Position numbers and translations under genes: made by a program | Origin: Methanomassiliicoccales archaeon | Lineage (GTDB): Archaea; Thermoplasmatota; Thermoplasmata; Methanomassiliicoccales; UBA472 | Reading direction: 5' to 3' | Assembly (NCBI GenBank): GCA_035527755.1 | Contig: DATKZX010000007.1 | Location: 1-64,000, forward strand | Length of the DNA stretch: 64,000 nucleotides | In this document: positions 1 to 64,000 of the stretch, piece by piece | Layout: each line of letters begins with the position of its first letter | Position numbering within the stretch: position 1 is the stretch's first letter | The notes under the pieces: model-generated | Seen by the model: only the letters and a program-made list of their open reading frames with translations | Database searches by the model: none | Told to the model about the DNA's origin: nothing

Positions 1-117
1 TCGGTCGATCTCTGCCCCCTCGCCTCAGATAACTGCCTACCAGAATCGTTCGCATCGATGCTGGCATCCTTCTATGGATGAAATAAAAAATTGGGGGAAG
101 GGGTTTATGGGCGACGC

Positions 118-1923
118 TCAAGCCTTCCTGCGCAAGAACACCATCACCAGTGCCACGATCGCTATGACCAGGCCAACGATGCCCAGGATGCCTAACATCA
201 AGGATGTCGATTCCACGCTGGCAATCTTGTCGTTCGCCGCATCCAGATCTGTCTGCAACTGATCGACCGTGCCCTGCTGAGAATCGATCTGGTCCTGCAG
301 GTCTACTATCTGGTCCTCTGCATCGCCTATCTGCTCCTCCAATCCCGGTAATGGGTCGTTGTAGGTGACCATTATGGTCTGGGTGGCGTTATTGCCGGCG
401 TCATCGGTGGCGGTAACGACCCAGGAGTTCGGACCGGCCGAAAGCTCGACCAGTATTGAGAACTCACCGGAGCTGGAGACCAACGCAAGTTTACCGTTCA
501 CATCGACCTGGGCGCCCGGATCGGTCGTCCCAGTGATCTCGAAGAGAGGTCTATCTGTCTCGCTTCCACTGGCCTGATCGACATTTAGCGACGGCGGTGT
601 CATGTCCGGGAACTCATATGAACTGGCCCAGATCACATTGTTGGTGGAATATACCGGATAACCGATCAGGATGGAGCCGGATTCTAGGCTGACCGTTCCG
701 ACCGAATATGAGCTTCCCGCAGCGTTCATTTCGACCGGTATGGCCTCCGTCCATCCATCTTCCGGTGTATAAACGGCTGCGACCCGGTCGTTCTCGATGT
801 TGAACGTCGCTACCGCCCTGCCAATTTCATCAATAGCTATCTCTGGATAGAAAAGTCCAGTGAGATTGGTTGCAATGGAGGTCACCGGGGTCCATTCACC
901 ATTGACGTACATGGTGGCGTTGACGGAAAAGTTGGGGTTGTTGTAATCCGTGGTCACAACCATGGCCGTGCCATCCTGGTTCATGACCATGTTCTGGTTC
1001 CAACTATCGGTGTTGTTCATACCGGGCACCGGCGATGGTGTAGACCAGTTACCGTCCTCGGTGATACTGTAATAGACGATATCGTCCGACCCCACGCTCT
1101 TCAGGTATGTGGTCATGAACTCTCCCGACGAATCATCGATCCCAACACGGAGCCATAGGGTCATCAGATCGTTGATGTCGATCTCTGTCGGTAATCCCCA
1201 CGCCCCGGCGATGGTCCTGGTAGAGACCATCACATGATAATCGGCATCGATTTGCTGCCAGATCGCCGCGGCGCGACCGGAATCGCTGAGCGTTACATAG
1301 ATTGCATTAATGCCCTCAGTGATTGGAACGGTCTCCAGTACCTCTGGACCGGTCTCCCATCCTTCTCCAGCGTTGTATGTCCACACCTCCACGCTGCGCG
1401 TACTGTTCGATAGAGACGCATGGGCAAGTATGGCATCCCCATCTCCGTTCATCGATAATCGAAACTGTCTCCAATCAGTCGAATCGGTCTCGCCATGATC
1501 GAAAGTGTCCCCCCATCCGATCCCAGGGACGTATGCACGGGAGTAGACGTGGTCCTCCCCGGAGTTTCCGACCCAGCAGACTATCGCACTGCCGTTATCG
1601 TTCATGCCAACCTGGGGGTAGGCCAACGTGCCACCACTGGCCAGAACTCCAGGCCAGCTCCAGCCGGTCATCGACGAATACATTGAGAAGCTTAGGTAAT
1701 GATCAGACATGGAATCGGTCTCAATCCACACCATGATCTTGTTCCCGTTCGACGATTGGGCCACGAACGGGTAGTCACCGTTGTTCACATCCTTTTGGAC
1801 CGCCAGACCATCGTCCCATGTTCCTGTTGTTGGCTCGGCGTGAACACCGACCGATGACAACGCGCCGAGCAACAGAAACAAGGTAATGAATACAACTGAA
1901 AAAATCCTAAATTTCACCTTCAT
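118..1923 (-). CDS. Secreted, membrane-anchored surface protein with propeller-like repeats and Ig-like domain
   Basis: 601 aa. Residues 1-29 form a signal peptide (basic start, long hydrophobic core, end VGVHA). Residues about 30-430 contain repeats of about 50 aa with an Asp-x-x-Gly-x-Ala-x-x-x-Trp/Tyr theme, which suggests a beta-propeller. About 445-525 is an Ig-like domain of the kind in bacterial and archaeal surface proteins (segments like TDPGAQVDVNG). About 530-572 is a coiled coil rich in Gln and Asp, followed by one membrane helix and a short RRKA tail. The whole is therefore probably displayed outside the cell on a coiled-coil stalk. A TATA-like box (TTCTATATGC on the minus strand, near 1975) gives a leader of about 25 bases. 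Substrate or partner is unknown. Domain borders are read by eye. Confidence 0.85.
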   Translation of the reverse strand: MKVKFRIFSVVFITLFLLLGALSSVGVHAEPTTGTWDDGLAVQKDVNNGDYPFVAQSSNGNKIMVWIETDSMSDHYLSFSMYSSMTGWSWPGVLASGGTLAYPQVGMNDNGSAIVCWVGNSGEDHVYSRAYVPGIGWGDTFDHGETDSTDWRQFRLSMNGDGDAILAHASLSNSTRSVEVWTYNAGEGWETGPEVLETVPITEGINAIYVTLSDSGRAAAIWQQIDADYHVMVSTRTIAGAWGLPTEIDINDLMTLWLRVGIDDSSGEFMTTYLKSVGSDDIVYYSITEDGNWSTPSPVPGMNNTDSWNQNMVMNQDGTAMVVTTDYNNPNFSVNATMYVNGEWTPVTSIATNLTGLFYPEIAIDEIGRAVATFNIENDRVAAVYTPEDGWTEAIPVEMNAAGSSYSVGTVSLESGSILIGYPVYSTNNVIWASSYEFPDMTPPSLNVDQASGSETDRPLFEITGTTDPGAQVDVNGKLALVSSSGEFSILVELSAGPNSWVVTATDDAGNNATQTIMVTYNDPLPGLEEQIGDAEDQIVDLQDQIDSQQGTVDQLQTDLDAANDKIASVESTSLMLGILGIVGLVIAIVALVMVFLRRKA

Positions 1924-2240
1924 AAGAGTACCTTCTAGGGAACGATTCCCGAATAATTATGCTGGTGTGCATATAGAACGATTGCCATTTTTCAATCTGA
2001 CACGATCACTCATATCCAAAGTGCCCTCTTCGATCAACGGCACGGAACTGGTACGATCGATATGATCGAATATAATTTATATATTTATATATTGATAATT
2101 AAGTTAGAGGAACGTTCACTGATATCGTCAAACGCACTGATCAGATCCCTCATCATTGTATCACCTAGTATCTTCGCCTATTCTGTCGCAAGGATGATGA
2201 AGGACCGGTTGAGGGGGGGGGTCTTCTCGGGGACTTCGAC

Positions 2241-2268
2241 TCGGATTCGAATCCTGACGGGAGCACCA
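2241..2268 (+). pseudogene. Possible tRNA 3'-end relic
   Basis: The stretch reads as a T-arm (loop TTCGAAT), a seven-base acceptor strand CGGGAGC, discriminator A and CCA. Stem pairs 49-65, 50-64, 51-63 (wobble) and 52-62 are possible, but the normally invariant 53-61 G-C pair is A-C. No matching 5' acceptor strand GCTCCCG lies upstream. This would fit a decayed tRNA or an old integration footprint; chance similarity cannot be excluded. Confidence 0.3.
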
Positions 2269-2319
2269 CAAATTTCATCGAGACATTTTTCTACGCGGTT
2301 CGATCGAATGAGGAGTTCT

Positions 2320-2350
2320 CTCCCCCTCATTGATTATTCAATAGGGGGAG
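2320..2350. terminator. Strong hairpin downstream of the ABC permease gene
   Basis: CTCCCCCT (2320-2327) pairs perfectly with AGGGGGAG (2343-2350). Inside it ATTGA (2329-2333) pairs with TCAAT (2338-2342), leaving one bulged C and a TTAT loop. It sits about 70 bases past the stop of the minus-strand ABC permease. No clear T-run follows, so a terminator or mRNA 3'-end structure is inferred from position only. Confidence 0.5.
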
Positions 2351-2389
2351 GAGGCAGGTACCGACCCGTGTCAGGTCCCGGGCCTCCTC
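2348..2389. other. Second, mutually exclusive hairpin
   Basis: GAGGAGGC (2348-2355) pairs with GCCTCCTC (2382-2389). Within the loop GACC (2363-2366) can pair with GGTC (2374-2377). It shares bases 2348-2350 with the preceding hairpin, so only one of the two can form fully. Function unknown. Confidence 0.45.
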
Positions 2390-2418
2390 GATATCCTAAG
2401 AAGTTTATTGGGGTGCGT

Positions 2419-3069
2419 TCAACTGTTCAACTTACGGTTGAACACCACCAATGCCACGCAAAGAACGATCGCTGAGATCGTTAACCCGATGATCGCCGCC
2501 GCTTCGATGGACATGATGTTCTGCAGTGACGTCAGGACGATGACAGCAGACACCTGGTTTCCTCCGTAAATTGTCAAGATCACTCCTGCCAGGACCGATT
2601 TTAGGAGGCTTCCGACCAGCACTGCAACTGCGCATGACACACATGCCATGGTAATGGTCACCAACATCGGTTCTCCGAGCGCCGTCAATTCCACCGCCCC
2701 TTGATTGAACCAATCGTAACCGTTGGCCAGTAATAGTGCCAAGGCCGCGGCGATCATCACGCATGCGACCACCGCAACGTATTTCGCCAGCAGTATGTGG
2801 GACCGCCTGACCGGCCTGACCAGGAAGAGGTCGTATACACCGTTGGAACGCTCGTTGATCAAGCTCACCGCAAGCGTGGTCGAGGCGAGGAGACCAGCCA
2901 TCGATGATATCATCAACGCGGTGAACGCCCCAATTGGCATGCCCTCAAGGTCGGGGGTGAGGAAGTACAGTAGCATTGCGACCAATGGCATGCCGATGAA
3001 GAGGGCCAGCATCGCCTTGGAACGGTAGAAGCCGTTCATCTCGTCCTTGATGAGCAAGGCAAGGCTCAA
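2419..3069 (-). CDS. ABC-2 type transporter permease
   Basis: 216 aa with about six hydrophobic helices and a cytoplasmic segment INERSNGVYDLFLVRPV, which matches the coupling region of ABC-2 permeases (usual form ERSNGT-hhhhPV). It would form the membrane channel of an export ABC transporter together with the ATPase encoded just upstream; the two reading frames overlap by four bases (ATGA), so translation is probably coupled. The substrate is not evident. ABC-2 permeases of this short type often export drugs, lipids or peptides, or move polysaccharide; here that is family knowledge only. Confidence 0.85.
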   Translation of the reverse strand: MSLALLIKDEMNGFYRSKAMLALFIGMPLVAMLLYFLTPDLEGMPIGAFTALMISSMAGLLASTTLAVSLINERSNGVYDLFLVRPVRRSHILLAKYVAVVACVMIAAALALLLANGYDWFNQGAVELTALGEPMLVTITMACVSCAVAVLVGSLLKSVLAGVILTIYGGNQVSAVIVLTSLQNIMSIEAAAIIGLTISAIVLCVALVVFNRKLNS

Positions 3070-3998
3070 TTCGATCCCCCCACGTAAGCCATGTAGATGT
3101 CCTCCAGCTTAGGGTTGTGGCGGTTGAACGATCGTATGTTGCACCCCGCTCGCACCAGTGCTTCCACGATCTTCGGCACGGTCGCGTCCCACCGCTCGGG
3201 GTCGTCGATGTGCATGAGCAGGTAACCGGGAGAGGGCTGACTGATGTCCACTCCCGGCAGGTTCACTGACCTCCATTCGCCGCGCTCGTCCGCTAGTTCC
3301 ACCACTAGTTCGGAGCGGAGAGCGGCCTTCTTTTCCAGACCGCTGATCGGTCCCGAGTAGCGGACCTTGCCGCTCTGCAGGAGCCCGACCGAATCGACAA
3401 GGTCCTCGATGTCGGAGAGGATATGAGATGAGAACAGGACCGTGGTTCCAGAATCGCTCAGTTCCTTGATCATCTTCTTGAACTGGAAGCGGCTGGCCGG
3501 GTCCAACGAGGCCATGGGCTCGTCGAGCACCAGGACCGAAGGCTCATGGAGGATGGCCTGGGCGAAGCCAAGCTTCTGGATGGTCCCCCCGGAGAGCTTG
3601 CTGACCTTTCTGTCCCGATACTCCTCGATGCCCAGTTGTTCGAGCACCTCTTCTATCCTGCTTTTAAGTCGGTCCCCCTTAAGGCCCGACAAGCGTCCTA
3701 GTATCTGGAGGGCCTGTTCGGTCGTTCTCCATTCCTGGAACGCGGCCTTCTGAGGCAGGTAACCCACCTTGAGCTTCCTTTGCGCATTTGCGTTACGCAT
3801 GTCCGTTCCAGATACCAGGACATTGCCGCTCTCATAAGGTATCAACCCCAGAATGGATCGTATTATGGTCGATTTGCCTGCTCCGTTAGGACCGATCAGC
3901 CCGAACACCGTTCCCTCCTCCACCGTAAGGTTGACGTGGTCCACCGCCATGGTCGGTCCGTACTTCTTTACCAAGTTCTCGATTATGATCGAATCCAT
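3066..3998 (-). CDS. ABC transporter ATP-binding protein
   Basis: 310 aa. Walker A GPNGAGKST near residue 38, signature LSGGTIQKLG near 135 (Gln and Ile replace the usual QQQR), Walker B VLVLDEPMASLDP, then a switch His in FSSHIL. A C-terminal extension of about 90 aa is typical of CcmA/DrrA-type exporters. It drives the adjacent ABC-2 permease. An SD-like GGTGAG lies 5 bases before the ATG. The gene is first in a two-gene operon. Confidence 0.92.
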   Translation of the reverse strand: MDSIIIENLVKKYGPTMAVDHVNLTVEEGTVFGLIGPNGAGKSTIIRSILGLIPYESGNVLVSGTDMRNANAQRKLKVGYLPQKAAFQEWRTTEQALQILGRLSGLKGDRLKSRIEEVLEQLGIEEYRDRKVSKLSGGTIQKLGFAQAILHEPSVLVLDEPMASLDPASRFQFKKMIKELSDSGTTVLFSSHILSDIEDLVDSVGLLQSGKVRYSGPISGLEKKAALRSELVVELADERGEWRSVNLPGVDISQPSPGYLLMHIDDPERWDATVPKIVEALVRAGCNIRSFNRHNPKLEDIYMAYVGGSN

Positions 3999-4145
3999 GT
4001 TCTCACCGAATTATCGGCCGTCGAACCGGTCCGGTCATCTTAAGGCCACGTTCCCTTTACCCGGAGCATTCTGTCGTTTTTTAACCGAAAAATGACCCGT
4101 TCGTCCCCTTTCCGGCGGATGAAAAGTTCGTCGGGTGGATGCCAG

Positions 4146-5042
4146 TCACGCGGACCGCTTGGCGATCAATTTTTCGCTCCAGGTCTGGTAGAGCCTCATA
4201 TCATAATACAGGTTCGAGTATAACGAATCAAAATCGCCGTTTTCGTTCAGACCTTTTTCCACCTCCCTCAGCTCCTTGAGGTCGCTGGCCCAGATGGAGA
4301 AGAACATGAGGTTAGGTTCCAAGTTCGAGGCAGAGATACCGAGAAGGTGAGGGTCCTTCCGATTGATCATGGACGGTATAACGTCCTTCAATTGCCGATC
4401 GGGACGCAGCTTGGCATGCACTATAGAAATAAGGTCACCCGACGAGCAGAGGACCAGGTCGATAGTGTAGTACACCATCCTGTTAGATACCATGCTCTCC
4501 AGTCGTCGCTTCACGGTCTTGGCGGTAGAACCTAACTCGGCCGCCACGTCTTGCAGGGGGCGCCGGCAGTCCAATGAAAGAGCTCGGATGATCCGATAAT
4601 CTAGCTTGCTAAGTGGGTCCTTGGTCGGAGGCTCCCCGGCAGTGAACATCCCCAGGGTCTTCAGGTCATCGATCTTGCCGACATCCCTCACGAACGATTG
4701 ATATGTTGGGATATCCTCATTGGAGCGCACCTGGCCAACCACGTATAGGAACTGACCTCCCGTGGCGATTATGCGAGCAGTGCAGTCATGCGCGCCTATC
4801 TGGTCCATCGTCGCTGACAGGTCCGTGGAGAGCGACCGGCCATAAAGCTCCATGGTGCTCCCACCGGTAAGGAGGGGGCTCAGGCGGGTCCTGAATCCCG
4901 CGATGATCCCTTTGGCGATCAATTGCTGGGTGCGTTTGTGCGTGCCATTGATGGACAACGATAGGCGATCGGCAAGGTCACTATACGGTAACCGCGGATC
5001 TACGGCCAGCTCCTTGATGATGAGCAAGTCCATCTCGTCCAT
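4146..5042 (-). CDS. Transcription regulator with two Lrp/AsnC-type HTH domains
   Basis: About 298 aa. Two winged helix-turn-helix units are visible. The first lies near residues 3-50 (MDLLIIKELAVDPRLPYSDLA) and the second near 150-195 (LDYRIIRALSLDCRRPLQDVA). Each is followed by a sensor-like alpha/beta region. This tandem layout is seen in a group of archaeal Lrp-like regulators. TATA-like TTTAATTT at 5070-5080 would place the transcript start near 5046, so the ATG at 5042 (leaderless) is preferred over an upstream TTG at 5048. It follows the divergent end of no known operon, so its target is unknown; the downstream ABC exporter is one candidate. Confidence 0.8.
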   Translation of the reverse strand: MDEMDLLIIKELAVDPRLPYSDLADRLSLSINGTHKRTQQLIAKGIIAGFRTRLSPLLTGGSTMELYGRSLSTDLSATMDQIGAHDCTARIIATGGQFLYVVGQVRSNEDIPTYQSFVRDVGKIDDLKTLGMFTAGEPPTKDPLSKLDYRIIRALSLDCRRPLQDVAAELGSTAKTVKRRLESMVSNRMVYYTIDLVLCSSGDLISIVHAKLRPDRQLKDVIPSMINRKDPHLLGISASNLEPNLMFFSIWASDLKELREVEKGLNENGDFDSLYSNLYYDMRLYQTWSEKLIAKRSA

Positions 5043-5180
5043 GTCCAACCCCTATCGACATGTCTCCAAATTAAAGGTATTTCTCTCTTCTTGCTCGTTA
5101 TTACGCAGCCGAATTTCAATCCCGCTCAATGGAGGTTATTTCGCATAGTTTGGAACGCCATCTGGGTAAACAAAATTTCT

Positions 5181-5204
5181 AAAAAAAGAAAAAAAGGGAT
5201 AAAA
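5181..5204 (-). terminator. T-rich terminator after the channel gene
   Basis: On the minus strand this reads as two long T runs just after the stop of the channel gene, as in archaeal intrinsic termination. Confidence 0.6.
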
Positions 5205-5211
5205 GGTTTGC

Positions 5212-6051
5212 TCATAGTTTCGTCATCTTCTTCGTCAAGGCGAAAGCGACCGGTATCAACATTATACCAAGCGCTATCGCAAAGGCCCAGGAGATGTTGG
5301 CGATGATGTTGGTGACGCCAGGGAACATTGCAAAGATCGCGCCCGCACCGATTATCAGGAAGATGGAGTACAGCACGAACTTCGCATATCCCGCGACCTC
5401 TTTGAACTCGACGTGATCGTCGGTCACAGATTTGATCAGCGCATCGGTCAATAATATGCCCGCACCGATTATCACGAAGCCCAGTATCAACGGGTAGACG
5501 GTTTCTCCAGACAAGAGCATCGTGTCCAGGGCCAGCAGGAGTATGAAGGCGATCAAGCCGATGAACAGTAGGTTCTTGAGCATGTCGGCGATCTCGACCT
5601 TCGCCTCCGGAAACATGGGACTTATTATCTTACCGATGAAGCTGGTAAGGACCTCGACGAACACCGTGCCCAATATAATTATCAGTATGCCAGCCAGTAA
5701 TCTAGGGAGATATGCCGCCACATCAGTCAAATAGTTACCAAGTGCGCCTCCCAAGGCCAGTATTTCTATCGCCAGGACCACGGCAAGGATAACAATGAAT
5801 GCCCTCACGACACCGCCTATAAAATTCGATAGGTCCAAACCCGCCGATCTGAATGCCCTGCCTGTCGTGGTTTGATCAAAGGTCCTCTCAACACCCATCC
5901 GTTGAACGATCTTGTTCACTGCCTTACCAACAAGCGTACCGATAAAATAGCCAATTATCAGTACGATTATCGCAGCTATAACGGCTGGAATGGCATCGAT
6001 TATCGATTCCAGCACATTTTCCAGTTCTGCTACTAAATCAACCATGGTCAT
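5212..6051 (-). CDS. Small-conductance mechanosensitive-channel-like membrane protein (TM_helix family)
   Basis: 279 aa, with six or more hydrophobic helices and paired segments IIVLIIGYFIGTLVGKAV and ILIIILGTVFVEVLTSFIG that resemble the conserved TM-helix repeat of MscS-related proteins. It lacks the soluble beta domain of true MscS, as usual for the TM_helix family, so gating by tension is likely but not proved. Upstream is a 219-base AT-rich region with several TATA-like boxes (for example TATTATATAATT near 6088), and the start has GGTG 6 bases before ATG. Stands alone as a transcription unit. Confidence 0.8.
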   Translation of the reverse strand: MTMVDLVAELENVLESIIDAIPAVIAAIIVLIIGYFIGTLVGKAVNKIVQRMGVERTFDQTTTGRAFRSAGLDLSNFIGGVVRAFIVILAVVLAIEILALGGALGNYLTDVAAYLPRLLAGILIIILGTVFVEVLTSFIGKIISPMFPEAKVEIADMLKNLLFIGLIAFILLLALDTMLLSGETVYPLILGFVIIGAGILLTDALIKSVTDDHVEFKEVAGYAKFVLYSIFLIIGAGAIFAMFPGVTNIIANISWAFAIALGIMLIPVAFALTKKMTKL

Positions 6052-6270
6052 TACACCATTTATTTATTATTTACGTATTAATTATATAATACAATTGTAA
6101 AAATATGTAATAAATATTATTAATATCAATCAAATATAATAATTACAAAATGCCATGACTGGCTCAATTTAATAAAATTAATTTGATCCGTTAGTTAACA
6201 CTGGTTAATTATTATTAATCATAAAATTACTTCAGAGGCGTTCCATTTCCTGGTCTATCAATTTTCCGAT

Positions 6271-6894
6271 CTATCTCCTGCGTTTCATCAACAGAACGCT
6301 CAATAGGAGCATGGCCACGGCGAACAGCGTCAGTAACGCTAGGTCCGGCCAGATATGTTCCAGGCCCCAGCCCCTTACCATGACCGAACGCGCGCCATCC
6401 ACGGCGTAGGTTAGCGGCAGGAAGTAGGAGATGGGCCTCAGCACCTCCGGCACCGCTTGAACGGGCCAGAAGACCCCGGACAGCAGCATCGAAGGGAACA
6501 GTATCAGCGGGATGAACTGTATGGCCTGGAACTCCGTTCTGGCGTTGGCGGACAGGAGGAAACCGAGCCCCTGCATCCCCACCCCCAGCAGGAATATGGT
6601 CAGCAACACCAGCAGGAGCGATCTCTCCACCTGCACGTTGAAGAGCAGAAGGGCGGTCGCCATCACCATCATGGACTGGATCAGCCCGATGAAGCCGAAC
6701 GCGACGACGTACCCCATCACCACCTCCCCCTCCGTCACTGGCGTGGAAAGTAGCCTGGCGAGGGTTCCGGTGGTGCGCTCATGAATGAAGGAGATAATGG
6801 ACAGCATGAAGGTCACGCCGCTCAAAGAAATGGTCTGTGTCAGCGTCCATCGTCGGACCTCATGCGATGTTGACGATATCTTTATAATAGGCAC
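6271..6894 (-). pseudogene. 5'-truncated ABC-2 permease (ABC drug-export type)
   Basis: 207 aa covering only the C-terminal half of a DrrB/YadH-like permease: coupling segment IHERTTGTLARLLSTPV, the helix NARTEFQAIQFIPLILFP, the LSGVFWP loop and a last helix. Full-length relatives have about 350-370 aa; the first membrane helix and external domain are missing, and there is no ATPase gene beside it. The only available start is a GTG at 6894 that lies inside the promoter of the divergent luxE-like gene, so it may not be expressed. The truncation point coincides with the edge of the luxE-like cassette. Confidence 0.7.
6881..6889 (+). promoter_or_regulatory. TATA box of the first LuxE-like gene
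   Basis: TTTATAATA centred near 6885, about 26 bases before the ATG at 6911, so the transcript is predicted to be leaderless. Confidence 0.65.
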
Positions 6895-6910
6895 TCCGTC
6901 CGGTCTCTAA

Positions 6911-8278
6911 ATGGAATATACCGATTACATCCGCAATTTTGAGTCATCAACAGCTCGTTATATTCCAAGACCTGAAGGCTGGACCCCTTCGGAACATGCG
7001 GTCTACGGGCCATCCGACTACTTCCGCCTGGAAAAGAAGGAAGCGGACGATATGCGTTTCAAGGCGGTAAAATACCAGTTCACCAGGCACTACGCCTCCA
7101 ACAAGACCTATCGCAACTATTGCCTGGAGACGAAGTTCACCCCAGAATCTCTGCGTACCGTCGAGGACCTGGACCAGTTGCCCGTAGTCTCCAGTGATTT
7201 CTTTAAAACGTATCCATCCGGCAGGGACTTCGCTCTCTGGCTGGCCAATATGTACACCGGGGAGCTTCCCCGGGTGCATATCAAGCCAAAGAACCCCACC
7301 CACGACGAGGTCATCGATTCCTTCAACTCCGCAGGCATGGCCGTCGCTTACAGCAGTGGCACCAGCGGCCGGCACACGTTCATACCGCGGGACATGAAGA
7401 GCTTCTTCTCCAACGAGTACTCCCTGGCCAAGGGGGCGGTCTCCATGTTCTTCCCCCGATGGGACCCTAAGATGCGTGGATTCCTTCTGATGCCCAATCC
7501 GTTCAAGACCAATCTCTTCGCTGGAAGGCTGGGGACGATCTTCTACGACATCATGAAGGACGTGGAGGTGGCCATCGACCGCGAGGTGAACACCGAGACG
7601 GTGCGCATGACCATGGCCCAGGGTGATGGCATCAAGGACCGTTTGACGAAATATGTCTTAAGCAAGAGCCATCAGCGATCGGTGGAAAAGATCATGGCAT
7701 GGATCGACCGACGCTCCAAGGAAAAGGAGAGGATCGCCCTGGTCGGTGTCCCGTTCCTGCTGCATTCGGTGCTTAACGAGCTGAAGGAACGAGGAAAGAC
7801 CTACAAGCTGGGTGATCGGGGCGCGGTTCTCACCGGGGGCGGATGGAAGATGCACGAGGACCAGCGCATTCCCGAAAGCGAGTTCCGCAAGGATGTCGAG
7901 GAGATGTTGGGCATCCCCCCCGAGGCCTGTCTGGACCTCTACGGCATGGTAGAGGGCAACGGCTGGATGATGCAATGCCCTGAAGGTCACCATCTCCACA
8001 TTCCTACATCGTACCTGCACCCGATGGTGCTGGACGGTTCGAACCAGAACGTGGGTTACGGGAAGCACGGGCGCTTCGCCTTTTTAGACGGTTCCATGGG
8101 AAGCTACCCCGGGTTCATCGTGACCAACGACAAGGTTCGAATGCTGGAACATTGCCCCCACTGTGACCGTCCCGGGCCGGTGCTGGAGCCGGGGATCACC
8201 CGCATGGCCGGACAGGAGATGAGAGGCTGCGGTGAGGAAGTGCGCAGGATGATGGCCGCCGACGTGGGAGGGGTGTAA
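6911..8278 (+). CDS. LuxE-like acyl-protein synthetase (copy 1)
   Basis: 455 aa. Adenylate-forming fold of the LuxE/PaaK group: phosphate-binding SSGTSGRHTF (148-157), LTGGGWK (307-313), and the acyl-adenylate motif DLYGMVEGN (342-350). A CPHCDRPGP segment (415-423) could bind a metal, and a near-terminal Cys440 in RGCGEE lies where LuxE family proteins carry the acyl-accepting cysteine (family knowledge; role here inferred). The enzyme would activate a carboxylic acid with ATP and hold it as a thioester. The next gene starts one base after its stop. A second copy of the pair follows. Substrate unknown. Confidence 0.82.
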   Translation: MEYTDYIRNFESSTARYIPRPEGWTPSEHAVYGPSDYFRLEKKEADDMRFKAVKYQFTRHYASNKTYRNYCLETKFTPESLRTVEDLDQLPVVSSDFFKTYPSGRDFALWLANMYTGELPRVHIKPKNPTHDEVIDSFNSAGMAVAYSSGTSGRHTFIPRDMKSFFSNEYSLAKGAVSMFFPRWDPKMRGFLLMPNPFKTNLFAGRLGTIFYDIMKDVEVAIDREVNTETVRMTMAQGDGIKDRLTKYVLSKSHQRSVEKIMAWIDRRSKEKERIALVGVPFLLHSVLNELKERGKTYKLGDRGAVLTGGGWKMHEDQRIPESEFRKDVEEMLGIPPEACLDLYGMVEGNGWMMQCPEGHHLHIPTSYLHPMVLDGSNQNVGYGKHGRFAFLDGSMGSYPGFIVTNDKVRMLEHCPHCDRPGPVLEPGITRMAGQEMRGCGEEVRRMMAADVGGV

Positions 8279-8279
8279 A

Positions 8280-9251
8280 ATGGTATCGTTCAGAGAGATG
8301 AAGGAACGGGAATACATTCCGCACACCCCGTTCGTGCGCTTGATGGTCAAGGGCGTGCTCTCGGTGCTCAAGGTCAGCGCCTTCCATCTGCCCGAGGTGA
8401 TGCGCATGCGCGTCGTTCATGAGGATCAGGAGCGATACGTACGTCCCACCAGGATGTACCAGCTTCCTAGGTATGAGGAGGGGATGAAGAGCGTTCGTTC
8501 CGATGAGAAGTACCTGCGTCCCACCTTGCAATGCGACCCCAACGACCCGCGGATCGTGGCCATGGCCCATGAGATCGGTGCCTTCCAGGTTCCGGACCGC
8601 ATCTTCGTGGAAAGGGCGCACCATCTGGTTAAAGAGCTCATGCGCGTCGAATACGTCCCGCTCTGCGGGGTCGGGGAGACCCTGGAGCGGGGGACCGGTA
8701 CCTGTTTCCATCTGGCCGGCGTGCTGATCGCGCTATGCCGCTGCGCTGGAATAAGGGCGAGGTACAAGATCTTCGCCATGAGCATGATCGCCTCCTGGTA
8801 CCATAGGATGCTGGGGGCGGACTCCTTCATGCAGAGGTGGTACGATTCGCTCGGCTATTTCCTGCTGGAAGCGGAGGTGGAGATCATGCTGGACGGGGAA
8901 TGGGTGATGGCGGTGGTCGGTCCTGACGCCGGCTGGCAGGCCTCCGTGGGCAACGGCATCAGCAAGTTGGGAGAGACCTCCCTGGGCGACTGGTTCGAGG
9001 CGGTCCCGGGTACGGTGATGGTCACCGAATCCCTGCCTTACGGACTGGCCATCATGGGGCAGCTCATGATATCCATAGCACCGGGTTCAGTGGAGAGGGT
9101 CAATCTCAACGTGGTCAAGCTGAGCACCGATGGCGACAGGATCATCGCCGACATCGGAGGCCCGGAGGCCTACGACGCCTTGACGCGGGCCAAAACGGTC
9201 AAGATGCCCAAGATGGAGTTGGAGAACAAGGGAGAGATCACCTTCGATTGA
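8280..9251 (+). CDS. Transglutaminase-fold protein (copy 1), partner of the LuxE-like enzyme
   Basis: 323 aa. The core RGTGTCFHLAGVLIALCRCAG around Cys142 matches the nucleophile helix of transglutaminase-like proteins. At the place of the catalytic His the sequence has Tyr193 (LGYFLLEAEVEI), and the acid position falls near Asp216 (VVGPDAGW). It is thus either a variant catalyst or a binding protein. An N-terminal 80-residue region and a C-terminal region are unlike other families I recognise. It follows the luxE-like gene with a single base between them, so the two are probably co-translated and work together on the activated acyl group; that is an inference. Confidence 0.75.
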   Translation: MVSFREMKEREYIPHTPFVRLMVKGVLSVLKVSAFHLPEVMRMRVVHEDQERYVRPTRMYQLPRYEEGMKSVRSDEKYLRPTLQCDPNDPRIVAMAHEIGAFQVPDRIFVERAHHLVKELMRVEYVPLCGVGETLERGTGTCFHLAGVLIALCRCAGIRARYKIFAMSMIASWYHRMLGADSFMQRWYDSLGYFLLEAEVEIMLDGEWVMAVVGPDAGWQASVGNGISKLGETSLGDWFEAVPGTVMVTESLPYGLAIMGQLMISIAPGSVERVNLNVVKLSTDGDRIIADIGGPEAYDALTRAKTVKMPKMELENKGEITFD

Positions 9252-9352
9252 CAGCATCTTATGGATCGTTCAGCGCCTTTCATGCCAAGGGAACGAATTA
9301 TTCCTGAGCAAACGAACTGAGTGCTTCGCAGGAATTCGAACCAACCTGTAAA

Positions 9353-9363
9353 CTTTAATTATT
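9353..9363 (+). promoter_or_regulatory. TATA box of the second LuxE-like gene
   Basis: CTTTAATTATT, centred about 26 bases before the ATG at 9384. This supports 9384 as start and a leaderless transcript, so the second cassette has its own promoter. Confidence 0.6.
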
Positions 9364-9383
9364 GGTTCGGTATGGGAACTGCG

Positions 9384-10748
9384 ATGGGATATGCCGAATA
9401 CATAAGCGAGTTCGAGACACTGGTATCGAGGTATGTCCCGGAACGCTCTTCCTGGGGACCACCGGAACAGGCATTATACGGTCCTACCGACCCTTATCGG
9501 GTGCCGACGGAAGAGGCCAACGACCTATGTTTCAAAGCGGTCAAGTTCCAGTTCGATCGTCATTACCATCATAACCGGATGTACCACGACTTCTGCCAGG
9601 AGGCCGGGGTCGGGCCGGAGGACATAAAAGCTTACGAGGACCTGAGCAAGATCCCGCTCATCCCCAACGAGTTCTTCAAGGACTGTCCGACCGGCAAGGA
9701 TTTCGCCCTTTGGCTGGGCAATCTGTACACCGGTGAACTGCCGCAGATCCGGATCAAGGGAACGAACCCCAGTGCCGATCAGGTGGTCAGCGCCTTCAAC
9801 GACGCGGGCTTGTTCGTGCTCTTCAGCAGCGGGACCGGTGGACGTCATACCTTCACGCCCCGGGACAAGCGCAGCTTCGATATGAACGAGTACGCCATGG
9901 CCAAGGGCGTGGCCGCCATGTTCTGCCCCACCTGGAACCCCCGGATGAACGGTTATCTGCTGCTCCCGAACCCTTTCAAGACCAATCTGTTCGCCGGAAA
10001 GCTGGCCACCATATTCTATGACATTATGAACGAGGTGGAATCGGCGGTCGACCGCAAGATCGACACCGAGCTCATCCGGCTCACCATGGGCGATGGGAAG
10101 GGGGTGAAGGGGAGGATGATCAAGTACATCTCCAAGAAGCGGAGCCGTAAGACCATCGACGACATCATCTCCTGGATAGAACAGAACGATAAGGAAGGCA
10201 AGGGGATGGCCTTCGTCGGCGCGCCTTTCCTCCTATTTTCCACCATCAAGAAGCTAAAGGAGCAGGGTCGTTCCTTTGACCTTGGGGACCGCGGTGCGGT
10301 GCTCACCGGGGGCGGCTGGAAGTTGCACGAGGACCAGCGGATGCCCGAAAGCGAATTCCGTAAGGATGTGGAATCGGTGCTGGGCATCAAGCCGAAGAAC
10401 GTCATTGATCTCTATGGCATGGTGGAGGGGAACGTCTGGTTGACGCAATGCCCCGAGGGGCATTACCTGCACATCCCCAATTGCTACGTATACCCCATGG
10501 TGCTTGACGATTCCTATCGACCATTGGGATACGGCAAGCTGGGACGGTTCGCCTTCTTGGACGGTACCATGTACAGCTATCCTGGGTTCATAATCACCAA
10601 CGATAGGGTGCGCTTACTGGAGAGATGCCCGGTCTGCGGGCGACCGGGGCCGGTGCTGGAACCGGGAGTGACCAGGGTACCGGGGAAAGAATCGCGCGGT
10701 TGCGCGGAAGAGGTACGGAAGATCATCTCCGTGGACATGAAGAGGTGA
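9384..10748 (+). CDS. LuxE-like acyl-protein synthetase (copy 2)
   Basis: 454 aa and clearly a paralogue of the first copy over its whole length: FSSGTGGRHTF for the phosphate loop, LTGGGWK, DLYGMVEGN, CPVCGRPGP and near-terminal Cys in RGCAEE are all kept. The reading frame extends upstream to 9321, but the ATG at 9384 lines up with the start of copy 1 and sits at the expected distance from the TATA box. Strong conservation of every motif in both copies argues that both are active, perhaps on different acids. Confidence 0.82.
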   Translation: MGYAEYISEFETLVSRYVPERSSWGPPEQALYGPTDPYRVPTEEANDLCFKAVKFQFDRHYHHNRMYHDFCQEAGVGPEDIKAYEDLSKIPLIPNEFFKDCPTGKDFALWLGNLYTGELPQIRIKGTNPSADQVVSAFNDAGLFVLFSSGTGGRHTFTPRDKRSFDMNEYAMAKGVAAMFCPTWNPRMNGYLLLPNPFKTNLFAGKLATIFYDIMNEVESAVDRKIDTELIRLTMGDGKGVKGRMIKYISKKRSRKTIDDIISWIEQNDKEGKGMAFVGAPFLLFSTIKKLKEQGRSFDLGDRGAVLTGGGWKLHEDQRMPESEFRKDVESVLGIKPKNVIDLYGMVEGNVWLTQCPEGHYLHIPNCYVYPMVLDDSYRPLGYGKLGRFAFLDGTMYSYPGFIITNDRVRLLERCPVCGRPGPVLEPGVTRVPGKESRGCAEEVRKIISVDMKR

Positions 10749-10752
10749 CGGA

Positions 10753-11730
10753 GTGACGACGCTAGCTGAGATCAAGTCCAACGGGTACATGCCGCAGCGA
10801 GCCTACCTCCGGCTCATGGTAAATGGTGGCCTCTCCCTTTCCAAGGTCATCCTGCTGAACATGCGGGAGCTGCGAAGGTTGAGGGTGGTTCCGGCGGACG
10901 GTGAGAGATACAACCGTCCGGCCAGACAGTATGAAGTTCCCGTTTTCAAGGAAGGAATGAGGTCCTGCAGTTCCAGGGAGAAATACCTGCGGCCCACACT
11001 GTTCTGCGATCCGCACGACCCTGTCGTGGTGGCCATCGCTCACGAGCTCGGGGCGTTCCAGGTCTCGGACCGCCAGTTCACCGAGAATGCCTATCATTTC
11101 GTCAAAGAGAGGATGCTGCTGGAGGAGCGCCAGATCAACGATGTGCGGGAGACCTTAATGCGCGGCAGCGGGACCTGCTTCCACCTCATAACCGCCTTCA
11201 TCGCATTATGCCGATGCGCTGGAATAAAGGCACGGTACAAGATCTTCGCCATGAACATGATCCGGAGCTGGTACGATGTGGTGATCCAGCCGGACCCGTT
11301 CATAAAGAAATGGTACGATTCATTGGGGTACTTCGTCCTGGAGGGGGAAGGCGAGGTTCTCGTGGACGGAGAATGGCTGGTGGCCAATGTCGGTCCCGAG
11401 GCAGAGTGGCAGGCGGCCACCGGTACGACCATCACCAAGCTCGGTGAGGATTCCATCGGGAACTGGTTCAACGCGGTCCCGGGAACGATGATGAGAATGG
11501 AATCGCTTCCTTACGGCCTCAAGGCCTCATTGGACCTTCTACACACCATCGCCCCCGGTTCCATGGAGCGCGTGAACATCAGCATGGCGGCTCAAAAGGA
11601 AAGAGGTCGGAAGATCCTCATCGAGGCCGGAGGGCTGGAAGCCTACGATCGTTTGGCCAGGGCGCGGCAGGGTCCGAGGATGCCCAAGTTAAAGTTGGAA
11701 TCCAGAGATCAGATAACCTTCGACGGATGA
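10753..11730 (+). CDS. Transglutaminase-fold protein (copy 2)
   Basis: 325 aa, GTG start four bases after the previous stop, with GAGGTGACGGA before it as a possible SD. Cys142 (GSGTCFHL), Tyr193 in place of the usual His and Glu216 in place of Asp match copy 1 position for position, as do the N-terminal RPTLxCDPxDP and C-terminal ITFD blocks. The same departures from the classical Cys-His-Asp triad in both copies show that they are a family trait and not a recent decay. Confidence 0.75.
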   Translation: MTTLAEIKSNGYMPQRAYLRLMVNGGLSLSKVILLNMRELRRLRVVPADGERYNRPARQYEVPVFKEGMRSCSSREKYLRPTLFCDPHDPVVVAIAHELGAFQVSDRQFTENAYHFVKERMLLEERQINDVRETLMRGSGTCFHLITAFIALCRCAGIKARYKIFAMNMIRSWYDVVIQPDPFIKKWYDSLGYFVLEGEGEVLVDGEWLVANVGPEAEWQAATGTTITKLGEDSIGNWFNAVPGTMMRMESLPYGLKASLDLLHTIAPGSMERVNISMAAQKERGRKILIEAGGLEAYDRLARARQGPRMPKLKLESRDQITFDG

Positions 11731-11818
11731 CGATCTGACAGAACCTTAGAACATCCTGGTTGTTAAATACCAAAATATAAAAGGCTTGTAAAAGGAACTA
11801 TTACATGGGGTAACTCCT

Positions 11819-11965
11819 ATGGTAGATGTAACCTGCAAAACCTGTGGAAAGACCTTCTCTGGGTCGACCAGACAAGAGGCCGCGAAGCAGTTGAAGAAGC
11901 ATTGCAACCACGATATAATCGGCGAGGCCACCCTTCAACGCACCCGTTACGGCTCGAACGCTTGA
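11819..11965 (+). CDS. 48-aa C2H2-like zinc-finger microprotein
   Basis: Small frame starting ATG-GTA-GAT. It has Cys6-x2-Cys9 and, after 18 residues, His28-Cys29-Asn30-His31, a plausible zinc site; the chain between them is helical and basic. A TATA-like AATATAAAA near 11777 lies about 40 bases upstream, giving a short leader. The gene follows the luxE-like cassette but has its own promoter. A nucleic-acid-binding role is likely but not shown. Confidence 0.6.
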   Translation: MVDVTCKTCGKTFSGSTRQEAAKQLKKHCNHDIIGEATLQRTRYGSNA

Positions 11966-12006
11966 TCCGACGTCGTATACGAAGAACATTGACACGTTTT
12001 TCCAGG

Positions 12007-12024
12007 CTTAGGGGATTCCCTAAG
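12007..12024 (+). terminator. Hairpin after the zinc-finger gene
   Basis: CTTAGGG (12007-12013) pairs with CCCTAAG (12018-12024) across a GATT loop and is followed by TCTTTC. Suggests transcript end; weak T-run. Confidence 0.45.
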
Positions 12025-12088
12025 TCTTTCATACATCGACAGGGCATGACGGACCTCAATTTTCATCTATCCGCATGATGATAGCTGG

Positions 12089-12544
12089 ATGCACATGGGG
12101 CTCTTGGGTTCGTTTAAGGATGATCATGGCGGAAGGGACGAGGGGTCGGGCGTCATCGAAGAGCTGGACCTCCACATTTGCCAGGTGCAAAGTGTCATCG
12201 TGCAGCTCCAGGTGGCCATGGGGGGCTTTCCATCTCCGATAAGGGAGGCGGCCCAAAGGGCTTACGTCAACAATGTGGGGGAGAATATGGACGACAGCCT
12301 GCGCCGATTGACCAAGCTGCAGAGAAAATTGGGGGCTGGAAAGCTCAGTGGTGTTTCCAAGCAGGAGATCACCGCACTTAAGGACGAGATGATGAAACTG
12401 GACGATCACCTGCGGACCAGCTATCGGGGGGTGAAACACCTTCCAGAAGGGCGCCAGGACCGACGCCTGGTGAAAGAAACGGCCAAGGAACAATCAGAAA
12501 AGGTCAAGGCACTGGTAAAAGCCTTGGACCGGTTTACCCGGTGA
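12089..12544 (+). CDS. Helical protein of unknown function
   Basis: 151 aa, almost all helix, with charged heptad-like stretches (VNNVGENMDDSLRRLTKLQRK and the Lys-rich C-terminus). No family recognised. The codon pattern is coding-like, and it lies head-to-tail before the GPN GTPase with a 41-base gap. The ATG follows a weak AATTTTCAT box at leaderless distance. An opposite-strand frame of 145 aa covers the same bases and is judged to be a shadow because of its His/Pro-rich composition. Confidence 0.55.
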   Translation: MHMGLLGSFKDDHGGRDEGSGVIEELDLHICQVQSVIVQLQVAMGGFPSPIREAAQRAYVNNVGENMDDSLRRLTKLQRKLGAGKLSGVSKQEITALKDEMMKLDDHLRTSYRGVKHLPEGRQDRRLVKETAKEQSEKVKALVKALDRFTR

Positions 12545-12585
12545 AAGGGGAAGCATGATAAGGCGGCTCGTCTTGAGGTTTACTT

Positions 12586-13347
12586 ATGCGCTTCATCTAC
12601 TTCGTGGGCACCGCCGGCAGCGGCAAGAGCTCCCTTGTCTACGCTTTTCAGGAATGGCTTACATTGCAGGGCTTGGATTCCATCACCGTGAACCTGGACC
12701 CTGGTGTTGAGAACATACCTTACCAGCCCGACGTGGACATTCGTGATTGGGTGAGGGTGGACGATGTCATGGAGTCCTATGGACTAGGGCCGAACGGGGC
12801 GCAGATCGTTGCCGCTGATCTCATGGCCATAAACGCCAAGGACCTGGCCGAGAGCCTGGAAAAGTTCCGTACCAATTACGTTCTCGTCGACACTCCCGGG
12901 CAGATCGAGCTCTTCGCTTTCCGGCAGAGCAGCGAGGTCATCATGGAGGAGCTGGGCAAGGAGGACGCCGGCCTCATATTCCTGGCCGATCCCAACCTCT
13001 GCAAGTCTCCGTCCGGGTTCGTATCATCGGTGATGCTGGCCGCCACCGTGCACTTCCGCTTCTCCATCCCCTTCTTCACCGTGCTTTCCAAGAGCGATCT
13101 TTTGAAGGAGGAGGAACTCGAGGCCATCCTGGGATGGTCAGAATCCCCGGAATCGCTATATGATGCCCTTTCCGGGACCATCGATTCCAAGGTGGTGCTC
13201 AGTATCGAGATGTTCAAGGCGCTGGAGACCATTGGTGCTTACAAGAAGGTAGTACCAGCGTCCGCCCTAGAGCCGAGCGGACTGGAGGATATATACGCCA
13301 TGCTCCAGCAGTCCTTCGAAGGCGGAGAGGACCTTTCGAGCGATTGA
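12586..13347 (+). CDS. GPN-loop GTPase
   Basis: 253 aa. P-loop GTAGSGKSS at 8-16, the diagnostic Gly-Pro-Asn loop in YGLGPNGAQ near residue 68, a switch II region DTPGQIELF, and SKSDLL as the guanine-specificity motif. GPN GTPases form dimers with an inserted GPN loop; eukaryotic relatives help assemble RNA polymerase II. Archaeal role is not settled. About 250 aa is the normal length. A TATA-like GATAAG near 12556 fits a leaderless start. Confidence 0.9.
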   Translation: MRFIYFVGTAGSGKSSLVYAFQEWLTLQGLDSITVNLDPGVENIPYQPDVDIRDWVRVDDVMESYGLGPNGAQIVAADLMAINAKDLAESLEKFRTNYVLVDTPGQIELFAFRQSSEVIMEELGKEDAGLIFLADPNLCKSPSGFVSSVMLAATVHFRFSIPFFTVLSKSDLLKEEELEAILGWSESPESLYDALSGTIDSKVVLSIEMFKALETIGAYKKVVPASALEPSGLEDIYAMLQQSFEGGEDLSSD

Positions 13348-13377
13348 TTTATCATCGCTCCGGTCCCTGATTACCCC

Positions 13378-13554
13378 GTGAAGACCTGGATACTAACCTG
13401 TCCGCAATGCGGTTCAGGTGATCTGATCTACGAGGCTGGCATGGTCACTGGTCAGAAATACCGATGCCTCAAATGCGGTTATATGGGCTCGTTCGCCGTG
13501 GAAAAGGAAATAGAAGTTAGGGAAAATGGTTTCTCAGGCGAACATGACCCCTGA
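13378..13554 (+). CDS. 58-aa zinc-ribbon protein
   Basis: GTG start. Two knuckles, CPQCGS (8-13) and CLKCGY (30-35), make a compact zinc ribbon, with an acidic C-terminal tail. TTGATTTATCAT, about 27 bases before the GTG, would give a leaderless transcript. It converges on the PAN gene and overlaps its end by 21 bases. Function unknown; such ribbons are common small archaeal proteins. Confidence 0.6.
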
Positions 13555-14754
13555 CTCGGTGCACTTCAGGGAATCGTTGTCAAGCACCTTGATTATGGCC
13601 CTTTCGAAATCAGACATGGTCACCACGTCCCGGCTGTCACGGATGGCGAACATACCCGCCTCAGTGCATATGGACTTGATGTCCGCGCCCGTGGCCAGAT
13701 CGGTCTTGCTCGCCATTGTTTCTAGGCGGATGTCATCCTCAACGCTCATGCGGCCGGTGTGGATGCGGAAGATCTCCAGCCTGGCTTCGTAGTTCGGAAG
13801 GGGGATCTCAATGATGCGGTCGAAACGACCAGGCCGAAGCAGCGCATCGTCCAGTATGTCCGGACGGTTCGTCGCCCCGATGATCTTTATATTGTCCAAC
13901 GGATTGAAGCCATCCAGCTCGGCCAGCAGTTGCATCAAGGTGCGTTGTACCTCTCGGTCCCCGGAGGTCGCAACATCCAAACGTTTGGCGCCGACAGAAT
14001 CAAGTTCGTCGATGAAGATGATGCTCGGAGCCTTCTCACGGGCTAGCTCGAACAGCTCGCGTACCAGCCTAGCACCCTCTCCGATATACTTCTGCACCAG
14101 TTCCGAACCGACGAAACGGATGAAAGTTGCGTTGGTGTGATTGGCCACCGCCTTTGCTATGAGGGTCTTTCCGGTTCCAGGCGGTCCTACCAGCAGCACG
14201 CCCTTGGGCGGTTCGATACCCACACGTTTGTAAAGTTCGGGCCGCAGTAACGGATCCTCAACGGCCTCTCGAACCTCTAATATCTGGTCGTCCAGGCCTC
14301 CGATCATCTCGTATGTGATGATCGGCTTATCAATGATCTCGGCGCCGGTCACGATGGGGTCCAAGGATTGCGGCAGTACGGACATCACTGCTAGGGTCTG
14401 CTTGTTAAGGGCTACCCGTGCTCCCACTATCATGTCCTCTTGCGGAACGTACTCCGATGTGGTCACTATGAAATCCGGTCCGGTGGAGCTCTTGACAATG
14501 ACGCGACCGTCGATCAGCATGTCCTTTATCGAACCGATGATGAGCGGCGGGGACTTCAGGCGCTCCAGTTCTGAGCGCATGCGCTTGATCTCCTTCTGTA
14601 GTCGAAAGAGCTCGCTCTCCACATACCGTTTCTCGCCCTCCACCCTCCTGACCTCTTCCAAGAGCTCGGTGTTCTGGCGCTCCAATAATTCCAATTTCTC
14701 CACGATCTCGTTGGAGATGGATTGGTCCAGCTCTTCGTCCAACAACAGTGGCAC
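13534..14754 (-). CDS. pan: Proteasome-activating nucleotidase PAN
   Basis: 406 aa. N-terminal coiled coil (about 10-75), OB-domain (about 80-150) and AAA+ domain with Walker A GPPGTGKT, Walker [12 protein letters not shown] and the arginine-finger region RPGRFDR. PAN unfolds substrates and feeds them to the 20S proteasome. The very C-terminus reads VMFA: the usual HbYX gate-opening tail has Phe in place of Tyr (hydrophobic-Phe-x). Length is normal. It stands as a single transcription unit facing the zinc-ribbon gene. Confidence 0.95.
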
Positions 14755-14862
14755 CTTCGAGCATTGATTAAACCGTCCTCTATATTAGCATTTGCCACCC
14801 GTTCAGTGGAAATGATAAAAGATGTATCCGGTTCTCTCAGAACTGGAGGGACCCAGCATGGA

Positions 14863-15591
14863 CTATTGTTCTATTTTTATCAAGGACGGCGGACAATATC
14901 CAGGTTCACAGATCTCATCGGTCATGCGCTTAGGGTATAGCACACGAGCGAAGATCACCATTGCCAATAGCGCGCCGGCAACCTCCATGGCCATGAAGAC
15001 CAGCCCGCTCAATGGAGCGATGCCGCAGATGGCATAGGTGAACATCCTTGCCAAGGTCACGGCTGGATTGGCGAACATGGTGCTGGCGGTGGACAGCAAC
15101 ATGCCACCCACCACGAACGCAATGGACAATCCGGTATGGGAGCTCTTGCCCCTCACGCATCCGTAGATGACCCCTATCAGGATGAAGGTTCCCACGAACT
15201 CAGCGAAGTATTGTCCAGCGGTCATTGTGTTCTCAGAGAACGTGAGGACCACAGAATTGGTGTCATAGAACATCATGTGGGTTATGACCACTCCCATCAA
15301 CCCACCCGTGAGCTGGGCTATGATGTAATATGGGGCCTCCTTCCTGGTCATCTCCCCGGTTCGGGAGAGCACCAAGGTCACCGCAGGATTGAAATGGGCG
15401 CCGGAGACCGGGGCCAGGCATTCGATGAGGGCGAAAAGCACCATCGCAACCGCCAGGGCGTTGATGAATACCGTGAGGGCTATTTCGCCTCCGAACATCT
15501 CAATGGGTAGGATGGTGGAGGATATCGCAGCGATGACCAGGAACATTGTGCCGATCAGTTCAGCAGTGAACTTCTGCTTCAGCGACTTCAT
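14863..15591 (-). CDS. Aquaporin / MIP family channel
   Basis: 242 aa, six membrane helices and both pore half-helices: SGAHFNPAVT and MFANPAVTLAR, each with Asn-Pro-Ala. The Arg after the second box is the selectivity-filter arginine. It should pass water and possibly small neutral solutes; the residues visible do not separate water from glycerol. TATA-like ATATTTAAAAT near 15618 would start transcription at about the ATG. It shares a divergent promoter region with the CobW-type GTPase gene. Confidence 0.9.
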   Translation of the reverse strand: MKSLKQKFTAELIGTMFLVIAAISSTILPIEMFGGEIALTVFINALAVAMVLFALIECLAPVSGAHFNPAVTLVLSRTGEMTRKEAPYYIIAQLTGGLMGVVITHMMFYDTNSVVLTFSENTMTAGQYFAEFVGTFILIGVIYGCVRGKSSHTGLSIAFVVGGMLLSTASTMFANPAVTLARMFTYAICGIAPLSGLVFMAMEVAGALLAMVIFARVLYPKRMTDEICEPGYCPPSLIKIEQ

Positions 15592-15714
15592 TAGAAAGGC
15601 CTTGGGAAGGTTAAGGATTTTAAATATTTATATTTGATTTTAACATCAAATAATTAAGTATTAAATAACTTACAATTGTTATTGGGAACGACGCTATTGG
15701 TCAAGGGGATCGAG
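15592..15714. promoter_or_regulatory. AT-rich divergent promoter region between aquaporin and CobW-type genes
   Basis: Contains minus-strand TATA-like ATATTTAAAAT (about 15612-15624) for the aquaporin and plus-strand TATTAAATAA (about 15658-15667) for the GTPase. TTGATTTTAACATCAAATAA in between holds a TTGAT/ATCAA inverted repeat that could bind a regulator of both. Confidence 0.5.
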
Positions 15715-16782
15715 ATGAAGGTCAGAATGATCATTATAGGGGGCTTCCTGGGGGCCGGAAAAACGACCCTCATTACGAAGCTGGCAAAGGAATTGAAAAT
15801 GTCAGGTGTGAACGTCGGGATCATAATGAACGACCAGGCCGACTCCCTTGTAGACACCCAATACGCAGAGGCGTTGGGACTGACGTCCGGCGAAGTGGCC
15901 GGAGGGTGCTTCTGCTGCCAGTTCCCTGTTTTCTTAAACAAGGCGGAAGAACTTATAGACACTTCCAAATCCCAGATGTTGATCGCCGAGCCGGTGGGGA
16001 GCTGCACAGACCTCCTGGCCACGGTCGTGGCCCCTCTGCAGGTACTATATTCCGACATGTTCGAGGTCGCCCCGTTGACCATCATGGTGGACGCCATCCG
16101 GATATTGGAGGAAGGGTTCGACCGTCATTCGGTCAGTGGATACCTTAGGGCGCATCAGCTGGAGGAGGCCGAGCTGGTGGTACTTTCCAAAGCCGACCTG
16201 GTCTCTCTCGAGGATATGCAAAGGGCGGTCGAGATGGTGAGGAAGATCAACCCCGAAGCGGAGATCGTCATTCATTCCTCGGTCAACGGGCAAGGGTTCG
16301 CCGATGTCGTGGAAGCGGTCACATCCAATGTGGTGAGCACCAGGAGACCAAAGGACATCGATTACGATCTCTACGCTCAGGCGGAGGCCGAGCTGGGATG
16401 GTACAATGGAACGATGGTCTTGGACTTCGGACAGGGGATCGACTCCTACGACCTAGGTAAAAAAATACTGGAGGGTTTCTCGGCAAGATATCCCAAGGGG
16501 AACATCGCACACGCCAAGATCATGCTCTCTTCGGAGAGCAACGCACTGAAGATGTCCTCGGTAAGGGGAATGGTATCCATAGACGCCGCCAATGGCTCCC
16601 GGTTATCCGAAGGGAAGGGAAAGCTGACCATAAACGCCAGGGTGGTCTCCAACCCCGAGCTGCTCAGGAACAATATCAGGACCATGCTCAAGGAGGTGCT
16701 GGGTGTTGACGTTCTGTCCTTCGAGAGCGAGGACAGTTTCGCACCATCGCCCCCCAAGCCGTTCCACAGGATGGTCGATTGA
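15715..16782 (+). CDS. CobW/COG0523-type P-loop GTPase (copy 1)
   Basis: 355 aa from the ATG at 15715, 13 codons inside the longest frame; that start agrees with the family, which begins a few residues before Walker A (IIGGFLGAGKTT). The GGCFCC motif is the metal-binding CxCC of the G3E group, and LSKADL is the guanine-specificity motif. COG0523 proteins are metallochaperones for Zn, Co, Ni or Fe; some methanogen forms accompany corrinoid methyltransferases. A paralogue of near-identical length lies at 60287. Metal unknown. Confidence 0.82.
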   Translation: MKVRMIIIGGFLGAGKTTLITKLAKELKMSGVNVGIIMNDQADSLVDTQYAEALGLTSGEVAGGCFCCQFPVFLNKAEELIDTSKSQMLIAEPVGSCTDLLATVVAPLQVLYSDMFEVAPLTIMVDAIRILEEGFDRHSVSGYLRAHQLEEAELVVLSKADLVSLEDMQRAVEMVRKINPEAEIVIHSSVNGQGFADVVEAVTSNVVSTRRPKDIDYDLYAQAEAELGWYNGTMVLDFGQGIDSYDLGKKILEGFSARYPKGNIAHAKIMLSSESNALKMSSVRGMVSIDAANGSRLSEGKGKLTINARVVSNPELLRNNIRTMLKEVLGVDVLSFESEDSFAPSPPKPFHRMVD

Positions 16783-16885
16783 ACTTCCAGATAGTACGGA
16801 GAAAATGCTCCAGGCATATTTTCCCTGCGACCCTGACGGAACACCTTCGGCTCATGTTTAAATTATTCTTCCGGTATTAGCTCGA

Positions 16886-17386
16886 GTGATTGTGATGATT
16901 TGCGAAATGTGCGGGAAGGAGATGGCGAGCCTGCTGCCCGTGAGGATCGAGGGAACGATCCTGAACGTATGCCGGGACTGCGCCCGCTTCGGTGACAATG
17001 TAAAGGCTGGGAATAAGCAATCGACGACCGAACCGTCGGTGATCCAGGCACGGCTGCAGAACCGGGAGCGGAGGATGAAGACCCGGGACGTGTACGAAGG
17101 TGTGGAGGAGTCCATAGAACTGGCCGAGGATTACTCCAAGCGCATCAAGGAAGCGAGGGAGAAGCTCGGCTGGAAGCAGGAGGAACTGGCGGCCAAGATG
17201 AACGAGAGGGAAAGCATCATTCATAAGTTAGAGAGCGGAGGGATGCATCCCGACGACACGCTCATCAAGAAGGTGGAAAGAACCCTCGACATCAAGCTCA
17301 AGGAAAAGGTTCTACTTACCAAGACGGAGAAGGCTCCCAGCGGCAAGGCTTTGACCTTAGAGGATTTCATAAAGAAGAAGAAGTAA
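16886..17386 (+). CDS. Archaeal MBF1-type transcription factor
   Basis: 166 aa. An N-terminal zinc ribbon (CEMCGKE and CRDCARFG) is followed by a linker and a helix-turn-helix of the Cro/MBF1 type (RIKEAREKLGWKQEELAAKMN, about 85-140) and a Lys-rich tail. This order is that of archaeal MBF1, which bridges transcription and possibly the ribosome. TATA-like TTTAAATTA at 16857-16865 points to a start near 16886 (GTG, leaderless); the ATG at 16895 is also possible. Confidence 0.88.
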   Translation: MIVMICEMCGKEMASLLPVRIEGTILNVCRDCARFGDNVKAGNKQSTTEPSVIQARLQNRERRMKTRDVYEGVEESIELAEDYSKRIKEAREKLGWKQEELAAKMNERESIIHKLESGGMHPDDTLIKKVERTLDIKLKEKVLLTKTEKAPSGKALTLEDFIKKKK

Positions 17387-17448
17387 ATCGTCGATCGGAG
17401 GTCAACGATAGGGTGACGCCCTGAGGAGCACGGTCGGTCCCCCTCGGT

Positions 17449-18006
17449 TCACTTCCGTAAAACCTCTTCCTTCACCTCTAAAAGATATTTCCCGGCGTCC
17501 ACGCCGGCGTCCCGACCGATCAGGAGCGCCGCCACCTCTGCGTCTATGGACAAGTTCTCCATCACCCGATTGATACGGGATACCACTTCCCTTTTGTTCC
17601 ATCCGGACTTTGCGGCGATGTCGTCGATGATAACTGAGAAGACCGGTTTCGCCTCTGTCCTTACCGGGGCGGTCTTGTCCGTTTTTGGTGATTCGACCGA
17701 AGGAGGAGGAGAATCCGGGTCGCCCAGCTCCTTGATCAGATCCTTGGTCGGCCTGTAGTTGAGCGGCACTTCTATCGACTTGTGATCAAAGGTGGGCTTG
17801 ACGTATCCCTCCACGATCTCCAGAAGTCCTTTGCGTATGGCCGCTTCCATGATACGCTGGGCCTCCTTGGCCTCGATCCTTCCAGTGCCTGTGGGATCGG
17901 ACCATTTCAATTCAAAGAACAGAGCGTTTATGAACTCCCGTTCGGACAGCATCTTCTTACCCTTGCGGTTGAAAACCACGGCCACGGTCCTCTGGAGCTC
18001 GCTCAT
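17449..18006 (-). CDS. DUF2240-like archaeal protein
   Basis: About 185 aa. The N-terminal winged-helix-like part (MSELQRTVAVVFNRKGKKML to about residue 90) and a C-terminal helical part separated by a Pro/Ser-rich linker resemble the archaeal DUF2240 family; molecular role unknown. A frame extends to a TTG at 18036, but that lies inside the TATA-like TTATATT, so the ATG at 18006 is chosen. Convergent with the MBF1 gene. Confidence 0.65.
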   Translation of the reverse strand: MSELQRTVAVVFNRKGKKMLSEREFINALFFELKWSDPTGTGRIEAKEAQRIMEAAIRKGLLEIVEGYVKPTFDHKSIEVPLNYRPTKDLIKELGDPDSPPPSVESPKTDKTAPVRTEAKPVFSVIIDDIAAKSGWNKREVVSRINRVMENLSIDAEVAALLIGRDAGVDAGKYLLEVKEEVLRK

Positions 18007-18151
18007 CCTATCATTTTCACGAAAGGCGTGCCCCAATATAACCTTGCTCCAAGCACGATAAGATATAATATGCCTCGGCCCTTTGGCCGTATCATCAGTT
18101 CCCTCTGAACGGGCTCTTTTTTAATATGGGTATGATGGAGTACATCTATAA

Positions 18152-18198
18152 TTTTATATAGAAGAACAAACATTCCAAGCCCGCTAGCTCAGAGCTAG
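18152..18198 (+). promoter_or_regulatory. Thermosome promoter and 5' leader hairpin
   Basis: TATA-like TTTTATATA (18152-18160) predicts transcription from about 18182. Right at that point CTAGCT (18184-18189) and AGCTAG (18193-18198) form a perfect dyad with a CAG loop. It could be a leader hairpin or a binding site overlapping the transcription start. A separate CGGCC/GGCCG hairpin lies at 18076-18089. Confidence 0.5.
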
Positions 18199-18236
18199 GT
18201 GTCAGATTTGATTTGATACCAAGGGAGGTTAGAAGT

Positions 18237-19871
18237 ATGGCAATGGGAAACACACCTATACTGATCCTCAAAGAGGGTTCCAAGCGTGAGAAGGGCAAGG
18301 ACGCCCAATTTAACAACATAATGGCCGCCAGGGCTATTGCTGACGCTGTCAGGAGCACCCTCGGTCCCCGGGGAATGGACAAGATGCTGGTCGACTCCAT
18401 GGGAGATGTCGTCATCACCAACGATGGTGTCACAATTCTCAAGGAGATAGACGTCGAGCACCCTGCCGCCAAGATGCTGGTGGAGGTCGCCAAGACCCAG
18501 GACGAGGAATGCGGCGACGGCACAACAACCGCTGTGATTTTGGCCGGCGAACTGTTGAAGAAGTCCGTGGACCTGATCGACGCGAACGTTCATCCGACAA
18601 TCATCACCGCCGGCTACCGCCTGGCTGCCAAGAAGGCCCTCGAGGTCCTGGACACCGTGGCCATAAGTATCGAGCCCAAGGACCGCGCCACTTTGATCAA
18701 GATCGCCAAGACCGCTATGATGAGTAAATCCATCTCCGGCTCAAAGGAGCTAATGGCCAAGGTCGCTGTTGATTCCGTGAGCGCCGTGGCCGAGAAGGTC
18801 AACGGCAAATGGTCCGTGGACATGGACAACATCCAGATCACCAAGAAGCACGGCGGTTCCATGGACGACACCCAGTTGATCCAGGGTATCATCGTGGACA
18901 AGGAACCGGTACACCCCGGTATGCCTAAGAGGATAGAGAAGGCCAAGATCCTCTTGTTGGACGTCGCACTCGAGATCAAGAAGACCGAGATCGACGCCAA
19001 GATCGAGATCACCGACCCTACCCAGATGCACGCCTTCCTGGATGAGGAAGAGCGCATGCTGAGGCAGATGGTCGACACGATCAAGAAGGTCGGCGCAAAC
19101 GTGATCTTCTGTCAGAAGGGGATCGACGATCTGGTGCAACACTTCCTGGCCAAGGAAAAGATATACGCCGGACGCCGCGTCAAGAAGGGCGACATGGAGA
19201 AGCTGTCCAAGGCCACTGGAGCGATCATCGTATCCAAGATCAACGAGCTGGAAGCTTCTGATCTGGGCAAGGCCGATCTGGTGGAGATGAAGAAGATCCA
19301 GGACGAGGAGATGACCTTCGTTACCGGTTGCAAGAACCCGAAGGCGATGTCCATCCTGATCCGCGGCGGTACCGACCACGTTGTGGCCGAGATCGAGCGC
19401 TCTCTGGATGACGCCATGAGCGTGGTCGCCATAACCATAGAGGACGGCCGCATGCTGACCGGTGGAGGATCCACCGCTGTCGAGGTCGCTCTCAGACTGA
19501 GGGAGTACTCTTCCTCCGTCGGAGGCCGCGAGCAGATCGCCATTGACGCCTATGCATCTGCAATGGAGGTCGTGCCTACCGCACTGTCCGAGAACGCTGG
19601 GCTGGACCCCATCGACATACTCATCGAGATGAGGAAGTCCCACAAGGCGGGCAAGAAGCACGCCGGTGTCAATGTCTTCACCGGACAGGTGGAGGACATG
19701 CTGGCGAACGATATCTTGGAGCCTTTCCGCGTGGGTAAGCAGGCAATCACCTCTGCCACCGACGCAGCGGTCATGATCCTGAGGATCGATGATGTCATCG
19801 CATCCAAGGGCACCCCTGGCATGAGCTCCAGGGACATGGTCGGCAAGGAAGGCTTGGGCGACACCGATTAA
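18237..19871 (+). CDS. thsA: Thermosome subunit (group II chaperonin)
   Basis: 544 aa from the ATG at 18237, which has a good SD (GGGAGGTT, 6 bases upstream); the longest frame adds eight codons and is not favoured. Conserved ATPase motifs are [17 protein letters not shown] and GDGTTTAV, with ARTEI-like and [16 protein letters not shown] segments downstream. It folds proteins in a double-ring ATP-driven cage. The C-terminus (GLGDTD) is short and acidic and lacks the Gly-Gly-Met repeats of many chaperonins. A GC-rich hairpin and T-run follow. It precedes the Hsp70 genes but is a separate transcript. Confidence 0.96.
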
Positions 19872-19878
19872 ACGCTAA

Positions 19879-19913
19879 TGGAGGGGACACCCCCCTCCAC
19901 CAATAACTTTTTC
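19879..19913 (+). terminator. Thermosome terminator
   Basis: TGGAGGGG (19879-19886) pairs with CCCCTCCA (19892-19899) and is followed by CTTTTTC. Confidence 0.7.
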
Positions 19914-19946
19914 AATTCTTACGACTAGCTAACGGGTGGTCCCTCG

Positions 19947-20489
19947 ATGGAAAAAAGCTTCAAGGACACGCGACCCCCGAAGCCGGGGAAGGCTCAGGAC
20001 GAGCCGCTCATGTCGAGCGAGGAGAAGGAACGCCTCCAGGCCGAAGTGGGGGAGGCCAAGGCCTTAGCGGAAAGGAACCTGGACCTAGCAAAGAGGATAC
20101 AGGCCGAGTTCGACAATTACATGAAACGTACCCAGCGCGAGAAGGACGAGCGGGTGAAGGCGGCCAACGATAAGCTGCTCTACGACCTGCTGGGTTTCCT
20201 GGATGATTTCGAGAGGGCCTTGGCATCCAAGGGCACTCCCGAAGAGTTCAGGTGCGGTGTGGAATCGGTATATACAAACTTACGATCATTGCTCCAGTCC
20301 AAGGGACTGGTAGAGACGCCCTGCGAGACCTTCGACCCTGTGGTGCACGAGGCTTTGTGCGTCGGGGAAGGGGAAGAGGGCAAGGTCCTAGAGGTCTACC
20401 AGAAAGGTTATTACCTGGGACCTAGGGTAATTCGTTATGCCAAGGTAAAAGTAGGCAAATGTTCAGACAGAGGTGAATCAGATGGCTAA
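19947..20489 (+). CDS. grpE: GrpE nucleotide-exchange factor
   Basis: 180 aa. Long N-terminal helix (about 25-85, [16 protein letters not shown] is the typical block) and C-terminal beta domain with [13 protein letters not shown] and [11 protein letters not shown]. It releases ADP from DnaK. The gene begins the grpE-dnaK-dnaJ operon; its last eight bases overlap the start of dnaK. N-terminal 20 residues are Pro/Lys-rich and probably disordered. Confidence 0.95.
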
Positions 20490-22332
20490 GATCATAGGGA
20501 TCGATTTAGGTACCAGCAACTCGGCCGCGGCGGTCATGGAAGGCGGCAGGCCGACGATAATACCGAGCGCAGAAGGAACGAGCATCGGCGGGAAGGCGTT
20601 CCCGTCCTACGTCGCTTTCACAAAGGACAATCAGCTCCTGGTCGGAGAGCCGGCTCGGCGCCAGGCGGTAACGAACCCGGAAGGTACCATCGCCGCTATC
20701 AAGCGGAAGATGGGCACGGACTATATGGTAAAGGTCATGGGGAAGGAGTACTCGCCCCAGCAGATCTCCGCCTTCATATTGCAGAAGATCAAGAGGGACG
20801 CGGAAGCATACCTTGGCGAAGAGGTCGTCAAAGCGGTGATCACCGTGCCCGCTTACTTCAACGATAACCAGAGGCAGGCCACCAAGGACGCCGGGGCCAT
20901 TGCCGGGCTGGAGGTCATCAGGATCATCAACGAGCCGACATCGGCGGCGCTCGCTTTCGGCCTGGACAAAGTCGGAACCTCCCAGAAGGTCATGGTGTTC
21001 GACCTGGGCGGCGGTACCCTCGACGTGACTATAATGGACTTCTCCGAAGGGGTCTTCGAGGTCGTGTCTACCAGTGGCGATACGCAATTGGGCGGCACGG
21101 ACATGGATGAGCTGCTCATCAAGTACGCGTTGAACATATTCAAAAAGGAGAGCGGCATCGATCTCACGGCCGATAAGATGGCCATATGGAGGGTCCGCGA
21201 GGCCTGCGAAAAGGCCAAGATCGAACTTTCCACAACCATGTCCACTGAGATCAACCTGCCCTTCCTGGCCGCCGGGGACGACGGACCGAAGCACCTGGCG
21301 TTCAATCTGACCAGGGCGAAACTGGAAGAGTTGGTCGAGCCGGTGATCAACCGTTTGCGCAACCCTGTCGATCATGCCATGAAGGACTCCGGGCTCAGCG
21401 CTGACAAGATCAACTCCGTCATTTTGGTCGGAGGACCGACGCGCATGCCGGTCATCCAGAAATTCATGGAGACCATCGTGGGCAAGAAGATCCAGCGGGG
21501 CGTGGACCCAATGGAATGTGTGGCCATGGGCGCCGCGGTACAGGCGGCCGTTCTCTCCGGTGAGGTAAAGGACGTCCTTCTGCTGGACGTGACGCCATTA
21601 TCCTTGGGCATTGAGACGCTGGGCGGAATAGCCACCAAGCTGATCGAACGCAATACGACGATCCCCACGCGTAAGAGCCAAATATTCTCCACCGCTGCTG
21701 AGGGGCAGACCAGCGTGGAGATCCATGTCAGTCAGGGAGAGAGGCCGATGGCCAAGGACAATACGTCGTTGGGCCGGTTCATGCTCATGGGCATCCCGCC
21801 CGCTCCCCGTGGTGTACCCCAGATCGAGGTGACGTTCGACATAGACGCCAACGGTATCGTCAACGTCAGCGCCAAGGACCTGGGGACCGGAAAGGAAGCG
21901 AAGATAACCATCACCGCCTCCACGAAGTTGGGTTCCGAGGACATCGATCGCATGGTTAAAGAGGCCGAACGCTTCGCCGAGGACGACCTGAAGAACAAGG
22001 AAAAGGTCGAGACCATCAACCAGGCCGATCAGCTGGTCTATGCCACCGAGAAGGCATTGGCCGAACTGGGCGATCAAGCGTCGAACGAGGAGCGCACCAA
22101 TATCGAAACCGTATCCAATGATCTCAAAGAGGAGATCAAGAAGGGTGAGACCGCCTCCATCAAAGCGAAGATGGAGATCCTGCAGAAGGAGTTCTACGCT
22201 ATCTCGGCCCGCATATACCAGAACGTGGCGCAGAAGCAGCAGGAGGCCGGCCAAGATGACGGTCAGCAGGGCGCCGCCCCCAAGGACGATAATGTGGTCG
22301 ACGCTGACTACAAGATCGTGGACGACCAGTAG
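20482..22332 (+). CDS. dnaK: Hsp70 chaperone DnaK
   Basis: 616 aa from the ATG at 20482, six bases after GAGGTG; an upstream GTG at 20473 is less likely. Nucleotide-binding domain: [11 protein letters not shown], the [11 protein letters not shown] phosphate loop, [10 protein letters not shown]. Substrate domain starts around 390 ([18 protein letters not shown]). C-terminal tail rich in Gln, Gly and Asp. It binds exposed hydrophobic peptide in an ATP cycle driven by the flanking GrpE and DnaJ. Hsp70 in archaea is generally viewed as acquired from bacteria; the sequence is close to bacterial DnaK. Confidence 0.97.
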
Positions 22333-22340
22333 GCGACCCC

Positions 22341-23462
22341 ATGGCCGAGAAGCGCGACTACTACGAGGTCCTGAGCGTAGACCGCAAGGCGAGCGAAGAG
22401 GACATCAAGAAAGCCTATCGACAGTTGGCACGCCAGTACCATCCCGACGTCACCAAGGAGGACCCCAAGGTGGCCGAGGAGCGCTTCAAGGAGATATCGG
22501 AGGCGTACGAGGTCCTGATGGACAAGGAGAAGCGTGAGCTCTTCGACAAATACGGGCACGCCGGCGTCAACAGCCAGTTCCAGGGCGGAGGCTTCAACTG
22601 GAACGATTTCACCCATCAGGGCGACGTACGCGACATTTTCGGTGACCAGGGCGGTTACGGCAATATCTTCGATATGTTCTTTGGCGGCGGACGCTCCCGT
22701 GGTCCCCATCAGGGGCAATCCCTGCGTTACGACCTGGAGATCACCCTGGAGGAGGCGGCGGACGGCATCAAGAAGGAGCTCACCCTGCCGCTGACGGTCA
22801 AATGTGACGTCTGCGCCGGTACCGGTTCAAAGAGCAAGAAGGAAGAGGTGTGCACCCATTGCGGCGGCAAAGGCCAGGTACAGAGGGTGGAACGCCGCGG
22901 CTACTCACAGTTCGTGTCCATAGGCGCTTGTCCAAAATGCCATGGCAGCGGCAAGGACATCAAGGACCCATGCCCGGAATGCGACGATGGTTGGACGCGT
23001 AAGCGACAGAAGATAGCTATCGATATCCCCAAGGGAGTGGACACCGGCATGAGGTTGAGGGTCGGAGGGGCGGGAGAGCCCAGCCCGGACAGAGGTCCGC
23101 CTGGTGACCTGTTCGTGGTCATCCACGTCAAGAAGCACAAACTGTTCGAGAGGGATGGGGCCGACCTGTTGATCGAACAGGAGATCAGCTTCCCTGAGGC
23201 GGCATTGGGTGCGGAGATGGAAGTGCCAACGCTCAAAGCGAAGGCCAAGCTGAACATTCCCTCAGGCACGCAACCAGATACGGTCTTCAAGCTCAAGGGT
23301 GAGGGATTGCCGCGCGTGGACGGCCACGGTAAAGGAGACCAATATATCAAGGTCAAGATGTCCGTGCCCAAGAAGCTGACCGGCGAGCAGAAGGACCTGC
23401 TGCGCCGGTTCGGTGAGATCGGGCCGGGGAAAAAGAGCGTGTTCGGACGGGGCAAGAGCTGA
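22341..23462 (+). CDS. dnaJ: DnaJ (Hsp40) co-chaperone
   Basis: 373 aa, eight bases after dnaK. J-domain at the N-terminus with the HPD tripeptide (YHPDVT), a Gly/Phe-rich linker (QFQGGGFNWNDF), then four zinc repeats: CDVCAGTG, CTHCGGKG, CPKCHGSG and CPECDDGW. The fourth lacks the two glycines but keeps its cysteines, so both zinc sites can form. The C-terminal beta domains follow. It delivers substrate to DnaK and triggers ATP hydrolysis. Confidence 0.96.
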   Translation: MAEKRDYYEVLSVDRKASEEDIKKAYRQLARQYHPDVTKEDPKVAEERFKEISEAYEVLMDKEKRELFDKYGHAGVNSQFQGGGFNWNDFTHQGDVRDIFGDQGGYGNIFDMFFGGGRSRGPHQGQSLRYDLEITLEEAADGIKKELTLPLTVKCDVCAGTGSKSKKEEVCTHCGGKGQVQRVERRGYSQFVSIGACPKCHGSGKDIKDPCPECDDGWTRKRQKIAIDIPKGVDTGMRLRVGGAGEPSPDRGPPGDLFVVIHVKKHKLFERDGADLLIEQEISFPEAALGAEMEVPTLKAKAKLNIPSGTQPDTVFKLKGEGLPRVDGHGKGDQYIKVKMSVPKKLTGEQKDLLRRFGEIGPGKKSVFGRGKS

Positions 23463-23470
23463 CCTATGAA

Positions 23471-23480
23471 CCTTTTTTTT
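23471..23480 (+). terminator. T-run terminator of the dnaK operon
   Basis: A run of about nine T just after dnaJ. It abuts the convergent DUF1294 gene's stop. Confidence 0.65.
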
Positions 23481-23756
23481 TTAAAAATAGTACAGTATGA
23501 GCAACAGCAGGTGCAGTATGACGAACAGCGGCACCAGCTTGAACAGGGTCTTGCGGGTCTTGTGATGGAACAGCCTCATGGCGGTCCAGGCTCCGAAGGG
23601 ACCTAGCAACGCGGCCGTCAGTAACCGCGTCTCGGAGATGCGATGCTCTCCTTTCACGGCGTTCCTCTTGTCCCAGCCATACATGGCGAACACCACCAGG
23701 TTGATCAGCAGGTAGGCGCTGATGAACCCCAGGAGCAGGACCGAGGAAATTTCCAT
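23481..23756 (-). CDS. DUF1294 family small membrane protein
   Basis: 91 aa with two to three hydrophobic helices and the central MYGWDKRNAVKGEHRISE / LLGPFGAWTAMRLFHHKT block that defines DUF1294. Convergent with the dnaJ gene. Function of the family is unknown; a membrane location is clear. Confidence 0.85.
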   Translation of the reverse strand: MEISSVLLLGFISAYLLINLVVFAMYGWDKRNAVKGEHRISETRLLTAALLGPFGAWTAMRLFHHKTRKTLFKLVPLFVILHLLLLILYYF

Positions 23757-23966
23757 GACCGGGCCATTGGCCCGGGGCAGTATATGGTTATTGCCTCATC
23801 TCTCGATCCCCGCGGTCAATGAACACCCTCAGTTCATCTCATCACCCCGAAGCGGTCCATTTCCTGGACCCGGTCGGGCAGCACGTTTTCAGACCCAATG
23901 TTCCGTGCTAATATATGACATTGGAAATCATTATCTTCATAATTCACTTGCCTAGAGATTGGTAAG

Positions 23967-25205
23967 ATGACGGTAAGGTTGCCCTCATTCAAATCCACCC
24001 AGGGTTTCGACCACAGGGTCTGGACGCTGTTCTATGGGCGAATCATTTCCGCGTTAGGTTACTCAATCGTGATGCCATTCCTGGCCATCTACCTCCACGA
24101 TGATCTGAAGATCTCCATGACCATGGTCGGGATCGTCCTTCTCATATCGGCCATAGTCGGATCCGTAGGGCAGATCATCGGCGGAGAACTAGCTGACATA
24201 TTCGGCCGTAAAAAGATCATGGTCATAGCCATGGCCGCCCGGTCCCTTACCTTCCTGTTATTGGCCTACATAATCTCCGGCGGCGCGGACCTGATGGTCA
24301 TCGCTATCATGGTCTCGATGAGCAGCCTGTTCGGTTCGCTCTTCGAACCGGCCACCAGCGCCATGATAGCCGACGTGGTGCCATCCAAGAAAAGGCTGGA
24401 AGCCTACGGGCTACTAAGGGTAGGCGGGAATCTAGGTTGGACCTTAGGCCCCCTGCTGGGTGGTCTGCTGGCCATGATATCGTTCCCCTTCCTGTTCCTC
24501 ATAAGCGCCCTGGCCACCGGGACAGTGTCCTTCATAGTGCTGTTCCTCGTAGCGGAGAGCATCAGTCCCAGCAGTAAAAGGGACCACTTCTCCATCAAGG
24601 ACATGGGTCGGATAAGGAACGACCATCGGTTCATAGGCTTCGCCTTCATCTCTGTGTTCCTGTTCATCATGTTCGGCCAGATGGCTTCCACCTTCGCCGT
24701 CTTCTCCACGTCCCAGGTGGGCATCAGCAGCGCCGAGCTCGGTTATCTTTACGCATTGAACGGGATCCTGGTGGTGCTGATACAGTTCCCCATAGCCCGG
24801 GCCATCAACCATTACCGCATGACCAGGGTGATAGCCTTCGGCGCGCTGCTTTATGCCGTCGGTTACGGCATCGTAGGCTTCGCTCCCGGCCTCGGCTACC
24901 TGGCCATGTGTATGATCGTGGTCACCATGGGTGAGATAATCGTCTCCCCGTCAGCGATGACACTGGTGGCCAAAATGTCTCCGGAGAAGGAAAGAGGGCG
25001 GTACCAGGGGATGTTCGGGCTGGTCAGCAACTTCGGTTTTTCTGCCGGGCCGTTCTTCGGTGGCATGCTGTACGATTCGCTCGTGAACCAACCAGTGTTG
25101 CTGTGGGCCGGGATAGGGTCCTTCGGTCTCATGGCCGCTATCGGTTTCCTGATGCTGGGTCGATGGCTTCCAGTGATGACCGATCGGGTGGACTGCGACG
25201 AATGA
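23967..25205 (+). CDS. Major facilitator superfamily transporter
   Basis: 412 aa, twelve predicted helices. The loop 2-3 motif GGELADIFGRKKIM is the MFS motif A. The architecture and length fit drug/H+ or sugar exporters of the DHA type, but no substrate can be read from the sequence. A TATA-like TAATATATG near 23912 lies about 50 bases before the ATG. The upstream 210 bases hold no other gene that I can support. Confidence 0.85.
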   Translation: MTVRLPSFKSTQGFDHRVWTLFYGRIISALGYSIVMPFLAIYLHDDLKISMTMVGIVLLISAIVGSVGQIIGGELADIFGRKKIMVIAMAARSLTFLLLAYIISGGADLMVIAIMVSMSSLFGSLFEPATSAMIADVVPSKKRLEAYGLLRVGGNLGWTLGPLLGGLLAMISFPFLFLISALATGTVSFIVLFLVAESISPSSKRDHFSIKDMGRIRNDHRFIGFAFISVFLFIMFGQMASTFAVFSTSQVGISSAELGYLYALNGILVVLIQFPIARAINHYRMTRVIAFGALLYAVGYGIVGFAPGLGYLAMCMIVVTMGEIIVSPSAMTLVAKMSPEKERGRYQGMFGLVSNFGFSAGPFFGGMLYDSLVNQPVLLWAGIGSFGLMAAIGFLMLGRWLPVMTDRVDCDE

Positions 25206-25209
25206 AGGA

Positions 25210-25734
25210 TCAGTGCGGAAGGTACTCGATCGTCCGTCTCTCTCCATCGATGCGAGCCAGCATGCCCATACCCGCCCGGGCGTCCAGCATGGCAAAGAAA
25301 ACGGTTATCCCGGTGTCCCGTACCATGCTCATCAGATCGCCTTCCATCACGGCCTCGGAGATGAGCTCTTCGTCGCCAATGCTCTCGAAACTGAATAAAT
25401 AGATCAGCATTCGTTCTTTAGCGTCGCTCTTCATGAGCCGGTCCAAGGCAACGGCCACCTGTTCGCGGGTGAGGTTCAATCCCAGAATGATGATGGAATG
25501 TTCCTTTCCCTCGGAGGTCAGCACCCTGACGCATTGGTGGCTGTCGGACTCCTCCTGCACTCTGAATTCTCCTTTTATTGTCCGGGCGATCTCCGGCAGG
25601 TCGCCGTCGATCTGCAATGCCAAATACCGAGCCAAATACTGGTTCGCCAGGTCAGGAAGTTCCTCGTTCAGGAAATCCCGGCAGGTCAGGACGCACTTGT
25701 CATTGACCGTTTCTTTCAGAACCTTTCCGTCCAC
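25210..25734 (-). CDS. Conserved-looking protein of unknown function
   Basis: 174 aa, alpha/beta composition, no membrane helix, no motif recognised. GTG start at 25734; TATA-like GTGAAATAAGC (minus strand, near 25758) sits at leaderless distance. Two cysteines near the N-terminus (VNDKCVLTCRDF). It converges on the MFS gene and ends four bases from its stop. Pattern of third-base GC supports real coding. Confidence 0.6.
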   Translation of the reverse strand: MDGKVLKETVNDKCVLTCRDFLNEELPDLANQYLARYLALQIDGDLPEIARTIKGEFRVQEESDSHQCVRVLTSEGKEHSIIILGLNLTREQVAVALDRLMKSDAKERMLIYLFSFESIGDEELISEAVMEGDLMSMVRDTGITVFFAMLDARAGMGMLARIDGERRTIEYLPH

Positions 25735-25888
25735 GTATTTCCATGCAAACCCTGCTTATTTCACCGTTGCGCCTCCTAGCACACCGATGAACGAAGCGTC
25801 TGCCCACTACGCGGTCGTCGATCGGGGCATGGTTCGGCCGGTCCTCAAGGACCAATGATTAAATCTCCGTGCGTTGAGTAATAGGTGA

Positions 25889-26650
25889 ATGAAGATGGTG
25901 GCCGTGGTCACGGAGGACTTCCGATTCTTCTATGGGGCGGTGCGCTCCCTCAAGGAGAAGGGACAGCCGTTCATCTCCCAGGGATTCGGAGATCCACTGC
26001 CGTTGAACGTAGAGCTGGTGCTTACCACCGAAGGGGAGAGGAACCGGTTTCACGGCCGACTGGTCATTGCCAATGATGATCCGAAGCGGGCGGTGAAGAC
26101 CGCCTTGGCGGTCTTGCAGGGTGGTACCTTCAACCGACTGGTAGTGGGCGTGGACCCTGGACCCAGACCGGGAGTGGCCATACTGGGAGATGGGAAAGTG
26201 CTGCTAGCGGAGACGGTCCTTTCTCCGGAGGAGGTCTGTCCATTGGTGGAGGACTATCTCTCTCTGGTCAGCACGAACGAGCTGGTGCTGAAGGTCGGCC
26301 ACGGTGATCATACCAACCGGGACCGGGTGGTGAACTCCCTCTGGGGCATCACCTGCAACATCGAGATGGTGGACGAAACATCGACCACTAAAAGTACGGA
26401 CCGGTCGGACGCGGACGCGGCCATCACCATCGCCCGGAGCAGGGGGCAGCTGCTTCCTTTCCGTCCATTGGTCAGGCCTACGCCGGGCGAGCTTCGGGAG
26501 ATCCAGCGGCAGAGCCGCATCAAGAGCCACGGGGCGATCACCATCTCAACGGCACTGGCCCGAAAGGTGGCCTTGGGAACGATCGATCTGGAACTGGCCA
26601 TAGAAGAACAGAAAGGGAAAAGGGTTTCAGAGGTAAACTCTGGAGAATGA
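25889..26650 (+). CDS. RNase H-fold (RuvC-like) predicted nuclease or Holliday-junction-type protein
   Basis: 253 aa. The central VVGVDPGPRPGVAILG is the first strand-turn of the RNase H/RuvC fold, with the first catalytic Asp. LVLKVGHGDHTNRDRVVNSL and STDRSDADAAITIARSRG follow in the right order for the remaining acidic residues. N-terminal 90 residues (MVAVVTEDFRFFYGAV) form an extra alpha/beta domain. This resembles archaeal RuvC/YqgF-type predictions, but I cannot name the exact family. TATA-like GATTAAATC lies at 25857-25865, leaderless start. Overlaps the convergent AMP phosphorylase gene by 24 bases. Confidence 0.6.
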   Translation: MKMVAVVTEDFRFFYGAVRSLKEKGQPFISQGFGDPLPLNVELVLTTEGERNRFHGRLVIANDDPKRAVKTALAVLQGGTFNRLVVGVDPGPRPGVAILGDGKVLLAETVLSPEEVCPLVEDYLSLVSTNELVLKVGHGDHTNRDRVVNSLWGITCNIEMVDETSTTKSTDRSDADAAITIARSRGQLLPFRPLVRPTPGELREIQRQSRIKSHGAITISTALARKVALGTIDLELAIEEQKGKRVSEVNSGE

Positions 26651-28147
26651 AGGCACGCGAGCCAATACCATTCCCTGTATTTCGATCGGCTCCAAACGGA
26701 TGGCCAGCTTTACGGCCTCCTGCAACTTCCACTCATTGTCGGCATAGATGGTGAAGATGGTCTCTCCCTTGTCCACCTTATTGCCCACCTTCTTGCTGAT
26801 GACCAGTCCTGCGCCCTTGTCCTTGGGCGAACCGGCCGTTCGGGCGATGCGTACCAAGGCCTTGTTCAGGATGGCCCCGACGTAACCGGACTGCTTGGCT
26901 ATGACGTCCACGTTGAACTGTCCCACCTTGATGTCCGAGGACTTGATGTCAGGGTTTCCGCCTTGGGCCTCCACGATCTCGCGGAACTTCTTCAAGGCCC
27001 TGCCGCTCTCCAGCAGCTGGCGCGCCTTCTCCACGCCCTGGTAATCTCCACCCATCTCAAAGAGCATGCCGGCGATGCTGACGGTCTTTTCCACCACGCT
27101 GTTGGGCGTCTTGGCCCCTTCCAGGATGGACATGGCCTCGATGGACTCCAGCGCTGGACCTATGGCCCTTCCCACCGGCTGTCCGCCGTAGGTGATGGCG
27201 CACTCCACCTTGATGTCCAGTTGTTCCCCCAGCTGAATAAAGTCCCGGGCGTAGATCTTGGCCTCCTCCATGGTAGGCACCTTCGTCCCCGCTCCCATGG
27301 GAATGTCGATTACCAGGAAGTTCGCCCCGACCGCCTTCTTCTTGGACATGACCGAAGCCAGCAGCTGCGCGTGCGGATCTATGCCCAAGGGGTACTCGGC
27401 CTTGATGATGAGATCGTCCGCCGGAGCTAGGTTCAACGAACCACCCCATGCGAACACCCCGCCGACCTTCTCGGTAATGGTCTTCAATTGCACTGGCGTA
27501 AGCGCCACGTTGGCGAACACCTCGACGATGTCCGATGTCCCAGCGGCGCTGCTGATGGCACGTGAGGATGTCTTGGGGATCTTGCAGCCTGCGGCGGCGA
27601 CTATGGGGACGACGAGCAAGGTGATCTTGTTCCCCGGGCAACCACCTACGCTGTGGAAATCGTACACCGGGCCGTCGTCGAAGCTGATGGTCTCCCCGGT
27701 GGCCACCATCGCTTTCGTCAGATCGGCCGTCTCACGTAGGTTCATCCCCCGGATGTACAAGGCGGTGACGTACGCCGAGAGCTCGATGTTGGATAGCGTC
27801 CGGGAGGAAATGTCGGTGATGAGGGTGGTTATCTCCTCGGTGCTCAGTTCCGCACCGTCCATCTTCTTGCGTATGTATTCCACGGACTCGGGCTTACTGG
27901 AAGCAATTACATCCACCGTCTCCTTGTCCTCGGCACCGATGGTATGGAAGGTCGAGCCTAGGAGTCCGATCTCCCCTTTCTTCACCACGGTGTCGCTGGT
28001 GGTGACGATGGCCACGGTGGTCTTTCCCTCATGACCCACCTTGACCCGGTCCCTCTCTCGTAATCCCAGCTCGGCACAATCGAAGTCGTGCATCACGACG
28101 GATATCTCCCCGGTGTCCACGTCCACGTATTTCGCCTTAAGCTTCAT
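26627..28147 (-). CDS. deoA: AMP phosphorylase
   Basis: 506 aa. The N-terminal beta domain of about 85 residues marks the archaeal AMP phosphorylase as opposed to bacterial thymidine phosphorylase. Then comes the phosphorylase core: DFHSVGGCPGNK (phosphate and sugar site), the SSRAISSAAGTSDIVEV loop, and a C-terminal domain. It converts AMP (or CMP, UMP) plus phosphate to base and ribose-1,5-bisphosphate, the first step of the AMP pathway. The start ATG at 28147 overlaps the RuBisCO stop (ATGA), so translation is coupled. Longer start at 28159 is not favoured. Confidence 0.93.
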   Translation of the reverse strand: MKLKAKYVDVDTGEISVVMHDFDCAELGLRERDRVKVGHEGKTTVAIVTTSDTVVKKGEIGLLGSTFHTIGAEDKETVDVIASSKPESVEYIRKKMDGAELSTEEITTLITDISSRTLSNIELSAYVTALYIRGMNLRETADLTKAMVATGETISFDDGPVYDFHSVGGCPGNKITLLVVPIVAAAGCKIPKTSSRAISSAAGTSDIVEVFANVALTPVQLKTITEKVGGVFAWGGSLNLAPADDLIIKAEYPLGIDPHAQLLASVMSKKKAVGANFLVIDIPMGAGTKVPTMEEAKIYARDFIQLGEQLDIKVECAITYGGQPVGRAIGPALESIEAMSILEGAKTPNSVVEKTVSIAGMLFEMGGDYQGVEKARQLLESGRALKKFREIVEAQGGNPDIKSSDIKVGQFNVDVIAKQSGYVGAILNKALVRIARTAGSPKDKGAGLVISKKVGNKVDKGETIFTIYADNEWKLQEAVKLAIRLEPIEIQGMVLARVPSFSRVYL

Positions 28148-29388
28148 GCTAATCCCCACTTCTTCAGTGCCTCGGCCAGTTCTACGTGGTCCTTGGCGTA
28201 AACGTCCAACGGGATGTCCACGGCCGCAGCGTCTACGGCCTGGGCCATGGCTCGGGCGCCTCCACGCACTCCTCGGGGGTGACCGGACACACCGCCGCCA
28301 GCCTGGATCTGCAGGTCCATTCCCGCCATCTCCACCAGCTTCTTGATCATGCCCGGTTGCACTCCACCGGACGCCACCGGCATCACTCTCTTGTAAGGCA
28401 GGTCCTTGGTCAGGCAGATGTCCTTGTTGGCCAGGTCCTCTTGGGCCCCGCCCTTCATCTTGCCGACGCCGAAGGTCCCGACATGCAAGGCATCACCCCC
28501 CACCATCCTGGCCAGGGTGGCGAACACGTTCATGTTTATGCCGTGCTCCGGATTCCTGGTCATGGCCCCGTGCATGGTGCGGTGCACATGTATGGGTAAT
28601 TTGATGGAAGGGTCCTCGGCCAGCACCTGTATGGCGCCGAAACCGCAGGTCAGCACGTCCACCATTAGTTGGCTGGCACCCAGTTCCTGTGCCCTTTCAG
28701 CCACCTCTAGGATCTGATGTCCGTTGGTGCTGATGTTGATGGCGTGTATCATGACGTGACCGCTATCGCTCCTCACCCGGTCCAACGCTTCCGCGATGGC
28801 CACGACCCGGTCCTCCAGGGGACAGAACTTCTGGTTGCTCAGGGTCTCGTCGTCCTTCCCGTTGGTGAGGCCGCCCATGCCCGCTTCATAGACGTAATCG
28901 GCGGTCTCTTTCGGTGTCAGTCCGATCTTCGGTTTCACTATGGTACCCACCAATGGCTTGGTCGGGCGTTTGAGTATTGAGCGCAGGCCGTCCACTCCGA
29001 ACTTCGGCCCTTTGAACTCTTTTAACATGCATTTCGGGAAGATGACATCCTCCAATCGTACTCCCTGCAGGGCATCCAGGCCGAACAGGTTGCCCGCAAT
29101 GATGCTCAATATCTGCGGTACACCTCCGATGTCCAGGCTGAAATCCTCGACCGGGAAGGCGATGGAAGTGACGTTGCCGTCTATGGCGATGACCTTGCCG
29201 CTGCGTTTCAGGAAGTTATCCTCGTTCAGGGTCGATAGCTTGGTCCAGGTACCGGTGGACTGTTCGGTGGCGATGGCCGCTGCCGCCGTCGTCATCTTAA
29301 GGTCGGTCTTGACCTTGTATTTGCAGATCACGTGCGAGTCAAAATCGATGGCTTCGTTCAAATGTAAGTATCTTTCTTCGTATTCCAT
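28144..29388 (-). CDS. rbcL: Form III ribulose-1,5-bisphosphate carboxylase
   Basis: 414 aa. All catalytic features are kept: GTWTKL at 46-51, TIVKPKIGL with Lys152/Lys154, GGLTNGKDDE with the carbamylated Lys178 and metal ligands Asp180 and Glu181, HVHRTMHGA, loop-6 Lys in GVGKMKGG, and ASGGVQ plus AGGGVSGH phosphate loops. The neighbours AMP phosphorylase and R15P isomerase define it as form III, fixing CO2 onto nucleotide-derived RuBP to give 3-phosphoglycerate and not serving a Calvin cycle. Confidence 0.96.
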   Translation of the reverse strand: MEYEERYLHLNEAIDFDSHVICKYKVKTDLKMTTAAAAIATEQSTGTWTKLSTLNEDNFLKRSGKVIAIDGNVTSIAFPVEDFSLDIGGVPQILSIIAGNLFGLDALQGVRLEDVIFPKCMLKEFKGPKFGVDGLRSILKRPTKPLVGTIVKPKIGLTPKETADYVYEAGMGGLTNGKDDETLSNQKFCPLEDRVVAIAEALDRVRSDSGHVMIHAINISTNGHQILEVAERAQELGASQLMVDVLTCGFGAIQVLAEDPSIKLPIHVHRTMHGAMTRNPEHGINMNVFATLARMVGGDALHVGTFGVGKMKGGAQEDLANKDICLTKDLPYKRVMPVASGGVQPGMIKKLVEMAGMDLQIQAGGGVSGHPRGVRGGARAMAQAVDAAAVDIPLDVYAKDHVELAEALKKWGLA

Positions 29389-29392
29389 ATGA

Positions 29393-30367
29393 TCAATCCT
29401 CGTAGAAGATGAACTCCTGTCCCAGTTCCTTGATTATTACCTGATAGGCAGCATAGGGTGGGATGACCCCGATCTCGGTCACGATCGAGTCGATGTATTC
29501 CGGCGGAGTGGCGTCGAAGACCGGGTTGAACACTCTGACCTGAGGCGGGACCTCTCCCTCCTTCACCACTTCGGTGGCGTCCCGCTCCTCGATCTTTACC
29601 AATTCTCCGTAAATGGTCCTAGGGGAGAACTTGAACGTCTCCGCGCATACGGTGAACGGGACGCGCGCCTCATGGGCCGCCAATGCCACCTGCGACGTCC
29701 CTATCTTGTTGATGACCGCCCCGTTGGAGGCGATGGTGTCTGCCCCGACCAACACCAGGTCGATGTCCTTCATGACATAGCGAACGGCGGAATCGATGAT
29801 GATGGTGACCGGTATACCTAACTTCGCCAGGTCGTTGGCGGTGAGCACCCCCTGTCTCCACGGTCGAGACTCTGTGGCGTAGACCTCGAAGCGCTTGCCC
29901 TGGGCCCAGGCCTCCGCCATGACGGCGATGGCCGCTTTGCTGTTACAGTGTGTGAGGACCTTATCGCCTTCCCTGATGCGGTTGGCCCCCAGTTTGCCGA
30001 TGGTCTTCAGAGCGTTCTTGGAGCGCCGTATGAACCGATCGGCGTTCTCCCCCACCTTGGTCCGATACTCCTCGGCCGTGATCAATTTGGAGGTGTCCTT
30101 GAAGACGTACTGCACTCCGTTCCAAAGGGATATGGCCGTCGGTCGAGAGGCCAATAGCGCATCCCTTCCCTTCTCCAATCGGGAACGCATCCCCTGCAGG
30201 TCCTGACCTGGATATGAATCAACATCCTCCTTCAGGGCCTGGGCCGCCCGTCGGGCGATCTCCGCCGCCCCGCGAATCTCCATGGTGCGGATACGCTCCG
30301 CGATATCCTCGGCCGACATCACGTAAGTATCAACCATTCTCCCAGATATAAGTTCGGTGCCCAGCAT
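29393..30367 (-). CDS. Ribose-1,5-bisphosphate isomerase
   Basis: 324 aa, eIF2B-alpha-like fold. Catalytic Cys in KVLTHCNSKAA and Asp in VLVGADTIASNG match those assigned in the archaeal enzyme. It converts ribose-1,5-bisphosphate to RuBP between the two neighbouring enzymes. ATG at 30367 overlaps the PolX stop (TGATG); a GTG one codon upstream is possible. Four bases separate its stop from the RuBisCO start. Confidence 0.92.
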   Translation of the reverse strand: MLGTELISGRMVDTYVMSAEDIAERIRTMEIRGAAEIARRAAQALKEDVDSYPGQDLQGMRSRLEKGRDALLASRPTAISLWNGVQYVFKDTSKLITAEEYRTKVGENADRFIRRSKNALKTIGKLGANRIREGDKVLTHCNSKAAIAVMAEAWAQGKRFEVYATESRPWRQGVLTANDLAKLGIPVTIIIDSAVRYVMKDIDLVLVGADTIASNGAVINKIGTSQVALAAHEARVPFTVCAETFKFSPRTIYGELVKIEERDATEVVKEGEVPPQVRVFNPVFDATPPEYIDSIVTEIGVIPPYAAYQVIIKELGQEFIFYED

Positions 30368-32082
30368 CACAGGCCCAGACGTTTTCGCAAACCGTCCCAG
30401 GATAGAGCGTTCAATACCAGTTCCTTAGGTACCCATCCCCGGCGGGCGGTGGCCACGCCGAAAAGCATGTAATCAAGCTGTCTCACATTGTGGGCGTCGG
30501 TGTCGATGCTCAAGGTGACCCCTCTCTGCGTGGCCATGGCGCAATAGATATCGTTCAGGTCCAGCCTCTCAGGGAAGGAGTTGACCTCCATCGCGACGCC
30601 GTTGTCCTTGGCCGCCTGGAGCACCGCCTCCATATCGAACTGGTACCCTTCCCTCTCTCCTATGATCCGACCAGTTGGATGGGCCAGTATGCGCACGTGC
30701 TCGTTCGAGATGGCCGTCAACAGCCTCTCGGTCATCTCTTCCGGGGACATCTTGAACCGGCTGTGCACCGCAGCCACTACAATGTCCAGTTCCTCCAGGA
30801 CCTCTGGTGGATAGTCCAAGCCTCCTTTTTCGTCGATCTCCACTTCCGCCCCGGCCATCAGGTGAATGTCAGGATACCTTTCCCCTGTTTCCCGCACCAA
30901 ACGGATGTTCTCCTGCAACCGCTCCACGCTGAGCCCGTTCCCCACCTTCAATGATCGACTATGGTCGGTGAACGCCAGGTACTCATACCCTTTTCCCAGG
31001 GCGGCCTCGGTCATGGCCTCCATGCTGTCCACTCCATCACTGGCCTCGGTATGAGTGTGCAGATCGCCCCGGATATCCGAAAGCTCCAGTATGTGCGGTA
31101 TCCGTCCTTTACGCGATAGGTCGATCTCTCCCCGGTCCTCCCTCATCTCCGGAGGTATCCACTGCATGTCCAGGACGGAATATACGCCCTCTTCGGTCTC
31201 TCCGGCCACCTTCTCTCCGCTCTCCTTGTGATATACGCCGTACTCGTTGATCTTGTATCCGAGATCGATGGCCAAAGAGCGCAGCGTCACATTATGCTCC
31301 TTGGAACCGGTGAAATACTGTAAGGCCGCCCCATAGCTGGACGGTTCCACGACCCTCATGTCCACCTGCACTCCGTCCACTAGGCGTATGGAGGTCTTAG
31401 TGGGTCCTCTCAAAAGCACCTCCTCTGTCTGAGGGTAGGAGATGAACGTATCCATCGCCCGCTGCGGATCATCGCTCCCCACCAATATGTCGATGTCGCC
31501 GATGGTCTCCTTCATTCGACGCAGGCTGCCGCCCAGGCTCACCAGTGGGAATCCGTGGGAACGTATGTGCTCCTCCAACGCCTTTCCTCGAGGATAGGCG
31601 TAGCCCAGGAGCGTTCGTCCTTGTCCGGACTCTAGGAACCTGATGCCTTTCAAGATGTTCTCCTCGGTCCTCTCCCCAAAACCTTTCAGCCGCCTGATCC
31701 GGTGCTGCTCCGCTGCTAGTCTGAGGTCTTGCAGGTTTGTCACCTTCAGGTCCTTGTACAAGCGTCCCGCGGTCTTCGGTCCAACGTCGGGCACCCGCAT
31801 CACCTGCAGCAGTCCGGCAGGGAACTCGTTCCTCAGGTCCTTCAAATATTGTAATTCCCCGGTCCGAACGATCTCCACGACCTTGTCGTGGATGGCCTTG
31901 CCTATCCCAGGGACCTGGGCCAGATGGCCGCGTATATAGAGGTCTTTCACATCCGCGGTCAGGGATTCTATCTCCCGGGCAGCCCTCCTGTACGCCCGGA
32001 CCTGGAAGAAGGAGTCCTCCTTCAATTCAAGAAGGTCGGCCACCTCGTCCAGTATGGCCGCGACCTTGACATTGAGCTCCAC
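30367..32082 (-). CDS. polX: PolX: DNA polymerase beta-like with C-terminal PHP domain
   Basis: 571 aa. N-terminal helix-hairpin-helix 8-kDa-like region ([23 protein letters not shown]), polymerase palm with [19 protein letters not shown] (Asp pair), and a PHP domain from about 335 with [26 protein letters not shown] and DTDAH metal ligands. PolX enzymes fill gaps and carry 3'-5' exonuclease in the PHP domain, supporting base-excision repair. It is the second gene of an operon with the AMP pathway, an unusual link. Confidence 0.94.
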
Positions 32083-32090
32083 TTACTTCC

Positions 32091-32636
32091 TCAATCCTCC
32101 CGGCGACATACCCAGCGGCACTCCTGGTCGCCGGCGGTCATCTTGTGGGTCTGACACCACTCGAACTCCGGATTGATGACCTCGCAGAAGCCGTCGACGA
32201 ACTGACCGAAGATGGTGCACAATTCAGGGGATTGGTCTGAAAAGGGGCATTCCTTGGCGACCTTGATGACCGATGACGGGGTCTTCTCCACGATCTCACC
32301 GCGCACGCCCAAGGCTCCTTCCCAAAGGTCGATGAGGGAGGAGATGGCGATGCCGTCCCTCTCCACTATCTCATGTTCTTCCAAGGCACTCGCGCCCGCC
32401 TTTTTCCCCCCCAGACGCATTAGCGGCCCCATCAGTTCCAGGGTCCTCTCCGAACCATAGCTGGAAACCATCTCGCTCACGGCCGAACCTAGGAACTGAT
32501 GTAGGATCTTCTTCATTGGTTCGGAATTGTTGCTCAATACCACGGCCTTTATCACGGTGCACCACCAGATGGTGATGGCTTCCTTGGCCATGTTCTCCAT
32601 CTCCTCCCTGGTCAACATCACGTCCTTGTTCGTCAT
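32091..32636 (-). CDS. ATC-hydrolase-like cysteine-rich protein
   Basis: 181 aa. Helical N-terminus (about 1-110), then a Cys-rich block (ECPFSDQSPELC, FCEVINPEFEWCQ, ECRWVC) that resembles the L-2-amino-thiazoline-4-carboxylic acid hydrolase family. Catalytic role is uncertain and the family assignment is from pattern only. First gene of the five-gene operon; eight bases before polX. Confidence 0.55.
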   Translation of the reverse strand: MTNKDVMLTREEMENMAKEAITIWWCTVIKAVVLSNNSEPMKKILHQFLGSAVSEMVSSYGSERTLELMGPLMRLGGKKAGASALEEHEIVERDGIAISSLIDLWEGALGVRGEIVEKTPSSVIKVAKECPFSDQSPELCTIFGQFVDGFCEVINPEFEWCQTHKMTAGDQECRWVCRRED

Positions 32637-32755
32637 GATCGAGTCCTCAACGGGGCCTCACCCTTGCCCCGGGTACTCTATCATCCTCACTACTTACAAT
32701 TTTTTCCCCGTTGGCCGATGTTCTTAAATGGCTATGTCACGCATAATAATCCCTG

Positions 32756-34012
32756 ATGTCCATGGGCGAGGATAATCCTTATCATAACGCTGTCAGGCAC
32801 GTAGAGAAGGTGGGTGCCATGTTGGAGTTGGATTCCCAGGTGATCGACCGTCTGAAGGTACCCAAGAGGACACTGGAATGCAATTTCCCGATCAGGATGG
32901 ACGATGGCAGCGTACGCAATTTCACAGGATACCGCGTACAGCACAACTCGGTCCGTGGTCCTTTCAAAGGGGGGATACGTTACCATCCCGGGGTCACGCT
33001 GGACGAGGTCAAAGCTCTGTCCATATGGATGACCTGGAAATGCGCCGTGGTCGGGGTGCCGTTCGGCGGAGCCAAAGGGGGGGTGATCTGCGACCCCAAG
33101 GCATTAAGCCTGGGAGAGCTGGAGCGCCTAACGAGACGGTTCACCTCAGAGATCGTTCCCATCATCGGCCCTGACGTGGACATTCCGGCCCCGGACATAG
33201 GGACCAACGCTCAGGTCATGGCCTGGATCATGGACACTTACTGGGCTTTGACCGGGGACTGCTCGTTGGCTGTCGTCACCGGGAAACCGTTGGAGATCGG
33301 AGGCTCTCTGGTGCGGGAAGAGGCCACTTCCCGAGGCATCATGGACGTGATCTCCGCCGCGTTCCAGGAACGCAGAATGGACATCAATGGAGCTAGGGTG
33401 GCGATCCAGGGCTTCGGTAACGTGGGTTATAACGCGGCTCGTCTGTTATATCAGGAGATGGGCTGCAAGATCATTGCCCTGAGCGATTCCAGTGGTGGGA
33501 TATCCTCCCCTGATGGGCTCGACCCTCTGAAGGTTTATGATCACAAGCGGCGCACTGGCTCGGTCCAAGGGTTCGAGGGCGCCCAGGACATCAGCAACGA
33601 GGAACTGCTTGAAATGGACTGCGAGCTGCTGGTGCCCGCGGCATTGGAGGACGCCATCACCTCCCGGATCGCTGAGAACGTAAAGGCGAGAATGGTTGTG
33701 GAAGGGGCCAATGGACCGACCACCCCGGAAGCGGACGAAATATTGTTCCAGCGGAACATACCATTACTGCCGGATATATTGGCCAACGCCGGCGGGGTAA
33801 CCGTGAGCTATTTCGAATGGACCCAGGGCCTGCAGAGGCTGTTCTGGACAAAGGAAGAGGTACGCTCCCAATTGAAGGAAAAAATGACCGTGGCATATGA
33901 ACGGGTGTCCGCCATGGCAGAAAAGGAGAAGGTGAACATGCGAACCGCGGCCAACCTGCTAGCCTTGCACGATGTGGTCAAGGCCATGGATATCAGAGGA
34001 TTGTTTCCTTGA
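32756..34012 (+). CDS. gdhA: Glutamate dehydrogenase
   Basis: 418 aa. Substrate-binding KGGIRYHPGV and the active-site Lys in PFGGAKGGV, the dinucleotide motif GFGNVG, and ANAGGVTVSYFEW near the end. Interconverts glutamate with 2-oxoglutarate and ammonia; coenzyme preference cannot be read reliably. A TATA-like CTTAAATGG near 32728 gives a leaderless start at 32756; ATG at 32762 also possible. Standard length. Confidence 0.95.
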   Translation: MSMGEDNPYHNAVRHVEKVGAMLELDSQVIDRLKVPKRTLECNFPIRMDDGSVRNFTGYRVQHNSVRGPFKGGIRYHPGVTLDEVKALSIWMTWKCAVVGVPFGGAKGGVICDPKALSLGELERLTRRFTSEIVPIIGPDVDIPAPDIGTNAQVMAWIMDTYWALTGDCSLAVVTGKPLEIGGSLVREEATSRGIMDVISAAFQERRMDINGARVAIQGFGNVGYNAARLLYQEMGCKIIALSDSSGGISSPDGLDPLKVYDHKRRTGSVQGFEGAQDISNEELLEMDCELLVPAALEDAITSRIAENVKARMVVEGANGPTTPEADEILFQRNIPLLPDILANAGGVTVSYFEWTQGLQRLFWTKEEVRSQLKEKMTVAYERVSAMAEKEKVNMRTAANLLALHDVVKAMDIRGLFP

Positions 34013-34075
34013 TAATTAATAACGAAACATAATATATGATCAAAAACAAAATAAAATTAAAGGAACGTGATCACA

Positions 34076-34351
34076 ATGGACGATGAGCACATAATATACA
34101 TCGGCAAAAAACCGACAATGAACTACGTGCTAGCGGTGGTGTACCAGCTCAACAGCGGGATCCCCAATGTGACCGTCAAGGCCCGAGGCAGGGCCATCAG
34201 CAAAGCGGTCGATGTGGCGTTAATAGTCAAGGACCGATTCGTTCAGAACAGTGAGATACAGAGCATCACGATCAACACCGAGGTCCTGGAAAACTCCGAT
34301 GGGCAACCTACGAAGGTCTCCTCCATCGAGATCCCCCTGATCAGATCCTAG
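34076..34351 (+). CDS. albA: Alba DNA/RNA-binding protein
   Basis: 91 aa. YIGKKPTMNYVLAVVYQL and KARGRAISKAVDVALIVKDRF are Alba signatures; the Lys pair near residue 11 contacts nucleic acid in relatives. Chromatin protein of archaea. GTG at 34067 gives three more residues; ATG at 34076 is chosen. TATA-like ATAATATATG near 34034. Overlaps the convergent DUF835 gene by four bases. Confidence 0.93.
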   Translation: MDDEHIIYIGKKPTMNYVLAVVYQLNSGIPNVTVKARGRAISKAVDVALIVKDRFVQNSEIQSITINTEVLENSDGQPTKVSSIEIPLIRS

Positions 34352-35052
34352 GACATCTCATTTTCGAACAGGTGCAGATCGTTCCCGGAAAAGCTCTTCG
34401 GTTCGTAGGGGAGCAGGAGCATTGAGTTGGCCTGATAAACATCATCCTTGAGCTTCTGGGCGATCTTCAGGAAGGAGCGGAAATCGGTATTGGTGACTAT
34501 GAAGGTCATGCCGTCCAGTAAAATGACCGAGCTATTGCCCTTGTTCTTGGCCAAGAAGTTGCGGATGGCGGTCTGCATCTTGGCCGTCTCCGTGGGCTGC
34601 AGGTATTCATCTGGGTCCTGGTCCCCGGCATTGGGGTCGGCCTTGGTCAACCATAGCACGGAACATTCCTTGTCCACGATCTGTCGCACGTCCTTGGGGC
34701 TCATGCGGGTGATGCACAATCCTTGCCATCCCTCCCTAAGCAGGTCTCGAAAGGCCTCTAACCCTTCCCGATTGTTCTCACCCTTGAGCAGAACGGTCTT
34801 CCCCGGTCCGGCCTCTTGTCGGGTGATGGTGAGCTGCGGTTCCTCGGTAAAGCTCACTCCCAGTTCCCGTTCTATCTGCTTGCGCCGATGGACGACCTTC
34901 TTGGATATGCCATTCTTCTGGTTCTTGGCCAGGAGCTGTATCTCAGTACTGTTGTAATTCTTGCGACAGGTGAGGCTGAGCAACTCTTCCAGAGATTCCC
35001 TGAGGCCTTCCTCATAGCCTTTCAGGTACCCGTCAGCATATTCTTTGGTCAA
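34348..35052 (-). CDS. DUF835 domain protein
   Basis: 234 aa from the TTG at 35052, which follows a perfect SD (GAGGTGA, 8 bases away); a longer TTG at 35112 lies before the likely transcript start. Helical N-terminal region with YADGYLKGYEEGLRESL, then DUF835: GWQGLCITRMSPKDVR, SVLWLTKAD and VILLDGMTFIVTNTDFRSF. DUF835 occurs in archaeal sensor proteins and is a RecA-like fold without an intact P-loop. Likely signalling role. Confidence 0.72.
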   Translation of the reverse strand: MTKEYADGYLKGYEEGLRESLEELLSLTCRKNYNSTEIQLLAKNQKNGISKKVVHRRKQIERELGVSFTEEPQLTITRQEAGPGKTVLLKGENNREGLEAFRDLLREGWQGLCITRMSPKDVRQIVDKECSVLWLTKADPNAGDQDPDEYLQPTETAKMQTAIRNFLAKNKGNSSVILLDGMTFIVTNTDFRSFLKIAQKLKDDVYQANSMLLLPYEPKSFSGNDLHLFENEMS

Positions 35053-35115
35053 CCCATCCCTCACCTCTATATGATTGGCAGCGATAAAATAATTATCTAG
35101 TGATATCAACAAACA

Positions 35116-35126
35116 ATTTTTATCCC
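35116..35126. promoter_or_regulatory. Single TATA box shared by two divergent genes
   Basis: ATTTTTATC on the plus strand is GATAAAAAT on the minus. It lies 25 bases before the leaderless plus-strand ATG at 35146 and at about the same distance from the inferred minus-strand transcript start near 35095. Confidence 0.5.
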
Positions 35127-35145
35127 GCCGACCGAATGGGGGGGC

Positions 35146-36648
35146 ATGCGCGGTGGGATTCGCTTCCGGGGGATCAAGTCCACCCCCAAGAACCTGGAGA
35201 AGGAGTTACTGGCAACTTCAAATAAATTGGCCGATGACCCCTCGCTCATCATTCCCAAATGTATGGACGAAAGCCGTCGCTGCCCCTTCATCAAGATCGA
35301 AAAGAAGTTGCAGAAGGTGTTAAGATACAAGGACGACCCGGACCGGCTGGTCAAGTTAGCCAGCACGGGAGATCAGTTTATAAGGGCGTACGCTGCCACC
35401 ATCTCATTGGCCGCCTCCGGAAAACTACCATACCTGATGAGCACGGAGCTTCCAATGGGGCAGGTCTCCTTCGCCATGCGGGGAAAGGTCGATCGGGAGA
35501 AGCTCATCGGCTTGCAGCACTTCGATGATCCGGACCTCAGGCTATTGGCATACTGGGACATCGCCCGCTCGGAGAAGGTCCACATTTACTCGACCGAAAA
35601 AGGTCTTTTCTGCTCGAACGAGGGCCCCAAGGCCCCAGCGGAGTACGTACAGGAGATGATAGGCAGCCTTCCCTATCGGTCGGTCGATGGGTCCTGCGGA
35701 CACGATGACCGACCCGCGGTCCGCATTCGCTGGGTCTCCGCCGGGAAGGAGGTTCGGGTCTGCGCGGAATGCGCCTCCGACGTAAACACCGCCCACCATC
35801 TCATGGGTCGGGTAGCCGCTCCTGATCCATTCGATGACCTCCAGGTAAGCGTGGAACACACCTATATTGGAGGACGACCGGAATGTCAAGGGGAGTTCGC
35901 CACACCGAAGACCTTGATCCAAAGTTATGTTAAAGGTGACATTGACGACGCTGAGCTCATCTCCTCGCACATCACTGAAAAGGGTAAATGGATCCTTTCC
36001 AAGGGACAGGTGTACGTTCTAGGTCAGGAGTGCTTCGGCCGGGACGGGAAGGCCTTCCTGCAAGCCCTGAAAGGTAGCGACCTCGAAAGAGAGGCTCTGC
36101 AGGCGGTCATCGCCAAGGACGTCCCCCTGGTCTCTGATCAGAACCAGGCCGGCAAGGTCATTGCCGAGGTGTGGGAGGAGCAAGGGCGGGTGATGCTAAA
36201 AGCAGTCTCGGACGAGGAGATCGCTTTAAAAGTGATAGGATCGGCCGACCTAACCCCTGGTCAAATGCTGATCGAGGCTCGACGCCTTCTGCAAGAGCGC
36301 GAAACGCTGTCCGCCATGCCGAACTACGAACAATTAGGGTCACTTGGGCAGCTGGCAGACTCACTGGCCCGGGCGTTCAAGCTGGAAGGGGCGGCGGCCA
36401 TGCTCAGGCTCATCGAGAGGACCGAGAAGGAACACCGCTGTCGGACGCTGTGCTATGCCTTCCTGGAGGCGACCGGCGAGGCGCATTCTCACAAATGGCA
36501 GTTCACCAACGAGGAACGAGAATACGGAAAGCACCTCAGCTCTCATGCTAGCTCCATGATAAACTCCTTCGGCGAGGATTACCACCAAGCCCTTGTAGGA
36601 CTGCTGCGGGACGTCGGATCCGATGAGACCCCGGTCAAAAGACCTTGA
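35146..36648 (+). CDS. 500-aa protein of unknown function with Cys/His zinc-like site
   Basis: 500 aa, soluble, mixed alpha/beta. A CGHDDR...CAECASDVNTAHH segment (about 185-225) looks like a zinc site (Cys-x-His and Cys-x-x-Cys). Helical C-terminal third with HEAT-like leucines. No family recognised. Leaderless ATG 25 bases from the shared TATA box. Its end overlaps the convergent Taw2 gene by 14 bases. Confidence 0.6.
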   Translation: MRGGIRFRGIKSTPKNLEKELLATSNKLADDPSLIIPKCMDESRRCPFIKIEKKLQKVLRYKDDPDRLVKLASTGDQFIRAYAATISLAASGKLPYLMSTELPMGQVSFAMRGKVDREKLIGLQHFDDPDLRLLAYWDIARSEKVHIYSTEKGLFCSNEGPKAPAEYVQEMIGSLPYRSVDGSCGHDDRPAVRIRWVSAGKEVRVCAECASDVNTAHHLMGRVAAPDPFDDLQVSVEHTYIGGRPECQGEFATPKTLIQSYVKGDIDDAELISSHITEKGKWILSKGQVYVLGQECFGRDGKAFLQALKGSDLEREALQAVIAKDVPLVSDQNQAGKVIAEVWEEQGRVMLKAVSDEEIALKVIGSADLTPGQMLIEARRLLQERETLSAMPNYEQLGSLGQLADSLARAFKLEGAAAMLRLIERTEKEHRCRTLCYAFLEATGEAHSHKWQFTNEEREYGKHLSSHASSMINSFGEDYHQALVGLLRDVGSDETPVKRP

Positions 36649-37639
36649 TATCCACTACCATATGGGATATGGAAGGGGCGTAGGCTTTGACCTCTCTGAC
36701 CTGTAGCACATCAAAGGGGCGGCCGCAGGATCCTTTCCGCAGATTATCGATCAACCCCTGTGGGATACGATCGATGGAACAGGTATCCTGATAGTGGATG
36801 ATGCCTCCTTCCTTCACCAGGTTGAACGCCTTGGGCAAGAACTTCCAAGTAACGTTCACATAGCCCATGACCACCCGGTCGGCGAAGCGCTCCCCCGGCA
36901 GGTCCCGATTGTCGCCCTGAAACACCCGCACCCTATCCTCGACACCGTTCAACCTTATGTTCCGCTCCAGGAAGCCGACGGCCACCGGATTGATCTCGCA
37001 GGCCACGACCTTCTCTGCCCCCGCCTTGACGGCCAGGGGCAAGGTGAAATAGCCTATCCCCGCGAACATGTCCACGACGGTCTCACCACGGCAGTCCAAC
37101 GCCGCCATGCGCTGCTTCTCGTCGAAGTTGCCCGAAGAGAACATGACCTTGGTCGGGTCCAGGCAATATTGGATTCCGGATTCCAGGTGGGTGGTCTCCG
37201 TATCAGTGCCGTATACCAGCTCCACGTCCGGTCGTCGTTCCGTTCCGGTGATGATCCCCTTTTCCAGCAGCACAGCCTTGGCCCGTAGCACCCTGGCGTA
37301 GGCTTCGGCCACCACCATCCGGTGGGGAAGCAGATCATGGGGCAAGCGGATCACCAGAACGTGGCCCAGCCGTTCATACTTGTCCGGAAGCAGTCTCAAC
37401 AGCTCCGGTGGCAGGTCCAGGAGTTCGGCGATGCGCTCCTGGGGAGGGCGATGACGGTCCTGCCTTTCCAGCTCGGCTTCGACCACCGGGTACCGGGGAA
37501 GGGGGTTCTCTCCCTTCAGAGGGAGCAGCACCATATCTCCCGTACTTCCCGGTTTCCATTCCAGGTCCAGCTGGCGCGATCGGTTCAAAAGGTCCTTGGC
37601 CTGGTCGGCCTCCAGCTTGGGGACCCGCAGGGCTTTCAC
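36635..37639 (-). CDS. taw2: tRNA wybutosine-type modification enzyme Taw2 (Trm5/Tyw2 family)
   Basis: 334 aa. N-terminal D1-like domain, then the class I AdoMet fold with VVDMFAGIGYFTLPLA and VACEINPVAVGFLERN. The position of the Trm5 NLP motif reads MGYVNVTWKFL, a pattern typical of Tyw2/Taw2, which transfers the aminocarboxypropyl group to 4-demethylwyosine at position 37 of tRNA-Phe. Trm5 (m1G37 methylase) is the alternative. It precedes the reductase gene and may share its transcript. Confidence 0.75.
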   Translation of the reverse strand: MKALRVPKLEADQAKDLLNRSRQLDLEWKPGSTGDMVLLPLKGENPLPRYPVVEAELERQDRHRPPQERIAELLDLPPELLRLLPDKYERLGHVLVIRLPHDLLPHRMVVAEAYARVLRAKAVLLEKGIITGTERRPDVELVYGTDTETTHLESGIQYCLDPTKVMFSSGNFDEKQRMAALDCRGETVVDMFAGIGYFTLPLAVKAGAEKVVACEINPVAVGFLERNIRLNGVEDRVRVFQGDNRDLPGERFADRVVMGYVNVTWKFLPKAFNLVKEGGIIHYQDTCSIDRIPQGLIDNLRKGSCGRPFDVLQVREVKAYAPSISHMVVDIKVF

Positions 37640-37643
37640 CGGC

Positions 37644-38807
37644 TCACCGCCTCAGCAAACGGAGCAGGAGCAAAGGGGAAAATGCCAGTAGTGAAGGGGA
37701 TGCCTTCAGCACCCGGGGCGCCAACGCCGTCGGATAATCGATGTCCCCCGTAGCAAGTATGCGGGTGACACTTTCCCGGTCCAGTTTACCCCCCACATTG
37801 TCTAGGTCTCGGTCGGTCATGCTGGCGAAAACCCTTCGCACCCTGTACGATCTGCGAAGCTCGTTCCCGAAGACCAACTTCCACTGTCGTTCGTAATCGG
37901 AAAGACGCTTCGCGGAGAGGTCATTGCTCTGGAAGGCCTCTTTGAGAACGTCGGCGGCCATTCTCCCCGCGGTCATACCAGTGAAAAGTCCCCCTCCGCT
38001 CAGCGGTTTGGCCATGCCGGCAGCGTCTCCGGCTATCAGTACGTTATCAGCATAAGTGTGCTTAAGATGCCCCAGGGGAATGACGCCAGAATAGGTGCGC
38101 ACCCTTTCCGCATCGTTCCATTCGTTCATCTGTAATAGTTCGTTAAGAAATTTTTGCGGCGTTCCATTTTCAGGAGAGATACAGAGGCCTACCCGTGTCA
38201 GATCGCCGCAGGGAATGGCCCAGGCGAAGAACCCTGGAGCGACCTTTCGGCCTAGGAACACCTGAGCGCAATGCTGATCGTCAGCTTTCATGCGCAGGTC
38301 CACCTCGATGCCTCGTACGACCTCCTTGGCCCTTCCCAAACCTAATTGGGAGGCGGCATTGGAGCGGAAACCGTCGGCGGCCAACAGTGCCCGGCAGTCC
38401 ACATTTCCATCGGATAGCGATGCGGTGATGCCGTCCGCCGACCGTTTCACTGACAGGCAGCGGTGGGAGGTAAGCACTTCCGCCCCGGCCTTGATCGCCC
38501 TCTCCGAGCACCTGCGGTCGAACTCTCCCCGGTCCACGACCACCGCCTTGACCTCCTCTCCCTGCAGGGACAATGTCCTTCCCCCAGGAAAATGCAGGCA
38601 GGCACCGTTGATGTGGTTGATGATGGTGTCATTGGCCGAGGCCAGCTCTACAACGCGAGGTGTGACCAGTCCGGCGCACTGCACCGGTTCACCTACACGG
38701 GGGTGCTCTTCCAGCACCTTCACGTCCAGAGACTGGGCCAAGGAGGTGGCGGCAATGCAGCCGACCGGTCCCCCTCCTATCACCAGTACGTCGCAACGCA
38801 TTGCCAT
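37644..38807 (-). CDS. Geranylgeranyl reductase family FAD enzyme
   Basis: 387 aa. FAD motif VIGGGPVGCIAATSLA at the N-terminus, GDAAGMAKPLSGGG as second flavin motif, and a CAGLV cysteine block near 45 typical of GGR. Digeranylgeranylglycerophospholipid reductase saturates archaeal membrane lipids, and the family also includes menaquinone-side-chain reductases. Four bases upstream of Taw2. The C-terminus has a hydrophobic tail (SLLAFSPLLLLRLLRR) that may touch the membrane. Confidence 0.82.
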   Translation of the reverse strand: MAMRCDVLVIGGGPVGCIAATSLAQSLDVKVLEEHPRVGEPVQCAGLVTPRVVELASANDTIINHINGACLHFPGGRTLSLQGEEVKAVVVDRGEFDRRCSERAIKAGAEVLTSHRCLSVKRSADGITASLSDGNVDCRALLAADGFRSNAASQLGLGRAKEVVRGIEVDLRMKADDQHCAQVFLGRKVAPGFFAWAIPCGDLTRVGLCISPENGTPQKFLNELLQMNEWNDAERVRTYSGVIPLGHLKHTYADNVLIAGDAAGMAKPLSGGGLFTGMTAGRMAADVLKEAFQSNDLSAKRLSDYERQWKLVFGNELRRSYRVRRVFASMTDRDLDNVGGKLDRESVTRILATGDIDYPTALAPRVLKASPSLLAFSPLLLLRLLRR

Positions 38808-38895
38808 TTGAAGAGGAGCGGCCTATATCAATCTTTTCGAATTGGTCGAATCGATGAAATAAAAATGGAAAAAGGGTGAAGGGCAGAACGTCCCT

Positions 38896-39549
38896 TCACT
38901 TAAGTCCACCAGAGACCTTCTCCCAGTCCTTCAGGAAGCGTTCGATGCCGATGTCCGTCAGCGGGTGCTTGAACATCTTCTTGAGCACATCGAAAGGTAT
39001 GGTGGCGATATGCGCCCCCATGCGGGCCGATCGGGTCACGTGCATGGGGTCCCTGACACTGGCCACGATGACCTCGGTGTCGTAATCGTAGTTGTCCAGT
39101 ATGTCCATGATCTCCGAGATGAGGCTCATGCCGTCCTGACCTACGTCGTCCAATCGCCCGACGAAGGGCGAGACGTATCTGGCACCGGCCTTGGCCGCCA
39201 GCAGCGCCTGGTTGGCCGAGAATATCAGGGTCATGTTGACGTTCACGCCCTCGTTGGCCAACAACTTGGTGGCCTTCAGACCCTCCTCGGTCATAGGTAC
39301 CTTGACGACTATGTTTTCGTTGACCGCGGCCAGCTTCATTCCCTCGGAGAACATCCCCTCGGACTTCAGACTGATGACCTCCACGCTTATCGGTCCGTCC
39401 ACGACCTCGCAGATCTCGTTGACGATGGTGGCGAAGTCCTTTTTCTCCCTGGCGATAAGGCTGGGGTTGGTAGTTACGCCGTCCAAGATGCCCCAGGAGT
39501 TGACCTCCCGGATCTGTTCGATGTTGGCAGTGTCGATGAATATCTTCAT
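38896..39549 (-). CDS. tal: Small transaldolase / fructose-6-phosphate aldolase family
   Basis: 217 aa. [15 protein letters not shown] start, Schiff-base Lys in [10 protein letters not shown], and SPFVGRLDD. This small TalB/FSA-type enzyme moves three-carbon units. Start ATG overlaps the previous gene's stop by four bases, so it is the third gene of the transketolase operon. Substrate specificity between transaldolase and F6P aldolase is not settled by sequence alone. Confidence 0.9.
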
Positions 39550-40490
39550 TTCTTTCTCTCCATGACCTTGATGGCAGCGGCGACCACTTCCTTGGCGCTC
39601 ATGCCGTACTCCCGCATCAGTTCGTCGCTCTCGCCCGACTGACCGAAGACGTCCTGCATGCCCACCCTCTCCATTGGAACGGGGTATGATTCAGCCAATG
39701 CGGCGGCGACCAGTGTACCCACGCCGGAGACGATGTTGTGCTCCTCCGCGGTAACGACCGCACCGCAATCGCGGGCGGCCTTGCTCAATGTGATAGTGTC
39801 CAAAGGTTTAATGGTGCTCAGATCGACCACCCTTACCGATATGCCCTTTGCGGCCAATGTTTCCGCCGCTTCCAAGCAGGCGGCCACCATTTGCCCGGTC
39901 CCGACCAGCGCCACATCGTTGCCGTCGCGAAGAACTGAAGCCTTTCCCACCTGGAAATTATCGTCCTTGGGGGTCACGATGGGAACGTCGCTGCGCCCCA
40001 TGCGCACGTAGCACGGTCCGGGGCGGTCGGCTATGACCTTGATCGCCCGGTAGGTCTCCGGGCCATCGGCCGGAACTATGACCGTCATGTTGGGTATGGC
40101 GTTCATCAAGGCGATGTCCTCCATGGTCTGGTGGGAGGCTCCGTCCCCGCCCACGGTAATACCAGCATGCGAAGCGACGATCTTCACGTTCAGGTTAGGA
40201 TAGGCAATGGACTGCCTCACCTGGTCGTAGGCCCGTCCAGTGGCGAACACGGCGAAGGAAGAGGCGAACACGGTCATACCTCCCACTGCAAGACCGGCGG
40301 CGGTGCCCATCATGTTCTGCTCGGCGATGCCGCAATTGAAGAAGCGCTCCGGAAAGAGCTTCCCGAACTCCGCCGTGCGGGTGGATCCAGAAAGGTCCGC
40401 GTCCAGGACCACGATGTCATTCCTGATCTTGCCGAGCTCGACGAGCGCCTTGCCGTAGTTCTTGCGCTGAGAATCGTAGGACCAGTTCAC
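39546..40490 (-). CDS. Transketolase C-terminal subunit
   Basis: 314 aa. Pyrimidine-binding half with the catalytic Glu in [15 protein letters not shown] and [10 protein letters not shown]. Half-size subunit: archaeal transketolases are split and need the partner encoded just upstream. Overlaps both neighbours by four bases. Confidence 0.93.
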
Positions 40491-41323
40491 GCCGATCCCC
40501 CCAGTTCGCGCATGGCCTGTTCATACTCCTTTTCATCGGGGGCCTTCCCGTGGAAGCCCACGTTGTTCTCCATGAAGGACACTCCTTTCCCCTTCACCGT
40601 CTTGGCCACGATGACAGTGGGAGAGCCGCTATGTTCCATGGCCATCCCTATGGTGTCCAGCACCTGCCACATGTCATTGCCGTCCATGAAGAGCACGTTC
40701 CATCCGAAGCTCTTCCATTTGTCACCAAGAGGTTCCAGGGCCATGACCTCTTCCGTCCGGCCATCGATCTGCAGGCCGTTGCGATCGATGATGCAAATGA
40801 CATTGTCCAGGTGGTTGTGGGCGGCGAACATGGCCGCCTCCCAGATCTGACCTTCGGCCATCTCACCGTCGCCGCAGAGACAGAACACCTTGCGGTCCAG
40901 TCCCTGCAATCTCAGGGCGAGCGCCAGTCCGTTGGCCACGCTCAGTCCCTGACCCAACGATCCGGTGGACATCTCCACTCCAGGCGTCTTGACGCGGGAA
41001 GGGTGGCCTTGCAGCCGGGAATGCAGCTTGCGCAGGGTGATCAGCTCTTCCGTGGGGAAGTAGCCACACTCGGCCAGGGCGGCATAGTAGATAGGGGCGG
41101 CGTGCCCCTTGGACAATATGAAATGGTCTCGGTCCAGGGAAGAACCGCTTTCCGGGGAATGATCCATTATCTCGAAGAACAGGGCGGTCACAATATCGGC
41201 AGAGGAGAGCGAACCTCCGGGATGTCCAGATCCAGCAGCGTGGATCATACGGATGACGTGACGGCGCAACAATTCGGCCTTCTTCTCAAGCTCTTTGACG
41301 GTTTTCTCGTTAAGGTCATGCAA
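40487..41323 (-). CDS. Transketolase N-terminal subunit
   Basis: 278 aa from the TTG at 41323. Thiamine diphosphate motif LCGDGEMAEGQIWEAAMFA with the Asn in the IDRNGLQ segment, and HAAGSGHPGGSLSSAD at the start. The true N-terminus is set by HDLNEKTVKEL; the longer frame to 41755 is spurious. AGGTGC lies 9 bases before TTG and a TATA-like ATATTTTTAAG is near 41373. With the C-terminal subunit and small transaldolase it forms a non-oxidative pentose-phosphate operon. Confidence 0.9.
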   Translation of the reverse strand: MHDLNEKTVKELEKKAELLRRHVIRMIHAAGSGHPGGSLSSADIVTALFFEIMDHSPESGSSLDRDHFILSKGHAAPIYYAALAECGYFPTEELITLRKLHSRLQGHPSRVKTPGVEMSTGSLGQGLSVANGLALALRLQGLDRKVFCLCGDGEMAEGQIWEAAMFAAHNHLDNVICIIDRNGLQIDGRTEEVMALEPLGDKWKSFGWNVLFMDGNDMWQVLDTIGMAMEHSGSPTVIVAKTVKGKGVSFMENNVGFHGKAPDEKEYEQAMRELGGSA

Positions 41324-41467
41324 AGTAAAGCACCTAAAGGGATGGGGGTTACCCATTATCCTAACATGACTTAAAAATATTTTCCACCGCACCCGTTCTT
41401 TAACGTTCCTTTTTTTACGGTTACACGAAGAAATAAAATAATCTAATGGCGACAGTATGGATAGATC

Positions 41468-42238
41468 ATGGTGTTCGAAGTGCCGGTCCAAGGGAACGTC
41501 CGCTTGGCCACGATGTTGGAAAGGATCAACGCGGACGAAGAGCTCAAAGCGCTTTGGAAAGCATCCAATATCAACGCCATCGACCGGCTGGGATTCAGTG
41601 ATCACGGTTCCACCCACGTGCGCATCGTAGCCCGCAACGCCCTGAAGATGCTCAGGCTGCTGGTGGGGAGCGGCCGTTCCCCCGGGGTGGTACAGAACTA
41701 CGGACTGACGGTGGAGGACGCCGAACTGGTGGTGGTCTTGGCTTCGGTGACGCATGACATCGGCCTATCGGTGCACCGGGAGAACCACGATGAGTTCTCG
41801 ATCGTCCTGGCCGGGCCAATACTGCGCCGTCTGTTACAGGGAATGTATACCGAGCCTTCACTGACGTTCATGGTGGCGGAGATAGAACATGCCATGATAT
41901 CTCATCACGAAGGTTTTGTCCCCTATACGATGGAAGGGGGGGTCGTCCGGGTGGCCGACGCCCTGGACATGGAGAAGGGAAGGGCGAGGATCCCCTTCGC
42001 CAGTGGAAGTGTGAACATCCACTCCGTAAGCGCTCTGGCCATCGATAAGGTAAGGGTGATCAAAGGAGAGGAGCGCCCTATTCTCATCGATATAGACATG
42101 AACAACTCCGCTGGGATCTTTCAGATCGATGAACTGTTGAAAGAGAAGATCGCCCGCTCCGGATTGCGGGACCTCATCACCGTGGAGGTCCGAGTGCCGG
42201 GGGCGGAGAACAGTATCGTTAAGGGGTTACGCCTCTAA
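41468..42238 (+). CDS. HD-domain phosphohydrolase
   Basis: 256 aa. HD motif HGSTHV (near 46), THDIGLSVH (near 95) and ISHHEG provide metal ligands of the HD superfamily. Substrate unknown; relatives hydrolyse nucleotides or cyclic nucleotides. TATA-like AATAAAATAATC near 41432 fits a leaderless ATG. Convergent with PCNA, overlapping by four bases. Confidence 0.8.
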   Translation: MVFEVPVQGNVRLATMLERINADEELKALWKASNINAIDRLGFSDHGSTHVRIVARNALKMLRLLVGSGRSPGVVQNYGLTVEDAELVVVLASVTHDIGLSVHRENHDEFSIVLAGPILRRLLQGMYTEPSLTFMVAEIEHAMISHHEGFVPYTMEGGVVRVADALDMEKGRARIPFASGSVNIHSVSALAIDKVRVIKGEERPILIDIDMNNSAGIFQIDELLKEKIARSGLRDLITVEVRVPGAENSIVKGLRL

Positions 42239-42972
42239 TCGTTCTCGATCCTAGGCGCCAGCAGGTATTTCACTTGACCATTGCCCGAGGCTATGTCGAA
42301 CTCCAGTTTGACCGGCAGGTCGTTGCCCAGGTTGATATTGACGTTGGTGCCACTGGGAATGGCCTTGATCATGTTGGAGAAGTAGTCCATTGGGAAAAGG
42401 GAGCGGATGCTCTCCGAGCACTGCAGATCAACCAGAAGGGCCTTGGGCAGTTTTAGACTGACCGAATCGGTATCTCCCTCTGACACCATCTCGAACCCAT
42501 CGGTGTTGGCCATCAGTGCCACGTGGTCTGAGATGCTCTCGGCGGCCTTGATGCCCCTCTGCAGCTCATCCACGGTGACCGTGATGCGTGCCGGAAGGGT
42601 CAGGTTGGGAACTTTGGGGTCGCTCATACCCTCGGTACTGACAAGGTTCATGCGGCGGGTGATGTTACCCACCATGATGATCAGACGGCCACGCTCTTCG
42701 TCCTGGCGCATCTCGATCAGATCTCCTGATCTGGAGAGTCGAAGAACTTCCTTCAGTTTGTCCAGGTCCAATCCCAGGTCGATCTCAGTGGCGGAGAATT
42801 GCTCGAACGCGTCCTTGTTCAAGGTAAGATCTATCATGGCCACATGCGCGGGGTCCACGGCCTTTAACACAATGCCGCCCTCCCCGATCTTGAACTTGGC
42901 TTCATCGATAAGTGTGGATACGACGTCAACAACCCCTTTGAGGGTCTCTGCTTTTAACTTCGCCTGAAACAT
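42235..42972 (-). CDS. pcn: DNA sliding clamp PCNA
   Basis: 245 aa. FQAKLKAETLKGVVDVVSTLI start, interdomain connector region around 115-130, and C-terminal KYLLAPRIEND. Trimeric clamp around DNA that binds polymerase, ligase and Fen1. The ATG at 42972 has AAGGGG six bases upstream. TATA-like GGTTTAATTAAC near 43008. Normal length for archaeal PCNA. Confidence 0.96.
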   Translation of the reverse strand: MFQAKLKAETLKGVVDVVSTLIDEAKFKIGEGGIVLKAVDPAHVAMIDLTLNKDAFEQFSATEIDLGLDLDKLKEVLRLSRSGDLIEMRQDEERGRLIIMVGNITRRMNLVSTEGMSDPKVPNLTLPARITVTVDELQRGIKAAESISDHVALMANTDGFEMVSEGDTDSVSLKLPKALLVDLQCSESIRSLFPMDYFSNMIKAIPSGTNVNINLGNDLPVKLEFDIASGNGQVKYLLAPRIEND

Positions 42973-43425
42973 TGGGTCCCCTTCCACACAGTAAAGTTAT
43001 GTGTTAATTAAACCTTTTGCGTGGAGGGAAGCTGGCTGAAATTAAAAGGTACAGTGATCATCTGGATTCCTTCGTTGAGGTGCGGTAATGCCGGCCTCGT
43101 TTTCTTCATTTATGGTCCTAAGTTCACTCAGAAAGGATAGGACACTCGACCGGGGCATGACGCGCCCTCTCCCGCACACACAAAATCGGAAAGAGGGAAG
43201 AATAGCATGGAAAAATTCGAGACAATCTATAGGCAGGCAGGGCTGGATTTCCCAGCAGACCGGAGACTCAATAGCGACGTTGATCAAGTGGTACTCGCAC
43301 CTATCCCTGGAAGACAGGCATGAGATCGGGAACGCGACGAACTTGATGGGCAGTGTATGATCATCGATCGCCGCGAACCACGAATCAATTTATCAGCTTG
43401 GATCGTTGGATCGAACCCGATACGA
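42973..43425. other. 453-base region with PCNA promoter and an integrase relic
   Basis: Contains the promoter of the PCNA gene (near 43008), then low-coding-potential sequence and the integrase tail at 43238-43360. Nothing else I can support. Confidence 0.6.
43238..43360 (+). pseudogene. C-terminal relic of a tyrosine recombinase
   Basis: Reads QGWISQQTGDSIATLIKWYS then HLSLEDRHEIG, which matches the last box of the recombinase fold: the usual Gly-His-Ser-x-x-x-Thr-x-x-x-Tyr pattern (here Gly-Asp-Ser, so the box histidine is lost), then His-Leu-Ser. Tyr at codon 43292 would be the nucleophile. The catalytic Arg, Lys and first His regions are absent, so this is a fragment. Confidence 0.55.
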
Positions 43426-43638
43426 TCATTCCTCTCTCAGGTACCCGACGATGATTATGATCGCACCCAAAACCATCAGGATCAGGCCCAATATTTGCAT
43501 AGATAGTGGCCAGTATGTTTCATGATATCTCGAGGCGTAATAATTAATCATGCCCAATCCGCTATAAGATACGAGAAAACCGATAATTACGGTTATGCCG
43601 CCTGTCAGGAGGAACTGAGATTTTTTCTTCCATTTCAT
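43426..43638 (-). CDS. Small two-helix membrane protein
   Basis: 70 aa: Lys-rich start, two membrane helices separated by a short Tyr-rich loop (YYASRYHETYW). Function unknown. Lies between the two integrase relics, so may be part of the former mobile element. Confidence 0.55.
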   Translation of the reverse strand: MKWKKKSQFLLTGGITVIIGFLVSYSGLGMINYYASRYHETYWPLSMQILGLILMVLGAIIIIVGYLREE

Positions 43639-44227
43639 GAGGAAGATTACAAATCGGACTCAGAATAAAACTTTGTGTTCCATTGTAATATCAGAGAAAA
43701 TCGGATAAGGGAGCCCTCCCCAAATTTAATATTAAACCCCTTGAAAAACCCCGTCCGATTATGAAATCTTAACCGGATACTGACCAAGATCGGGTATGAT
43801 AGAGAATAATGAAGAAAGAGTGGGACAGCGGAGATGACCGCAAACTGTAGGTTATAAGCAGAGGTGGGGGAACACAATACAAGATATTAGACTGGAGAAG
43901 TTCATCGAAATGTTCTACGATCACATGAGGGCGAATCTCGACTGCGAATTCAAGGACACCTGCCCGACCCGGAAAGACCTCGGGCACGTCCTGGTAATCG
44001 TCAAGCAGCGGAACAATGCTGAGTCGTGGAGCTCCAAAGGATAATGGGCCATTCGTCCGTGGAGATGACGATCCGTTACCTGGGGATCGGGGACGACGAC
44101 ATCAATCACGGCATGACCTTCAGGCCGGATTACGCCGGAGGAACAAAATGACGCGATTTTGTACCCTCCGGGTCTTAGCCAGCAAACGTATGTGGAAAAT
44201 AAACCTTTTCCGCACCATCAGCATGAT
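43639..44227. other. 589-base decayed region
   Basis: Holds an integrase tail (44023-44151). Before it, a 60-odd-codon frame (about 43840-44040, containing FKDTCPTRKDLGHVLVIV) is coding-like but without a start or recognisable match. The minus strand frames here look spurious. Nothing else found. Confidence 0.45.
44023..44151 (+). pseudogene. Second C-terminal relic of a tyrosine recombinase
   Basis: Frame reads VVELQRIMGHSSVEMTIRYL then GIGDDDINHGM. The MGHSSVEMTIRY box is the classic recombinase segment with conserved His and catalytic Tyr. A stop codon lies immediately upstream and no N-terminal part is present. In the same orientation as the first relic and only 0.7 kb away, but of a different sequence type. 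Confidence 0.7.
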
Positions 44228-44533
44228 TCAGTATTCACGCCAGGAGTGGCTGCAGGAGACGCATCGGAATATTTTGGTTTCGGGCTCATCGGCCGCGCGG
44301 GTCTGTCTCAATACCCAAAAAGCTTCAAGATGTCCGCACTTGGGACATTCTGTCCGAGTACGGGGCAAAGTAGGAGCGTTGCCTTCGATTACGGTCATCT
44401 CCTTTTCCTTTCCACTGGTGGTGAAACATACCGGTTCACCGGTCTTGGTGACCTCACAACCACATATCGGGTTTCTGCATATGAAAGCACCTTTATCGGG
44501 CTTCATAATGCTTCTGCACTTAGGACAAAACAT
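44228..44533 (-). CDS. tfs: Transcription factor S (TFS / RNA polymerase subunit M-like)
   Basis: 101 aa. N-terminal ribbon (CPKC...CRNPICGC) and C-terminal TFIIS-like ribbon ECPKCGHLEAFWVLRQTR with the acidic pair in ADEPET and ending SHSWREY. It stimulates RNA cleavage by stalled RNA polymerase. The acidic pair is intact, so it should be active. TATA-like CTTTTTTATAG near 44573. Confidence 0.95.
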   Translation of the reverse strand: MFCPKCRSIMKPDKGAFICRNPICGCEVTKTGEPVCFTTSGKEKEMTVIEGNAPTLPRTRTECPKCGHLEAFWVLRQTRAADEPETKIFRCVSCSHSWREY

Positions 44534-44589
44534 TTAATTCTCGCCGAAGTCCCACAAAATCTAGGTCTATAAAAAAGTATTCTGCGGAC

Positions 44590-45492
44590 CTAAATGAACT
44601 TCCAATCGCCTGGCTTGATGTTTTTACCTTTTCCGCTATTTTTCCCAGAGCGCTTTGCAAGCCCGGCGACGTTGCGGTGTATTTGCTCCTCTTCCGGTTC
44701 CTCGCCCTCATCGTACCACTGTTCTCCCTTTCCGGCATACTCCTCAGCGAAGCCGTTGTCGGAGACAGTGTTCACGTCCTTCATGTCCGAGAAACGAATG
44801 ACCTTCTGTTCCGCCCTGGCCCGGGGAGCTCTGGCGGCGACAGGCCGTCCGCCCTTCACTGGTTTTTCCGGCTCAGGAGAGGCTTTCTCTCCGCCGCCTA
44901 CGACCACCGTCATGGAGTTGCCGCCGTGCCTTGCCACGTAGTTCAGCTCCAGGCGGGACTGCTCCGCCATGATGCCACCGATATAAGCGAATGCGGCAGT
45001 TATGATGTAAACGTCCATGCGCACTCCGGTGGCGATCTGGATGGTATCTATGAACGATGTCAGGTACATCTGTGCGAAGACGATGTACGGTGCCAGTAGC
45101 GGGACCAGGTCCCCTAGGTTGTTTAGGATGGCGGTCGGTGTCCAATCCACCCCCAAGATGACCGTGGGCAGGATCCCACTGTCCACTAGGCTGGAGATGG
45201 CGAAGATGACCGTTAGGGGGACCAGGGCGGCCAGGACTCCTTTCCAGGGCTTTCCCGCTCGGCGGCCACCGACGAAACCGGCGACCATCTGCCCGAAAAC
45301 CGGCAACCACCATAATAAAATCGTCAGCACAAAGGAGTACTTCACCGCGCTCCAAAAGCTGAAAGGTACCTTGAGATCTTGGAACTTCTTGATCTCCTCG
45401 TCCTCATAGACCTCTGATAGGCGGTATACCCCGCGGTCAATGAGAGTATTGGTGATCTCATCGTCCTCATCGGCGCTCCGCCTAAATACCAT
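44590..45492 (-). CDS. Membrane protein of unknown function
   Basis: 300 aa from the ATG at 45492 (AAGGTGATGGG before it); a TTG at 45525 is less likely. Acidic N-terminal segment, three to four helices (WSAVKYSFVLTILLWWLPVFG, VAGFVGGRRAGKPWKG, two more), and a long Lys/Glu-rich cytoplasmic tail from about 190. The GFVGGRRAG pattern occurs in small archaeal membrane proteins of unknown role. A dyad sits in its promoter. Confidence 0.6.
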   Translation of the reverse strand: MVFRRSADEDDEITNTLIDRGVYRLSEVYEDEEIKKFQDLKVPFSFWSAVKYSFVLTILLWWLPVFGQMVAGFVGGRRAGKPWKGVLAALVPLTVIFAISSLVDSGILPTVILGVDWTPTAILNNLGDLVPLLAPYIVFAQMYLTSFIDTIQIATGVRMDVYIITAAFAYIGGIMAEQSRLELNYVARHGGNSMTVVVGGGEKASPEPEKPVKGGRPVAARAPRARAEQKVIRFSDMKDVNTVSDNGFAEEYAGKGEQWYDEGEEPEEEQIHRNVAGLAKRSGKNSGKGKNIKPGDWKFI

Positions 45493-45505
45493 CCCATCAC
45501 CTTCG

Positions 45506-45523
45506 GTCGGACAGTCGTCCGAC
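45506..45523. promoter_or_regulatory. Dyad in the promoter of the membrane-protein gene
   Basis: GTCGGAC (45506-45512) and GTCCGAC (45517-45523) with AGTC between, located between the TATA-like CATAATGTAATT and the start codon. A 5' hairpin or a repressor site. Confidence 0.45.
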
Positions 45524-45582
45524 AATTACATTATGGCAGGGATACTATAAATCACTTCTTCTGGAAAAACGGGGGGCCAGTG

Positions 45583-45939
45583 TCATCTAGGAATGTATCC
45601 GCTCATGCCATACATCCTCAATGCGCTCTTGGTGCTCTCCGGGGTTATACGATTTGGCATGGTGGCATATTTCATTATGTCCTCGATGGGATATTCCAAG
45701 AAGGACGAGAGGAGCGTTAGCCGTTTCAAGGGGAAGGCCTGCTTTCCCTGCATGATCTGCACCACTCCCCATCCGGGATGCACCCTCGATCGATAACCCA
45801 GTCGGCGTCCTAGTTCGTTCACCGAACCCGCCTTTTCGATCCCCATCTTTATAAGTTGCACTCTAAAGCCTGAGTTAAGCCAAATCTTCTCACGTTGGAC
45901 CGGCCGTCTCATTCCAAAGGCAACGGCTAGCTCGCCCAT
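45583..45939 (-). CDS. HTH-like small DNA-binding protein
   Basis: 118 aa. A helix-turn-helix-like core (VNELGRRLGYRSRVHPGWG and LKRLTLLSSFLEYPIEDIM) suggests XRE-type binding. TATA-like GTTTAATATC near 45966 supports the ATG at 45939 as leaderless. Function otherwise unknown; target may be nearby. Confidence 0.55.
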   Translation of the reverse strand: MGELAVAFGMRRPVQREKIWLNSGFRVQLIKMGIEKAGSVNELGRRLGYRSRVHPGWGVVQIMQGKQAFPLKRLTLLSSFLEYPIEDIMKYATMPNRITPESTKSALRMYGMSGYIPR

Positions 45940-46055
45940 AACAAAATATCATCCTTCACGATATTAAACAATGATGTTCGAACATTCGTCTTTCCTGACA
46001 GTTCTACTTCCACCAAAAATGGTATATATGAATTTGGAGTAGCCTGAATGAGCAG

Positions 46056-46475
46056 ATGGTAACGTTTCGTAGGTTAGCTACCATAGGAACCAAAGGCGAG
46101 GGTGATGTCGTAGACATAACCGAGCTAGTGGAGAAAACGGTCGCGGAATCGGGCATGCGGCAGGGCGTGGCCATAGCATTCACGCCCCATTCTACCGCCG
46201 CTGTAGTGACCATAGAGAACGAGCCAGGTCTGAGAGAGGATCTCTCTCGAGCCTTACAGAGAAACTTTCCATCTGACATCGAATATCAGCACCATCTTCG
46301 CTGGGGGGACGGAAACGGGCACTCGCATGTGCGCTCAACGTTCCTAGGTGCCTCGGTATCCCTGCCCTTCGATGAAGGGCGCCTTGAAATGGGACGATGG
46401 CAGCAAGTAGCGCTTTTGGAGCTGGACGTCCATGAACGGCAACGAGAGTTGATAGTGCAGTTGCTGGGCGAATAA
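46056..46475 (+). CDS. yjbQ: YjbQ/UPF0047 family protein
   Basis: 139 aa. AIAFTPHSTAAVVTIENEPG and the His-rich WGDGNGHSHVRSTFLGAS are family signatures. Some members have thiamine-phosphate-synthase side activity; physiological role unclear. TATA-like GGTATATATG at 46021 to 46030 gives a leaderless start. Confidence 0.9.
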   Translation: MVTFRRLATIGTKGEGDVVDITELVEKTVAESGMRQGVAIAFTPHSTAAVVTIENEPGLREDLSRALQRNFPSDIEYQHHLRWGDGNGHSHVRSTFLGASVSLPFDEGRLEMGRWQQVALLELDVHERQRELIVQLLGE

Positions 46476-46500
46476 TTACGATCAAAGAGGTTGAAATAAT

Positions 46501-47739
46501 ATGAAATTGAAATTCTTAGGCGGCGCCGAAATGGTTGGCAAGCTAGGTATGCTTGTCGAAAACCAGGGCGCCAATATATTGTTCGAGTACGGTCTCCGTC
46601 TGGTCAAGAAGGAACCTCCGGAGTTCCCGTTGCCGGCCCCAAAGGTCGAAGGGGTGTTCATCACCCATTCCCATCTGGACCACAGCGGTGCAGTGCCATT
46701 ACTGGTCCAACAGCAGGATTGCGACGTCTATTGCAACGATCTGACCATGGAGGTCGCCTCTCTGCTGTTCCGGGACTCCATCAAGATCGCCAAGTCTGAG
46801 GATTATAGTCATATCCTGCGTTACACCGAAAACGATGTCCGCCGTACTTTGGAGAACTTCAAGTTCATTGCTCCAGGGGACACTCATTCCATCGCTGGGA
46901 TGGAGGTGCGGGCGCACTCCGCAGGGCATATTCCCGGGGCGCAGATGTACGAGATAAAGGGAGAGTCGACCACCCTGTTCACTGGCGACCTGCACACTCA
47001 GAGCACCTGGCTCACCCACGGAGCGAAACCGGTCAAGTGTGACAACCTGGTCATCGAGGCCACCTACGCCGGTCGAAATCATCCACCTCGAAAGAATAGC
47101 GAAGCCCTTTTGATCCAGAAGGTACGCGAGGTGGTCGAGCGGGGAGGCACGGCCATCATACCATGCTTTGCCGTCGGACGAATGCAGGAGGTCATGTTGA
47201 TCCTCAAGGACCTCAACTATGATATGTGGGTGGATGGAATGGGAAAGGTCGTCAACGGCATGTACTTGGATTATCCGAACTATCTGCGCAACGTCAAGGA
47301 CTTCAAGATGGCCAGGCGCAAGTTCCAGCCTGTGCGGTCCGCCCCCGCCAGAGATAGGGCACGAAGGGGACAGGTGATCATCACTACCAGCGGCATGCTT
47401 GACGGAGGTCCGGTGCTGCACTACCTGGACGATCAAAAGGACAATTCCAAGAGCGCGGTCATGATGACCGGGTATCAGGCCGAGAACTCCAATGGCCGAA
47501 TGCTGTTGGAGAAGGGAGTGATAGAGACTCCGAAGGGAATTTCCAAGATCCAGTGCGAGGTCATGACCTTCGATCTGTCCGCTCACGCCGACCACGACGA
47601 GCTGTTGAGCTTCATCAAAGGTTGCCAGCCAGAAAAAGTGGTGCTGATGCACTCCGACAACCGCGAAGAGCTGGCCCAGGACCTGGAAGGGGATTATGAA
47701 GTGTTCATGCCCCAGAGCGGTAACTGGTTCGAGGTCTGA
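46501..47739 (+). CDS. Beta-CASP metallo-beta-lactamase RNase (aCPSF2-type)
   Basis: 412 aa. Zinc motif FITHSHLDHSG, then HSAGHIPGA, TGDLHT, and beta-CASP motifs (PCFAVGRMQE, ITTSGMLDGGP, LSAHADHDELL). It lacks the N-terminal KH domains of aCPSF1, so belongs to the aCPSF2 or aRNase J side. Should cleave or trim RNA, for example in mRNA turnover. GAGGTTGA precedes the ATG; 26 bases after yjbQ, possibly the same transcript. Confidence 0.88.
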   Translation: MKLKFLGGAEMVGKLGMLVENQGANILFEYGLRLVKKEPPEFPLPAPKVEGVFITHSHLDHSGAVPLLVQQQDCDVYCNDLTMEVASLLFRDSIKIAKSEDYSHILRYTENDVRRTLENFKFIAPGDTHSIAGMEVRAHSAGHIPGAQMYEIKGESTTLFTGDLHTQSTWLTHGAKPVKCDNLVIEATYAGRNHPPRKNSEALLIQKVREVVERGGTAIIPCFAVGRMQEVMLILKDLNYDMWVDGMGKVVNGMYLDYPNYLRNVKDFKMARRKFQPVRSAPARDRARRGQVIITTSGMLDGGPVLHYLDDQKDNSKSAVMMTGYQAENSNGRMLLEKGVIETPKGISKIQCEVMTFDLSAHADHDELLSFIKGCQPEKVVLMHSDNREELAQDLEGDYEVFMPQSGNWFEV

Positions 47740-47776
47740 GACGAGCTTTGATATCGGTTAAAGGAGATTGAGGAGC

Positions 47777-48592
47777 ATGGACCTCATCGACCTTTATCTC
47801 CAGGAGGATCTGGGGGAAGGGGACATAACCTCCCTGGCCTTGGTAGACGACCGTACAGGCCGGGCGATCATCACCTCTGGTGAGGACGGGGTCATCGCCG
47901 GTGTCGAGGAGGCCATCGAGGTCTTTCGAAGGACAGGCTGCACCTGCCATGCACTGGCGGACGACGGTGCGCGCGTCGTTAAAGGCCAAGAGGTTCTGGA
48001 GGTGCTCGGTCCCTGGAAGGGGATACTGGCTGGGGAGCGGTTATCTCTCAATATCATCATGCGTATGAGCGGCATCGCCACCCTCACGCGGCAGGTGGTG
48101 GAATCATGCCACAAGGCAAACCCCAACGTGGTCATAGCCGCCACCCGCAAGACCACGCCAGGATTCCGTCGATATGAGAAAAAGGCGGTACGTCTGGGTG
48201 GAGGGGACCCGCACCGTTTCAGACTGGACGATGCTTTTCTGATCAAGGACAACCACCTGACGGTGGTCGGCGGGGTCTTCCGTGCAGTACGGAAGGCGCA
48301 GGCCTATTCCTTCGGCAAGAAGGTGGAAATTGAAGTTGAGTCGCTGGAGCAGGCCCAGGAAGCTGCTCGGGCCTCGGCCGATATCATCATGTTGGACAAC
48401 ATGACCCCCTCCCAGGCCAAGGAATGCTACATCGCCATCAAGGCCATAGAGAGCAGGATCAAGGTCGAGGTCAGCGGAGGTATCACTCCGCAGAAAGCCA
48501 AGGAATACGCGCATTACGCCGACATCATCTCGTTAGGAGCGCTTACCCATTCGGCCGCATCCGTTCACTTCTCGCTGCACATAGTGGAATGA
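47777..48592 (+). CDS. nadC: Nicotinate-nucleotide pyrophosphorylase (quinolinate PRTase)
   Basis: 271 aa from ATG at 47777, with GGAGATTGAGGAG before it; a TTG at 47768 is not favoured. ATRKTTPGFRRYEKKAV is the phosphoribosyl-binding signature, and EVSGGITPQ the C-terminal phosphate site. Makes nicotinate mononucleotide from quinolinate in NAD synthesis. No nadA/nadB is in view. Confidence 0.93.
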   Translation: MDLIDLYLQEDLGEGDITSLALVDDRTGRAIITSGEDGVIAGVEEAIEVFRRTGCTCHALADDGARVVKGQEVLEVLGPWKGILAGERLSLNIIMRMSGIATLTRQVVESCHKANPNVVIAATRKTTPGFRRYEKKAVRLGGGDPHRFRLDDAFLIKDNHLTVVGGVFRAVRKAQAYSFGKKVEIEVESLEQAQEAARASADIIMLDNMTPSQAKECYIAIKAIESRIKVEVSGGITPQKAKEYAHYADIISLGALTHSAASVHFSLHIVE

Positions 48593-49036
48593 TCAGTAGC
48601 GTTTAGGCACATTCCCCTGGCGGTTATGTTCTTCAGCACATCGGTAGGCGTCGACCACCTGTATGACGAAGAAGACCAGGTAGATGACGATAGCAATCAA
48701 GGACCACCACACGAAATCGAAAGGGTTCTCCATCGTGATAAAGAACAATCCTGGAGCGAAGGAAAGGCCGACCAGGGACATCAGTATTATGATGGCGATG
48801 CCCCTCATCACCCTACCGACATATATCTGTCCCACTCCAGGTAACAATAGGGACAGAATGACGGCAATTATCGGGTCCTTGCGGTCCACCGCCCAGGTGT
48901 ACGTCACGTTATTAACGTAAGGGTTTGCCGACTCCTGATGCAGTCCGGCGTATCCCGTGGCAGACGGTGCACCGCAGCGATCGCAGAACGATCCCCCCTC
49001 CCTGATCTGATTTCCGCACTTGGAACAGTAAGACAT
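48593..49036 (-). CDS. Zinc-ribbon plus TM2-like membrane protein
   Basis: 147 aa. N-terminal ribbon YCSKCGNQ and FCDRCGA, then two or three helices with LLPGVGQIYVGRVMRG, the TM2-domain-like turn. GGAGGAAGG precedes the ATG. Function unknown. Confidence 0.75.
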   Translation of the reverse strand: MSYCSKCGNQIREGGSFCDRCGAPSATGYAGLHQESANPYVNNVTYTWAVDRKDPIIAVILSLLLPGVGQIYVGRVMRGIAIIILMSLVGLSFAPGLFFITMENPFDFVWWSLIAIVIYLVFFVIQVVDAYRCAEEHNRQGNVPKRY

Positions 49037-49118
49037 CCTTCCTCCCTATAGAGAAAACATCAATCACGTAAATCATCATTTCGAAAGTGTTTTATCATCG
49101 TCGATCACTGGGCGGTCC

Positions 49119-49298
49119 ATGGACTTCGAGAAGTATGAATGCCAGTTCTGCGGTCGACCGGCCAAGCAGTACGTGTTCGCCGCCATGGTCTGTGAGAGCG
49201 AGGAATGCGTGGATAAGGCCCGGGAGGAACGAGGCGGTCCTGGTGGCCATATGAAAGCCAAGGTCCATGGCGACATCGTGGACATCAAGGACGATTGA
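49119..49298 (+). CDS. 59-aa four-cysteine microprotein
   Basis: MDFEKYECQFC then Cys8-x2-Cys11 and Cys25-x4-Cys30, with an acidic C-terminus; likely one zinc site. TTTTATCATC about 25 bases upstream gives a leaderless start. Four-base overlap with the next reading frame's earliest start is possible. Confidence 0.6.
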   Translation: MDFEKYECQFCGRPAKQYVFAAMVCESEECVDKAREERGGPGGHMKAKVHGDIVDIKDD

Positions 49299-49312
49299 TA
49301 TACTCAGGGAAT

Positions 49313-50053
49313 ATGATTAATAGCCCCCTGCTCCCATCATCCTTCCGGATGCTCGCCAGGATAGTTGGATTCGCTAAGACCTCATTGCTTGACTGGGATG
49401 GCATGGTGGCCACCACGATATATCTTCAGGGATGCAATCTTCGTTGCCCCTTCTGCCACAATGTCGACCTATTGTCCACCAACGCCGAGGTGGACGAGAT
49501 TCCATGGGGATCGATCGAGGAATATCTTCTGGAAAACATCGATTTCCTGGACGGGGTCGTCATTACCGGTGGAGAACCTACTCTGAACGAAGACCTTCCC
49601 GAGCTGATCTCCAGGGTCAGAGCATTGGGTCTCAAGGTCAAATTGGACACCAATGGTACCAACCCGGAAATGCTGGACGACCTGATCAAGGCCGGCCTTC
49701 TCGATTTTGTGGCCATGGACCTCAAGGGACCGTTAGACCTCAAATATGACCAGCTGTGCGGTGCCTCCGTGGACCTGGTGGCGATCAAGAGCTCCATCAA
49801 TACGATCATGACCTCAGGCATCGATTACGAGTTCCGCACCACTGTGGTGCCGCATCACCTGAACGCCCAGGACATAGAGCGCATGGCCGCTTTCATCGGC
49901 GGAGCCAAGAAGTATGCGCTTCAGCAGTTCAGGAACGAACGGACCCTGGACCCCCGTTTGAGCAAGGTCGATCCGTACGGTGAAGGCGTGATCCTTGGAA
50001 TGGGTGAGATCGCTCGCAAGTACGTCCGCAAGGTGGTATTGCGCGGAATTTGA
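49313..50053 (+). CDS. Radical SAM activating enzyme (anaerobic NrdG-like)
   Basis: 246 aa. CNLRCPFCHN supplies the iron-sulfur cysteines; VITGGEPTLN and DTNGTNPEML follow. Resembles the activase of the anaerobic ribonucleotide reductase and its relatives. The start is uncertain (TTG 49295, ATG 49313 or ATG 49349, where MLARIVGFAKTSLLDW resembles family N-termini). No reductase gene in view. Confidence 0.82.
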   Translation: MINSPLLPSSFRMLARIVGFAKTSLLDWDGMVATTIYLQGCNLRCPFCHNVDLLSTNAEVDEIPWGSIEEYLLENIDFLDGVVITGGEPTLNEDLPELISRVRALGLKVKLDTNGTNPEMLDDLIKAGLLDFVAMDLKGPLDLKYDQLCGASVDLVAIKSSINTIMTSGIDYEFRTTVVPHHLNAQDIERMAAFIGGAKKYALQQFRNERTLDPRLSKVDPYGEGVILGMGEIARKYVRKVVLRGI

Positions 50054-50128
50054 TAAATGTCCAAGGAGATTTTAATATCTGGTAAGGTCATGGAACCTCG
50101 TTCGGCCACGAGGTCCGGGGGAAACACG

Positions 50129-50845
50129 ATGGAAGCAGGCGACAGCAGGCTCAAGACATACATAGAAGGGTTCGATCGCATCCTTGAAGGTGGAATACCG
50201 CAAGGGCACATAGTGCTGGTTGCCGGCACGCCCGGGACTATGAAATCGTCCATAACCTATTACATGCTCTACAATCATGCCATGGAATCGGAACGGACCT
50301 CCGTTTACGTGACACTGGAGCAAAGCCGGGAAAGCTTGATGCGACAGATGGAAAAGATGGGCATGAACAATGAAAAGGTCAAGGACCAGTTGCATGTGCT
50401 GGACCTGGGCATCATCCGCAAGAAGCTCAAAGAGATCGCTGGCGGAACGTCGTGGTTGCATGTGTTCAAGACCTACATCTCCAATCTGAAGCAGAACCTG
50501 GACTTCGACATGCTGGTCATTGATTCCATGGAAGTGCTGGAGACGATGGCGGAGATACGCAATCGCCGCACCGACCTCTTTTATTTCTTTGAATGGCTGC
50601 ACGACCTAGGGGTCACGGTCTTCCTCATATCGGAAAGTTCTGCTGATCGTCTGATCGAAGGTAAGTTCGATGAAGGATACCTATCCGACGGCATCATCAC
50701 ATTGAAGATGCAGGTCGTCCGGGACGTGGAGATGCAAAGACGTATCCGCTGCGTGAAAATGAGAGAGACCAACCACGATCCTTCCTACTACTCTCTCCTA
50801 TACAACAACGGTCATTTCCAAGTGACGCGGGTCATAAGTGAGTGA
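50129..50845 (+). CDS. KaiC-like RecA-fold ATPase (copy 1)
   Basis: 238 aa from the ATG at 50129 (GGGGGAA upstream); the longer frame to 50057 is not favoured because a TATA-like TTTTAATATC lies inside it. Walker A is GTPGTMKS (33-40), where Met replaces the usual Gly of GTGKT; Walker B is DMLVIDS; the catalytic pair reads LEQS, not EE. The same three features recur in the two following paralogues. Likely a signalling or regulatory ATPase. Overlaps the next gene by eight bases. Confidence 0.85.
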   Translation: MEAGDSRLKTYIEGFDRILEGGIPQGHIVLVAGTPGTMKSSITYYMLYNHAMESERTSVYVTLEQSRESLMRQMEKMGMNNEKVKDQLHVLDLGIIRKKLKEIAGGTSWLHVFKTYISNLKQNLDFDMLVIDSMEVLETMAEIRNRRTDLFYFFEWLHDLGVTVFLISESSADRLIEGKFDEGYLSDGIITLKMQVVRDVEMQRRIRCVKMRETNHDPSYYSLLYNNGHFQVTRVISE

Positions 50846-52184
50846 TCCCATGCTTCCCCGAAGCAGATACGAATGCCCTCGCTGCGGCTTCGGAGTGCGT
50901 CCAAGGGACGAGCAGTGTGGTCGCTGCGGTGAGAGCATGAACCCCACTGTCACCAAACCTGTAGAGGTCACCTTTTCCGCCGTGCGTTTGAACAATATGA
51001 AGATCGAGGAGTGTTCCACCATGCGTATCCGCTCCGTGGAAGCCATACCGGTGGCTAGACCTGACACGACAATACAGTTCAGGAGCGACAGTCTGGAGCG
51101 ACGTGAGAAGGCCCTGGTGGAAAAGGAGAGAAAACTGGAGGCTTTGGCCGAAAGCCTGAAGGAGAGGTCTCAGAGGCTCGAATCGTTAGAAGAGGAAAAG
51201 GCCGTCGAGCAGATGTCCGAACGTTCGAATATGGACGAGCTTAGGCAGAAGGTCAGAGAGGACCTGTTACGTCAATTTCAGCCGGAACTCGAGGCACTGC
51301 AGTCTCAACTGGAGGTCAAGGAGGCAGAGCTAGAGGAGGCTCAATTAAGGGCTAGGATGCTCGAGGCCGGTGAATTGATCGAGCAGCCGGTGGACCAGGA
51401 AGAGATGGCCCGGATAACCGAGGAGATATTTCAGGAGCTGCGATCGCAGGTCGACTCACCACCGAAGGTGATCGATGCCGGTCTGATAATGACCAAGATC
51501 CCGAAGCTCGACAAGGTGCTGGGCGGCGGCATTCCCCATGGACATACCATTCTCTTCAACGGGGCGCCCGGTACCATGAAGAGCATTCTTACCTACACGA
51601 TCCTTTACAAGGCCGCCCTTGATGATAGGACGAAAGGGCTGTACCTATCCCTGGAGCAGAGCAGTCGGTCGATCATGCGTCAGATGGAGAAGATGGGAAT
51701 GCCGTTGTCGGCAACCGAAGGGCGGTTGGTAGTGGCAGACCTGAATGGTATGCGAGAGAGCATGAGCGAGGAACAGGGCACCTGGCGGGATATGATTTTA
51801 CATTACGTGCAGAAGATGCAACGGGAGATGGAGTTCAAGATATTCGTCCTCGACTCCCTGGAATCGTTCAAGGCCATCACAGAACACAGCTTCAATAGGC
51901 AGGACCTCAAGGACCTGTTCGACTGGTTCAAATCACTGGGCATAACCGTGCTGGTGATCTCAGAGAACACCTCCGATGAGTGGGACGAGTCAAATCAGGG
52001 TGAAGCCTACCTTTCGGACGGCATCATAGAGCTATCGATGCACGAAATGAACGATTCACGAGTGCAACGCTGGATTCGCTGCGTGAAGATGCGCGGAATG
52101 AACACCGACCCTCGTTTCTTCAATATATTCCACGATGGAAATGAGTTCAATCTCTCCCTGCCGCTAGCGAATCAGCCCTTTTAA
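50838..52184 (+). CDS. Zinc-ribbon / coiled-coil / KaiC-like ATPase fusion (copy 2)
   Basis: 448 aa. N-terminal ribbon CPRCGFGV and CGRCGES (12-35), a coiled coil of about 90 residues (LERREKALVEKERKLEALAE onward), then the ATPase with GAPGTMKS as Walker A. Alone among the three in carrying sensor-like and coiled regions. GTG at 50838 overlaps the previous stop; ATG at 50850 is possible. Likely a scaffold or sensor for the trio. Confidence 0.85.
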   Translation: MSDPMLPRSRYECPRCGFGVRPRDEQCGRCGESMNPTVTKPVEVTFSAVRLNNMKIEECSTMRIRSVEAIPVARPDTTIQFRSDSLERREKALVEKERKLEALAESLKERSQRLESLEEEKAVEQMSERSNMDELRQKVREDLLRQFQPELEALQSQLEVKEAELEEAQLRARMLEAGELIEQPVDQEEMARITEEIFQELRSQVDSPPKVIDAGLIMTKIPKLDKVLGGGIPHGHTILFNGAPGTMKSILTYTILYKAALDDRTKGLYLSLEQSSRSIMRQMEKMGMPLSATEGRLVVADLNGMRESMSEEQGTWRDMILHYVQKMQREMEFKIFVLDSLESFKAITEHSFNRQDLKDLFDWFKSLGITVLVISENTSDEWDESNQGEAYLSDGIIELSMHEMNDSRVQRWIRCVKMRGMNTDPRFFNIFHDGNEFNLSLPLANQPF

Positions 52185-52233
52185 TCTGAAAACGGTATTA
52201 TATACCTATAACAGGTTATATTTCCGCGAGGGG

Positions 52234-52953
52234 ATGGGCATCGAAATAGACCGGGTCAAGACATATATTCACAATTTCGATGATTATATCCAGGGTGGAG
52301 TTCCGAAGGGACATGTCATTCTTATCTCTGGGACGCCTGGAACAATGAAATCCTCGGTCTGCTACAGCATTCTTTACAACAACGCTAAGAACAACGGCAC
52401 ACGAAGCGTGTACATGACCTTGGAGCAGAGCAAGGAGAACCTATTGCAGCAGATGAACCTCATGGGCATGAACGACCCAGAGGTGCAATCCAAGGTCTAT
52501 GTGCTGGACCTGGCCATGATCCGCAAGAACGTCACCGAGATGATGGCCAAGGGTTCCTGGCTCCAGGTATTCAAGATGTACGCCGAGACCGTCCGGAAGG
52601 AGATGGGTTATGACATCCTGGTATTGGACTCCCTGGACGTGCTGGAGATGGCGGCCCAGCTGAACAGCGATCGGCGGAACGATCTGTTCTACCTCTTCAT
52701 GTGGCTGAGGGAATTGGGGATCACCTCTTTCCTGATCTCGGAGACGTCCCCGGACCAGATGTTCGGCAGCCGTTTCGAGGAAGGCTATCTGGCGGATGGC
52801 GTCATATCCCTCAAATTGCAGAACATCGGGGAATCTGATGTTCAGCGTAGGATCAGGGCGGTGAAGCTACGCTCCACCAACCACAAGACCGGATACTTTT
52901 CGCTGATGTTCAACGACGGTATGTTCAGAGCGACCCAGGTCATCAACGAGTGA
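52234..52953 (+). CDS. KaiC-like RecA-fold ATPase (copy 3)
   Basis: 239 aa. Closest to copy 1 in length and sequence; GTPGTMKS at 33-40, Walker B DILVLDSL, LEQSKENL. Has its own TATA-like ATTATATACC near 52201, leaderless. All three copies lie in one direction with nothing else between them. Confidence 0.85.
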   Translation: MGIEIDRVKTYIHNFDDYIQGGVPKGHVILISGTPGTMKSSVCYSILYNNAKNNGTRSVYMTLEQSKENLLQQMNLMGMNDPEVQSKVYVLDLAMIRKNVTEMMAKGSWLQVFKMYAETVRKEMGYDILVLDSLDVLEMAAQLNSDRRNDLFYLFMWLRELGITSFLISETSPDQMFGSRFEEGYLADGVISLKLQNIGESDVQRRIRAVKLRSTNHKTGYFSLMFNDGMFRATQVINE

Positions 52954-53014
52954 GCCGGTGGCGCCAATCTATAAACATTTTTATATCCCCTTCCCATTTG
53001 CATGGCCTACCGAG

Positions 53015-53090
53015 GGGCTCATGGTCTAGCGGTTATGACGTCTGCTTCACACGCAGAAGGTCGCCGGTTCGAATCCGGCTGAGCCCACCA
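53015..53090 (+). tRNA. trnV: tRNA-Val (anticodon CAC)
   Basis: Acceptor GGGCTCA / TGAGCCC, D arm GTC..GAC, anticodon stem TCTGC / GCAGA with loop TTCACAC (anticodon CAC at 53048-53050), T arm GCCGG-TTCGAAT-CCGGC, discriminator A and encoded CCA. A TATA-like TTTTTATATC lies about 25 bases before the 5' end. Confidence 0.97.
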
Positions 53091-53126
53091 CTTGTCTTAT
53101 CCAGACAATTATTTTTTGAATTCAAT

Positions 53127-53306
53127 TCAAACGTTTTCAGCCTTTATAGCTGGCTCGGGTGGAAACATCGTTTTGTATGCTTCATTGACCCTCATAAGGC
53201 CAAGTACGGCTAAGGTACATTCGTAGGTCACAGCATCACTCAAATCTTTCTTTTGTCCTGTTTTGAATTGAGCCAGGACCTTAAACGAATCTCCTTTCCA
53301 GATCAT
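53127..53306 (-). CDS. 59-aa protein of unknown function
   Basis: ATG start; composition (FKVLAQFKTGQKKDLSDAVT, then ECTLAVLGLMRVNEAYKTMF) is that of a real compact helical protein. Not recognised. Inside the tRNA-bounded islet, on the strand opposite its neighbours. Confidence 0.45.
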   Translation of the reverse strand: MIWKGDSFKVLAQFKTGQKKDLSDAVTYECTLAVLGLMRVNEAYKTMFPPEPAIKAENV

Positions 53307-53387
53307 GGTCCAGAACGTCCTTGTCGACCTCTTTGAACATGATAATAATCTATAAATATTACATGGTGCATTTGTTGCAATGGTGAT

Positions 53388-53732
53388 ATGGTGACAGAAT
53401 CAACCGAAACAACATCACAGAACGACTTGGGTAATGATACCACATTCCGTGATAATGTGCTCCGCCAGCTGCGGGTGAAGGGAGCTAAGGGAACGCCTGA
53501 CCCAGAGGACACCTATGTCCCGATGGTCCAAATGGAACCGAGTGAGGGTAGGGCCGCGAGATGGTTCGGTTCAGTGATCGGCGCCGGCCTCTTTCTCTTC
53601 GGAGCATTTTGGTTCCTGGCCATACTCGGGTACCCCTTTCCCTGGACCACTGTCTTCCCGGTGATCGCCATGTTCGTGGGTGGGTTCTTCATCGCCGCGG
53701 CAATTGCGACCGGCAGACCTCGTAAGAGATAG
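53388..53732 (+). CDS. Small two-helix membrane protein
   Basis: 114 aa. Disordered acidic N-terminus (about 55 aa) and two helices (SVIGAGLFLFGAFWFLAIL, VFPVIAMFVGGFFIAAAI). TATA-like TCTATAAATATTA near 53355 gives a leaderless start. Function unknown; first gene of the islet's plus-strand run. Confidence 0.65.
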   Translation: MVTESTETTSQNDLGNDTTFRDNVLRQLRVKGAKGTPDPEDTYVPMVQMEPSEGRAARWFGSVIGAGLFLFGAFWFLAILGYPFPWTTVFPVIAMFVGGFFIAAAIATGRPRKR

Positions 53733-53745
53733 GAGCGCTGCCAAC

Positions 53746-54129
53746 ATGACCGACGTTACCATTCGGGGCATAGAGGATGATGTTTATGCCAAATTTACCG
53801 CAGAGGCCAAGAAACGCGACCTTTCCATAGGCGAGCTGACGACCATCGTGATGCGCGCCCTAGTGGAGGAAATCGGTACTACAAACTATCGCATCGGAAG
53901 CCTGAACGCCCTCCTCGTCACAAGGAAGGACCTGGAGTCGCTCAGCGGACCGGTACTATTCTACGACATCAAGACGCTGGAATTCGCCGATGACATCGAT
54001 TGGGAGCTTTTCGACCGGAATGTTATGTCCATCAAGCGTAGCGGCAAGGTCCTGATCCCCCCCTCCCTCACTAAGTTCCAGGTCCTCACTAAGTGCTCTG
54101 CAGTAGGAGAGGTCAAGACGAAAAACTGA
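53746..54129 (+). CDS. Ribbon-helix-helix-like regulator with unknown C-terminal domain
   Basis: 127 aa. Residues 1-45 (TDVTIRGIEDDVYAKFTAEA) fit a ribbon-helix-helix DNA-binding unit of antitoxin type. About 80 further residues (LNALLVTRKDLESLSGPVL onward) are unrecognised. No toxin gene is beside it. The ATG follows GGAGCG. Confidence 0.6.
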   Translation: MTDVTIRGIEDDVYAKFTAEAKKRDLSIGELTTIVMRALVEEIGTTNYRIGSLNALLVTRKDLESLSGPVLFYDIKTLEFADDIDWELFDRNVMSIKRSGKVLIPPSLTKFQVLTKCSAVGEVKTKN

Positions 54130-54156
54130 GCAATCGATATGGCCAGGGGGAAGGAC

Positions 54157-55143
54157 ATGAAAGCGATAATATGCACAAGATACGGGCCGCCTGAAGTTCT
54201 TCAGCTTGCGGAAGTGGAGAAACCGGTTCCTAAGGACAATGAGGTGCAAATAAGAGTATATGCGACGACAGTATCGCCGGCGGATTGCGCCTTTCGAAAG
54301 GGTAAGCCAATCATTGGAAGATTCTTCGCCGGTCTCCTCAAACCCAAATATATCCCTGGAGACGACCTTGCCGGGGAAATTGAATCAGTAGGCAAAGATG
54401 TTAAGGCATTCAAAAAAGGTGACCACGTCTTTGGATCCAGCGGTTCCAAATTTGGTGCGCACTCTGAATACAAATGTCTGCCTGAAGACGAAGCCTTGGC
54501 AATAATGCCGGCCAATTTGAACTATGGGGAAGCCGTCGCCGTCTCTTATTCGGGATTGACGGCGTTGCCGTTCCTTAGAGACAAGGCAAAAATTCAGAGC
54601 GGACAAGAGGTCCTCATCATTGGCGCTTCGGGATCGGTAGGTTCTATCGCAGTACAGCTTGCCAAGCACTTTGGGGCGGAGGTTACCGGGGTATGCAGTA
54701 CCAGAAATTTGGAATTGGTGAGATCTCTAGGGGCAGATAGGGTAGTTGATTACACGAAGGAGGATTTTACCAAAACAGGTCCGACCTATGATATCGTTTT
54801 TGACGCAGTGGGAAAGAGCTCTTTCTCATGTTGTAAAAGCTCACTTAAGGAAAGAGGCGTCTATCTCACCACCGTCCCCACCCTGACAATTATGCTCAGC
54901 ATGTTATGGTCTTCAATATCTAATCAGAAAAAAGCAAAGTTTGTGGCCACGGGTTTGAGGCCCCTGGGCGAAAAGGCCAAGGACCTCATCTTCCTCAAAG
55001 AGCTGTGTGAGGCAGGCAAGATAAGACCGGTCATTGATAGGCACTATCCGTTGGAACAGATCGCCGAGGCTCATCGCTATGTCGATGAAGGGCACAAAAA
55101 GGGAAATGTGATCATAACTTTGGAACATGAAGATAGAACCTAA
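54157..55143 (+). CDS. Zinc-independent MDR oxidoreductase (quinone reductase-like)
   Basis: 328 aa from the ATG at 54157 (GGGGGAAGG upstream); a frame adds six residues at 54139. IPGDDLAGEIESVG near 65, dinucleotide motif IIGASGSVGSIAVQLAKHFG and DAVGKSS. No zinc ligands, so of the zeta-crystallin type; reduces quinones or enones with NADPH. It uses many AT-rich codons unlike flanking genes, suggesting recent acquisition. Confidence 0.85.
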   Translation: MKAIICTRYGPPEVLQLAEVEKPVPKDNEVQIRVYATTVSPADCAFRKGKPIIGRFFAGLLKPKYIPGDDLAGEIESVGKDVKAFKKGDHVFGSSGSKFGAHSEYKCLPEDEALAIMPANLNYGEAVAVSYSGLTALPFLRDKAKIQSGQEVLIIGASGSVGSIAVQLAKHFGAEVTGVCSTRNLELVRSLGADRVVDYTKEDFTKTGPTYDIVFDAVGKSSFSCCKSSLKERGVYLTTVPTLTIMLSMLWSSISNQKKAKFVATGLRPLGEKAKDLIFLKELCEAGKIRPVIDRHYPLEQIAEAHRYVDEGHKKGNVIITLEHEDRT

Positions 55144-55217
55144 AAGAGCGCTTTAACCATCCCACGATCATTACTTACCAGATGTGGTTTTATTTATGAA
55201 ATTTTCCAAATCTTCTT

Positions 55218-55493
55218 ATGACCCACCACCGTACTTTACTAAGGGGGATGGAAATTGAACTCGTTTTGATCACGATGAATCCGCAATTGAAATTCAATGC
55301 AACTTCCAATCATGAGAAAAAAGGTGTTTCACTAGTATATGTGAAGCAGTTGGTTTGCCAAGATGGCACTGTAAGAACAGGGTATCATTTTATATTATCT
55401 AGTCAAAATGATCGGTGGTCCCGGCTGAGCCCACCATTCTTCTTATCTAGAAATCTATCATTTAAATTCGATCGTATCCAATCTTGTCAATGA
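55218..55493 (+). CDS. Doubtful frame crossing the distal attachment site
   Basis: 91 aa, with a TATA-like TTTTATTTAT about 27 bases upstream. Central part (MNPQLKFNATSNHEKKGVSL) is protein-like, but the frame runs through the duplicated tRNA end, so its C-terminus is probably accidental. Listed with low weight. Confidence 0.25.
   Translation: MTHHRTLLRGMEIELVLITMNPQLKFNATSNHEKKGVSLVYVKQLVCQDGTVRTGYHFILSSQNDRWSRLSPPFFLSRNLSFKFDRIQSCQ
55421..55436 (+). repeat. Distal attachment-site copy
   Basis: Exact 16-base repeat of the tRNA-Val 3' end. Downstream TCTTATCTAGA also matches TCTTATCCAGA after the tRNA at one mismatch. Confidence 0.75.
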
Positions 55494-55610
55494 TAGCTCT
55501 CCGATCTAAAGGTTCGACCATAGCGTGATCAGAATCGAACTTACCTTTTCCAGATCGACCGCACCGAATGGAATGCAAAACCTGCCGATCGCTTCGTCCT
55601 TGATCTCGCC

Positions 55611-56369
55611 TTAATGAGACATATTTTCAAAGAGCTTCAATTCGAAGCAATCACCAAGTTCCACACCGGTCCGGTCCAACCTGAAGTTCGCCTGCCAGTT
55701 CTCCACGCCCTTCTCAGTGGCCCGGCGCACCGCCGCCCTCATCATCTCGGACGGTCCCCCTCTGGTCACCGGAACCTGGAATCGAGGGGCGTCGTACAGA
55801 TGGCAGAGGAGCACGATGCCTCGCTTTCCCTCGGGGATATGCTCCGATATCTCCGTAAAGTGACGCATGGTCCTTTCGAACGAGGTGAAACCCTCCGTGG
55901 ACACGTGCTCGGGATAACCCTCGACGATCAGCATGTGCAACGGGGTCTTTACCTCGAGCAACAGTTCCTCATTGATCAGAAAATCGATGCGTGAGCCTCC
56001 CATCCTGACCTCTCGCTTCAGTGTTCGAACATCATCCACCATCATATGCAGCAGACCAGATCCGATGAAGAACGCGACAATGTCGTTTGCCCTGCTCTGA
56101 TCGATGCCTATCCACATCTTTTCCTTCTTGTCGGGAGGGTCGAGCGAGATCGCCTCTACGGTTCCCCACGTCGATCTGGACGGGTCCCTGCTCCTTTCCA
56201 CCAGGCAAGGCACGTTCTTGAACCGGATATCACCAATGCGCCCAGTGGTCGGACAATGGCACCTTTGGTGCTCACCATCGACCACGACGTCCATAATGAA
56301 GCGGTTCGGTCGTTTGACGACCAGCCCCTCGATCAGTGGCTCCTCGAACCGGTACCTGTCACCGCTCAT
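55611..56369 (-). CDS. sfsA: SfsA family DNA/RNA-binding nuclease-like protein
   Basis: 252 aa. RPNRFIMDVVVDGEHQRCHC and CPTTGRIGDI match the SfsA N-terminal OB domain; RIDFLINEELLLEVKT supplies an Asp and a Glu-x-Lys nuclease-type motif. Family role is poorly defined (sugar fermentation stimulation in E. coli; nuclease fold). Dyad at its start codon. Confidence 0.85.
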   Translation of the reverse strand: MSGDRYRFEEPLIEGLVVKRPNRFIMDVVVDGEHQRCHCPTTGRIGDIRFKNVPCLVERSRDPSRSTWGTVEAISLDPPDKKEKMWIGIDQSRANDIVAFFIGSGLLHMMVDDVRTLKREVRMGGSRIDFLINEELLLEVKTPLHMLIVEGYPEHVSTEGFTSFERTMRHFTEISEHIPEGKRGIVLLCHLYDAPRFQVPVTRGGPSEMMRAAVRRATEKGVENWQANFRLDRTGVELGDCFELKLFENMSH

Positions 56370-56376
56370 CGGTGAC
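56358..56376. promoter_or_regulatory. Dyad over the sfsA start
   Basis: GTCACCG (56358-56364) and CGGTGAC (56370-56376) with CTCAT between. The start codon lies in the loop, so the dyad overlaps the expected transcript start. Confidence 0.45.
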
Positions 56377-56759
56377 TCAAATGAACTTGTTCTATAAGAA
56401 AATGGTATTGAAAAACGATCTCAAAGCAAACCGTCGAGCGCTGCTAGATACTGCGTCGCGGATTAGGAATTCGGGTATGATACTTACGGTTAAGTACAAA
56501 CAAGCCAATTCCAGCCCCTATGGCAATGTCCAAGAAGGATCTGCAGAAGCAGAAGAAAAAGAATGCGGAGAAAAAGGCGACCAAGGGCAATAAGAAGTAA
56601 AGGCCCTCATATCGTCCATCATTCTTTCCAATCAACCGCCAGCGGTCTGCATAGATGTCCCTTGGGATCCATTTGGTTTTTTCATTTCGTTGCATTAAAG
56701 TGTTTGAACTTCCGTGATCGGAGGTATGAGTAAATATCGTTCTTTCGATACGAGTGTGA
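56370..56759. other. 390-base intergenic region with lysine-rich microprotein
   Basis: Contains the sfsA promoter (TATA-like near 56390), the 26-aa microprotein and the ABC ATPase promoter (GTAAATATC near 56734). An 85-aa frame at 56336 overlaps the microprotein but has a weak composition. Confidence 0.5.
56520..56600 (+). CDS. 26-aa lysine-rich microprotein
   Basis: Reads MAMSKKDLQKQKKKNAEKKA then TKGNKK: 12 of 26 residues are Lys. TATA-like GGTTAAGTAC about 25 bases upstream gives a leaderless start. Probably binds nucleic acid or the ribosome; no family recognised. Confidence 0.4.
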   Translation: MAMSKKDLQKQKKKNAEKKATKGNKK

Positions 56760-57551
56760 ATGTTCTCCGATCCCATCATCGAGATGCACAAGGTGTCTGT
56801 GATCAAAGGTTCGTCCACGCTAATGCGCGAGGTCGATCTCATCATTAGGTCCGGTGAGAGGTTGGTGATCCTCGGTCCCAATGGCTCTGGGAAATCGTCC
56901 CTGATCAAGACCATGGTGGGCGAGCACCGGCATGATACCTCGGTGGAAGGCTCCTATGTCAAACTGCAAGGTACGGTGCTTTGGAACCTCTTCGACCTAC
57001 GCCAGGCCTTCGGTCTGGTATCCGCCGACCTGCAGACGGACCTCTCCCGGGACATGGACTGCCTGGACGCGGTACTGTCCGGGTTTTTCGGTTCCATCGG
57101 CACCAATCGCTCTCAGGAACTGACCGAAGAGATGGAGGAGGTCGCCATGAAGGCCCTCGTCTCAGTGGGCTCCCATCACCTAGCACATCGCCGGGTCCAC
57201 ACCCTTTCCACCGGTGAGGCGCGACGAGTGCTCATGGCCCGGGCGCTGGTGAACGCGCCGGAAGCCCTCATATTGGACGAACCGATGAATTCCCTGGACC
57301 TGACTGGAAAGCACCTTGTCCGTCAGGCCATAAGATCCTTGGCAAAGGAAGGTCGTGCGCTGGTGCTGGTCACCCACGATCCATCAGATATCGTACCGGA
57401 GATCGATCGCGTGGTCATGGTCAAGGACGGCACCATATTCAAGGACGGGGGATTGGAACTGCTGAACGAGGAGAACCTGACCCGATTGTACGGTGTATCG
57501 ATCAGGTTGGAAAAGATGGAAGGTAGGTATTTCGCCTGGTCATTGGATTAG
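56760..57551 (+). CDS. Stand-alone ABC ATPase
   Basis: 263 aa. Walker A GPNGSGKSS, signature LSTGEARRVLMARAL, Walker B ALILDEPMNSLDLTG, His switch in LVTHDPSD. Resembles YlmA/ModF-type ATPases with no permease beside it, so its role may be regulatory or in a transporter encoded elsewhere. TATA-like near 56734, leaderless. Confidence 0.88.
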   Translation: MFSDPIIEMHKVSVIKGSSTLMREVDLIIRSGERLVILGPNGSGKSSLIKTMVGEHRHDTSVEGSYVKLQGTVLWNLFDLRQAFGLVSADLQTDLSRDMDCLDAVLSGFFGSIGTNRSQELTEEMEEVAMKALVSVGSHHLAHRRVHTLSTGEARRVLMARALVNAPEALILDEPMNSLDLTGKHLVRQAIRSLAKEGRALVLVTHDPSDIVPEIDRVVMVKDGTIFKDGGLELLNEENLTRLYGVSIRLEKMEGRYFAWSLD

Positions 57552-57721
57552 AAATGCATGCGGGTCTGACATGGGATAGAAAAAGAACGAGGAGATGAGC
57601 GCCCATGTCCGGAATTCTAAATAATGACCAGGGAAGCGTCCCATCCCCTCATCGCGTTCCATTCGCGGAAACCATCAAATTCGTGGCACGGTTCATTTTA
57701 TTATGATGCGGTCAAAGGGCC

Positions 57722-57760
57722 GTAAATTCCCAACCGTGATATACCCTCGAGGGAATTTAC
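57722..57760 (+). promoter_or_regulatory. Perfect inverted repeat enclosing the promoter of the M29 gene
   Basis: GTAAATTCCC (57722-57731) and GGGAATTTAC (57751-57760), 19 bases apart, enclose the TATA-like GTGATATACC. A second palindrome CCCTCGAGGG covers 57744-57753. The ATG at 57770 lies about 27 bases after the TATA centre. Ideal layout for a dimeric repressor operator. Confidence 0.65.
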
Positions 57761-57769
57761 CGGACTCGT

Positions 57770-58885
57770 ATGTTAGACCCCAGAATGCGTAAGTTGGCTG
57801 AAGTGCTCATCGATCATTCCGTCAGATTGAAAAAGGGTGAGACGGTCTACATCGAAGCGTTCGATATGCCGGTGGAGATGCTGGAAGTATTACTGTCCAA
57901 GGTCTATGAGGTCGGCGGGATCCCCATGGTGACCATGAGGTCCGCCCGAATAATGAGAAAGCTACTGATGGGAGCGGACCAGAAGACCATCGCTCAGATC
58001 GGCGAGATCGAGATGGAGAAGATGAAGAAGGCGCAGGCGTACATCGGGATGCGCGGTTCGTATAACATAACCGAGCTTTCCGACGTACCCGCGGAGAAGA
58101 TGGACCTTTATAACAAGCTCTGGTGGGGACCAGTGCATTCTGAGTGGAGGGTTCCTAAGACCAAATGGGTGGTGCTAAGGTGGCCGACCTCCGCTATGGC
58201 CCAGCAGGCCCAGATGTCCACCGAGGCCTTCGAGGATTTCTATTTCAACACCTGCACTCTCGACTATTCCAAGATGTCCAGGGCCATGGACCCCTTGGTG
58301 AAGTTGTTGGAGCGTACCGACAAGGTGCACATCGTCGGTCCCGGAACGGAGCTGACGTTCTCGATCAAGGACATTCCTGTGGTCAAGTGCGACGGCGAAC
58401 GTAATATCCCAGACGGAGAGGTCTACACCGCTCCGGTCAAGAATTCCGTCAACGGAGCGATCACCTACAACGCCAAAACGCTGTACCAGGGCAAGGTCTT
58501 CGAGAAGATCATGCTGAAGTTCAAAGAGGGGAAGGTGGTGGAGGCTACAGGCTCGAACACCAAGGCGCTCAACACGATCCTGGACACCGACGAGGGTGCA
58601 AGGTTCGTCGGTGAGTTCGCCATCGGGGTCAACCCCTTCATCAACAAGGCCATGCTGGACACGCTCTTTGACGAGAAGATCGCCGGATCGATACACTTCA
58701 CCCCCGGGAACGCCTACCAGGAAGCGGACAACGGGAACCGTTCCGCGGTCCACTGGGACATGGTGCTGGTGCAGACCCCGGAATGGGGTGGTGGCGAGAT
58801 ATACTTCGATGGGGTGCTGGTGCGCAAGGACGGCCGCTTTGTGATCGACGATCTCAAAGGCCTCAACCCTGAGAACCTGGCCTGA
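57770..58885 (+). CDS. M29 family aminopeptidase
   Basis: 371 aa. Metal-site blocks CDGERNIPDGEVYTAP, GEFAIGVNPF, IHFTPGNAY and AVHWDMV fit the AmpS/aminopeptidase T family. Cleaves N-terminal residues, bound to two metal ions. Single-gene unit with the operator-like inverted repeat ahead of it. Overlaps the convergent membrane-protein gene by 23 bases. Confidence 0.9.
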   Translation: MLDPRMRKLAEVLIDHSVRLKKGETVYIEAFDMPVEMLEVLLSKVYEVGGIPMVTMRSARIMRKLLMGADQKTIAQIGEIEMEKMKKAQAYIGMRGSYNITELSDVPAEKMDLYNKLWWGPVHSEWRVPKTKWVVLRWPTSAMAQQAQMSTEAFEDFYFNTCTLDYSKMSRAMDPLVKLLERTDKVHIVGPGTELTFSIKDIPVVKCDGERNIPDGEVYTAPVKNSVNGAITYNAKTLYQGKVFEKIMLKFKEGKVVEATGSNTKALNTILDTDEGARFVGEFAIGVNPFINKAMLDTLFDEKIAGSIHFTPGNAYQEADNGNRSAVHWDMVLVQTPEWGGGEIYFDGVLVRKDGRFVIDDLKGLNPENLA

Positions 58886-59510
58886 CCAGGTGGCCGACGT
58901 TGGTCCGGGAGGTGCCAGCCTCCGCTCCATGGGGCAGAATGGCGAAGATCATGATCGCGACACCAATGGTGATCGCAAGATAGATCCCGACACCAGGCAT
59001 TATCAACATGAGCCCCAGGCTCGTATCTGGGGTGCCCATTATGAACATCACATCGATACCGGCCAATCCTATGCTGCCCCCGCCCACCAAGAGCAGGGCG
59101 AGACGTTTCTGCATATGATCAGTGATCAGGCGGTCCGATAGGCCCACGACCATTCCAACGATGGCCAGCAGCGAAATGTACTGTCCATAGAACTTGTCCG
59201 AGTAGAATGCTGGAAACCCTATCGTAGATTGGAAGACGCCCAGCCATGATATGAACGGGGACATGGCGCAGACCGTAAGGAGAAAGCACAGGATCATCTT
59301 GTGCTGCAACGGTCCCTCCTGGCGATGGAAGGACCTAGGTGCATGTCTTGGCGCATCGAGAATGATCCTGGGGGCGGTGATAATGTTTCCGCTCCCCGAT
59401 CCGATCGTTTCAGCTCTCTCTGGGAAATGATATCCGCACAAGTTACAGAAGAGATAGTCACTCTTCAATCTGGCTCCGCATTTTGGACATTTCGTGATAT
59501 TACCCACCAT
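58863..59510 (-). CDS. Zinc-ribbon membrane protein
   Basis: 215 aa from the ATG at 59510; GCGAGGTGTTCATAAGG precedes it. Ribbon KCPKCGAR and FCNLCGYH, a 35-residue linker, then four helices. Function unknown; similar in plan to the TM2-type gene at 48593. Confidence 0.68.
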   Translation of the reverse strand: MVGNITKCPKCGARLKSDYLFCNLCGYHFPERAETIGSGSGNIITAPRIILDAPRHAPRSFHRQEGPLQHKMILCFLLTVCAMSPFISWLGVFQSTIGFPAFYSDKFYGQYISLLAIVGMVVGLSDRLITDHMQKRLALLLVGGGSIGLAGIDVMFIMGTPDTSLGLMLIMPGVGIYLAITIGVAIMIFAILPHGAEAGTSRTNVGHLVRPGSQG

Positions 59511-59610
59511 ATCCTTATGAACACCTCGCGGGACATATCTCGGGTTGCAGTACAATTAGATTAATTCGAGTTCACGGCATGAATAGTTAAATATTGGAGA
59601 ATAGAATCAA

Positions 59611-60237
59611 GTGATATTGACTTCAGATTGCCGCATTGAGATCTCCTACATCGACCCGGAAACCTACACTTCCATTGTGAACCATGATCCGCGAAAGCGC
59701 ATATTGACCAAGCTTTACCGTTCTACGCGCGACGTGCCGATAAACAAACAGACACTGGCGGACTCGTTAAATATCGAGTACCATCAACTGATCTACCAAC
59801 TCAACCATCATCTGCGAGATTTCTGGTCGATCAAGGAGGAGCAGAAGGTGCGCGGCACACGCATGGAGCTGATCGCGGCCGCTAATCCCTACGCGATACT
59901 CATCACCATCGGCAAGGACCAAGGCATTTTTTTAGTGGATCCCCTGGCCGATCTTTACGGTGCAGTGGTAAAGGTTGGCACACGATGCGATCAGTGCAGC
60001 AGCATGGAAGCCGAGCAGTGCATGAACTTCGCTCAGTCCCGCTTCGCCTCCGAAGCCCTATCACAGGCTGAGATGAACGTACTGGCGGCGAACAATCGCC
60101 ATCCTCCCTATCGACCAATGGACCTGGCACTGTTGGCGGCGATAAAGGGCATACCGGCAGGACAGAAGTGCGTGATCGATATACCCTGTCAGACCTGCGC
60201 TTTCCTTAGGCGCACCATCCGTATCGAGGGACTGTAA
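59611..60237 (+). CDS. Cysteine-rich HTH-like regulator
   Basis: 208 aa. N-terminal winged-helix-like part (KRILTKLYRSTRDVPINKQ and TLADSLNIEYHQLIYQLNHH), C-terminal part with RCDQCSSMEAEQC and DIPCQTC, a likely metal site. GTG start, TATA-like AGTTAAATATT at 59586. Lies 49 bases before the CobW gene; may sense the metal handled by it. Confidence 0.6.
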   Translation: MILTSDCRIEISYIDPETYTSIVNHDPRKRILTKLYRSTRDVPINKQTLADSLNIEYHQLIYQLNHHLRDFWSIKEEQKVRGTRMELIAAANPYAILITIGKDQGIFLVDPLADLYGAVVKVGTRCDQCSSMEAEQCMNFAQSRFASEALSQAEMNVLAANNRHPPYRPMDLALLAAIKGIPAGQKCVIDIPCQTCAFLRRTIRIEGL

Positions 60238-60286
60238 TATTGGAGTCCCAAGAAACGTATAAGGCTGAAGGTACGATACCCCGAGC

Positions 60287-61390
60287 ATGCAGTCCGAAGA
60301 CAAGGCTCCGACCCGATTCGTGGTACTAGGCGGTTACCTGGGAGCTGGAAAGACCACCCTGGCCGCCGCCTTGGGTAAGGAACTGAGGTCCAAGCACGGA
60401 AAGTCCGTGGCCATCATCACCAATGATCAGGGCAACGTACTGGTCGATACCGAGTACATGAAGAACGCCGGATTCGATGTCAAGGATGTGCTAGGCGGCT
60501 GTTTTTGCGCTAATTTCGGTGAGTTCGTCAAGAACGCCCGTAGCCTGGTCGCAATGGGTCGGCCCGATGTGATCATCGCCGAACCGATCGGTACATCCAC
60601 GGCCATATTGGGGTCCGTGGTAGCACCGCTTAGGACCATGTATCCAGACGAATTCCAGGTGGCGCCGTTCTTTGTGGTGGTGGATGGGACCAGGGCCGCC
60701 GAGACCCTGAAGAGACCGGAGGGTTTCGGGCTGGGCGGGGGAAAGCTCATCCCATCGCATCAGGTCAGCGAAGCAGAATACCTCCTTATCTCCAAGGCCG
60801 ACCGTTTGACCGAGGACGAATTGGGGAAGGCCGTTGGGCTGGTGTCCAAGGAGGTCTCGGACGCTGAGGTCATCGTCTGTTCCGCTTTCAGCCGAATGAA
60901 CTTGGATAAAGTGGTCAAGATCATCCTTTCGAACGAATTGAGCACCAAGGTGCCCAAGGAAGTGGACCAGAAGATATTTTCGGTAGAGAAGGCATCCATG
61001 GGCTGGTTCAACGCTCACGCCCGATTAGTGGCCGAAGGTCGCCTGGATATCAATGCCTTCGTAACCTCATTGATGAGGAAGGTGGCCCACGATTTTTCCT
61101 CAGAGACCATAGGCCACGTCAAGGTCATGCTGACGTCCGAGACCGCATCGGCGAAAATGAGCCTGGTGGAGGACCGCATGCAGGTTGATGGATTGAAGGG
61201 AGGTCGTTACTTCACTGGGGAAGGAAAACTTGTTCTGAACGCCCGGATATCCGCCTCGCCGGGAGATCTCAAGAAGGCCTTCGAAAAGGCGATCGCCGAC
61301 ACCGCTTTGGAGACCGGAGCCAAGGTCTTGGAGATGGGGGAAGCGTGTTTCTCCCCCAAGCCGGAAGCACCGTCGTTCTTCATGAAATGA
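60287..61390 (+). CDS. CobW/COG0523-type P-loop GTPase (copy 2)
   Basis: 367 aa. VLGGYLGAGKTT, metal motif GGCFCANF (Cys-Phe-Cys-Ala in place of CxCC), ISKADR as guanine motif. Same overall length and C-terminal plan as copy 1 at 15715. One Cys of the CxCC motif is lost compared with copy 1. TATA-like GTATAAGG gives a leaderless start. Confidence 0.82.
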   Translation: MQSEDKAPTRFVVLGGYLGAGKTTLAAALGKELRSKHGKSVAIITNDQGNVLVDTEYMKNAGFDVKDVLGGCFCANFGEFVKNARSLVAMGRPDVIIAEPIGTSTAILGSVVAPLRTMYPDEFQVAPFFVVVDGTRAAETLKRPEGFGLGGGKLIPSHQVSEAEYLLISKADRLTEDELGKAVGLVSKEVSDAEVIVCSAFSRMNLDKVVKIILSNELSTKVPKEVDQKIFSVEKASMGWFNAHARLVAEGRLDINAFVTSLMRKVAHDFSSETIGHVKVMLTSETASAKMSLVEDRMQVDGLKGGRYFTGEGKLVLNARISASPGDLKKAFEKAIADTALETGAKVLEMGEACFSPKPEAPSFFMK

Positions 61391-61519
61391 ACATTTTTAA
61401 TTAATATTAATAATATTAATAATTTTTTACAATATATTTTTTATTTTCTCAAAAATTCTTTTAAAAAAAGTGGTTTCATCGGAATTTTTAAGGTCATATA
61501 CGGCGTTTGAAGTACTGAC
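61391..61519 (+). terminator. T-rich terminator region and Lrp promoter
   Basis: Several T runs just after the CobW stop and a TTTTTAAGG box about 30 bases before the Lrp start. Repeated TTAATAA units lie between. Confidence 0.5.
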
Positions 61520-61963
61520 ATGCCTGTGGTTGACGCAATGAACCGGCGCATCCTACAGCTTTTAGTGGACGACAGCAGGATGACGCACAACGATATCGCC
61601 GCCAAGCTCAAGCGCTCCCCTTCCACGGTGAGGGACCGCATACGCAGAATGGAGGACAGCGATATAATACTGGGTTACTTCGCTGTGGTCAACAACGAGA
61701 GGATGGGCATCATGGCGGACGCGATCCTATTGGCAAATCTTCGTCCAGATGTATCACCGGAAGAACTCCGGAAGCTCAAGGAGGTGGAGGAGGTCAAGGA
61801 GGTGCTGCAGATCAGCGGTCCACGCAGGATCATGATCAGACTGCAGGTCCGCGATTCATCCAGTTTGGAGCATACCCTCACCAATAAGGTGCTGCCGATC
61901 GGGCTCGAGGATATCGAGCTGCGAATGGTCATGAGCTCTGCCAACAGACTTCCGGGCAACTAG
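61520..61963 (+). CDS. Lrp/AsnC family regulator
   Basis: 147 aa. N-terminal HTH (RRILQLLVDDSRMTHNDIAA, RSPSTVRDRI), C-terminal ligand-binding ferredoxin-like domain. Lrp proteins respond to amino acids. Faces the glutamate synthase genes, overlapping by four bases; a regulator of nitrogen or amino acid genes is a fair guess. Confidence 0.85.
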   Translation: MPVVDAMNRRILQLLVDDSRMTHNDIAAKLKRSPSTVRDRIRRMEDSDIILGYFAVVNNERMGIMADAILLANLRPDVSPEELRKLKEVEEVKEVLQISGPRRIMIRLQVRDSSSLEHTLTNKVLPIGLEDIELRMVMSSANRLPGN

Positions 61964-62796
61964 ATGTTGGTCTTATCGTAATACCCGGAGAACGGACGAC
62001 TAGAGCTAGGCGAGATCTTTACACATTCTTTCCAATCGCACGGCACATCTATCCCAAAGGTCGACTGAAAGTCCGCTAGGAGTTCCTTGATCTCCGTCAC
62101 GTCCTCTGGTGTCAGCTCCGATATGGTGGTGCCCGGTCCGAGCTGCTCCGGCACGACCTTCCCGTGAACGAATATTCGACCACCGTGCATTCCTGCTCCG
62201 ATGTTGCGTCCGATGGGCGATCCCTCATGCTCCAGTCCCAACACCAGAATGGTCCCGCCGGCCATATACTCGCCGAGGTAGTCCTTGGCCGTGCCACCGA
62301 TGACCAGGCAAGGATGGGACTCACCGAACTCCTTCATATGTATGCCCACCCGGTAGCCAGTATCCCCTCGCACCAAGATCCTGCCACCGCGTGCGGCCAA
62401 TCCGGTGACATCCCAGGCGTTGCCATGAATGATGATGCGACCAGAGTTCATCGTGTTCCCGGTCATGTCCTGGGCGTTTCCGAAGACCTCGATGGTCGGT
62501 CCGTTAAGGAACGCGCCCAGGTCGTTGCCGGGAGTGCCGTATATGGCGATATAAAGGTCCTTGGCGGTAGCGGTGGAGGCCAGGTATCTCTGCCCCATCA
62601 CATTCTTGAGCACGATATGCTTGCATTCCTTGCGCATGACCTTGCGCATGACGCAGTTCAGTGAGGTGAAGTGCATCGGTCTTTGTGCGGACAGTCCCAG
62701 GTCTATGACCGCCCCATTCTCATGCCAGCTAAGGCAATCTATACCGCAGTCACAATCGCTGGTATGTCCTCTCGGTTTGCAGGTGTTGATCTTCAT
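61960..62796 (-). CDS. Glutamate synthase GXGXG-domain protein
   Basis: 278 aa from the ATG at 62796, which overlaps the upstream stop (ATGA); a longer frame to 63063 is a shadow. Repeated GXGXG motifs (TGNTMNSGRIIIHGNA, GLAARGGRILVRGDTG, and so on) mark the C-terminal domain of glutamate synthase, separate in archaea. N-terminal cysteines (SDCDCGIDC) may bind a cluster. Confidence 0.9.
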   Translation of the reverse strand: MKINTCKPRGHTSDCDCGIDCLSWHENGAVIDLGLSAQRPMHFTSLNCVMRKVMRKECKHIVLKNVMGQRYLASTATAKDLYIAIYGTPGNDLGAFLNGPTIEVFGNAQDMTGNTMNSGRIIIHGNAWDVTGLAARGGRILVRGDTGYRVGIHMKEFGESHPCLVIGGTAKDYLGEYMAGGTILVLGLEHEGSPIGRNIGAGMHGGRIFVHGKVVPEQLGPGTTISELTPEDVTEIKELLADFQSTFGIDVPCDWKECVKISPSSSRPFSGYYDKTNI

Positions 62797-64000
62797 CCCC
62801 ACCCCTCCCCGATGTGCTTGACCCCCAGCACTTCCGCTATCTTGGGGTTCGGACCACGATAGCGTAAACGGTCTCGGTTGCCCACCAGGCTCTCCACGGC
62901 ATCGATCCCCATGGCTCCCAACACTTCTCTCAGTTCCTCGTTCCAGGCCCGGAACAGCCTGACTATGCGGGCCGCGGCGATATCCGAGTCCAATCGGGCG
63001 CAGAGATCGTCCCGCTGGGTGGCTATCCCCCAGGAGCACAGACCTCGATGGCATTGCTGGCATACGGTGCAGCCCATGGCGATCATGGCCGATGTGGAGA
63101 CCATTGCCACATCCGCTCCCAGGGCCAATACTTTGATCATGTCGGCCGAGGAGCGAATGCCGCCTCCGGCGCAGACGGTGACCCGGTTCCTCAGGCCCTC
63201 CTGGGTCAACCGGCGGTCGACAGCGGCTATGGCCACCTCGATCGGCAATCCCGCATGGTCCCTGATGACCCTGGGTGCGGCTCCGGTACCACCCTTGTAC
63301 CCGTCGACCGTCAGGAAATCCGCCCCTGCTCGTACTATTCCGGAGGCGATCGCACCCACGTTATGCACGGCGGCGATCTTGACCCCCACTGGCAGGCGAT
63401 ACTCGGTGCTCTCCTTGAGCACGGAAATAAGCTGAGCCAGGTCCTCTATGCTATAGATGTCGTGATGAGGGTAGGGCGATAATGCATCGGTGCCGCGCGG
63501 GATCATCCTGGTCTCTGAGATCATGGTGGTGACCTTTTCCCCAGGAAGATGCCCACCGTGGCCAGGCTTTGCGCCTTGCCCGATCTTGATCTCCACCGCC
63601 GCCACCCCTTTCAGATATTCCGGTTTGATACCGAAGCGACCAGAGGCCACCTCTGAGCAGATGCGGTCCGCATACTGGTAAAAGTCCGGATGCAGACCAC
63701 CTTCTCCGCTGCCGGCCACGATGTTCAGCTCCTTGGCAGCCATGAAGAGGGCCTTCTGCGCATTGTAGCTTATGGCCCCCAACGAGATGTGTCCGAACAT
63801 CAAGGGCATGTCCATGCGTATCAGCGGGGTGTCGCCCTCATTGATCACTATCTTCCCATCGCACACCTCAAGCCGACCGGGGCGACGGCCCAGATAGGTC
63901 ACCGTCTCCACCGGTTCCCTCAGCGGATCGATGGAAGGGTTGGTGACCTGCGCCGCATCCAACAGTATTTCGTCGAATATGCTGGGTTGTTCGTCGTCCG
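62793..64000 (-). CDS. gltB: Glutamate synthase FMN-domain protein (partial)
   Basis: Frame open to the end of the window; its start lies beyond. FMN/2-oxoglutarate half: GAISYNAQKALFMAAKELN, GQGAKPGHGGHLPG, FLTVDGYKGGTGAAP and cluster cysteines CTVCQQCHRGLC. With the GXGXG protein and an amidotransferase subunit elsewhere it makes glutamate from glutamine and 2-oxoglutarate. Confidence 0.93.
   Translation of the reverse strand, partial: DDEQPSIFDEILLDAAQVTNPSIDPLREPVETVTYLGRRPGRLEVCDGKIVINEGDTPLIRMDMPLMFGHISLGAISYNAQKALFMAAKELNIVAGSGEGGLHPDFYQYADRICSEVASGRFGIKPEYLKGVAAVEIKIGQGAKPGHGGHLPGEKVTTMISETRMIPRGTDALSPYPHHDIYSIEDLAQLISVLKESTEYRLPVGVKIAAVHNVGAIASGIVRAGADFLTVDGYKGGTGAAPRVIRDHAGLPIEVAIAAVDRRLTQEGLRNRVTVCAGGGIRSSADMIKVLALGADVAMVSTSAMIAMGCTVCQQCHRGLCSWGIATQRDDLCARLDSDIAAARIVRLFRAWNEELREVLGAMGIDAVESLVGNRDRLRYRGPNPKIAEVLGVKHIGEGWG

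Follow-up and report, generated by a model that had tools for sequence, protein, structure and literature searches.

What a LuxE-like acyl-activating enzyme might do beside a transglutaminase-fold (TG) protein, in two neighboring copies, is the question raised by positions 6911–11730 of the 64,000-nt stretch of archaeal DNA analyzed here (the window; G000:C7:1-64000). The genome that holds the window belongs to the Methanomassiliicoccales; it is 1.68 Mb in size and carries mcrA, which identifies it as that of a methanogen. Four genes lie head-to-tail in the order LuxE1, TG1, LuxE2, and TG2, and the features of the locus are as follows:

6271..6894, minus strand: ABC-2 permease, shortened (207 aa versus ~385–400 aa in G005 and G007), divergent from LuxE1
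6879..6890, plus strand: TATA-like box ATCTTTATAATA, a sequence reading; position kept in relatives, ~21–32 nt before the LuxE1 ATG
6911..8278, plus strand: LuxE1, LuxE/PaaK-like acyl-protein synthetase of 455 aa; P-loop YSSGTSGRHTF, YGMVE, and acyl-accepting Cys440 (RGCG)
8280..9251, plus strand: TG1, transglutaminase-fold partner of 323 aa; Cys142, Glu197 (canonical His position), and Val212 (canonical Asp position)
9351..9363, plus strand: TATA-like box AACTTTAATTATT, a sequence reading; position as in the box of relatives, ~21–33 nt before the LuxE2 ATG
9384..10748, plus strand: LuxE2, second LuxE-like enzyme of 454 aa; FSSGTGGRHTF and Cys440
10753..11730, plus strand: TG2, transglutaminase-fold partner of 325 aa; Cys142, Glu197, and Asn212 (canonical Asp position)

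The open reading frames sit where a first-pass annotation of this DNA had placed two tandem pairs of the same gene order, and the spacing that it gave within the pairs was measured at the same values, 1 nt between LuxE1 and TG1 and 4 nt between LuxE2 and TG2, with 132 nt separating the pairs. LuxE1 and LuxE2 share 58% identity over 452 aa (600 bits), and TG1 and TG2 share 55–56% over 324 aa (E 1e-134), scores at which the repeat of the pairs cannot be due to chance. As had also been claimed, each pair possesses its own TATA-like box ahead of LuxE: all 11 LuxE genes compared have CTTTATAA, exactly or nearly, at the same position (~22–33 nt upstream of the start), and the background of TTTAWW in the 64-kb window is 0.59 per kb and strand. 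This conserved location, ~30 nt before the LuxE start, suggests that the leaders of the LuxE transcripts are very short or absent. The LuxE2 open frame begins with a GTG at 9321; the ATG at 9384 was preferred as the start because of the TATA spacing and the fit with relatives. Two small genes follow on the plus strand: one just 3′ of TG2 (11819–11965) encodes a 48-aa, small-zinc-finger-like protein with CxxC and HC residues, and one at 12089–12544 encodes a 151-aa protein without a Pfam match that is kept downstream of the pair across the genus.

All four genes showed dN/dS values of ~0.1 to 0.2 against their nearest relatives (LuxE1 ~0.1), as expected of copies that are both held by purifying selection. 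The term "duplicated cassette" used in the first-pass annotation was correct in that the two pairs are homologous; the recent duplication event that it implied was not recovered in the trees. In both the LuxE and the TG tree, Pair 1 grouped with G005, G007, G009, G003, and G002, all from the genus of the window, and Pair 2 grouped with G001 of this genus together with members of other genera (G010, G011, and G021). Judged from these phylogenies, the two pairs are old paralogues and not the products of a recent local duplication. The pair was found in 8 of the 10 genomes of the genus, with two TG copies in G000 only, and the simplest reading of the trees would be an old duplication in the genus followed by differential loss, with both copies kept by G000; alternatively, one of the pairs could have been gained laterally.

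The family assignments made initially, LuxE (PF04443) and transglutaminase fold (PF01841), were both upheld by scores above the Pfam cut-offs. LuxE1 and LuxE2 scored 102 and 110.6 bits with PF04443 (cut-off 24.9), and the LuxE of PDB 7xc6 was matched by LuxE1 at 1.6e-16, with Cys440 aligned to its GC motif. The catalytic motifs SSGT(S/G)G, YGMVE, and the C-terminal RGC containing Cys440 were seen in each copy, in agreement with the earlier statement that both had retained them. Among 74 LuxE homologues, Cys440, the acyl-accepting thioester Cys, was present in all 74, and the ATP-binding motifs SGTxG and YxMxE were invariant or nearly so. The C-terminal Cys is the described acyl site of LuxE (PMC8301110, citing Soly and Meighen). 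Accordingly conserved, LuxE1 and LuxE2 probably activate a carboxylic acid and hold it as a thioester. With the NCBIfam equivalog LCFA_lig_LuxE, the true long-chain fatty acid–protein ligase, the two proteins scored 84.5 and 88.1 bits versus the 550 required, a result that places them by sequence as relatives of this equivalog and not as members. Coenzyme F390 synthetase and the PaaK CoA ligases gave a weak N-terminal match to LuxE1 and LuxE2 (18–25 bits), far below their cut-offs of 459–700 bits, and both window proteins have the LuxE-type Cys440.

The partner proteins matched Transglut_core (PF01841) over ~30–40 aa around Cys142, with 27.4 bits for TG1 and 30.3 bits for TG2 (cut-off 23), and all 40 members of the TG family tested matched this model (E <= 0.01). 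Cys142 was present in 87 of 87 homologues. On alignment to 3ISR, in which the Cys was matched, the canonical His corresponded to residue 197 and the canonical Asp to residue 212. These positions were occupied by H/D in 52 of the 87 TGs, E/H in 21, E/N in 7, E/V in 6, and H/E in 1; the sites of the window are C-E-V in TG1 and C-E-N in TG2, so that the Cys-His-Asp triad is absent from both, an alteration that the first-pass annotation had overlooked. The segments around both positions aligned gap-free (e.g., HGEGEVYIDGKWIVADVGP vs EGEGEAFIDGKWVPAHVGP), so the exchange of the His and acid positions is real. The Glu-type TGs nest within the H/D tree as a clade of 29 (SH-aLRT 98) and a separate group of five. 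These sequences trace an ancestral Cys-His-Asp site that became Cys-Glu-His in one clade and then Cys-Glu-Asn (TG2) and Cys-Glu-Val (TG1). Because the window TGs have neither the canonical His nor the canonical Asp, ordinary transglutaminase chemistry at Cys142 cannot be assumed. A Glu-type site is compatible with catalysis, given that transglutaminases with an acid, Asp or Glu, where the His normally lies have been described: in a Streptomyces transglutaminase the His and Asp are swapped and the Asp is essential, and Bacillus Tgl has Glu in place of His (PMC10318531, a review of papain-like enzymes). By this analogy, the window TG site may be catalytically active. The Streptomyces and Bacillus enzymes share with the window TGs an acid for the canonical His (a swapped or a Cys-Glu site), but they belong to other families and have no LuxE partner, and the window TGs, unlike them, are also without His at the third position. 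Structure models of TG1 and LuxE1 built from 12-row alignments (mean pLDDT 52 and 54) were too poor for inspection of the site, and a Foldseek search of the PDB with this low-pLDDT TG1 model returned nothing useful.

The TG family was found in 12 of 101 genomes of relatives, and the LuxE subfamily occurred in the same 12, nearly always adjacent; in G018 the fragments of the pair lie on two contigs. On a short contig of G018 (L053/L065, G018:C35), LuxE residues 1–43 and TG residues 82–173 share one open frame, which represents a broken or misassembled pair. Many more matches were obtained from a phylum sample of 390 Thermoplasmatota genomes, in families f23, f34, f46, f50, f53, and f55 and with as many as four TGs in a single genome; since scoring was limited to a few top candidates from each genome, absences in this sample are not firm. 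A LuxE gene lay within 500 nt on the same strand for 97 of 126 TG matches and was upstream in 96 of these 97. It was directly upstream of the TG in 65 of 87 loci, 5 others were cut at sequence ends, and 17 lay apart, a number that includes some second TGs belonging to the same cluster; a few LuxEs stood without a TG. The two genes were therefore not found apart as often as together, which was the outcome named beforehand as evidence against their linkage, and the LuxE-TG pair recurs as a unit in Thermoplasmatota, often in multiple copies. Two arrangements depart from the simple pair. At L138 (G288:C1, 6699–14135), an array of three LuxE genes, one TG, and an Nramp-like gene includes some LuxE copies without a TG, and at L139 (G186:C26, 7173–12044), the genes after a LuxE encode first a Glu-type TG, then a His-type one, and last an Nramp-like protein, which brings both active-site states into one operon. 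Searches with the TG gave weak generic transglutaminase matches among plasmids and no matches among viral contigs, and a scan of genome contigs with patterns drawn from two sequences yielded a single relative.

The LuxE proteins fell into classes A and C, which are linked to TGs, and class B, which occurs with LuxC, SCP2, and an FAD-linked oxidase. Class A LuxE was always accompanied by class A TG (50 pairs) and class C by class C (13 pairs), with no mixed pairs. The LuxE and TG distance matrices were correlated (r 0.86), and when partners were shuffled within the 13 genomes with multiple pairs, none of 1000 shuffles reached the observed r of 0.91 (shuffled mean 0.13); for class A alone, 5 of 1000 reached the observed value. 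These sequence comparisons show LuxE and TG to be inherited as a unit, although co-inheritance alone does not prove physical contact, and we are highly confident that the TG is the functional partner of LuxE.

The function of this partner can be approached through the sister class B, whose LuxE proteins scored 395–422 bits with the LuxE profile of the window family. Transfer of the acyl group from the LuxE Cys to a LuxC Cys has been described (PMC8301110), and we infer by analogy that the TG takes the place of LuxC as acyl acceptor in this branch. We proposed that each pair constitutes a two-component ATP-dependent acyl-transfer system running from LuxE through TG to a nucleophile, a model whose chances we put at about even. 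In the step for which the inference is strong, LuxE would make an acyl-adenylate from a carboxylic acid and then become acylated at Cys440 through a thioester bond. The group would then pass, as from LuxE to LuxC, to Cys142 of the TG, and the TG would resolve the thioester by handing the group to a nucleophile; an amine is the likeliest, in which case a protein or small molecule would end up carrying an amide. That the TG receives the acyl group and hands it on appears evenly balanced for the family and less probable for the two copies in the window. The relay is supported chiefly by the sister classes, in which the TG replaces LuxC, an established acceptor from LuxE, and the idea of transfer to a partner Cys gains force from the published mechanism of the LuxC with which the sister LuxE class is paired. 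Ancestral partners would have used Cys-His-Asp chemistry, and the window TGs, if catalytic, would be Cys-Glu enzymes, with Bacillus Tgl as the precedent and the Streptomyces transglutaminase as the Asp version. The separate copies probably handle separate acids.

A counterpoint is that the window TGs could be noncatalytic, as His197 and Asp212 are missing; the 17 TGs that lack an adjacent LuxE and the few LuxEs that lack a TG also count against the model. As a pseudoenzyme, the window-lineage TG would keep the fold and act for LuxE as a subunit for docking or regulation or as an acyl-binding carrier, and LuxE itself would pass the thioester to the acceptor. Residues 197 and 212 are E/V or E/N in every member of family f1 examined, TG1 has changed faster than LuxE1 (67% versus 83% identity to G007), and the order LuxE, TG(E), TG(H), transporter at L139 is the one expected of an enzyme with a pseudoenzyme. 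However, Cys142 is invariant in the 34 Glu-type members too, and Glu197 is fixed there with no sign of drift; active transglutaminases with Asp or Glu at the equivalent of position 197 exist; and the Methanomassiliicoccales relatives contain no catalytic-triad TG of this family that could act as the partner. We consider loss of catalysis rather unlikely on this balance. We regard as improbable a role of the TG before LuxE, in the manner of LuxD, in which it would release the acid as a thioesterase, amidase, or peptidase and LuxE would then activate this acid for another, unlinked acceptor. In favor of such a role, lux operons contain the thioesterase LuxD as a third partner, amidases and peptidases occur among the transglutaminase folds, and one genus has aminopeptidase M29 genes in the vicinity; yet no LuxC stands beside TG-type LuxE, which would leave LuxE without a visible acceptor, the genome's LuxC homologue lies on a separate contig next to a different protein of 446 aa and does not track the pair in its occurrence, and the Glu-type site is closer to described transferases than to hydrolases. 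Service of LuxE to this LuxC in trans was rejected as well: LuxC presence in family f1 does not track the pair, several genomes hold one without the other, and the LuxC on C16 has its own operon. In that operon (L211, G000:C16, 1–4768, minus strand), the LuxC homologue is joined by a UbiA-like prenyltransferase, an NAD-dependent epimerase, and the 446-aa protein, which has no Pfam match and resembles PaaK-type activators by eye. Two other candidates were discarded: a defense system, since none of the four proteins matched a PADLOC model, and coenzyme B or another universal methanogen cofactor as the product, since most Methanomassiliicoccales are without the pair and other classes of the phylum have it.

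The acyl relay from LuxE to TG is compatible with a further proposal, which adds a physiological role and which we think unlikely as it stands, that the pair is a step in organic-acid uptake and conjugation in which a transporter imports the acid, LuxE activates it, and the TG conjugates it. An Nramp-like transporter accompanies the pair in 17 loci from 10 genera; its first helix reads GQGQ or GAGx where Nramp has DPGN, the metal-binding motif of that family. An MFS transporter, best matched by aromatic-acid/H+ symporters at scores far below the model cut-off, lies beside Glu-type TGs in one genus, and the genus of the window has a TetR-ABC exporter in divergent orientation to LuxE. These links suggest small-molecule acids as substrates. 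Against the proposal, several pairs have no adjoining transporter, the window's genome yielded no relative of the Nramp-like protein, and the ABC permease of the window is shortened. In G005 and G007, TetR, ATPase, and permease genes precede LuxE, and the TetR and ATPase genes are missing there in the window, where the exporter looks, from its sequence, like a remnant; we treat this permease as a neighbor and claim no part for it in the mechanism.

The LuxE and transglutaminase folds are each known, and LuxE-type activation with a TG partner is what seems to be undescribed: as the first-pass annotation had surmised, no system of this composition was found in the openly accessible literature searched. 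The closest counterpart is the LuxE-LuxC fatty acid reductase of luminous bacteria (PDB 7xc6), which shares the LuxE domain, the ATP motifs, and the C-terminal acyl-accepting Cys and has an adjacent partner with an essential Cys able to take the thioester, as the TG could. It differs in that this partner is the LuxC reductase, whereas the archaeal pair has a TG fold and no LuxD; the gene cluster of the window contains no LuxC, and with a transglutaminase fold in place of the reductase, no aldehyde is expected as the product. Amide formation from a thioester has a parallel in antibiotic assembly, Fortin, in a 2007 study cited in PMC5216899, having reportedly described a transglutaminase homologue as the amide-forming catalyst of andrimid assembly. 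Such AdmF-type homologues take an acyl thioester and form an amide; the likeness is one of described mechanism, and the acyl donor is an assembly-line carrier protein there and LuxE in the window pair. A bolder reading, to which we give somewhat less than even chances, is that of an undescribed ATP-driven two-component acyltransferase family, expanded in Thermoplasmatota, in which the TG replaces LuxC and the His/Asp site decayed through Glu/His to Cys-Glu in Methanomassiliicoccales with activity retained. By combining a transglutaminase fold with LuxE, an enzyme familiar chiefly from bioluminescence, the pairs point to an unrecognized, multicopy chemistry for activating and transferring acyl groups in a phylum whose uncultured archaea and methanogens are abundant. 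They also provide a natural active-site series, C-H-D, C-E-H, C-E-N, and C-E-V, inside one paired family, along whose tree the His/acid swap of transglutaminases can be traced.

Clusters of LuxE, SCP2, and LuxC with an FAD-linked oxidase were observed in other Thermoplasmatota (L145, L146, L207, L208, and L210). Those at L145, L146, L208, and L210 belong to the same phylum and encode the sister LuxE class, but they have SCP2 lipid carriers, LuxC, and the oxidase where the window pair has a TG. Such clusters possibly represent a lipid-carrier-assisted archaeal fatty acid reductase.
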